A DNA stretch of 29,860 nucleotides from positions 1 through 29,860 of IMG/VR virus record IMGVR_UViG_3300030294_000132; one strand, 5' to 3'. The notes below the pieces were generated by a model that was given only the letters and a program-made list of their open reading frames with translations, ran no database searches and was not told the origin of the DNA. The stretch comes from a virus. Position numbers and translations under genes: made by a program. Within the stretch, counting starts at the first letter, position 1, and each line of letters starts with the position of its first letter. This document shows positions 1-29,860 of the stretch, in pieces.

Positions 1-42
1 CGATTTTAATTTAGCTGAGAAGTTTCTTCTTGTACGCGACAT
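1..42 (-). mobile_element. 5' end of an IS3-family orfA (cut by the window edge)
   Basis: An ATG at 42-40 opens a frame that reads MSRTRRNFSAKLKS up to the window edge. This resembles the start of IS3-family OrfA proteins, which carry the helix-turn-helix that binds the element's ends. A GAGGG ribosome binding site lies 8 nt upstream. If correct, an insertion sequence abuts the end of the prophage lysis module. Only 14 codons are visible and the resemblance is from memory, so the call is tentative. The IS terminus would fall between this ATG and the stop of the next gene at 112; a TGAACA read on the minus strand (97-92) is one possible outer end, unproven. Confidence 0.5.
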
Positions 43-111
43 ATAATGAACCCTCTTTCTGATTTTCAGTATAGCAGATTCATTATAATCGTGTTCAGAA
101 AATGTCTTGAT

Positions 112-684
112 TTATGGTACCATTATAATGCCGCGCAAGTCTTTAGAATGAACTTCATACGTCATCCGATCATTTGTATAAGCAAGTGTTGCATAAGCTT
201 TACTATCTATAACAGTAGCGCCGGCACTAATTCTGTGCTTACGTTCTTGTGAAATAGCATAATAATTATTCTGAATTTCCTGATCAGTAGGAGCTCCTAC
301 ACTTTCACTTTTCACAGGCTTTGCGGTGGTAGTCTGTTTTAAAACATAATCCGCTTTATCTGTCTTTGCCAAAGTCAGTGCCTGTTTATCAGCTTCCTGC
401 TGCGTGGAAGTATAATATATTACCGTGGCTGGCTTTGCTGCTGCCTTTTGAATTAAATTGCTTACATCGGCCGCATCAGAATCAGAACTATATTTGCCGA
501 CCGTCTTCTGTGCGTCGATTACAGCCGCTTTATCCGTATTTTGTATAGTTTGTATTGGTACGATTTTTTTAGCTTCATATACGTGATACAAAGAGAAACC
601 TGCTGCTATTAATATAACAAAAATCACAAAGCAATAACTAACATGCACTTTGTTTTTTATGAACCATTCTTTTATTTTATTCAT
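112..684 (-). CDS. membrane-anchored protein at the end of the lysis cassette, spanin-like candidate
   Basis: This encodes about 190 residues. The ATG at 684 is chosen because GGGATGG lies six nt upstream; a longer frame to 699 has no such site. The protein starts with a short basic segment, then one strong membrane helix at about residues 15-34, then a roughly 150-residue hydrophilic, Ala/Lys/Thr-rich domain predicted outside the cytoplasm. There is no lipobox and I recognise no enzyme motif. It is the last gene of the operon, starting just after the endolysin stop. An N-terminally anchored periplasmic protein in that place is what an inner-membrane spanin looks like, and a phage of a diderm Firmicute would need one. 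That role is inferred from position and topology only. It could equally be an unrelated cargo protein. Confidence 0.6.
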   Translation of the reverse strand: MNKIKEWFIKNKVHVSYCFVIFVILIAAGFSLYHVYEAKKIVPIQTIQNTDKAAVIDAQKTVGKYSSDSDAADVSNLIQKAAAKPATVIYYTSTQQEADKQALTLAKTDKADYVLKQTTTAKPVKSESVGAPTDQEIQNNYYAISQERKHRISAGATVIDSKAYATLAYTNDRMTYEVHSKDLRGIIMVP

Positions 685-686
685 GA

Positions 687-1055
687 TTAACCATCCCATC
701 TAAAGGTATCACCAATACGACCGCTTCTTACATCAGCATGAAGAAAATTACTATACTTTCCAATTCCGTCAGCACCTGCTTGTTCTGCTAATTGAGCTAA
801 TACTTCTACCCCAATATCTGATGCGTCAATATCAGCAGCTGTACAAGGATTTGCATTATGTTGAGAATTGGGAACGCCGCCGACTTCGGCATTATGTGCA
901 GCACAGCGATAACCACAATTTAGGTTAAGAGGTTGACCTGCCGCGTCTCTCATATCATCCAACATGCTAACTAAATTTTGATCAATACCTTCTGATGGTA
1001 ATTGACCACAACATTTGCACCGGAATTCATCTTCACTAAACCATTTACTTTCCAT
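687..1055 (-). CDS. endolysin, peptidase M15 family (D-Ala-D-Ala carboxypeptidase-like)
   Basis: A 122-residue single-domain zinc peptidase of the M15_3 type, which cuts peptide cross-links of peptidoglycan at lysis. Visible motifs are a GYRCAAHN segment (48-55), the zinc-binding block SQHNANPCTAADID (H66, D75) and a C-terminal FLHADVR (H106), in the family order. The spacing between His66 and Asp75 is two residues longer than the common SxHxxGxAxD form. There is no cell-wall-binding domain and no signal peptide, so export depends on the holin. The ATG at 1055 is preceded by GAGGGAG at nine nt; an in-frame start at 1073 would put the RBS inside the gene. It lies between the holin-like gene and the spanin-like gene. 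Confidence 0.88.
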   Translation of the reverse strand: MESKWFSEDEFRCKCCGQLPSEGIDQNLVSMLDDMRDAAGQPLNLNCGYRCAAHNAEVGGVPNSQHNANPCTAADIDASDIGVEVLAQLAEQAGADGIGKYSNFLHADVRSGRIGDTFRWDG

Positions 1056-1072
1056 AATTAAAAACTCCCTCA

Positions 1073-1306
1073 TTATTTTTTATTTGGATCTTCGCCTCGC
1101 GCTGAATTAAAAACAGAATCTATACCATGTTGTGCTGTCTGTTTTCCAATAATCAGCATATAAAAATTTGTTAAATTGCTGAGATCAAAATGCATCTGGT
1201 ATATTCCATTACATAACCAAGCAATCAAATAAACTGCAACAAAAAAAGCCGTGCAGCTTACGATTTCCGTAAGTGCCGGCTTTATCTTTAACCATATTTT
1301 ATTCAT
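1073..1306 (-). CDS. holin-like small membrane protein
   Basis: A 77-residue protein with a short basic N-terminus, a strong hydrophobic segment at about residues 16-38 and a second moderately hydrophobic stretch near 45-57, then a polar tail ending in ARGEDPNKK. Size, topology and position directly before the endolysin fit a phage holin, which forms inner-membrane lesions that release the endolysin. I cannot assign a holin family from sequence alone. The ATG at 1306 has TTGGAG nine nt upstream; the alternative start at 1321 lacks one. The stop nearly abuts the RBS of the endolysin gene, so the two are probably co-translated. Confidence 0.65.
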   Translation of the reverse strand: MNKIWLKIKPALTEIVSCTAFFVAVYLIAWLCNGIYQMHFDLSNLTNFYMLIIGKQTAQHGIDSVFNSARGEDPNKK

Positions 1307-1331
1307 ATCAAAAAACTCCAACCATAATATG

Positions 1332-2108
1332 TTAGATTGATTTAAATTTCAATCTATATGCACTTTTTTCTTTTTCAGCTTGATATACTGGCACGCATAG
1401 TTTACTGTTTTTTAACGTTTCTTTTAAATCCAGAATATCGTCTTCCCTCATATTACATCCACAAAAAATTCCTTTTAAAGACTCTGGCAAAAAGAACATT
1501 CTTTTTCCAGCATAATTGGATAACACAATTCTATATTCGTTTTCATAATGCCAATCCATAGCTTTTGTAAGGTATTTTTTTCTTATAATAGTTACTATAT
1601 CACTACGAAGATAATTTATTTTAGGATATTCATTATCATATTCAACTTTTACTGCTAACGAAAACGGATTTTGCTTTGTATTAAATGCTAAACAAATTCC
1701 TGTATGATTGTCAGCATAATGTGACCATAGTAAGATGTTTTTATTACATTTACTTAAACAATAAATCCCTGTCAATTTTCTTGTCACTTGCATATGCCTT
1801 TCGGCGACTTTTATTCTATCTCTCAAAGGAGTTTTTCTGATATTTTTTTTATCTTGTTTTGAAGCTTCTTTATGATTATAGTTGCGATATGCAAAAGCAT
1901 ATCTCTTTACTAATAATTTTCCAGAACCAGTCATTTTTAAAATAAGTGCTGTGTCAAATGGATCATTAAAGTTATTCGCCGATTGTAAAAAAATTTGTTT
2001 ATTTAATAAAAGTTCTTTTGCATAATTTTTTCCTGTTTCTTTGTCTAAGCGCCAAGGCATATACCGATATAGCATATCTGGTATTTCATCACCCAGAAAA
2101 TTTTTCAT
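1332..2108 (-). CDS. DUF2971 family protein, moron in the lysis region
   Basis: A 258-residue soluble protein with the hallmarks of DUF2971: an N-terminal LYRYMPW, then SANNFNDPFDTAL near 42-54, and the central LLWSHYADNHTGICLAF block at about 126-142. The biochemical function of the family is not established; members occur widely in phages and mobile islands. It interrupts the usual XhlA-holin-endolysin order. It has its own TATAAT (2148-2143) inside an imperfect inverted repeat and a good RBS (AGAGGTG), so it looks like an independently controlled moron, possibly expressed in the lysogen. A role in defence or exclusion is only a guess from context. Confidence 0.8.
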   Translation of the reverse strand: MKNFLGDEIPDMLYRYMPWRLDKETGKNYAKELLLNKQIFLQSANNFNDPFDTALILKMTGSGKLLVKRYAFAYRNYNHKEASKQDKKNIRKTPLRDRIKVAERHMQVTRKLTGIYCLSKCNKNILLWSHYADNHTGICLAFNTKQNPFSLAVKVEYDNEYPKINYLRSDIVTIIRKKYLTKAMDWHYENEYRIVLSNYAGKRMFFLPESLKGIFCGCNMREDDILDLKETLKNSKLCVPVYQAEKEKSAYRLKFKSI

Positions 2109-2125
2109 ACTACAACACCTCTACA

Positions 2126-2156
2126 TTTAGTAATATAAAGACATTATACTACTAAA
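2126..2156 (-). promoter_or_regulatory. promoter with overlapping 13-bp inverted repeat upstream of the DUF2971 gene
   Basis: Arms 2126-2138 and 2144-2156 pair at 12 of 13 positions around a 5-nt spacer. On the minus strand a perfect TATAAT lies at 2148-2143, within the repeat. The -35 region is poor (TGATAA at 17 bp). An inverted repeat over a -10 box is the layout of an operator, so repression by a dimeric protein is plausible. The AT-rich repeat could alternatively be a weak hairpin after xhlA. Confidence 0.45.
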
Positions 2157-2180
2157 TATAAGGATTTATCATTAAGCAAT

Positions 2181-2435
2181 TTAATTTTTAAATAGTGCGA
2201 CCAAACTCATTCCAATTGCAATAAGCCAAGCAAGAACACTTTTTATACCAAGCCCCTGATCTTTAAGTTCTTTTAAATTTTCGACTTCTAAATTTATGCG
2301 TTCCTGCTGATGTTGCTTTTCTTCGATGGAAGCAAGTTTGACATTTATCTCACTTAACTGGGCTGCCTGTGTATCTTGCTTCGCATCAATTTTATCAAGC
2401 TTGCTTAGAATAATTTTTATTACGTCATCTGACAC
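2181..2435 (-). CDS. xhlA: XhlA-like hemolysin/lysis accessory protein
   Basis: An 84-residue protein with an N-terminal amphipathic helical region of heptad-like repeats (about residues 5-58, LDKIDAKQDTQ...EVENLKELKD) and one C-terminal membrane helix (about 63-82) ending in LFKN. This is the architecture of the XhlA family, a PBSX lysis protein acting with the holin at the membrane. The start is GTG at 2435, supported by AAGGCGGTG just upstream. It follows the tail-fibre chaperone gene after 12 nt, so it belongs to the late operon, with the DUF2971 moron inserted behind it. Confidence 0.75.
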   Translation of the reverse strand: MSDDVIKIILSKLDKIDAKQDTQAAQLSEINVKLASIEEKQHQQERINLEVENLKELKDQGLGIKSVLAWLIAIGMSLVALFKN

Positions 2436-2447
2436 ATTGTCACCGCC

Positions 2448-2843
2448 TTAAACTGGAATAGTTGGCCAAACTGGGTTATATAAATCAGTACAGCCTTTGT
2501 CGGGTATATCGCGAAGTGCTTGCCTGTATGTTTGCCATTCATCATACTTCGCATCACCTAATCTTGTTTTAGCGGATAAAGTATCCGTCCAATCCGAAGC
2601 AATTAATAACATATCACGTTTTGCACGGATAACCGATAAATTTTGTTGCTTAATTTCTTCATCTGTTTGTGTCATTACATTAACTTTAATTTTGCCATCC
2701 ACAACACTTAAATCGGACGGATTCAACCAAGACTCATTTTCAAGAATAACTGCGTCTTTATCATCTTCTGTAATGAGTGTTTCAAGCCGCTCCTTATCAT
2801 CACATAATGATTCACATTTCCCATTTCTAAATAAATAAAACAT
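2448..2843 (-). CDS. tail fibre assembly chaperone
   Basis: A 131-residue protein. Its C-terminal half (RAKRDMLLIASDWTDT, then WQTYRQALRDIPDKG and a final NPVWPTIPV) is the signature of phage tail-fibre assembly chaperones, which help fold or trimerise the fibre and are always encoded next to it. The N-terminal half is a small domain that is probably fibre-specific. The ATG at 2843 is preferred because GAAGGGATG sits at proper distance; the ATG at 2852 would overlap that site. It starts 17 nt after the fibre stop. Confidence 0.8.
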   Translation of the reverse strand: MFYLFRNGKCESLCDDKERLETLITEDDKDAVILENESWLNPSDLSVVDGKIKVNVMTQTDEEIKQQNLSVIRAKRDMLLIASDWTDTLSAKTRLGDAKYDEWQTYRQALRDIPDKGCTDLYNPVWPTIPV

Positions 2844-2859
2844 ATATATCATCCCTTCA

Positions 2860-4398
2860 TTAATACGTCAATCCGTAAATTTCTTTAATCATTGAATTTT
2901 GATCTTGTGTTCTCCAAAGTGTAGGCGTCGAATATGGATGATCCGCTGTTCCAAGTTTAACACTTGACCAAACAACCCAGTATGGATTGTCACCTGCCTT
3001 GTGAAGAGAAAATCTATAAGTATTTCCAAAGGCATAATCTAATTCCCATTTTTCCCAAAGTGTTTGTCCAAAAAAATCCATATTATCATTTGCCCAACAT
3101 ATTAGGATTTTATCAAAATTTTGATACGATTGTACAAGATGCAAATCCCCATTTCCTTGTCCTTGAAGTCCTGCGCCTGTATTTGTATTGACTTCTGACC
3201 CTTGGCTTTTATCTAGTAGCGGTGTCAAAACAGGTGTATTTCTGCCGGATGTTCTATTTTTTAAAGCATCAGCCGTATATCCACCAACCGAATTCACATT
3301 GAAATTTGATGGATTCCATACATACATATTACCGGCATCACTTCCACCCCATAACCAAGTCGGCTGACCGCCTTGACCAGCCCAATGAAAGCGCATATAC
3401 GTATTATCATTTGCCACATATTCCGTATTTTTCGCATTATCTGCTGTACCATGCAGATTACCATTGAAACCGCCATCAGCTTGAAATACACCACTAGTAT
3501 AAACATTTTTCCCACTAGCAGCTCGAATCCAAGTAGCATCATTCATCTGCCAACCGCCACCCCATTTTTCGCTATACCAACCACCATCACCCGTAGTTCT
3601 AAACCAGTCGCTAGTTCGAAAAGTGCTTGCTGTTACACACCCCTTTGAAACAATATCGCCATTCCTATGATTTATTCCCACTGTATAGCCATTCTTAGTA
3701 CAGCCATCATAAAATCCTGTACCCTGCCAACTCGATATTTTAAGGTTAGCCTTTTGATCAGCTACAGGATAACCTGTATCTCCATTACCATAACCAATCC
3801 CTGTACTACTAGATCCTAATATATCAAATTCTGATGCTGCTACTGTGCCGGCGAATGTAGGTGAAGCTATAGGTGCTTTTGCATTTAATTGTGTTTGAAC
3901 GTTGGATGTTACGCCGTCCACATAATTTAATTCAGTCGCTGTTGCTGTTAAATCAAAATTAACAAGGGCGCCGGCTGGTGTAATAGCTCCTGTGCCACCT
4001 TTTGCAATTGGTACGGTCGCTAGTGTAGCATTTATGTTTACATCACCAGACCCGTCAAAACTAACGCTGCCCGTCGCATCTCCGGTTAAAGCAATATTCC
4101 TTGGAGTGGCTAATTTTGTTGCAGTTGCCGCATTCCCTGCTATACCTGTAGCATGGGCTTTCGGGTCGGTATTATGTGCAAGATTTGTTGTACCTATTTT
4201 TTCATTGAGTCTTTCATCGTTTGAAAGAACCTGTTTCAAAATATCATTTTGCAAATCATATCGAACGGGATCGTTTGCGATAAATTGTGGAAATCCGTCT
4301 GTCTGGTAGCCTGCTGTATTATCGATCGGATCGGTAGGACGTAAAGCATTACCGACACTCGCCGGAAATTCAGGCGTCCATTTATTGTTATAAGCCAT
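2860..4398 (-). CDS. tail fibre / receptor-binding protein
   Basis: A 512-residue structural protein at the fibre position, after the DUF2313 baseplate gene. The N-terminal 60 residues (WTPEFPASVGNALRPTDP) probably attach to the baseplate. Residues about 80-180 contain fibre-type repeats (ATKLATPRNIALTGDATGSV, IAKGGTGA, ELNYVDGVTSNVQTQLNAK) typical of beta-rich trimeric shafts. The C-terminal part is aromatic- and Gly-rich (WGGGWQMNDATWIRAASG, WAGQGGQPTWLWGGSD), the usual composition of a receptor-binding tip. The last 130 residues resemble a globular tip domain. Its start overlaps the last base of the upstream stop, so translation is coupled. The receptor is unknown. Confidence 0.82.
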   Translation of the reverse strand: MAYNNKWTPEFPASVGNALRPTDPIDNTAGYQTDGFPQFIANDPVRYDLQNDILKQVLSNDERLNEKIGTTNLAHNTDPKAHATGIAGNAATATKLATPRNIALTGDATGSVSFDGSGDVNINATLATVPIAKGGTGAITPAGALVNFDLTATATELNYVDGVTSNVQTQLNAKAPIASPTFAGTVAASEFDILGSSSTGIGYGNGDTGYPVADQKANLKISSWQGTGFYDGCTKNGYTVGINHRNGDIVSKGCVTASTFRTSDWFRTTGDGGWYSEKWGGGWQMNDATWIRAASGKNVYTSGVFQADGGFNGNLHGTADNAKNTEYVANDNTYMRFHWAGQGGQPTWLWGGSDAGNMYVWNPSNFNVNSVGGYTADALKNRTSGRNTPVLTPLLDKSQGSEVNTNTGAGLQGQGNGDLHLVQSYQNFDKILICWANDNMDFFGQTLWEKWELDYAFGNTYRFSLHKAGDNPYWVVWSSVKLGTADHPYSTPTLWRTQDQNSMIKEIYGLTY

Positions 4399-4946
4399 TA
4401 TTCGTTGCCTCCAATTATATAAGTGCCGTATGTGCTGGAACCATCAAAGTTAATATTGCCGTTCCAGCTATAGCCTAGATAAATCGTGAAACCTAAATGT
4501 GCAGGTTTATATGTGTTTATATCTTCTTTCATTTTTTGGACTGCTACTGCATCCTGTGTAACCGTATAAACATTAAAATAGTAGTGGTCGTTATACTCTT
4601 GAATGTATCCGCTGCCGTAGGTATTTATAATTTTGGTTAAGAAAGCAACTGTACTCATGCCTAAACCACTTAATCGTACTAATATCTGCTTACGACGATA
4701 CTCAATAATCTCGTCTGCGGCTGGTGTTAAATTTAAAACGGACTCATACATACTTAAGCCCCACGTAGCCGTATTAATAAAGAATTGATTAAATATGTCC
4801 TGTAAACCGACACGTATATTTTCATGTTCCAAGCTGCAAGCATCCGCAACGGCTTTAAAGTTTGGATCGGATTGCAAAAACTCTGGAAGGTACTTTGTTA
4901 CATCAACCGTATTTTGCCGCATCCAATCTTTATTAACTGTAGACAT
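4398..4946 (-). CDS. xkdU: baseplate protein, DUF2313 / YmfQ family (XkdU-like)
   Basis: A 182-residue protein between baseplate J and the tail fibre, the fixed place of DUF2313 proteins. The N-terminus (TKYLPEFLQSDPNFKAVADACSLE) and the middle part (LTPAADEIIEYRRKQILVRLSGLGMST) carry the family's typical sequence. These proteins connect the baseplate wedge to the fibre. The ATG overlaps the 3' end of the baseplate J gene by 14 nt, indicating translational coupling. Confidence 0.82.
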   Translation of the reverse strand: MSTVNKDWMRQNTVDVTKYLPEFLQSDPNFKAVADACSLEHENIRVGLQDIFNQFFINTATWGLSMYESVLNLTPAADEIIEYRRKQILVRLSGLGMSTVAFLTKIINTYGSGYIQEYNDHYYFNVYTVTQDAVAVQKMKEDINTYKPAHLGFTIYLGYSWNGNINFDGSSTYGTYIIGGNE

Positions 4947-5985
4947 TTAATTTCACCGTCCCACAAATTGGTATCTGATCTTCCGTTAACGTGACATTGC
5001 TTGTGCCACCACATACGATAAGATTTTTATAATCCTTAATAATCCCCGTATCTAATAGGATTTTACCGATCTGAGCATAACTAATATCCGTTGATGTAAA
5101 ACCATATGCATTAAAATAGACATTGATGGCCGTTTTGACTGTATCTGCATCGGCTACGCCTTTAATATCCGCATAAATATCAACAGGGTATGGCGCCGGA
5201 CTGGTCACGGTTACAGTTGCACCAATCGGACGAACTGTTTCAATATAATCTGCTACGTTTTGAATCAAAGTTGCATTGGCTGTAGCATTATTACTATCTA
5301 CGATTATGACTTTTATTGTTCCATTGCCATTCCAAAGTGGCAAAACTTTTGCCTGCCCGATACCTGCAACCGACAACGCCCATTGTTGATAATGGTATTT
5401 ATTGCCGCTAGTTGCTGGTGTTCTTACTTTCAATAGATACCTCGCTAATAGCTCGGTATCCGTTTCTTGATCAAAACCATTCTGACAAGCAACCGAATTT
5501 ATGCAAGATGTAACGCCCGGAATACTCATTGGTATCTTTGTAATAAGTTCGGCCGCCACATTACCTACGGTTCCGCTGGCACTACATTGAATATTAATTG
5601 AAGCTGTTCCGTCGGTGCCGATTGTTGCAAAAGCAGTCGTATAAAAATCAACACCTTGGCTGGTTGCAAAAAGACTCCCCTGAATAATTGTTGACCCTGC
5701 TGTACCCATAATATTTATAATTCCGGTTGCGGCTGTTGCTTCTTTTCGGACAACTCCATATTCACTAGCCCTCGATGTTAAGTATTCACCCCATGAAGTC
5801 GTCGCAAAATTTGCCTGTATCATTTGCTGCATTTCAGCATAAGCTTGTTCAAATTCCACTGCATTGGCGGTTAATATATCACTATTAAAAGAACCTTCAA
5901 TGGTAGACTGACCATTAGAGACAGTTGCTAAATCTGCTTTTAAAGCGGTTAAAATATCACTTTCTGATTTCATTTCAAAACTCAT
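4933..5985 (-). CDS. xkdT: baseplate J-like protein (XkdT-like)
   Basis: A 350-residue baseplate wedge protein of the gpJ family. The N-terminal region (about 25-90) includes WGEYLTSRASEYGVVRKEATAATG, a typical motif in this family. The centre has the conserved GTVGNVAAELITKIP and the QNGFDQETDTELLARYLLKV segment, and the C-terminal half has alternating beta-strand repeats ending in LTEDQIPICGTVKL. It bridges the baseplate hub and outer rim that triggers sheath contraction. AAGGAAGG precedes the ATG. The 53-nt leader contains the 3' arm of the strong hairpin at 6003-6042. Confidence 0.9.
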   Translation of the reverse strand: MSFEMKSESDILTALKADLATVSNGQSTIEGSFNSDILTANAVEFEQAYAEMQQMIQANFATTSWGEYLTSRASEYGVVRKEATAATGIINIMGTAGSTIIQGSLFATSQGVDFYTTAFATIGTDGTASINIQCSASGTVGNVAAELITKIPMSIPGVTSCINSVACQNGFDQETDTELLARYLLKVRTPATSGNKYHYQQWALSVAGIGQAKVLPLWNGNGTIKVIIVDSNNATANATLIQNVADYIETVRPIGATVTVTSPAPYPVDIYADIKGVADADTVKTAINVYFNAYGFTSTDISYAQIGKILLDTGIIKDYKNLIVCGGTSNVTLTEDQIPICGTVKLNVYS

Positions 5986-6002
5986 TTGCTTACCTTCCTT
6001 TA

Positions 6003-6042
6003 TTAATATAGCTCCCGCTCTTTTGAGCGGGAGCTATATTAA
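6003..6042 (-). other. intercistronic hairpin, 18-bp perfect stem
   Basis: Arms 6003-6020 and 6025-6042 are perfectly complementary around a 4-nt loop (TTTT on the plus strand). The stop codon of the DUF2634 gene lies within the stem. On the transcribed strand no U-run follows; instead the RBS of baseplate J comes next. It is therefore more likely an mRNA stability or processing element than a standard terminator. Confidence 0.75.
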
Positions 6043-6452
6043 CTTGATACTGTTAAACTGCCATAAATCGTTGTTAGTTCAATTGTAAAATCTAAAACGT
6101 CACTCTCATTGGTAAAAGTGACGTTATCAATACTTTGAATATAGGGGTTTATTAACAAAGATTCATTGATATAACGCTGAACCTCTATGGAAGAATCACC
6201 GTTGTTTGTGGACTTTCCTATAAATTGTTCAAGTTCAATTCCATAGGCATTATCATAAACGCGATATCGCCAACGTTCCGTTTTTAAAACTTTATAAATC
6301 CAAACTTTTAAGGCTTCGTTTTCGGTCACAATTTCATGTTTTCCGCCGATATAGATAAAACAATCCTGTTCAAAATCCCAATTGTATTCCGTGAAAATCG
6401 GTAAAGTTGAAGCTGTTGTACTGTCTGTTGGTCCTGCTACAAAAGGATTCAT
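6039..6452 (-). CDS. xkdS: DUF2634 family baseplate protein (XkdS-like)
   Basis: A 137-residue protein at the XkdS position, between DUF2577 and baseplate J. Its core (YNWDFEQDCFIYIGGKHEIVTENEALKVWIYKVLKTERWRYRVYDNAYGIELEQFIGK) is the DUF2634 pattern, related to gp25-like wedge proteins with a lysozyme-fold relative in other phages. It should be a structural wedge part of the baseplate, not an enzyme. The stop codon lies inside the 6003-6042 hairpin. Confidence 0.85.
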   Translation of the reverse strand: MNPFVAGPTDSTTASTLPIFTEYNWDFEQDCFIYIGGKHEIVTENEALKVWIYKVLKTERWRYRVYDNAYGIELEQFIGKSTNNGDSSIEVQRYINESLLINPYIQSIDNVTFTNESDVLDFTIELTTIYGSLTVSS

Positions 6453-6453
6453 A

Positions 6454-6867
6454 TTATTGACACCTCTGAATCTTGTCTAAAATAATATATTGCTGGCTGC
6501 TGTTGTCTTCGGAAACCATTGGCATGATAGAAACATAGTCACCAGCCAACAATGTATCCGTATAAATAATCGAGTCTGTATAATCATTATCTATCGCATG
6601 GTTATGACTGGCATACTGTGCTTCACCACTGCCACCAGCCGCATCCTGTGTAGCACTAACGATATGTCCTTTTGCTGTACGAGTGTAGCCAATTAATAAA
6701 TAACTGGAGATCCATATATCTTTAGAATCTAAAATAATACCGTTATATGAAACTTGAATTTCTGGTGGCGAAGCAATTATTTTACCGATTTGAATACTAG
6801 GGGAATTGCTGTTAATGCTTGTATCTTTCATCAAGCCCAAAATTGTAGAATAAGGATTTTCTTTCAA
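6454..6867 (-). CDS. xkdR: DUF2577 family protein (XkdR-like)
   Basis: A 137-residue protein matching DUF2577: an N-terminal SIQIGKIIASPPEIQVSYNGIILD segment and a C-terminal TDTLLAGDYVSIMPMVSEDNSSQQYIILDKI strand-rich part that looks like a small beta barrel. Members sit in the baseplate hub of PBSX-type tails. The start is TTG at 6867 directly after the TAA of the upstream gene, with GGTGGTGAG just before it, so translation is probably reinitiated. Confidence 0.82.
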   Translation of the reverse strand: MKENPYSTILGLMKDTSINSNSPSIQIGKIIASPPEIQVSYNGIILDSKDIWISSYLLIGYTRTAKGHIVSATQDAAGGSGEAQYASHNHAIDNDYTDSIIYTDTLLAGDYVSIMPMVSEDNSSQQYIILDKIQRCQ

Positions 6868-7824
6868 TTAACTCACCACCGCCAAAAATTCTAAGGTTAA
6901 TTCCATTGTATGAACATTATTTGAGATAGAATGTCTATCACTAAGGATTGTAAATTTTCCTTTTAGCTGTTCTTCCTGCACTGTAATCGCATAACCCGTA
7001 ATACATTGGATGTTGCCAATACCAGATAAAGATGATTTAAAAGCAACAGTTTTAAGCAGTCCCTTCGCGGCTGTCTGTGTATCTTGTTTTGGATCTACTT
7101 TATAAACGTCTTGTAATTTTCCATAAGCCGCTAAATCAGAATCATTGTTTATGGTATTTACGACCGCACCATTGCTATCCACAATCATAATCGTGTTGAT
7201 CATATCCTCGATCGATTCAGAATGATTCGTACTTTCTACATTGACCAAATCACTAGCAATATAGTTTTCAATGGTTTCGCTGCGCTCAACAACATATAAT
7301 TTATCCTGATTCATATACATGTGGTATTGCTTGGCATTCGTCCAGTAAGCCATAGTAAAAGCTTTTTTTATGATCTCCGTACAACTCATATTATCTGCAA
7401 TAAAATCCACATAAACGCCAATAGGACAAATCGTTCCTATTTCTATATTCATTTCGTTTGCTACCTGTGTTATGACGGATTCAACTGTAATATTAGAAAA
7501 CTTTCTGGTGGTTTTGCTTTTCGCTAAATAAATCAACTTATCATAGGCTGTAAACTCAAACGTAAAATTGTTTGTGTTCCTTTGGCGCATAAAAATAACG
7601 CCCCGAAATATTTCAATGGGCGCCGCATTTATAACAGTGTCATCTTGAAAATACAAGTAAACTGTATTACCAATAACAATATTAAGATTTAAGAAAGATT
7701 TATCTTTCATATTGTATGCAATTGAAAAGTCCAGTCTTCGTCCGGCCTGATCCGTGTCGCCCTGCCATTGATATGAAATCACATAGTCCGAAATATCTTT
7801 ACCATTTACTTTACAGATGAACAT
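6868..7824 (-). CDS. xkdQ: XkdQ-like tail/baseplate hub protein
   Basis: A protein of about 318 residues of the XkdQ/YqbQ family (often annotated hydrolase; related to the gp27-like hub). It starts FICKVNGKDISDYVISYQWQGDTDQAGRRLDFSI, typical for the family, and continues with beta-strand-rich tube-like domains plus a C-terminal GKFTILSDRHSISNNVHTMELTLEF strand. It probably forms the hub ring through which the tape measure passes. The ATG at 7824 is preferred; a GTG at 7833 is in frame. It overlaps the end of the LysM gene by 14 nt. Confidence 0.83.
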   Translation of the reverse strand: MFICKVNGKDISDYVISYQWQGDTDQAGRRLDFSIAYNMKDKSFLNLNIVIGNTVYLYFQDDTVINAAPIEIFRGVIFMRQRNTNNFTFEFTAYDKLIYLAKSKTTRKFSNITVESVITQVANEMNIEIGTICPIGVYVDFIADNMSCTEIIKKAFTMAYWTNAKQYHMYMNQDKLYVVERSETIENYIASDLVNVESTNHSESIEDMINTIMIVDSNGAVVNTINNDSDLAAYGKLQDVYKVDPKQDTQTAAKGLLKTVAFKSSLSGIGNIQCITGYAITVQEEQLKGKFTILSDRHSISNNVHTMELTLEFLAVVS

Positions 7825-8554
7825 TCGAACCACCGACTTTGATTGTATTATTTTTCGTTACTTTCAGAATGTCGCCAGCCGTAACCCCACCACGTTTAAC
7901 CAAAGCAGCATACAAACTTAAATAACTTTTTGTACCAGCGTTAACACTAATATTTTGCCCTAGTGTCCGGCTTGCTACATCCATTAATGAGTCGCCAGAA
8001 TATACCGTTATATTTTTAACGGTATCCAGTAAGCTTGAAGTATCGGTACGATCTTTTAAGCCCGTAACCGAATTCACCGTATTATCAAGTGCGCCGCCAA
8101 CAAATTTATATTCATGAAAATCCAGTGTAAAATAAACATCACCTGTACCGTCTTTTTCACTGAATTTAAAATTATCAATTGTGACTGCATAATTGATCGG
8201 GGTATCGCTTATGGTTATTCGTGATGGCTTGCCGTTGGTTCTCCAGCTATCAATTGTTTTGACATAATTATATGGACTGTCTGGTGTACATTGGCAAAAA
8301 CTATAGTCTTGATTCGGGAAAAATGAACTTAAAGACAAGGTGATTAAGCCTGTTTTTCCAATCATATTTAACTCGCCAAGGCTGTTTATATTTACGATTG
8401 TATTATTTTGTTTGATATTCACTTCAAACGAACTTGGTGGAATCGGAAATTGTATTTTGCTTCCTGCATTTTGTAAATATACTTTTGGCGCTTGATTTTG
8501 TGTACTGTTACTACTCGTAAGGCTTGAAACTAAACTATCTAAAAAACTACTCAC
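7811..8554 (-). CDS. xkdP: LysM-containing tail protein (XkdP-like)
   Basis: A 247-residue protein with an N-terminal and middle beta-rich structural domain (KIQFPIPPSSFEVNIKQ, then SWRTNGKPSRITISDTPINYAVTIDNFKF) and a C-terminal LysM-type module at about 180-235 (VYSGDSLMDVASRTLGQ ... GDILKV). In PBSX-type phages this protein joins the tail tube tip to the baseplate, with LysM possibly contacting peptidoglycan. It lies between tape measure and XkdQ, its constant place. A good RBS (AGGAG region) follows the 8580-8609 hairpin. Confidence 0.87.
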   Translation of the reverse strand: MSSFLDSLVSSLTSSNSTQNQAPKVYLQNAGSKIQFPIPPSSFEVNIKQNNTIVNINSLGELNMIGKTGLITLSLSSFFPNQDYSFCQCTPDSPYNYVKTIDSWRTNGKPSRITISDTPINYAVTIDNFKFSEKDGTGDVYFTLDFHEYKFVGGALDNTVNSVTGLKDRTDTSSLLDTVKNITVYSGDSLMDVASRTLGQNISVNAGTKSYLSLYAALVKRGGVTAGDILKVTKNNTIKVGGSNVHL

Positions 8555-8579
8555 TCCATCAACTCCTTTTGAAGAACAT

Positions 8580-8609
8580 AACGCTCATTCGCACGAGCGA
8601 ATGAGCGTT
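8580..8609 (-). other. intercistronic hairpin, 13-bp perfect stem
   Basis: Arms 8580-8592 and 8597-8609 pair perfectly around a 4-nt loop (ACGA on plus). It fills the gap between the tape-measure stop and the LysM gene and is followed on the transcribed strand by no U-run. Confidence 0.72.
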
Positions 8610-8623
8610 CTATAACTATGATG

Positions 8624-10906
8624 TTAAACTGCGCCCTCTGCCTGATTAATAGCATAACTTTTTAATTTAAAGGCTAACATTTCAACAATTTTATCAATGT
8701 CTGCGTCTTCTCTGACAATAATTGTATCGGCAAGTTTAGGAATATTAAGAACGAATCCATTGGATTTACTATCTGCTTTGCCTCTTTGGTATTCTTGATC
8801 CATTGATTTATCATGTGGGATTACTCTTGATCCTGTTGGTAAGTCGACAATCTCGGCACCGGCATCATGAATCATCGCAACGCCGCCACCCCAGTTATCC
8901 GTGCCTTTAGCAAGCATAGGGATAGCTGGTTGATAATGCTGACCGCCAACCATCGGAACCCAGTCCGGCACATCTACAGATATATTATTAATTCCACTGA
9001 TTACGTCATTGATAACTGCTTTGACTGTACCCAAAACATTATTGCAAATAGCCGCAATCGTACTGAATATACTGCTAAACACATCAACTATACCTTGCCA
9101 AGCCATACTCCAATCGCCTGTAAATGCACCAGCTAAAAAGGTTATGATTCCACTGAATACGCCTACAATGCCTGTAATAATAATAGAAATATTATTGAGC
9201 AGACCATTAAAAATATCTCCGGCAATATTGCACATTGTATCAAAGCCATTTGTAAAAAAATCAACAATCCAGTTTATGATAGATCCTAAAACATTGCCAC
9301 CAGTTGTTGCTATGGATAAAATACCAATCCATAAACCAACAAAAAATTCTTTTATAGAATGAATCGACGTATTAAAGGTATTTATGATGCCTGTCCAAAG
9401 AGTCACAAAGAATTCTTTGATCGGTGTCCAATACGTGTAAATCAGATAACACAAACCAATAATAACCATAATGGCGATGCCTATAGGATTCGCAAATAAA
9501 AATCTTGCGGTCATTCCTACGAGTTTAAATATTTTTGTCAGGTCTAGTAGGTTTTTACCAACGAACTTTGCAGCACCGGCAATTCCTTCAATGGCTGGCA
9601 CTATGCCGGAAACTAATCCAATCCATGTACCGATTAATGACATTGCCCCACCGACTGCGACTGTAAGCGCACCAAACACAATAACAAACTGAATTACGTT
9701 TGCAATCAGTTCTTTTTGTCCATCAGATAATTCATTATATGCAGCTAAAAGTGTCTTAATCATTGTTGCTGATTTAGTAAACACTGGCGCCAGCGCATCA
9801 CCGACTGTTACCCACGCATTCGCGAGGTCTGTCATTGCCTGTTGTGTTTTTTCACCAGGTGTTTGCATTTGACTCCACATTTTATCGAGCGTCGAAGCAC
9901 TGCCTTCGTTAATCTGCTTTAACATGCCCTGCCATTCGGAAACACCATCTTTACTCGCCATCATCATAGCCATTTTGTAACCATCAACATTTTTAAATAA
10001 TGCCTTAAATTTTGTATCGTCGCCCATCTTGGCGTAGACATCAGCAATAACTGGAGCTAAACCCTGCGCTTGAATCCGCGCGGCAGAAACGTCAATTCCT
10101 AATTTAGCTAGAGCAGGTTGTGCTTTTGCAATGGATGTAATCATACTGTCCATAATACCGCCTGATTGTGCTTCGTCATATCCACGATTGCGCATCATTG
10201 CCAGTGTTGTTGTTAATTGGGAAAGTGATATTCCAGCCTGTGCTGCTTTCGGGCTTAATGCCGCTACACTGGCCGTAATCTTATCAATGTCACCATTGCA
10301 AGCCTTGGCTGCTGTAGTTAACTGGTTATAAGCGGCTGCGGTGTCGGCAGTACTTAAGTTATAAGCTTTCGACATTTGCGCCCCGTATTTTGTAGTCTCA
10401 GCCAAATCCATTTTGGCAACACGGGCAAATTTAGCTGTATTCGACATCCATTCAAGAACTTCGCCCTCTTTGATGCCGCTTTTTACAGCCTGTTGCGTAG
10501 CCTCGACCACCTGATCATTTGCAATGGCATAGGTGGATGATATGGATAATATGCCAACTTTCATTTTTGCGGCAGTCTCGTCTGTTATGTCGCCCCATAT
10601 TTTCATCTGATTAACAGCACCATTAATTTTCTTCGATGCCTCATAACCTTTTTCAGCGGCTGCCGTAAGTGTAACCACGACTGCGGCATTTTGCATGCTT
10701 GCCATACTCTTACCGATTTTCTGGAAACTTTTAGCTGTACGGGCATTGACCTTGTTCATTTCCTCCAGCTTAGAACCAAGCTGCACCACTTGTGATTTTG
10801 CGCCACTCATTGCTGTTTTTGAGGTATCCAATGCTTTATTGACCAATCGTAATGTCGGACTAAATTTATCTTTTAAGGACATAACGGCATCTATAACTCT
10901 AGCCAT
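8624..10906 (-). CDS. tail tape measure protein
   Basis: A 760-residue tape measure protein that sets tail length and is ejected ahead of the DNA. The N-terminal 70 residues look coiled-coil. Residues about 75-300 match the PhageMin_Tail/TP901 domain (AAAEKGYEASKKINGAVNQMK, QVVEATQQAVKSGIKEGEV). Hydrophobic segments occur at about 400-490 and further into 510-600. Near the C-terminus is the frequent WGGGVAMIHDAGAEIVDLPTGSRVIPHDKS motif. Its length predicts a tail of roughly 110 nm if 0.15 nm per residue holds. The ATG directly follows the TAA of the frameshifted chaperone extension, with GGGGATGA as RBS. Confidence 0.93.
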   Translation of the reverse strand: MARVIDAVMSLKDKFSPTLRLVNKALDTSKTAMSGAKSQVVQLGSKLEEMNKVNARTAKSFQKIGKSMASMQNAAVVVTLTAAAEKGYEASKKINGAVNQMKIWGDITDETAAKMKVGILSISSTYAIANDQVVEATQQAVKSGIKEGEVLEWMSNTAKFARVAKMDLAETTKYGAQMSKAYNLSTADTAAAYNQLTTAAKACNGDIDKITASVAALSPKAAQAGISLSQLTTTLAMMRNRGYDEAQSGGIMDSMITSIAKAQPALAKLGIDVSAARIQAQGLAPVIADVYAKMGDDTKFKALFKNVDGYKMAMMMASKDGVSEWQGMLKQINEGSASTLDKMWSQMQTPGEKTQQAMTDLANAWVTVGDALAPVFTKSATMIKTLLAAYNELSDGQKELIANVIQFVIVFGALTVAVGGAMSLIGTWIGLVSGIVPAIEGIAGAAKFVGKNLLDLTKIFKLVGMTARFLFANPIGIAIMVIIGLCYLIYTYWTPIKEFFVTLWTGIINTFNTSIHSIKEFFVGLWIGILSIATTGGNVLGSIINWIVDFFTNGFDTMCNIAGDIFNGLLNNISIIITGIVGVFSGIITFLAGAFTGDWSMAWQGIVDVFSSIFSTIAAICNNVLGTVKAVINDVISGINNISVDVPDWVPMVGGQHYQPAIPMLAKGTDNWGGGVAMIHDAGAEIVDLPTGSRVIPHDKSMDQEYQRGKADSKSNGFVLNIPKLADTIIVREDADIDKIVEMLAFKLKSYAINQAEGAV

Positions 10907-11080
10907 TTATTCATCCCCTTCAGGGGTATTTTCTTTGTTTCTTTGTTCTAGCTCATAACGAATAAAGCTATATAAAATTTGTTTTTCACCGACTGGAAGC
11001 CAATATATATCAGACGGTTTCATATGATGAAAACGCCAAGCATAATATATTAGCTGTGCTTCCGGATCGGCTTCAATTAG
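10907..11080 (-). CDS. tail assembly chaperone, -1 frame extension (T part)
   Basis: This 57-codon segment has no good start of its own and is entered by -1 slippage at 11086-11080. It begins LIEADPEAQLIYYAWRFHHM and contains KPSDIYWLPVGEKQILYSF before ending EGDE at a TAA that touches the tape-measure ATG. The segment looks like the second part of frameshifted myophage tail chaperones of the GT type. In that family the G protein coats the tape measure and the T part recruits tube subunits. The frameshifted product would have 196 residues. It does not start with a credible initiation site, which supports the fusion model. Confidence 0.8.
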   Translation of the reverse strand, partial: LIEADPEAQLIYYAWRFHHMKPSDIYWLPVGEKQILYSFIRYELEQRNKENTPEGDE

Positions 11081-11496
11081 TTTTTTATTTCTTCATCCGC
11101 TTCGTCATCATCTTTTTCATAACCGGATAACTCATTGATTTCGTTATAAATATCTGCGATTTCTCCAGATAAAAATAATTTAGTGACCAATTCTTTTGGA
11201 GTGGTTACACTAAAATGTTCCAGTAGTTTTTTATCTTTTAACGAAGGTTCTTTTACTCCGTCCAAAATAGTTAAGACCTGCATATCAAAAATATCAAAAT
11301 CTTTTATGCCGCCTTTTTTGGATAGGTTAACCGATTGGCGCTGAATCTCTGCATAACGGACAGGGTTCAAAGCCTGTAACTCTAATATAAAATCAGTTTT
11401 GAGTGCCTTTGATAAACGTTTTACCTCGAAATTTTTATGAGGCTTTTCTGTTAGCTTTCCGGCATCAGCCTGTAGTAATTTATCTAATAATGACAT
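11077..11496 (-). CDS. xkdN: tail assembly chaperone (XkdN-like, G part)
   Basis: A 139-residue acidic, soluble protein located between tail tube and tape measure, where the tail assembly chaperone is found. It starts MSLLDKLLQADAGKLTEKPHKNFEVKRLSK and continues LQALNPVRYAEIQRQSVN, typical of the XkdN family. The 3' end reads ATA AAA AAC TAA, giving a perfect A AAA AAC slippery heptamer at the penultimate codons. Most ribosomes should stop here; a minority should slip into the -1 frame and add 57 residues. Chaperones of this class act during tail assembly and are absent from the virion. Confidence 0.88.
   Translation of the reverse strand: MSLLDKLLQADAGKLTEKPHKNFEVKRLSKALKTDFILELQALNPVRYAEIQRQSVNLSKKGGIKDFDIFDMQVLTILDGVKEPSLKDKKLLEHFSVTTPKELVTKLFLSGEIADIYNEINELSGYEKDDDEADEEIKN
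11080..11086 (-). promoter_or_regulatory. programmed -1 ribosomal frameshift site (A AAA AAC)
   Basis: Read on the minus strand, 11086-11080 is AAAAAAC in the X XXY YYZ register of the chaperone frame, one codon before the TAA (11079-11077). The -1 frame stays open to 10907. No strong downstream stem-loop is obvious; the adjacent stop codon may itself act as the stimulator. Confidence 0.85.
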
Positions 11497-11525
11497 TTTT
11501 AATCATTCCTTTTCTATATTAAATA

Positions 11526-11547
11526 TCCCCACGCGCGAGCGTGGGGA
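11526..11547 (-). other. intercistronic hairpin, 9-bp stem
   Basis: Arms 11526-11534 and 11539-11547 (TCCCCACGC / GCGTGGGGA) pair perfectly around GCGA. It lies between tail tube and chaperone. No U-run follows on the transcribed strand. Confidence 0.7.
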
Positions 11548-11556
11548 ATGTAAGAT

Positions 11557-11991
11557 TTACTCGTCAGCTGTGTCCAAAACATCCCAGTCACTGAATGTAA
11601 AGTTATAAGATTCTTCACCATTTTTCTTGGCTGCCCAATCAATTAAATTAAGTTCGTCAAAAACAGCATCTTTAATTACAACCCGTTCTGTGCCAATTGC
11701 ATCTGGATCATCTAGCTTACTAATAATGGTGCAAATGGTTTGCTTACCAGCTTTCATATTTGTGTTCATTTTGTTAATCATGTACGAACTGACTTTATTC
11801 ATTTTTAAAGAGCCCTTACATGTATAGCCAGTAACTTTGTACTGTTCGCTTAACGTTTTCACGATAGAAACGGCTGTTTTATTTAGCGTAACTTGTGCTT
11901 TCATTTCTACGATTTGCGCCATATAATCGCCATCAATCCAGACCTCGCCTTGTGTGCCATTCATGACTTGTTTTGCGGTCATTCCTTGCAT
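11557..11991 (-). CDS. xkdM: tail tube protein (XkdM-like)
   Basis: A 144-residue protein of the XkdM family, the inner tube of contractile tails. Typical family features are GTQGEVWIDGDYMAQIVEMKAQV near the start, KVTGYTCKGSLKMNKVSSYM in the middle, and a final SYNFTFSDWDVLD. It is a beta-rich ring protein that stacks as hexamers inside the sheath. It follows the sheath gene, as expected, with a small wobble-containing hairpin in the gap. GAAAGGGA lies upstream of the ATG. Confidence 0.9.
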   Translation of the reverse strand: MQGMTAKQVMNGTQGEVWIDGDYMAQIVEMKAQVTLNKTAVSIVKTLSEQYKVTGYTCKGSLKMNKVSSYMINKMNTNMKAGKQTICTIISKLDDPDAIGTERVVIKDAVFDELNLIDWAAKKNGEESYNFTFSDWDVLDTADE

Positions 11992-12024
11992 ATAATCAAT
12001 CCCTTTCGTTGTTCAAAAATAAAA

Positions 12025-12044
12025 AGACCGGAATGAACCGATCT
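12025..12044 (-). other. small intercistronic hairpin
   Basis: Arms AGACCGG (12025-12031) and CCGATCT (12038-12044) pair on the transcribed strand with one G-U wobble, between the sheath stop and the tube RBS. No U-run follows closely. Confidence 0.45.
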
Positions 12045-12049
12045 GTAAT

Positions 12050-13141
12050 TTAAATAGATATGCCCAATGTAATACTTTCGATTGCATCTAAAATCTTTAT
12101 AGCTGCTGCTAAAAATACTTGGTCTCTCGTATTGGCTGCATTCACATCTTGATCTTTCATTGTCGCAAGTTTTGCCTGTGTATAATCGCCATTGGAAAGC
12201 AAGTATACCCGTTGTTGTGCCGTATCAATGGCCACTGTATTTTTCTTTGGATCAAGAATTCCATCCAGTTCAAGCTGGTCAAAATAGCCTTGAATGGCTG
12301 AAAGCAACAAACACTTATGGTCGTAACTATTGGAATATTTGCCAATATACGAATCATTAGCCGTGGTTTTGATATCGTCGTGAATAAGATCCATAGCATC
12401 AATTAATTTTATTTTTTTGAAACTATCTGATTTATCCTGAGTCGTTGTTTGTAGTGAATTAACGCCACGGGCGATTTTAAATTTACTGCCATCAAACATA
12501 ACGAACAATTCACCGGCACCTATTTTTGTATCCATTTGTTCCTTTGTGTATAAATCGCAAGCAATTACTTCACTAAGTGGCGCGAATGTACAACTGATAG
12601 TCAAAGGCGTACCTGCAATCATTCCGGCAATTCTGCTGCAATACTGTGCAGTCGTATAGGTTTTTGCCGCTGTTGTGATGCTTGTATTTGTAAAATTGAT
12701 AATACCTTCACTATCTGCACTAGCATTTGGCAGAACGGCTTTGACCATTTTATCCTTTGTACTCCGCATGGTTTTAATCCATGTTTCAATGGTTATTACA
12801 TCCGCTGTCGCAATGTCTGGAATAACCAAGTAATCCCATCGTGCATTTTCCAACTGTAACAAAACATCATTGTAGGTCGTTGCGGCAGTTGCTTCAATAT
12901 AGACTAAAACTTTGCTTGGTGGTGTTTGATATCCCATTAAAGCCAAACCAATCTGTTCCTGATTCTCCGCTGATAAAGTGGTTGGAACATCTGTACTTGT
13001 GTAAATTGTGTACGGACTTTTAAACGTTGTCGGGTCGTCTTCACGTAGAATCATAGCTACAATTCCACGCTGAGACCGTTGAATGGCTGTAATTGCTGTA
13101 CTTTTAAACGCAATCGTAATTGACGGTAATCCTAATCCCAT
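12050..13141 (-). CDS. xkdK: contractile tail sheath protein (XkdK-like)
   Basis: A 363-residue sheath subunit. It starts MGLGLPSITIAFKSTAITAIQRSQRGIVAMILRED, characteristic of XkdK-type sheaths; the central domain holds ALMGYQTPPSKVLVYI and WDYLVIPDIATADVITIETWIKTMRS; the C-terminal half has YIGKYSNSYDHKCLLLSAIQGYFDQLELDGILDP, the conserved sheath core used for subunit interlocking. It is shorter than T4 gp18 and so lacks outer decoration domains, as in PBSX. Its presence assigns the phage to the contractile-tail group. The leader contains a 10-bp hairpin (13168-13193). Confidence 0.93.
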   Translation of the reverse strand: MGLGLPSITIAFKSTAITAIQRSQRGIVAMILREDDPTTFKSPYTIYTSTDVPTTLSAENQEQIGLALMGYQTPPSKVLVYIEATAATTYNDVLLQLENARWDYLVIPDIATADVITIETWIKTMRSTKDKMVKAVLPNASADSEGIINFTNTSITTAAKTYTTAQYCSRIAGMIAGTPLTISCTFAPLSEVIACDLYTKEQMDTKIGAGELFVMFDGSKFKIARGVNSLQTTTQDKSDSFKKIKLIDAMDLIHDDIKTTANDSYIGKYSNSYDHKCLLLSAIQGYFDQLELDGILDPKKNTVAIDTAQQRVYLLSNGDYTQAKLATMKDQDVNAANTRDQVFLAAAIKILDAIESITLGISI

Positions 13142-13167
13142 TTTTCATCATCCTTCTTATAACAAAA

Positions 13168-13193
13168 GAGCTAGTACAAAATCGTACTAGCTC
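13168..13193 (-). other. intercistronic hairpin before the sheath gene, weak terminator-like
   Basis: Arms 13168-13177 and 13184-13193 (GAGCTAGTAC / GTACTAGCTC) pair perfectly with a 6-nt loop. On the transcribed strand it is followed by TTTTGTTAT, a short U-tract, so it may attenuate transcription between head-tail joining genes and the sheath. Confidence 0.6.
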
Positions 13194-13630
13194 CTTATAT
13201 GTTCTGCTAAATTTAGTTTTTTCATTAAATCGTAAACTGGTTCTTTTCGATTCGTATTATCAAAATAATCAATTTGTATCGTGACTTGCAAGATATCCTG
13301 TTTCTCACCAATACGATCCGCTGTAAAGTTTTTTACGTGCAGGTATCGATCCAAAACTTGAAATCCGGTGTCGAAAACCAAATTCATATCATCGGTCATA
13401 TCCAAATAAGCTATTTCCGTATTTGTGTCGGGACTAGCAAAGTAGGTAATAATAATACTTAAGGCATTGCTGTTTGTATTCAATGATTCCGTGTCGGTGC
13501 GCTTTATTAATTTGATGAAGAAACACGGCTGCGAGAATCCCTCTACAATCTCATTTGTATATATTGGATACGCATACTCGGTTTCTATCAAGGCACTGAT
13601 TGCCGAAAGTATTGCTGTTTGTTTAAGCAT
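13187..13630 (-). CDS. tail terminator-like protein (DUF6838-type)
   Basis: A 147-residue protein immediately upstream of the sheath. It starts MLKQTAILSAISALIETEYAYPIYTNEIVEGFSQPCFFIKLIK and continues with alternating strands, a pattern I associate with the small tail-terminator/completion proteins of PBSX-like phages that cap the tail tube before it joins the head. The family assignment rests on position and general resemblance. The stop lies inside the following hairpin. Confidence 0.7.
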   Translation of the reverse strand: MLKQTAILSAISALIETEYAYPIYTNEIVEGFSQPCFFIKLIKRTDTESLNTNSNALSIIITYFASPDTNTEIAYLDMTDDMNLVFDTGFQVLDRYLHVKNFTADRIGEKQDILQVTIQIDYFDNTNRKEPVYDLMKKLNLAEHIRS

Positions 13631-13640
13631 TTTTCATCAC

Positions 13641-14069
13641 CTACCTGTCTAGCTTTTTTATAATTTCGTTTTGAAACTTCTCTAATTCTTTTGCTAAAAC
13701 ATCGGCTTCGACTTCCTGCGCCGTAGCTTCAAGAAAATGTTTTCCTTGTACAAATCCTTTAACATTGCCTTTTTTATCTTTCTGCACATGTCCACGATCA
13801 ACCAAATGGAAAACAGGCGAAGTGCTCCAGACATTCAGTGCTAAATCTTCACCCTTGTACCCTGTGACTTCTGATTTCCATGACTTGTTAAGTTTTTTCT
13901 TGGAATCATTACCACTATCAGGACTTTTCGCTTTGACAACTTTTTTAAACTTATTACCGATTTTCCGTAAATGCTTTTCAGCCGTTGCCGGATATTCATT
14001 TGCTACAGATTCAATATCTTTCCTAAAAGCATCAAGATTTTCAAACTCAAAGCCATTACCCGAACTCAT
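13641..14069 (-). CDS. HK97 gp10-like head-tail joining protein
   Basis: A 142-residue basic protein of the HK97 gp10 family. It starts FEFENLDAFRKDIESVANEYPATAEKHLRKIGNKFKKVVKAKSP, a typical helical N-terminus, followed by a compact strand region (SWKSEVTGYKGEDLALNVWSTSPVFHLVDRGH) with the conserved H-x-x-D/E-x-G-H type pattern. It completes the neck. Its ATG overlaps the TGA of the disrupted head-closure frame as ATGA, which shows where that gene originally ended. Confidence 0.85.
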   Translation of the reverse strand: MSSGNGFEFENLDAFRKDIESVANEYPATAEKHLRKIGNKFKKVVKAKSPDSGNDSKKKLNKSWKSEVTGYKGEDLALNVWSTSPVFHLVDRGHVQKDKKGNVKGFVQGKHFLEATAQEVEADVLAKELEKFQNEIIKKLDR

Positions 14070-14404
14070 GACATAACACCTGTTCCACGTGATTTTTCAT
14101 TGCAATAAATTTCCAAAGTGTCGTGTGCCATATATGGATCTACGATGTTTTGAATTTCAAATACATGGTCGTGATATTAAATAAGCATGGCCGCACTTAA
14201 ATTTTTACGGTATCGGATTATTATTTTATAGGCATTTTCAGTTCGATCTTTCTGACCTTCGTAATATTCTCGGCCACGCACTGGTTCAATCTGCGCCCAG
14301 CAGGTAAGTACTGTTATCGGAACCTGTTCCGTCAAGCCAAGTTTATTTTTTATATCTTTATATTGTAAAAACTGAACCCGTTTATCCATATTTCCTGTGT
14401 TCAT
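14066..14404 (-). pseudogene. head closure / head-tail adaptor protein, interrupted by an in-frame TAA
   Basis: The frame opens at ATG 14404 (overlapping the previous stop) with MNTGNMDKRVQFLQYKDIKN, then TCWAQIEPVRGREYYEGQ and IIIRYRKNLSAAMLI, which match the phage head-closure (gp16/HK97 adaptor) family. TAA at 14179-14177 stops it after 75 codons. The same frame continues as YHDHVFEIQNIVDPYMAHDT and LEIYCNEKSRG, exactly the kind of C-terminus the family has, and ends in TGA at 14066-14068, forming ATGA with the gp10 gene. Without the stop it would have 112 residues, normal for the family. Either it is a real nonsense mutation that should block head-tail joining, or the TAA is read through, or it is a sequencing error. 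Confidence 0.85.
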
Positions 14405-14709
14405 TCGGTCTCACCATCCAGATAAGGGTAAGCACTGCATAGGCCAATATGATGAATAAGTGCTGTTACACTATGAGGGTATTCGCTTAAAACTCCGGGC
14501 TTTGATGGATTGATTTGCCGGTTGTCGTACCAATGGCTGACTAATAATTTAATCACCAAATTCCAGACCTCATCATCTATAAGATATTGTTTACCTGTCT
14601 GATTGGTGATGTAATTTTGTGCCGCTGTCATTAAGGATTGAATCAAGGTATCATCTTCTGTTAAATCTGAATCCACACGAAGGTATAATTTTACGTCTTC
14701 TAAATTCAT
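14401..14709 (-). CDS. head-tail connector protein (gp6-like)
   Basis: A 102-residue all-helical protein of the HK97 gp6/YqbG family: it starts MNLEDVKLYLRVDSDLTEDDTLIQSLMTAAQNYI and continues WNLVIKLLVSHWYDNRQ, the classical connector pattern. It forms the ring below the portal. A strong RBS (AAGGGGGACA) precedes the ATG. It overlaps the head-closure ATG at its stop, so the connector genes are translationally coupled. Confidence 0.9.
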   Translation of the reverse strand: MNLEDVKLYLRVDSDLTEDDTLIQSLMTAAQNYITNQTGKQYLIDDEVWNLVIKLLVSHWYDNRQINPSKPGVLSEYPHSVTALIHHIGLCSAYPYLDGETE

Positions 14710-14722
14710 TTATTGTCCCCCT

Positions 14723-14756
14723 TAAAAAATATACTCATACCCGAAAAGGGTATGAG
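14723..14756 (-). terminator. hairpin plus U-tract after the capsid gene
   Basis: Arms 14734-14742 and 14748-14756 (CTCATACCC / GGGTATGAG) form a 9-bp stem with a 5-nt loop. On the transcribed strand TATATTTTTT follows. This is a rho-independent terminator or attenuator that would lower expression of connector genes relative to the capsid. Confidence 0.7.
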
Positions 14757-14772
14757 CACTTTAAGGTCTTAT

Positions 14773-15942
14773 TTATTTTGTTGCTGCTGCCGGAATATTT
14801 AAAGTTACAAGGCTGTTTTTATCAACGACTTTACCGTCGGCCAGCATGATTGCTTTCATAACCTGTTCGTCAGTTGTGTAATCTTCATAACGTCTCATGC
14901 CTATTTCGAAATTTGTATTCAAAACATAATCATCCATTTTAAAGATAAAGGCAAAAGTTTGACCAGCTGTTGCGGCTGCATAAGAAGGTAAATAGTTACA
15001 AAGAATTACTTTACGTCCTAAAAGGCTTCTATCCGCATCGCCATTGATACCATAATTCACACGGGCAATTGGCTGTTTGTTAGAATCTACCATGCTTAAG
15101 AATGCACCGAACGTTTGTTTAGTCATTACATAGACCGCGCCTGTTTCGTATTCAATAGGAATAGCTGCTTCTGCCGAAACCAAGGTCGGATAGTCAATTG
15201 CAGTTACGGATATTACCTGATTTGCATTAGGTGTTTCGGCTAAAATTCCTGTTGGCTGACCCTTTCCTGTACCACTGATTATGGATTGTTCCAAAGCAAT
15301 GACCATAGCTTCGGCGATATTATTAACAATGGCATTTTCAAAAGCAGAAAGAGCAATATTATCTAAAGTAAAACTTACGCCAACTGCGCAACGAAGTTTA
15401 AAATAGCCAAAAGTTAAAGTTCCCATCGCTTTATTTTGAACTGTAGATCCAGCACCATCCGCAACCCATGTCGCAACTGGCTTTACAGAACTGATTGGAA
15501 TACTAACGCCGCCTTTATAAGCTGTGCGCGTGATTAGTGGCAAGATCATGCCCGAAGCCGTAAGTTTATCGATGACACGATTTAATACTGTGGTCGGGAT
15601 AACTGCGCCAGCATCGGCTGTACTAGACGAACGATATTCTGCCGGTAAATCTGAGTTTTTAATAACAAAATCTTTAAATGCTTTTCTGTACTCGATACTT
15701 TCAAATTTATCTTCCATATTTTTTCTGACCTCTTTTTCTTCTGGCTTCTGTACCGCTGCGACTGGTACTTCGCCAATGTTAATTTTATTAGCAATTTCGC
15801 CTTTTCTGCGAAGTTCAACTTCTTCTGTTTCCAAAGCCGCGAGTTCTGTTTCGACTGCTGCCAGATCCATTTCAGAACCATCTTTCAATGCCTTGCGAAT
15901 CTCAATTTTACGATCCATAATTTCTTTTAATCTTTTATCCAT
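14773..15942 (-). CDS. major capsid protein, HK97 fold
   Basis: A 389-residue HK97-type capsid protein. The ATG at 15942 is preferred because TTGGAG lies eight nt upstream; the frame is open to 16005 but that part is AT-rich leader. Residues 1-about 85 are a charged coiled-coil delta/scaffold domain (LKEIMDRKIEIRKALKDG ... AALETEEVELRRKGE), likely removed by the protease. The mature part begins near the SSSTADAGAVIPTTVLNRVIDKL segment and has the family's VSIPISSVKPVATWVADGAG, GTGKGQPTGIL and FKMDDYVLNTNFEIGMRRYEDYTTDEQV features. It forms the icosahedral shell. Gene order portal-protease-capsid is canonical. Confidence 0.94.
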   Translation of the reverse strand: MDKRLKEIMDRKIEIRKALKDGSEMDLAAVETELAALETEEVELRRKGEIANKINIGEVPVAAVQKPEEKEVRKNMEDKFESIEYRKAFKDFVIKNSDLPAEYRSSSTADAGAVIPTTVLNRVIDKLTASGMILPLITRTAYKGGVSIPISSVKPVATWVADGAGSTVQNKAMGTLTFGYFKLRCAVGVSFTLDNIALSAFENAIVNNIAEAMVIALEQSIISGTGKGQPTGILAETPNANQVISVTAIDYPTLVSAEAAIPIEYETGAVYVMTKQTFGAFLSMVDSNKQPIARVNYGINGDADRSLLGRKVILCNYLPSYAAATAGQTFAFIFKMDDYVLNTNFEIGMRRYEDYTTDEQVMKAIMLADGKVVDKNSLVTLNIPAAATK

Positions 15943-15970
15943 GTTTTGAACACTCCAATTAATTTTTTTT

Positions 15971-16013
15971 ATTATATTGCCAGCTATCCAGCCATTTTTA
16001 TTCAACTATCCAG
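15971..16013 (-). promoter_or_regulatory. possible capsid promoter with paired CTGGATAG repeats
   Basis: On the minus strand a TATAAT lies at 15976-15971, and two CTGGATAG repeats lie upstream at 15991-15984 and 16013-16006, 22 bp apart (about two helical turns). No -35 box is evident. This layout could be a -10 box served by an activator bound to the repeats. Purely sequence-based. Confidence 0.35.
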
Positions 16014-16019
16014 TTAAAA

Positions 16020-16060
16020 AAGGCAAAATTAAAAACACTATAGAAAATAGTGTCTTTGTT
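16020..16060 (-). terminator. hairpin with U-tract in the protease-capsid gap
   Basis: On the transcribed strand AAAGACACTAT pairs with ATAGTGTTTTT (one G-U) around a short loop, arms 16055-16045 and 16041-16031, followed by further Ts. It lies about 90 nt upstream of the capsid start and would act as terminator of the upstream transcript or as an attenuator. Confidence 0.55.
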
Positions 16061-16092
16061 CGATTTGTATTAAATTTTCAATAAATCAGCCT

Positions 16093-16119
16093 AAAAAACG
16101 ACCTCGTAGAATTCGTTTT
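16093..16119 (-). terminator. second hairpin with U-tract in the protease-capsid gap
   Basis: AAAACGA (16095-16101) pairs with TCGTTTT (16113-16119); on the transcribed strand the distal arm runs into TTTTTTAGG. With the neighbouring hairpin it forms a double terminator-like block between protease and capsid. Confidence 0.5.
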
Positions 16120-16157
16120 AAGAGACTTTTTTTGCTTGGTCTATAGTTTGTATAGGT

Positions 16158-16757
16158 CTAGAAAGTAAGCAAAACTAATTTTTTGCGCTGTGCTTCTTCT
16201 TTAGCAATTTTCTCTGCTTCAATATAAGCACTAAAACAATCTCTCGCACTCATGCCAGCACCATCTGCAATATCAATGCTTGTGCCATCATATGCCGGAT
16301 CGGGTACAGCTGATACATCATAAATTTTATCGATTTTTAAAATTCTGCGTGTGTGAGTTAAAGAATCATAGTTTTCTTGTGCTACGGTAAAACCAAAACT
16401 CATTTTATCTATGTCACCACGTTGAATTAATTTATATAAATCTTGTCCTGCTGTGATGTCGGCTAGGTTGGCGCGGACATTTAAACCCATGTTATCAACT
16501 GTGAGGCTTAATGTTTTATTGCGAGTACGTGCCAAGACAAAAAAATTATCGTTATGATCGTACTTGAAAGGAACATCTGACATATCACAACCGATTAAGG
16601 CATTTTTATCAATAATTTCTTTATACTGCACACCATCAATTTCAGCTAAAACAGTAGCTTGTTCAAATACGGCCGCACAGCCTTCAACTAAAAGCTGATT
16701 GTCTGCTTGCTGTTCTGATGCGGCGATTACTGCTGAACGATATTCTTTCTTATGCAT
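16158..16757 (-). CDS. HK97-family prohead protease
   Basis: A 199-residue serine protease (U35/HK97 type) that matures the capsid by cutting the delta domain and itself. Visible active-site context is FKYDHNDNF (His68) and DKMSFGF (Ser120), followed by YDVSAVPDPAYDGTSI, all in the family order. The ATG at 16757 has AGGAAGGTG nine nt upstream; a GTG at 16778 is in frame but less likely. It overlaps the portal 3' end by 8 nt. A rather charged tail (AEKIAKEEAQRKKL) ends it. Confidence 0.92.
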   Translation of the reverse strand: MHKKEYRSAVIAASEQQADNQLLVEGCAAVFEQATVLAEIDGVQYKEIIDKNALIGCDMSDVPFKYDHNDNFFVLARTRNKTLSLTVDNMGLNVRANLADITAGQDLYKLIQRGDIDKMSFGFTVAQENYDSLTHTRRILKIDKIYDVSAVPDPAYDGTSIDIADGAGMSARDCFSAYIEAEKIAKEEAQRKKLVLLTF

Positions 16758-18015
16758 TTTCTTCTTCACCTTCCTCACTGTTATCTGAATTATCTGTAGC
16801 AGCAGGATCTGCTTGCCCTAGTTGGTACTGGTTTTGTTTATTCGAATCCACAAAGTTTAAACTTACCTGCCTTTTGTCTCCGTCGTCTACAGCGGAGAAG
16901 CCAAAGATTTCACGGGCTTCATTTATCGTTATAATCCCCTGCGGCAGTAAAGCCTGTACCATCGTTGTTTTTGATTTCATTGACGCATATTGCAAACGAT
17001 TCGCTGTAAATATAACTTCATTGCCATGCCCCTTTTCTCTTTCTGTGAAGAGCTTCGAAGTAAATTCTAATGACAATTTTATAGCAATAGGTTCAATGAT
17101 GGATTCATAAAAGGCCGCCCATTGATCCTCTGTATAATTTCCTTTTATAATGGCTTCGTTTAAACCAAAGTATCTGTAAACGTCATCCCTTATAAACTCC
17201 ATTTGGCTATGATCTGCTGTCTGGATATCACTGGTTAATTGGTGAAAGGCACTTTTTTGATCTATTGTTGCTATACCTGTAGATTGGGAAGTATCTAAAA
17301 ATGAATCAACAAAATTCTTGTTGATTTTTTCGATATCGCCGGGTTTTAAGTTGCCGACTACTTCTAAAATACCACGTAATTTTGTGCAATTCTTAACGGC
17401 ATTTTCCAGACCTTGTTTAACCGTATTCAAAATATTCAACGGAGATTTTAAAGGGCGTTCGTTTGTTTCACCAAAGAAATCCTCTCTATTGAATTGGTCT
17501 CGAATATGAATGATATCTGTATAAGGAATTACCATTTGTCCGGCGCTCAAAAAATTAAACTTACAATATAATACAGAGTCTAACTCAACAAGTTCAACGT
17601 CTCCATAATTTAAGGGATATAAGCCAATGATATTTCCTTTGCTGTCACTCTTAATATAAACAAAGGCATTATTATAAAGTGCCAATTGACTTACAATCTT
17701 GTAAATAAAATCATACGTACTCATATACTCATTGGGTCTGGTCGACAAAAGTGAATCTATAACGCTATCTGTTTCAATAATTTTTCCATTCTGGCGACGA
17801 ATATGTTTAGGCTTTAACTTGGCTGCATGTTTAGCAATCGTTCCAATGCAAGTCCTAACGGTTGCATCATCATAACTATTGCCGTCCCACGGTATGAAAA
17901 CATTATCCGAATTGTTGAGCTGCCGAAACATTGTATACGGTTTATCAGCCGCGTTGCCTTGGAAATCTTCAACGTTAAAAATGGATTTAAACATACTTCT
18001 TAAATTAATTCTCAA
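16750..18015 (-). CDS. portal protein, HK97 family
   Basis: A 421-residue portal that forms the dodecameric channel for DNA packaging and head-tail joining. Conserved features include the N-terminal FIPWDGNSYDDATVRTCIGTIAKHAAKL, LLSTRPNEYMSTYDFIYKIVSQLALYNNAFVYIK, the IIHIRDQF/NREDFFG region and DDVYRYFGLNEAIIKGNYTEDQWAAFYESIIEPIA. The C-terminus is acidic and low-complexity (NSEEGEEENA). The start is TTG at 18015, supported by GAGGGTG eight nt before it; the next ATG in frame is seven codons in. It is back-to-back with a plus-strand gene whose promoter overlaps its leader. Confidence 0.93.
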   Translation of the reverse strand: MRINLRSMFKSIFNVEDFQGNAADKPYTMFRQLNNSDNVFIPWDGNSYDDATVRTCIGTIAKHAAKLKPKHIRRQNGKIIETDSVIDSLLSTRPNEYMSTYDFIYKIVSQLALYNNAFVYIKSDSKGNIIGLYPLNYGDVELVELDSVLYCKFNFLSAGQMVIPYTDIIHIRDQFNREDFFGETNERPLKSPLNILNTVKQGLENAVKNCTKLRGILEVVGNLKPGDIEKINKNFVDSFLDTSQSTGIATIDQKSAFHQLTSDIQTADHSQMEFIRDDVYRYFGLNEAIIKGNYTEDQWAAFYESIIEPIAIKLSLEFTSKLFTEREKGHGNEVIFTANRLQYASMKSKTTMVQALLPQGIITINEAREIFGFSAVDDGDKRQVSLNFVDSNKQNQYQLGQADPAATDNSDNSEEGEEENA

Positions 18016-18041
18016 TTATTTTTCACCCTCTTCTTTAATTG

Positions 18042-18070
18042 TGTTATAATCACCAATAGAAAAGAGGTGA
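18042..18070 (+). promoter_or_regulatory. extended -10 promoter and RBS for the plus-strand moron
   Basis: TGTTATAAT at 18042-18050 is an extended -10 element with a perfect TATAAT (18045-18050). It is followed by AGAGGTGA (18063-18070), five nt before the ATG at 18076. No good -35 is seen, which extended -10 promoters tolerate. Confidence 0.65.
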
Positions 18071-18075
18071 TTATC

Positions 18076-18339
18076 ATGGCTTATAAAACCAAAAATGAAG
18101 ATGATTATTACTATGACATGCCGTTTGCTTTTGAATTAAAACACTTTGCTAAAGAAAAAAGCATTCGATTGGGTTCCTTCGAAGCTTGTGTTGAACTCAT
18201 TCAGATAAAAGCACCTTCTCATTACATAGTTACTTTTTCTCGCGTAAACGAAAAAGGTTTTAATGAAAAGGTAACTGCGATGGTTACTGAAGATAACGGG
18301 AGTTTTAAGTTTTACATTTCTGCCGATCCTATTTGCTAA
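18076..18339 (+). CDS. small plus-strand protein of unknown function (moron)
   Basis: An 87-residue soluble protein beginning MAYKTKNEDDYYYDMPFAFE and continuing as mixed helix and strand (SFEACVELIQIKAPSHYIVTFSRVNEKGFNEKVTAMVTEDNGSFKFYIS). I do not recognise a family. The ATG at 18076 is preferred over an in-frame GTG at 18067 that lies inside the RBS. It is the only gene on the plus strand within the head-tail operon, has its own extended -10 promoter and ends at a convergent hairpin. That is the definition of a moron expressed in lysogens. A role in immunity or host fitness is inferred from position only. Confidence 0.75.
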   Translation: MAYKTKNEDDYYYDMPFAFELKHFAKEKSIRLGSFEACVELIQIKAPSHYIVTFSRVNEKGFNEKVTAMVTEDNGSFKFYISADPIC

Positions 18340-18595
18340 GATAAAACCATTCAACTGTGGTTTTATCTGATCGACTTAATTTATTTTGATCTTTTTGCAG
18401 CGCAATCCATTCATAGTCAATCATGGTATCTTCATCAAAAATATAAACTTTTTTATCGCCGTTCGGCTTTGTATCTATGGTCAGCTCTAAACGGTTATAA
18501 CAAAATATTAGTCGCATGATGAAAGCTATAATTGGGGCTTTTTTTATTTTCAAATACAATCTAAGCCCTTCTGTCTTTAAAAGATTTTTTAGCAT
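18329..18595 (-). CDS. small protein of unknown function
   Basis: An 88-residue basic protein. The ATG at 18595 follows AGGGGGTG at good distance; the frame is open to 18637 without an RBS. It starts MLKNLLKTEGLRLYLKIKK, then a moderately hydrophobic stretch (APIIAFIMRLIFCY) that could be a membrane-associated helix, then a strand-rich region (LELTIDTKPNGDKKVYIFDED). No family recognised. It converges with the plus-strand gene and the two ends overlap by about 11 nt. Confidence 0.6.
   Translation of the reverse strand: MLKNLLKTEGLRLYLKIKKAPIIAFIMRLIFCYNRLELTIDTKPNGDKKVYIFDEDTMIDYEWIALQKDQNKLSRSDKTTVEWFYLSK
18339..18368. terminator. convergent-gene hairpin, possibly bidirectional terminator
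   Basis: AGATAAAACCA (18339-18349) and TGGTTTTATCT (18358-18368) pair perfectly over 11 bp with an 8-nt loop. It starts at the stop of the plus-strand gene and overlaps the 3' end of the opposite gene. The U-run is within the distal arm, so termination strength is uncertain. Confidence 0.55.
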
Positions 18596-18630
18596 TACAC
18601 TATTCACCCCCTGTTTTGCTAAAAGAGAAA

Positions 18631-18655
18631 TGCTCAAGCTCGGAGAGCTTGAGCA
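18631..18655 (-). other. intercistronic hairpin, 11-bp perfect stem
   Basis: TGCTCAAGCTC (18631-18641) pairs with GAGCTTGAGCA (18645-18655) around GGA. It lies between the small membrane gene and the 88-codon gene. TTTCTCTTTT follows on the transcribed strand, so weak termination is possible. Confidence 0.65.
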
Positions 18656-18657
18656 AA

Positions 18658-18846
18658 CTATTTAAATGCCGTTTTTATTTTTTCTGCAATTTCGTCCACA
18701 TCAGTTAAGTTTGTTGATATTTTTTTGATCTTATATAATAAAACTGCCGAAGAAACCAACATGACAACCTGTTTTATACAATAAAATACCGTAAGACCAG
18801 CAGTTGCCGCCCCTATAACTTGCAATAAGAATATTAATATTTCCAT
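18658..18846 (-). CDS. small membrane protein of unknown function
   Basis: A 62-residue protein with hydrophobic stretches at about residues 3-22 and 26-40 that could form two membrane helices, then a charged tail (KIKKISTNLTDVDEIAEKIKTAFK). The RBS AGGGGGG is very good. It lies directly behind the large terminase. No family recognised; small membrane proteins between terminase and portal are seen in other prophages without an assigned role. Confidence 0.65.
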   Translation of the reverse strand: MEILIFLLQVIGAATAGLTVFYCIKQVVMLVSSAVLLYKIKKISTNLTDVDEIAEKIKTAFK

Positions 18847-18856
18847 GTCTTCCCCC

Positions 18857-20527
18857 CTAAATCATACTCAAGTAATTGTCCATGTTACGTTCATAACTTG
18901 TATAAGCATCCAGCAAGCTGGCAAATCCATCAATACGTAAGCGCTGATTTATCTGCTTTTTGGGCTGTATGTTACCGTTTCGGTCAATATCCACTGCAAC
19001 GTTTCCCATACACCACTTGAGAATTGGATTATTATTGTAATTAATGTGTTTGGCTTCCAAATGTGCCGCTAAGTTTTGCATTGGCACCGATAGTGTCTGT
19101 TTGCCTTGTATTACCCTATCCATGGTGGTTTCACCAAATGTATCTGCCATTTCCTTTGACAAATATTGAGCGCCCCAAGAATCGTACCCACACTTGTATA
19201 AATACAAATCATATTTTTCTTGTATTTCCAAGAACCATTCAGTTATTAAGTGAAAATCATTAATATTCCCTGAACTCGTTCGTAACAAATCTCTTTGCTT
19301 CCACATATCATATGGTGCATGATCTTCATGCTTTCTTTTTTCAAACAAATCCTCGGGAATCCAATACATTTGCTGTACGTAAAACATAGGATCATCTGGT
19401 GCTAATTTAAATAAAATCGTCGCACAGGTTAAATCTGTTGTCTGACTTAAGTCAAAACCACCAATGCAATATGATGGTTTTGGATTGAAGTCATTAAAAT
19501 TAAAAGTCACCTGATTATCGATCTGTTCAAACGTTAAATAGGCCTGACTGGAATTTTGCCTTAAATTGAAATCCTTACATAAAAGATTCGGCACTAAACG
19601 CGAGTTGTGTTTTGCCGCCTCTACCTTTTCCGCTAATTGTTGCAATGATTTTATCGTGCCTAAACCCGGGTTTGCTTTAACCCAAGATTGTGGATCAGTC
19701 CACTCTTTTAAGGTATCAAGTTCATAAATTATAGGTAAAACTCTTTCATTTTTATAACCGTTGGGGTCTTCGTAACCATTGATTATATCTGTACATTGTT
19801 CATATTTCTGATCGTAAATTGACTCCCGAACCGTGCCAGCCGTACTGGTAATGATCGTTAATGGCTGGTCTCTTGCCGTCTTCCCATCCACGATAACGTC
19901 GTATAGGTCGGTAGTTTTCCAAGCATGGATTTCATCTAACAGTGCCGCATGGACATTTAATCCATCAAGGCTATTCGAATCAGAACTAAGTGGTCGGAAA
20001 GAACCTTCGTTCATAAAACTTTTAATTTCTGAAACAAGGCACTTTGATCGTCGCTTTAAGGCGGGACTTTTCTTGATCATTTTAACTGCTTCGTTCCAAA
20101 TTATTTTTGCCTGATCTTTCCGCGTGGCGGCAGAATAAATTTCTGCACCTGCTTCGTCATCAGCAAACAACATATACAATGCTAGTGCCGATCCTAAAGC
20201 AGATTTACCGTTCTTCCGAGCGACTATTAAAATCAATTCTCTATATTGGCGAAGACCATCCTTGTCAACAAAGCCAAACGTTGCGCTGACCAAAGCTTTT
20301 TGCCACAACTCCAAGATGAAAGGTTTGCCGCCGACTTTACCTTTGCTGTGCTTGCAATAACTTTCAATAAAATCAATGGCATGATCTGCTTTTGCTTCAT
20401 TAAAAAAATAAGCACCTGCTGGATTTTCAATATTATCCACTAAGTGCTTGTATACCCTTCTTATTTTGTTTGAAACAATTATTCTGCCAGATAGAATTTC
20501 ATTATAATAATTCTCAATATAATTCAT
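18857..20527 (-). CDS. terL: terminase large subunit
   Basis: A 556-residue packaging motor of the HK97/Terminase_1 group. ATPase motifs are VARKNGKSAL (Walker A, about 102-111) and ALLDEIHAW (Walker B with catalytic Glu, about 195-203); ITSTAG at about 226-231 fits the coupling motif. The nuclease domain starts with GGFDLSQTTDLT (acidic residues D359 and D365). It cuts concatemers and translocates DNA through the portal. Start ATG 20527 lies eight nt after TerS. The small HNH protein upstream is the typical partner of this terminase type, pointing to cohesive-end packaging. Confidence 0.95.
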   Translation of the reverse strand: MNYIENYYNEILSGRIIVSNKIRRVYKHLVDNIENPAGAYFFNEAKADHAIDFIESYCKHSKGKVGGKPFILELWQKALVSATFGFVDKDGLRQYRELILIVARKNGKSALGSALALYMLFADDEAGAEIYSAATRKDQAKIIWNEAVKMIKKSPALKRRSKCLVSEIKSFMNEGSFRPLSSDSNSLDGLNVHAALLDEIHAWKTTDLYDVIVDGKTARDQPLTIITSTAGTVRESIYDQKYEQCTDIINGYEDPNGYKNERVLPIIYELDTLKEWTDPQSWVKANPGLGTIKSLQQLAEKVEAAKHNSRLVPNLLCKDFNLRQNSSQAYLTFEQIDNQVTFNFNDFNPKPSYCIGGFDLSQTTDLTCATILFKLAPDDPMFYVQQMYWIPEDLFEKRKHEDHAPYDMWKQRDLLRTSSGNINDFHLITEWFLEIQEKYDLYLYKCGYDSWGAQYLSKEMADTFGETTMDRVIQGKQTLSVPMQNLAAHLEAKHINYNNNPILKWCMGNVAVDIDRNGNIQPKKQINQRLRIDGFASLLDAYTSYERNMDNYLSMI

Positions 20528-20534
20528 ATCGTCA

Positions 20535-20888
20535 CTACTTCATTTTTAAGAATGCTTCAAAACCATCGTCTTGAAATGCATCAACACTAACGTTTAGGAT
20601 ATCTGCGATTTGTTTGATGGTCTGGTTATAATTTTTAATCAAAGAGTTATAAACTTTTGTCGCTGCCGATATCCTAACACCAGATTGATTTGAGCCGTTG
20701 CTGTATTTTTCAGTAATGCCATTTTCGTTAATGTCTGTCTGTAAGTCTTGAAGCAAAATCGCCATAAAAGCGGCATTTTCTATGAGTTTTTCAGCTAATT
20801 TCTGTTGATTTTCGTCTACATCTTTGCATATTTTTTTGTATTTATTAATTTCTTTTTTAATTCTTTTCTCTTTATCCGTATTTTCCAT
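20535..20888 (-). CDS. terS: terminase small subunit, P27 family-like
   Basis: A 117-residue helical protein located directly before TerL. The ATG at 20888 is preferred, with AAGGAGTT eight nt upstream; an in-frame start at 20918 would include that RBS. The charged N-terminus (MENTDKEKRIKKEINKYKK) is followed by helices and the SGVRISAATKVYNSLIKNYNQTIKQIADIL region typical for P27-type TerS. It binds the cos/pac site and directs TerL. Confidence 0.85.
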   Translation of the reverse strand: MENTDKEKRIKKEINKYKKICKDVDENQQKLAEKLIENAAFMAILLQDLQTDINENGITEKYSNGSNQSGVRISAATKVYNSLIKNYNQTIKQIADILNVSVDAFQDDGFEAFLKMK

Positions 20889-20929
20889 AATATCGTAACT
20901 CCTTATAACTATTGACATTTCAGCCTATA

Positions 20930-20971
20930 TGTTTACACTTTTTCTTATCTTTTTTAATATAAGTGTAAACA
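20930..20971. repeat. 11-bp inverted repeat between HNH and terS
   Basis: TGTTTACACTT (20930-20940) is repeated in inverse orientation at 20961-20971 with a 20-nt AT-rich spacer. Located just upstream of terS, it could be a terminase-binding site within cos, or an operator. Nothing in the sequence decides between these. Confidence 0.55.
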
Positions 20972-21060
20972 CCCCCGTCGCTACAAAAAACTAATTTGTT
21001 AAGGAAATGGAGGCACCGGCCTTCGTCGAAACGTTGATATATCAGGGGTTCGGGGGGGCT
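20972..21060. other. candidate cohesive-end (cos) region
   Basis: The gap between the HNH and terS genes holds a locally GC-rich stretch, including a run of seven G (21051-21057 area) and two CTTCGTC copies near 21023 and 21059, in otherwise AT-rich sequence. In HNH-terminase phages the cos site usually lies here. No experimentally known cos motif is recognised, so this is positional inference. Confidence 0.25.
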
Positions 21061-21362
21061 TCGTCAAAATTTTCTTCTAGTCCGATCATGTTACCATGTG
21101 CATCAAAGATTGCTTTTCTAGTTTCAGTTTGCTTTCCGTGTATGCTGTTGTGACACTCCAAGCAAAGGTACATCAAGTTGTCTAGGTTAAGCGTTATTTC
21201 TGGGTTCATGATATTCTCAGGTGTCAGGTAGACGATGTGATGGCATATGTATCCTTGTCTGCCACACTTTTCACAAAGATAAAAGACTGATGCAGCATAC
21301 AGTTTGCTAGTCTTCTTCCATGCTTTAGAGTTGTAAAATTGTTTTGCAAATGCTTGTGCCAT
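21042..21362 (-). CDS. HNH endonuclease associated with packaging
   Basis: A 106-residue HNH nuclease. Visible elements are CEKC (C30, C33), CHHIVYL (H41, H42), LNLDNLMYLCLECHNSIHG (N62, C67, C70, H71, H75), giving a complete betabetaalpha-metal core with a structural zinc. Phages with this HNH next to TerS/TerL use it for terminase cleavage at cos. The RBS is weak (AGTGAAA). The proline-rich tail (DEAPPNP) lies over the G-run of the proposed cos region. Confidence 0.9.
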   Translation of the reverse strand: MAQAFAKQFYNSKAWKKTSKLYAASVFYLCEKCGRQGYICHHIVYLTPENIMNPEITLNLDNLMYLCLECHNSIHGKQTETRKAIFDAHGNMIGLEENFDEAPPNP

Positions 21363-21392
21363 TTTTATTTCACTTCTATTTTTCGATTTACT

Positions 21393-21499
21393 TTTTTAAG
21401 TGCCAATCCAATTTTATTTTAATGGAGAAATTCTAAACAAAAAAAGGTGGAGATTTTATATCAGAATTCAAAGTTGATTTTAAGATTGGCACTTAAAAA
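21393..21499. repeat. 16-bp perfect inverted repeat enclosing 75 bp
   Basis: TTTTTAAGTGCCAATC (21393-21408) returns as its exact reverse complement at 21484-21499. The interior has no ORF. It lies in the 230-nt gap between the methyltransferase and HNH genes. It may be a transcriptional hairpin, a protein-binding pair, or the ends of a tiny non-autonomous element. Confidence 0.7.
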
Positions 21500-21578
21500 G
21501 GCAAACCGCCACCCGAAAACAATGAGCGTTAGATTATAAATTGCCTTACACCTTATAGGTCATTTGTGGAGGATTTGT

Positions 21579-22334
21579 TTAGTTTTTATTTATAGATGAA
21601 TCTATTCTCTCTTTACTGACTTGATACCATTCTGGAGCTTTCTCGATTAAGATAGGATAACGGTTGGTATTTATCGCCGCCACTCCTGTAGTTCCGCTAC
21701 CAGCAAAAGGGTCAATAACGCTATCCCCTTCATTTGAATAAGTCTTAATTAAATACTCAAAAAGTTCTACAGGCTTTTCGGTTTGGTGCTTGGTATGCGT
21801 CTGGCTGCCATTGATCTTAATTAAGGTTGTCGGGTAATTAGTATATTGTTGTGTGTACTCATTGCCTTCATAATTATTACGAATCCCGAACACACTGTCT
21901 TTTTTATGGCAGGTCTTTTGTTTATTAACTTCGATCAATCCCTGTGGATTATAGATCATTTTATTATTGCTACCATTGGCGGTTGTACCAAGACTAAAGA
22001 GCAGAATGTTTTCGTGCTGCCGCATCAACTTATTTTTTGCATTAGCAAAATTAGTCTTTTTTGATTTACACCAAACTGCATCATATTTAAAGATATCACG
22101 GCCTGCATTAATAAATTCTATTGCCGCTGGAAATGCCATTGTCATAACAATAGATCCGTTAGTCGTAAGAATGCGTTTCCATTCTTTAAATAACAAATCT
22201 ACGTCCGGTAATTTATCCCATTTACATTCGGTTGATGCGTAGGGCGGATCGGTTAATATAAGCTGTATACTATTATCTGGCATATTTTTCATTGTGTTTA
22301 AGCAGTCATCATTATATAATTCATAATTTTTCAT
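21579..22334 (-). CDS. solitary DNA methyltransferase (N6-adenine/N4-cytosine, beta-like order)
   Basis: A 251-residue SAM-dependent DNA methyltransferase. The catalytic motif IV is LTDPPYAS (DPPY 29-32), and the SAM-binding motif I (DPFAGSGTTG, about 209-218) is near the C-terminus, so the order is catalytic before SAM-binding as in the beta class. The ATG at 22334 follows AGGTGAT. No restriction enzyme is next to it, so it probably protects phage DNA from host restriction or marks replication or packaging sites. Target sequence cannot be read from the protein. It is preceded by a terminator-like hairpin. Confidence 0.9.
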   Translation of the reverse strand: MKNYELYNDDCLNTMKNMPDNSIQLILTDPPYASTECKWDKLPDVDLLFKEWKRILTTNGSIVMTMAFPAAIEFINAGRDIFKYDAVWCKSKKTNFANAKNKLMRQHENILLFSLGTTANGSNNKMIYNPQGLIEVNKQKTCHKKDSVFGIRNNYEGNEYTQQYTNYPTTLIKINGSQTHTKHQTEKPVELFEYLIKTYSNEGDSVIDPFAGSGTTGVAAINTNRYPILIEKAPEWYQVSKERIDSSINKN

Positions 22335-22354
22335 ATTTATAATCACCTATTTTT

Positions 22355-22392
22355 ACGTAAAAAAATAAGTCGGTCGATAAAACGACTGACTT
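22355..22392 (-). terminator. hairpin with U-tract between the membrane-protein gene and the methyltransferase
   Basis: Arms 22367-22376 and 22383-22392 pair at 9 of 10 positions (AAGTCGGTCG / CGACTGACTT). On the minus strand a run ATTTTTTTA follows, so it fits a terminator behind the membrane-protein gene. Confidence 0.6.
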
Positions 22393-22434
22393 AAAATATT
22401 TGTTTCTCTACTGTATAGGTGGTTTGAAGAGCAT

Positions 22435-23595
22435 TTATACAATATTATTTTTTTTTATATCAAAACGTTTTTTATATTCACTAACCGCTTCTTTATAATT
22501 TTTGACATCATCTACAAGCAAGCCTAAAATTTTTTTGTCATCATCACTTATACAAAAATCTTTAGATAATAATTCGCATTTTTTTCGTATTTCTTCTAAA
22601 AACATATCATATTCTTTGAACGTTTCTTCCATATCAATATATATTTTTGTATTATTTAATTCATTATATTTGGGACTACATAATAAAATTATTTCAAAAA
22701 GCGAATTGAGTTTTTCAAATTTTAAGATTAATATTTCTAAAACATATGTAGCCCAATCATCTATTGTTTGCATTTCTAAAAGAGCATCTATTTTATATTC
22801 AATTCTGAAAATATCTTGTTCATAAAAAATAATTTTTTTTGCCTTTTCTAACATAACTTTTTCATCTATTCTATCAAAACACTGTTTTATACAATTACTT
22901 ATCAAGCATATAAAAGCTACCACAAGAAAGGAAAATTTTATGTTCATAATGTTTGCACATTCAAATTGTATAGTGAGATCATAAAAAGATATTAGCATGA
23001 TAAAGTCAAAAATCAATGAAAACTTCTTTCCTTTAAAAGTGCTTATCCAAATCCCCTGCGGTTTTATTATTGCAAAACTCACATTTTCAAACCCACATTT
23101 TTTTCTTCTTTGAAAAATGACTATTATATACCTAATCAAAAACAAAAAATTAGCTAAGTATATTACTGAAAAGCACAGATATATAATGGAACTAGTAAAA
23201 TTTAAGAGATATGAATACTGCATCAACATCAAGATTTTTATATTAATTACAATGCAAAATGGTAATATGGCTATTTGTAAATATCTTAATTTAAGTATGC
23301 TATATACTTGATAGCTTTGATCAGCTTCTAAAATATAATCTTGATCTGAAACATGATATAACGTAAGCCAGCTGAATAAGGCAAATATAAAATTCAGCAA
23401 ACTTGTAAAAAGAACTATGAAATCGTTTGTTCCTACTTTTCCTGCTGCATCTGGAATTTGAAATAATATATATCCCGCTGCTGCTAACAGTACCCATAAT
23501 GTTGTTCCATATCGTTGATTTTTATTGAGTTTCGTATCAATATTTTTTTGCAAAAAATCTAAAAGTTCTTTTCTGGTCAAAGAATTTTCTTCCAA
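22435..23595 (-). CDS. multi-pass membrane protein of unknown function (cargo)
   Basis: A 386-residue protein starting at TTG 23595 (GGAAGGG about 12 nt upstream; no closer start). About six hydrophobic helices occur between residues 30 and 236 (for example TLWVLLAAAGYILFQIP, SLLNFIFALFSWLTLYHVS, ILPFCIVINIKILMLMQY, IIYLCFSVIYLANFLFLIRY). The last 150 residues are soluble, helical and charged. No family recognised. Codon composition is more AT-rich than in the neighbouring late genes, and terminator-like hairpins lie on both sides. It separates the putative late regulator from the packaging genes, so it looks like an inserted cargo gene; superinfection exclusion or abortive infection are possible but unproven. 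Confidence 0.75.
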   Translation of the reverse strand: MEENSLTRKELLDFLQKNIDTKLNKNQRYGTTLWVLLAAAGYILFQIPDAAGKVGTNDFIVLFTSLLNFIFALFSWLTLYHVSDQDYILEADQSYQVYSILKLRYLQIAILPFCIVINIKILMLMQYSYLLNFTSSIIYLCFSVIYLANFLFLIRYIIVIFQRRKKCGFENVSFAIIKPQGIWISTFKGKKFSLIFDFIMLISFYDLTIQFECANIMNIKFSFLVVAFICLISNCIKQCFDRIDEKVMLEKAKKIIFYEQDIFRIEYKIDALLEMQTIDDWATYVLEILILKFEKLNSLFEIILLCSPKYNELNNTKIYIDMEETFKEYDMFLEEIRKKCELLSKDFCISDDDKKILGLLVDDVKNYKEAVSEYKKRFDIKKNNIV

Positions 23596-23640
23596 TAAAT
23601 ATCACGCCCTTCCATCTATAAGAATATTACCATGATTCCT

Positions 23641-23680
23641 ATAAAAAAGAAAAGACCCGACCTTAGAATAAGTCGGGATC
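23641..23680 (-). terminator. rho-independent terminator after the small gene
   Basis: CCCGAC (23656-23661) pairs with GTCGGG (23672-23677); on the transcribed strand TCTTTTCTTTTTT follows. It ends the regulatory-gene transcript before the membrane-protein gene. The stop codon of the upstream gene is in the loop. Confidence 0.75.
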
Positions 23681-23863
23681 TGTAGGGAACTCTTTACGAG
23701 CTATTAACTGCATCTGGTCAGCCGTTAGCATGTTGCACTTACGGTTCTTTTTATAATTCCTATTCGCCTTGTTAATACCAAATAAATATTTATCAATTAA
23801 ATGATCGTACTCATATTGGTTTTTTGCCGCCGCCAGCAATTTTAATAATTCAGTTTCATTCAT
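23663..23863 (-). CDS. small protein of unknown function
   Basis: A 66-residue basic, helical protein starting MNETELLKLLAAAKNQYEYDHLIDKYLFGINKANRNYKK and ending FPTDPDLF. The ATG at 23863 lies over the stop of the preceding gene with GAGGAT upstream, so the pair is coupled. The tight link to the sigma-like gene suggests an accessory role, but no family is recognised. Confidence 0.6.
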   Translation of the reverse strand: MNETELLKLLAAAKNQYEYDHLIDKYLFGINKANRNYKKNRKCNMLTADQMQLIARKEFPTDPDLF

Positions 23864-24188
23864 GGTCTTGACCATCCTCTATTAGATACTTACTGATTTT
23901 AGTCAAAGCGTGATCTATTGATGTGGATACGCTGGAGGTTGACCTATTAGATTTGTTGCCAGCCTCCCACATATTAATCCCATCAATGAGAACCCACTGC
24001 ACATAATCTTTCTGGGTGCCGTGTAGCTGTTCTAACCCATCCATTAAGTCAATATAAACGCAGGTCGCTGTTGTGTTTCCTGACTCCGCTGCAATTTTAA
24101 GCTTATTAAGATTTTTATATAAATTACGCAATACTGGAATTTTGCTATAGTCGACATAATTCATCAATGCTGCTTCTTGTAAGTCCAT
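23856..24188 (-). CDS. sigma-region-4-like phage regulator (ArpU/RinA type), putative late activator
   Basis: A 110-residue protein whose C-terminal half (about 56-102: HGTQKDYVQWVLIDGINMWE, then SSVSTSIDHALTKISKYL) has the pattern of sigma-70 region 4 helix-turn-helix domains, with the signature S-x-x-T-x-x ... HAL-x-K-I end. Phage proteins of this design, encoded just before the terminase genes in Firmicutes phages, switch on the late operon. The N-terminal half is helical (KIPVLRNLYKNLNKLKIAAESG). It likely acts on a promoter upstream of the packaging genes. The family level is uncertain. Confidence 0.7.
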   Translation of the reverse strand: MDLQEAALMNYVDYSKIPVLRNLYKNLNKLKIAAESGNTTATCVYIDLMDGLEQLHGTQKDYVQWVLIDGINMWEAGNKSNRSTSSVSTSIDHALTKISKYLIEDGQDHE

Positions 24189-24707
24189 TCAAGCCACATC
24201 CTTTTGATCAAACGAAAAGATTTGAGCTACAGCGCCCGTTTCTTCTAAAAATTTTTGACGATTTATGATGACCCCTTTACTGTGGTAAACACTGCCATTT
24301 TCACGTTTTGTTGAATTAGTAATTGTCCGGTATTTATACTCGTTTAGTGGAAGCCAATTTCTTAAAATCACTGCATCAATAACATGTATTTCGAAACCAA
24401 CACGCACAGGATAAACAATCATTATATAATCGGCCTCGGAAGAATAGCCCCATCCTGCCGTATCACGTTCAACATTTGATTTTGTCTCAATAAAATAGTT
24501 ACCAGTATCGCCCCGATCTGTTTTAACATCGACAGTCCACCTATCATTTGAACTGGAGCAAATCAAATCGATATCGATGACCTGATACTTTTTGTCGTTC
24601 CGAACATCTGTTATAGACCAGCCAGCGCGTTTTATACGATCCATTGCAATTTCCTCTGCGGATGTCCCTTTTGCAAAACTATCCATTATAAAATTATGAT
24701 TTACCAT
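24189..24707 (-). CDS. PD-(D/E)XK nuclease-like protein
   Basis: A 172-residue protein. An early Glu/Asp helix (SAEEIAMDRIKRAGWSITDV) is followed by YQVIDIDLICSS and WTVDVKTDRG, which reads as an acidic residue, D, and D-x-K of the restriction-like nuclease core. The C-terminal part (YIMIVYPVRVGFEIHVIDAVILRNWL) provides further strands and helices. Together this fits a Holliday-junction-resolvase- or restriction-like fold, but the motif match is by eye. It abuts a sigma-like gene downstream with one nt between them and overlaps the 117-codon gene upstream. A recombination or DNA-processing role would fit its early position. Confidence 0.6.
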   Translation of the reverse strand: MVNHNFIMDSFAKGTSAEEIAMDRIKRAGWSITDVRNDKKYQVIDIDLICSSSNDRWTVDVKTDRGDTGNYFIETKSNVERDTAGWGYSSEADYIMIVYPVRVGFEIHVIDAVILRNWLPLNEYKYRTITNSTKRENGSVYHSKGVIINRQKFLEETGAVAQIFSFDQKDVA

Positions 24708-25047
24708 TATTACATATCCCCTTCGCTGCTGACGAACAAATATTTTTGTAAATTAATGTACAAATATCAATCATGCCGGCAGCCATCTCTTTTTCAGCTG
24801 TAGAAGCGTATGGATGATGTAAAATTTCCTCAGCGTCTGCCGATGCGGTCATAATCTCACCTTTTTTGATTTTTTCGTGAATAGAATGAAGCTTTAATTC
24901 TATTTCGCTTCGGTACAAGCGCTGCAAGGATGTTGTATAAAAATTAATGTTGGCGTCGAGTGCCTTGACTGCCCGATCCAGTGCGATTTCGTAATCGTGG
25001 TGGCATGCTTCCAATTTTTCAATATCTAAAATTAATTTATCATTCAT
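24694..25047 (-). CDS. protein of unknown function, early region
   Basis: A 117-residue predominantly helical protein (IEKLEACHHDYEIALDRAVKALDANINFYTTSLQRLYRSEIELKLHSIHEKIKKGE) with a His- and Cys-containing pattern that may be coiled-coil. No family recognised. RBS GGGAG precedes the ATG. It overlaps the nuclease-like gene by 14 nt, so they are co-translated and may act together. Confidence 0.65.
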   Translation of the reverse strand: MNDKLILDIEKLEACHHDYEIALDRAVKALDANINFYTTSLQRLYRSEIELKLHSIHEKIKKGEIMTASADAEEILHHPYASTAEKEMAAGMIDICTLIYKNICSSAAKGICNNGKS

Positions 25048-25073
25048 AAATTTTAACTCCCTTTTATTTGAAT

Positions 25074-25093
25074 AGGGCGCCGATAGACGCCCT
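25074..25093 (-). other. intercistronic hairpin after the antirepressor gene
   Basis: AGGGCG (25074-25079) pairs with CGCCCT (25088-25093) with an 8-nt loop in the gap between the antirepressor stop and the next RBS. No U-run follows. Confidence 0.45.
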
Positions 25094-25108
25094 CCATCTT
25101 ATTTATAA

Positions 25109-25909
25109 TTAATGGACCAACTGCAAGACTACTGCTGACGATACTTCTTGTGGTTCATTGTCCTCGTCATAGCTGGAAGGATTAATACCAATTTTAGAAA
25201 GTTTTTTATAAATAAACTCCCGACCTGCTTGAATCCATTGCATACTCGTCTTGGTTTGACAACCAGAATCATATAAAGCGGTTTTACTTTGGGTATATCC
25301 CTTACCGTTGTATTGGCTGTACAAATACCAGCGATTGCCTTTTTTATATTGAACATCCAGCCTAGCCAGAATATTATTTAAAGCTATTGCTGATAAACCA
25401 TAATCAGAGGCAATTTCTGTCGTAGTCATAAGTGTTTCAGATTTTAAAATCGCATCATGGTATTCGACTTTAGGCTGCGATTCTTCAATTTGTTGAGCTA
25501 GTGCCTGACGTTGCTGTTCTTCTGCTATCCAACGTTGAGCACGTTCGACTGGATCTTGAATCATATAACTATCGACTGCTTGTGCTTGTAATGCCTTATA
25601 TTTTTTTTCGATATGGATAAAATATTGACGGGCTTGTTTTCCTTTTTCAGAACGCTGGATCATACAAATTTCTTTCGCAGCATCAATTCTAATAAGATGA
25701 TTAATTTTACTTGTATACCCACCGTTTACAGTGTCCGTTTTTTCGGAAGTTGCAACATAATCAACTCTTTCGTCAAAACCGTAAGCAATCATACGATTAA
25801 ACCATTGAGTATATTTTTCTTTAATTTCTAAAAAATCGTGAAGGTCACGCCCCCATACTGCCTGTCCCCCTTCTTCAAGATTTTCGATTTTAATAAGATC
25901 TTTTGTCAT
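25109..25909 (-). CDS. ant: phage antirepressor, AntA/AntB plus KilAC domains
   Basis: A 266-residue two-domain regulator. Residues about 8-80 (GGQAVWGRDLHDFLEIKEKYTQWFNRMIAYGF) form the AntA/AntB domain; residues about 145-245 (YHDAILKSETLMTTTEIASDYGLSAIALNNIL, then GNRWYLYSQYN) form the C-terminal KilAC/ANT domain. A coiled, Gln-rich linker joins them. Antirepressors bind and inactivate the CI-type repressor and so promote lytic growth. RBS AGGAG before the ATG is excellent. No matching CI repressor gene is visible in this window. Confidence 0.9.
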   Translation of the reverse strand: MTKDLIKIENLEEGGQAVWGRDLHDFLEIKEKYTQWFNRMIAYGFDERVDYVATSEKTDTVNGGYTSKINHLIRIDAAKEICMIQRSEKGKQARQYFIHIEKKYKALQAQAVDSYMIQDPVERAQRWIAEEQQRQALAQQIEESQPKVEYHDAILKSETLMTTTEIASDYGLSAIALNNILARLDVQYKKGNRWYLYSQYNGKGYTQSKTALYDSGCQTKTSMQWIQAGREFIYKKLSKIGINPSSYDEDNEPQEVSSAVVLQLVH

Positions 25910-26000
25910 AATAAAATTTCTCCTTTTGTATGTTAATTTGTCTTACAGTAATCCATTACTTATGTAACAGTTGCTTTTACACAATAATAAAAAGAAATTT

Positions 26001-26537
26001 TTAAAGAAGTAATATTCTGACTATTTTTAGGCAAAAAAATAAGCCCATCCCGATTAAAGGATGGACGCAAAGTTTATTCTTTATTAAATTTTCAGTTTCC
26101 AATAGTGACCGTAAAGCTTCAACATATGTTTTCGGTGTTTTACATTCTTCTGATTGTTTATCAGCGATTTGTTTTTCCATCGATTCAAACGCATCATAAA
26201 ATCTTGATTTCCATTCATCAGCTGCTGCTGATTTAAAACTGGACACAAGCATAAAGAAACCTTTACGATTCATAAGATACTGTTTATAAGAACGATTACT
26301 GCTATCAACATACTGTGATTCGTGAAATAGATCTCCCGAGATCTCGGGAGATCTCACCAGTAACTCCTCAACACTGACGATAACATGATCATGTCTGCGC
26401 CCGAATCGATACGCTACTTGCCGCGAGTTTACTAGGGTTTGACCATCTTGTACCTCTACTAAGTCATCAGTAAGATCGACGCAATTTTGCGTTGATCTCC
26501 CTAATAGCTTCTCAATTTTACTAAACGGAAATATCAC
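26001..26537 (-). CDS. Rha-family phage regulator with an aberrant C-terminus
   Basis: A 178-residue protein with the pRha domain at about 23-122: DLVEVQDGQTLVNSRQVAYRFGRRHDHVIVSVEELL, then YLMNRKGFFMLVSSFKSAAADEWKSRFYDAFESMEKQI. Rha proteins are regulators of early phage genes. After residue about 150 the expected hydrophilic C-terminal domain is replaced by LCVHPLIGMGLFFCLKIVRILLL, which is simply translation through a terminator hairpin and the following U/A-rich sequence. The gene therefore appears C-terminally truncated. The start is GTG 26537, overlapping the primase TGA as GTGA, without a strong RBS; no in-frame ATG is nearer to the domain. Confidence 0.78.
   Translation of the reverse strand: MIFPFSKIEKLLGRSTQNCVDLTDDLVEVQDGQTLVNSRQVAYRFGRRHDHVIVSVEELLVRSPEISGDLFHESQYVDSSNRSYKQYLMNRKGFFMLVSSFKSAAADEWKSRFYDAFESMEKQIADKQSEECKTPKTYVEALRSLLETENLIKNKLCVHPLIGMGLFFCLKIVRILLL
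26035..26066 (-). terminator. rho-independent terminator inside the 3' end of rha
   Basis: CCATCC (26045-26050) pairs with GGATGG (26059-26064); on the transcribed strand TTATTTTTTTG follows. It lies inside the reading frame of the Rha gene, codons about 158-170. Confidence 0.75.
26329..26354. repeat. 26-bp perfect palindrome in rha
   Basis: The 26 nt from 26329 to 26354 equal their own reverse complement: the left half is AGATCTCCCGAGA and the right half is TCTCGGGAGATCT. It starts exactly at codon 62 of rha (RSPEISGDL). It may be an internal operator or an mRNA hairpin. Confidence 0.9.
26474..26497. repeat. near-perfect 24-bp palindrome at the 5' end of rha
   Basis: GATCGACGCAA and TTGCGTTGATC flank TT with one mismatch, near codon 15-21 of rha. 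Together with the palindrome 120 bp downstream it could mark an autoregulatory site. Confidence 0.6.
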
Positions 26538-28324
26538 GCCGTGGCTTGTTGCTTTATGCTATACACCGTACTTAAATAATTTACAGCCTGCACATAAGTA
26601 CAATCGCTTAAGGTCATAACAACATCAATTATGTCGAGCCCTTTGCCTGCACCGTTCCCTACACAGGCACTCGACCCACAATAGTATCTATAACCAGTTT
26701 CGTTAGTATAAATCGTCGCTGATGGGCTGTGGTCATCATGAAGGACACATACAAAACTTGTTGGATTCTCTATTTGTAAAAATTCGGCCAGATTAATTTG
26801 GTGCAAGTATTCATTAATATTATCTACATAGGTAGATGATGATGATCTTTCAAAAGTTTCGGTTGATAAATTTATAATTGATTGTATCCGTTCAGTTTGG
26901 TCTCCCTTTGCTGCTGCTGAAACGACTTTATTATTCGAGACGCGCGCGAGCGCGTTGGGGTATATATTAACATATGATTTAGCGGCCGCTTGTACTTTAT
27001 CTTGGCAAGTATCGAGCATTTTTGCGAAGTCATCTGCGGTATAATCTCTTGCAGCTGCTTGCAAGATTGTTACTGAGTATGGTTCAAGACCTTTATCTTT
27101 TTTACACCACGTTGAACCAGGTAATCGCATAATTCTTGAACAATCTGTGCGCGAACTATTATCAGCAATCATTATGATATCATGCAATCGCATTTGCAAT
27201 TTTTGCCAAGTTGGTTCATCTTCCTTAGAATCCAATTTACTACAAGCAAAGTAAACATGATAGCCATTGCGAGTATCAACGATTGCTGTAGCTGGCAGCA
27301 GATTAATAACTTTCATCATTTCAGTCTTACGTCTTGCTACTTCTTCTAATGAAAAATATTTCTCTTCTTCGTCCTTTCCTGCATCAATATCAATAAACCA
27401 AGAATTAAAGGCCTTTATTTCAGTTTTTTTAGGTTTATATGTCTTCTTTGACTCATTTGACTCATAATTTAAAATGCGATTTACGATAAAATAAGTGTCA
27501 TTATCTAAAGTCATTGGATGAGCAGAATATTTAGTTTTTATTTTATTTTCCTTTTTATCAAAATATATCTCCGGCTGATAAGTTTTAGCTGGCTGACCCT
27601 TTAAAATATATTCATTAAAGATATCTTGCTTTTCTTCTTCTGATTGAATATTATCTTTAAATAAATCTTCAATCAGCATATCGGTTTTTTGGTCTATAAC
27701 AGGCGGTAATGGTGTATCTTCTCCATATTTTTCGATGAATAAAACTTTTTCTAGTTCGTGCACTTGTGCTAACGGTAAAAGTTTGTCGATTGACTCTTTG
27801 AATAGTTTGTAGCATCCCAAAGATATACCTTTTAAGGCCATAGTATATATCGGGCTTATGCAATATCGCTTGCAGGCCTCTTCCTTCCCTGTACTGTTGT
27901 TTTTTATTTTGATCGACATTTCTATAATTACATTTTTGTCGAATAAAGTCTTCATCAGCGCGACTGCTGCTTTAGATGTTTGTGACTGAAAACCCATTAT
28001 ATTATATAGGTCTTTTTTTGTTGATGCAGGTCGTGCACGTTTTTTGTCATGGTTATAAAATATGATCATATTGTCATCATCAATATTTTCCAAAAGAAGG
28101 AATATACGACCTATGGTGGCAGGGTCTCGTCCTGCGACAGTATATATTGTATCATCCTGCTTCGTGGTGCTGGTGTATACCGTCACATGCTTACGCTTGT
28201 ATAATGACTTCGAATAAATCACCTTTTTTTGTGGATCGTAGAATATAGATTGATATGCTCTACTATATCCATCTTGTCCTCCTACCTGCGTTGTCTGTGT
28301 ATCGTTAATCATTATTTCTTTCAT
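26534..28324 (-). CDS. replication protein: wHTH-like N-terminus, AEP primase, CHC2 zinc finger
   Basis: A 596-residue protein. The ATG at 28324 is preferred, with GAGAGG upstream. The N-terminal region (about 1-200; STKKDLYNIMGFQSQTSKAAVALMKTLFDKNVII) resembles a winged-helix Rep-type domain. Residues about 305-405 have archaeo-eukaryotic primase features: WFIDID (acidic motif 310-314), DTRNGYHVYF (351-359) and SRIMRLPGS (397-404). The C-terminus has a CHC2-like zinc site: C526-x2-H529 with C549 and C554, inside CVLHDDHSPSATIY and YRYYCGSSACVGN. The order (primase core, then zinc finger) is opposite to DnaG. It probably starts or primes phage DNA replication; a helicase is not encoded nearby. 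Confidence 0.8.
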   Translation of the reverse strand: MKEIMINDTQTTQVGGQDGYSRAYQSIFYDPQKKVIYSKSLYKRKHVTVYTSTTKQDDTIYTVAGRDPATIGRIFLLLENIDDDNMIIFYNHDKKRARPASTKKDLYNIMGFQSQTSKAAVALMKTLFDKNVIIEMSIKIKNNSTGKEEACKRYCISPIYTMALKGISLGCYKLFKESIDKLLPLAQVHELEKVLFIEKYGEDTPLPPVIDQKTDMLIEDLFKDNIQSEEEKQDIFNEYILKGQPAKTYQPEIYFDKKENKIKTKYSAHPMTLDNDTYFIVNRILNYESNESKKTYKPKKTEIKAFNSWFIDIDAGKDEEEKYFSLEEVARRKTEMMKVINLLPATAIVDTRNGYHVYFACSKLDSKEDEPTWQKLQMRLHDIIMIADNSSRTDCSRIMRLPGSTWCKKDKGLEPYSVTILQAAARDYTADDFAKMLDTCQDKVQAAAKSYVNIYPNALARVSNNKVVSAAAKGDQTERIQSIINLSTETFERSSSSTYVDNINEYLHQINLAEFLQIENPTSFVCVLHDDHSPSATIYTNETGYRYYCGSSACVGNGAGKGLDIIDVVMTLSDCTYVQAVNYLSTVYSIKQQATA

Positions 28325-28394
28325 TATAAACATCATCCTCTCAATTAAGTACACTAATATATTACAAGTCATACTCTATTTTTACACTTTTATG

Positions 28395-28443
28395 CTATTC
28401 TATGGAATAGTTGTACCCCATATAAATCTATTCTGTGGAATAG
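28395..28443. promoter_or_regulatory. two phased 16-bp operator-like palindromes
   Basis: CTATTCTATGGAATAG (28395-28410) and CTATTCTGTGGAATAG (28428-28443) are near-identical palindromes (arms CTATTC/GAATAG) 33 bp apart, about three helical turns. They lie 70-120 bp upstream of the primase start. They fit binding sites for a dimeric repressor or Rep protein. Confidence 0.7.
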
Positions 28444-28482
28444 TATACAAAATAGACACCAGCCCATATATATCAATGCTTA

Positions 28483-28509
28483 CAACGTTTGCAACGTGGG
28501 AAACGTGTA
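28483..28509. repeat. three tandem 9-bp units with AACGT core
   Basis: CAACGTTTG, CAACGTGGG and AAACGTGTA follow each other without gap. Tandem short repeats next to AT-rich DNA and a Rep/primase gene resemble iterons, though only three are present. Confidence 0.5.
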
Positions 28510-28674
28510 TATATATAATATCTTTTATTTATTTTTTAGTTTTAACCCGTATGATTAATAATCATTATCACATCAAAGAATAGAAAAGATAATAACTTCG
28601 CATCACCGCCAAGCGGCGACACTCCGTTAGAAAGAACGGCTTCGCATGGATCGCTGGCGCGACCACACTACGCT

Positions 28675-28765
28675 AAAAGCCCCAAGGTTCTTTTTTTTTG
28701 GTATTACATTATTTAAATATAAAAGAGCTCCAGATTTTAATAAAAAACAACCTCGGGGATTTTCG
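28675..28765. repeat. long imperfect inverted repeat with A/T tracts
   Basis: Segment 28675-28702 and the reverse complement of 28738-28765 agree at about 22 of 28 positions, including CCCC, AGGTT and a T6 tract. The ~35-nt spacer is AT-rich. On the minus strand this gives a strong stem ending in CTTTT. Confidence 0.6.
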
Positions 28766-29058
28766 TCCTTGCGGAACAGCGGCCGCTTTAGCGGATGATG
28801 TGAAGCATTGGTATATTTTCGTAAAAGAACTTATATATCCACCATACACTTTTCGTTCTCATCAAGTCAATTATCCGAATAATCTGTTTTTAAAGCTTTA
28901 GAATGACATGGTCGCGATAGCGATCCATGGAATCAGATTTATACAGGTGCGTCACCAGCGCCCCGAATTGATCAATACAGCTAAGTTTACATACCTGCGA
29001 TAAAAAACCAGCACAGGCAAATCTGATACGTTTAAATTACAAATTTAAGCCTTCACGC

Positions 29059-29100
29059 TAAAAAAGCCGCTACTAACACCATTAAGATGCAGCAACGGCT
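29059..29100 (-). terminator. rho-independent terminator for the right-end membrane protein gene
   Basis: AGCCGTTGCT (minus strand, 29100-29091) pairs with AGTAGCGGCT (29074-29065) over 10 bp with two G-U wobbles and can extend; TTTTTT follows. It starts within five nt of the stop at 29105. Confidence 0.85.
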
Positions 29101-29104
29101 AATA

Positions 29105-29767
29105 TTATATGTTTTTAAAATCAAGATATGGCATAAATACTTTTTTAGCAATATTGATTTCTCTTTCTAATCCCACCAGTTTATTAAAAATATCAGTATC
29201 GAGAACCAGTGGAGGTAGTTCTTCTGTAGGTATGTCATTGATTTTTTGAATCACTAACGATTCAAAAATCTCAACATCTTTTTTTATATATTTTATATAA
29301 TCTAATACATCTTCATTAAATAAAAATTCTTTTTTAGATGTTTCTTTTTCATAATCACAAAATAATTTTCCAACTTCTTCGATATATTGCTTCATATCTT
29401 TTAACCTAGTATTCTGTTCCATTGGCAGCACAGATTTTTTTGTAGGTAATTGGGTATAGTGTGAAATAACATCTAACAATTTAATTGTTTGCAGATAAAT
29501 TTCATAACGAGTTTCGTACAAAACAAGATTCACTTGTTTTTGCATCAATTCATTTTGTCGTTGAGTCAGTTTGTTCTGTCGTATACCTAGCCATACCATT
29601 ATGCCTAATGTAATTACGGCCGCCCCAGCCTGCACCAGCGTTCCATACGTAGCCCATGACGTTAGAGATTCATTATTTGAACTTGCTACAGTTTCAGCTG
29701 ACCCAGTAGCCAAATAGTAAATAATAATGAGTGCAATTATTAAAACACAAAAAGCTTTTCCATACAT
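29105..29767 (-). CDS. two-TM membrane protein with coiled coil, unknown function
   Basis: A 220-residue protein from the ATG at 29767, preferred because AAGGA lies eight nt upstream; the frame is open to a TTG at 29839 without an RBS. It has a membrane helix at about 5-20 (AFCVLIIALIIIYYLA), a short loop, a second helix at about 43-63 (GAAVITLGIMVWLGI), then a Gln/Asn-rich coiled coil (RQNKLTQRQNELMQKQ) and a roughly 120-residue helical soluble domain. This hairpin-plus-coil design is common among phage-exclusion and abortive-infection candidates, but no family is recognised. It has its own terminator and is separated from the replication gene by the gene-free region, so it may be a lysogenic conversion gene or a host gene. 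Confidence 0.7.
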   Translation of the reverse strand: MYGKAFCVLIIALIIIYYLATGSAETVASSNNESLTSWATYGTLVQAGAAVITLGIMVWLGIRQNKLTQRQNELMQKQVNLVLYETRYEIYLQTIKLLDVISHYTQLPTKKSVLPMEQNTRLKDMKQYIEEVGKLFCDYEKETSKKEFLFNEDVLDYIKYIKKDVEIFESLVIQKINDIPTEELPPLVLDTDIFNKLVGLEREINIAKKVFMPYLDFKNI

Positions 29768-29860
29768 AAACATCATCCTTGCTAATAATTTTTTTATCAT
29801 CTCTACTCTATTAAAGAACGTACTGATTTGTACGCTCAATCTTCAATTCCTGCTTTAAAA

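Follow-up and report, generated by a model that had tools for sequence, protein, structure and literature searches.

What is the function of the structured, non-coding island at positions 28590-28935 of a viral genome, upstream of a gene for a putative primase? The window, meaning the whole stretch of 29,860 bases that was analysed, is an IMG/VR virus record (IMGVR_UViG_3300030294_000132), and such records may be fragments. A preliminary description of the island had listed several short hairpins, a pair of inverted near-copies and a long inverted repeat, had offered an origin, a structured RNA, a Rep-controlling RNA or the remnant of a mobile element as its possible nature, and had matched it to no known class.

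Architecture and folding of the island

All of the named hairpins, the inverted near-copies and the long inverted repeat could be located in the island (Table 1). They are not independent of one another: together they form one nested inverted repeat (28596-28807) accompanied by a single outlying hairpin. Folding places the outer arms u1 and u3 outermost, then the units around u2, and innermost a 25-nt central stem, the arms of which are 84% complementary, with a 39-nt loop. The partner of u1 in the predicted folds is 28776-28807, and the alignment scores of u1 with u3 and of the u2 arm with the u3 arm exceed those of all 500 shuffles. The window contains the pattern CTTCGCATN{10,30}ACACT at two places (in u1 and at 28640) versus 0.03 expected occurrences, and the near-copy pair formed by u2 and u4 has no third match in the window at up to three mismatches (0.00 expected). 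Between the island and rep there is a gap of about 220 nt, which includes a pair of palindromes.

Table 1. Coordinates of the island, its neighbours and the corresponding palindromes of two related genomes
Feature	Position	Strand	Description
rep gene	26534..28372	-	left of the island
two palindromes CTATTC-n4-GAATAG	28395..28443 (at 28395 and 28428)		33 nt apart; probable rep promoter
u1	28596..28623	+	outer unit, CTTCGCAT-hairpin (CGCC..GGCG)-ACACT; left outer arm of the large inverted repeat
hairpin CGCCAAGCGGCG	28607-28618		CGCC..GGCG, within u1
small hairpin CCGTTAGAAAGAACGG	28624..28639	+	CCGTT-AGAAAG-AACGG; right half includes GAACGG
u2	28640..28669	+	bulged hairpin, CTTCGCAT-TGG.A.TCGC-TGGC-GCGACCA-CACT
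near-copy ATGGATCGCTGGCGCGACCA	28646-28665		paired with TGGTCGCGATAGCGATCCA
central stem, left arm AAAAGCCCCAAGGTTCTTTTTTTTT	28675..28699	+	long inverted repeat, 25 nt
central loop	28700..28738		AT-rich, 39 nt; sequence not kept in L004 or pSRC5
central stem, right arm AAAATCCCCGAGGTTGTTTTTTATT	28739..28763	-	read on the - strand
u3, CTTCACATCATCCGCTAAAGCGG...	28765..28807	-	inverted counterpart of u1; right outer arm
hairpin CCGC-TTTA-GCGG	28783-28794
near-copy TGGTCGCGATAGCGATCCA	28909-28927		paired with ATGGATCGCTGGCGCGACCA
u4	28909..28929	-	outlying hairpin; inverted near-copy of u2, 90% over 21 nt
L004 palindromes TGTCCAG/TGTTCAG-n4-CTGGACA	2485-2534
pSRC5 (L079) palindromes TGTTCAG-n3-CTGAACA	4522-4571

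The island had been called locally GC-rich, which applies to its core (55% G+C at 28590-28690 and 49% at 28740-28810), but not to 28811-28935, where the 34% measured compares with 36% overall. That the island is structured was borne out by folding on both strands: as DNA, 28590-28815 gave z-scores of -5.0 (- strand) and -4.1 (+ strand), with none of 200 shuffles as good, and as RNA, 28585-28940 gave -4.9 on the - strand, which is the rep-sense strand, and -3.8 on the + strand. No other 200-nt window of the contig folds with a lower energy than the island, although in this coarse scan a few windows had lower z-scores. Its inverted-repeat score of 15.0, which ranks third in the window, was not reached in any of four whole-window shuffles (maxima 12-13.5). 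The second strongest inverted repeat, AAGTGCCAATC...GATTGGCACTT, lies at 21395-21500 between genes for an HNH endonuclease and a DNA methylase, and the window's strongest hairpin by shuffled-fold score, at 6001-6200 between phage tail genes, is probably a terminator.

A coding function was rejected, in keeping with the earlier view of the island as non-coding: its only open reading frame of at least 60 aa (28698-28901, 67 aa, TTG start) matched nothing in PHROGs and spans the freely varying loop and arm. No Rfam family matched the island at its gathering score, the one match obtained being at chance level (E 0.46). GC skew, which had been proposed as a check, gave no origin signal and was uninformative.

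The Rep protein and the genome that carries it

Translation of rep more likely starts near 28324 (MKEIMIND, behind GAGAGG), as read from the sequence, than at 28372. The predicted protein has a putative N-terminal winged-helix region, an AEP/PrimPol catalytic domain and a C-terminal CHC2-like zinc region. Four Rep homologues share DID (328-330), TRNG[YF]H (H372) and R413/R416, the expected AEP motifs I, II and IV. Matches to protein families include PF16793 (RepB_primase) for the L004 homologue (E 5.8e-5, just below the curated cut-off) and phrog_2478 (DNA polymerase/primase) for the L078 homologue (E 1.6e-8); the window Rep itself matches unnamed PHROGs families. A tblastn search gave a match to pXZ1, a plasmid of Sulfolobus (E 1e-4). 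Since AF2 modelled full-length Rep poorly, fold matching was restricted to the catalytic domain, modelled with the L078 homologue as lead sequence (pLDDT 73, pTM 0.76, a single good model among five). It matched the PrimPol of cyanophage S-2L (6zp9, E 6.7e-6), the CRISPR-associated Prim-Pol CAPP (E about 1e-4) and, at rank 8, RepB' of RSF1010 (3h20, E 0.016). Because the TM-scores were modest (0.36-0.47 by query length), assignment to the archaeo-eukaryotic primases (AEP/PrimPol) rests on motifs, families and fold together, the family evidence being weak but consistent. The earlier naming of the gene as a primase was thus right in substance, although the protein appears to be of the AEP/PrimPol rather than the DnaG kind.

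No helicase family was detected by Pfam, up to E 10, in the Rep proteins of the window, L004, pSRC5 or L078; a match of the L078 protein to phrog_36873, labelled 'DNA helicase' (E 7.6e-4), covers the AEP region only. Unwinding must therefore come from elsewhere. In the N-terminal region, residues 84-157 were modelled at low confidence (pLDDT about 60-70) as helix-strand-strand-helix-helix-strand. The C-terminal zinc region (window 26538-26903) is nearly identical to those of L004 (4385-4023) and L003, and the remainder of Rep is only about 45% identical between the same phages, which suggests a recent exchange of the zinc region.

The window also encodes a contractile-tail phage module (terminase, portal, prohead protease, capsid, tail sheath, tape measure and baseplate J). 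Because the nearest named relative of its rep gene is that of pSRC5, a circular 35-kb plasmid of Selenomonas ruminantium that possesses ParA and a complete virion module (tail sheath, baseplate J), the window phage is probably a phage-plasmid, that is, a temperate phage kept as an episome, of a Negativicutes host. In the set of window proteins that was scanned, neither ParA nor a recombinase was identified; the window is possibly incomplete. The whole record of pSRC5 is annotated as a plasmid only and looks like a complete phage-plasmid.

Conservation of the element beside rep

The search for relatives in viral contigs used the Rep protein, alignments of Rep, and patterns of the units, both exact and degenerate. 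The only true relatives were L004 (IMG/VR contig 3300028909_000075), pSRC5, L078 and L003, the last of which ends inside rep. Most unit-pattern matches in viral contigs were chance matches in coding DNA, and a DNA similarity search in phages and plasmids gave nothing useful.

The Rep protein of L004 is approximately 50% identical to that of the window, and L004 carries u2 and the central stem at the same place relative to rep (78% over 67 nt). Units u1 and u4 are absent from L004, and no u3 was recognised there. Across the central stem and the u2 hairpin of these two sequences, the only ones from which covariation was assessed, 19 pairs are unchanged and four are doubly compensated: 28677-28761 (AT in the window, GC in L004), 28678-28760 (AT, TA), 28683-28755 (CG, TA) and 28651-28662 (TA, CG), the last of which lies in the u2 hairpin (T51-A62 to C-G). 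Two mismatches have turned into pairs, and the four one-sided breaks all fall in the T/A tract. A permutation test gave p 0.005 for the four double changes and 0.06 for the total number of paired positions. At 28684/28754, A-C in one genome versus G-T in the other is in each case an allowed pair on one strand. The covariance check proposed for the island across relatives thus came out in favour of conserved pairing, as far as two sequences can tell. An outer stem around u2 (GGCTT/AAGCC), also considered, was dropped when it proved not to be kept column by column in L004.

In pSRC5, the Rep protein of which is 28% identical, a version of the element lies at 4688-4780, upstream of rep, with GAACGG, a GC-rich hairpin and CCAAAGGT...ACCTTTGG. 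This segment folds with a z-score of -4.2, versus -1.3 to -1.8 for the element of L004, which is weak overall, and it gave no clean MAFFT alignment to the window and L004. GAACGG is common to all three genomes; the CCGTT half of its hairpin is absent from L004. A composite motif, GAACGG within 60 nt of CCnnAGGT-n{15,70}-ACCTnnGG, occurs at only three sites in the 777 kb searched, all of them upstream of rep (window, L004, pSRC5), and in none of 5000 shuffles of each of the three regions, a count that overstates certainty somewhat because the motif was defined after the three loci had been inspected. Its inverted-repeat half alone was found elsewhere in only one unrelated contig. The identical genomic position upstream of rep is independent support for a shared element. 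In L078, a more distant homologue, the DNA upstream of rep is structured but lacks the composite motif.

A pair of palindromes of 16-20 nt each, 32-33 nt apart, is found near rep in all three genomes, similar in form and different in sequence. Relative to the element, the pair is placed towards rep in the window and L004, and away from rep in pSRC5. These palindromes look like operators or a minimal iteron-like pair that may have diverged together with the binding protein.

In L004, a 65-nt direct repeat (2124-2188 and 2336-2400, 89% identical, 212 nt apart) is a local duplication beside the element, and one of its copies ends at the conserved GAACGG unit. An inverted repeat that resembles a terminator, AGCCGCTA...CAACGGCT, is 88% conserved between the window (29060-29122) and L004 (135-73); in L004 it is separated from the rep region by an unrelated, oppositely oriented gene (135-1058), and the repeat may act both ways. 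L078 is a phage contig in which the homologous PrimPol Rep is followed by terminase-like genes, with a ribbon-helix-helix-like open reading frame upstream of rep.

Candidate functions and comparison with known origins

Among the functions first suggested, that of an origin is best supported, because in three genomes the element adjoins a rep gene of the PrimPol type, and because compensatory change has preserved its pairing on both strands. By analogy with known AEP replicons, in which a compact element likewise adjoins the primase gene, this symmetric, pairing-conserved island probably, though far from certainly, serves a phage-plasmid as a cis-acting stem-loop origin of replication, similar to that of pRN1 or to the ssi sites of RSF1010, with the adjacent PrimPol-type Rep as its initiator. 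Rep would be brought to the region by its own DNA-binding region or by a partner at the paired palindromes; supercoiling or unwinding would extrude the nested inverted repeat as hairpins; the AEP domain would recognise the single-stranded hairpins and lay a primer on each strand; and the primers would be extended by the host replisome or by Rep's own polymerase. In the window, the natural candidates for the priming sites are u1 and u3, one on each strand; because L004 lacks both, the central stem is more likely to be the common core. Against an origin stand the weak fold and missing units of L004, the swapped order of palindromes and element in pSRC5, the lack of a GC-skew signal, the lack of a helicase domain in Rep and the absence of the composite motif from L078.

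The alternative is a structured RNA that controls rep, either as the 5' leader of a long rep mRNA (- strand) that acts as an attenuator, which would suit the position upstream of rep, or as a + strand counter-transcript that sets copy number. The better RNA fold of the rep-sense strand and a promoter-like site on the - strand (28870-28841) agree with such an RNA, but promoter-like sites are not in excess (5 versus 4.4 in shuffles), no terminator-like site was found in the island search, and the island matches no Rfam family. Furthermore, about 220 nt including the palindrome pair intervene before rep, the A-C versus G-T exchange shows pairs to be maintained without strand preference, and the symmetric arrangement of units is not needed by an RNA. 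Control of rep by such an RNA is the main rival of an origin, although an unlikely one.

Still less probable is that the island serves an episome as a cis-acting DNA site of another kind, for example as a centromere for partition, as a site for dimer resolution or a recombinase, or as a cluster of repressor operators. In favour of such a site, the arrangement is dyad-symmetric with spaced inverted arms, symmetry of binding would likewise yield paired changes in both arms, and pSRC5 has ParA with a nearby partner gene. However, the constant neighbour of the element is rep rather than par, the scanned window proteins include no recombinase or ParA, and the bulged, looped u2 hairpin is unlike simple protein operators. 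A mobile-element remnant, MITE-like copy or captured host repeat (REP-like) is very improbable in spite of the GC-rich hairpins in inverted pairs, which resemble BIME/REP or MITE structure, and the near-identity of u2 and u4, because there are no further copies in the window, no exact match in viral contigs and no target-site duplication visible at either island edge, and because the element is kept at the same locus in relatives with Rep about 50% or less identical.

The origins of AEP-primase replicons are poorly known in bacteria, and pRN1 and RSF1010 are the models described in the literature consulted. The statement that the island belongs to no known class holds with respect to Rfam, but AEP replicons are already known to have origins of the stem-loop kind. 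Plasmid pRN1 of Sulfolobus islandicus has an essential 100-bp stem-loop with a 58-bp loop beside its PrimPol gene, in which structure is kept while sequence changes, and a similar stem-loop origin was also proposed for Bordetella phage BIP-1; the pRN1 papers disagree on the need for a GTG in the loop, and the site at which synthesis starts was not shown by their authors (PMC4234260, PMC3869888). The island resembles pRN1 in the adjoining AEP/PrimPol gene, a stem-loop of about 100 nt (89 nt with a 39-nt loop for the central stem-loop), the keeping of structure over sequence, the large loop and the lack of a classical iteron array. In contrast, the element is upstream (5') of rep in the window, L004 and pSRC5 and downstream (3') in pRN1; the pRN1 Rep has an SF3 helicase and a C-terminal winged helix, whereas no helicase domain was found in the window Rep; the loop at 28700-28738 contains neither GTG nor CAC, whereas the pRN1 loop has GTG; and the island has flanking inverted hairpin units.

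In the oriV of RSF1010 (IncQ), RepB' primes at two 40-nt hairpin sites, ssiA and ssiB, one per strand (PMC4434180). In the window, u1 and u3 could be counterparts of these sites, as hairpins that face each other on opposite strands beside an AEP primase gene, an opposed pair that was not found in L004. Rep resembles RepB' through its weak match to PF16793 and its fold match to 3h20. However, RSF1010 has a separate RepA helicase and RepC iteron binder. The RepB' family is characterized by Gln in motif II (PMC5862659), whereas the four homologues have an invariant His372 at this position, and the PF16793 match is below the cut-off. Membership of the island in either the pRN1 type or the RSF1010 type is therefore not proven. 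A tentative proposal, which we consider possible rather than likely, is that the element represents a distinct class of phage-plasmid origin in Negativicutes, in which an upstream palindrome pair and a nested hairpin array would be served by a helicase-less wHTH-PrimPol-zinc initiator, a single protein that recognises the folded origin and primes both strands.

A third comparison is with pSRC5, for the origin of which no study was found in the literature searched. Its central stem is shorter than that of the window (a perfect 10 bp with a 24-nt loop), an extra gene lies between element and rep, and the order of palindromes and element is swapped; it shares with the window a homologous Rep, a similar virion module, the composite motif upstream of rep and the spacing of the palindromes. 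The phage-plasmid family that possesses the element thus includes an isolate-borne plasmid, a group of gut Negativicutes phages may persist as plasmids, and the conserved, compact stem-loop beside a PrimPol initiator offers a bacterial system for direct tests of hairpin recognition and priming.
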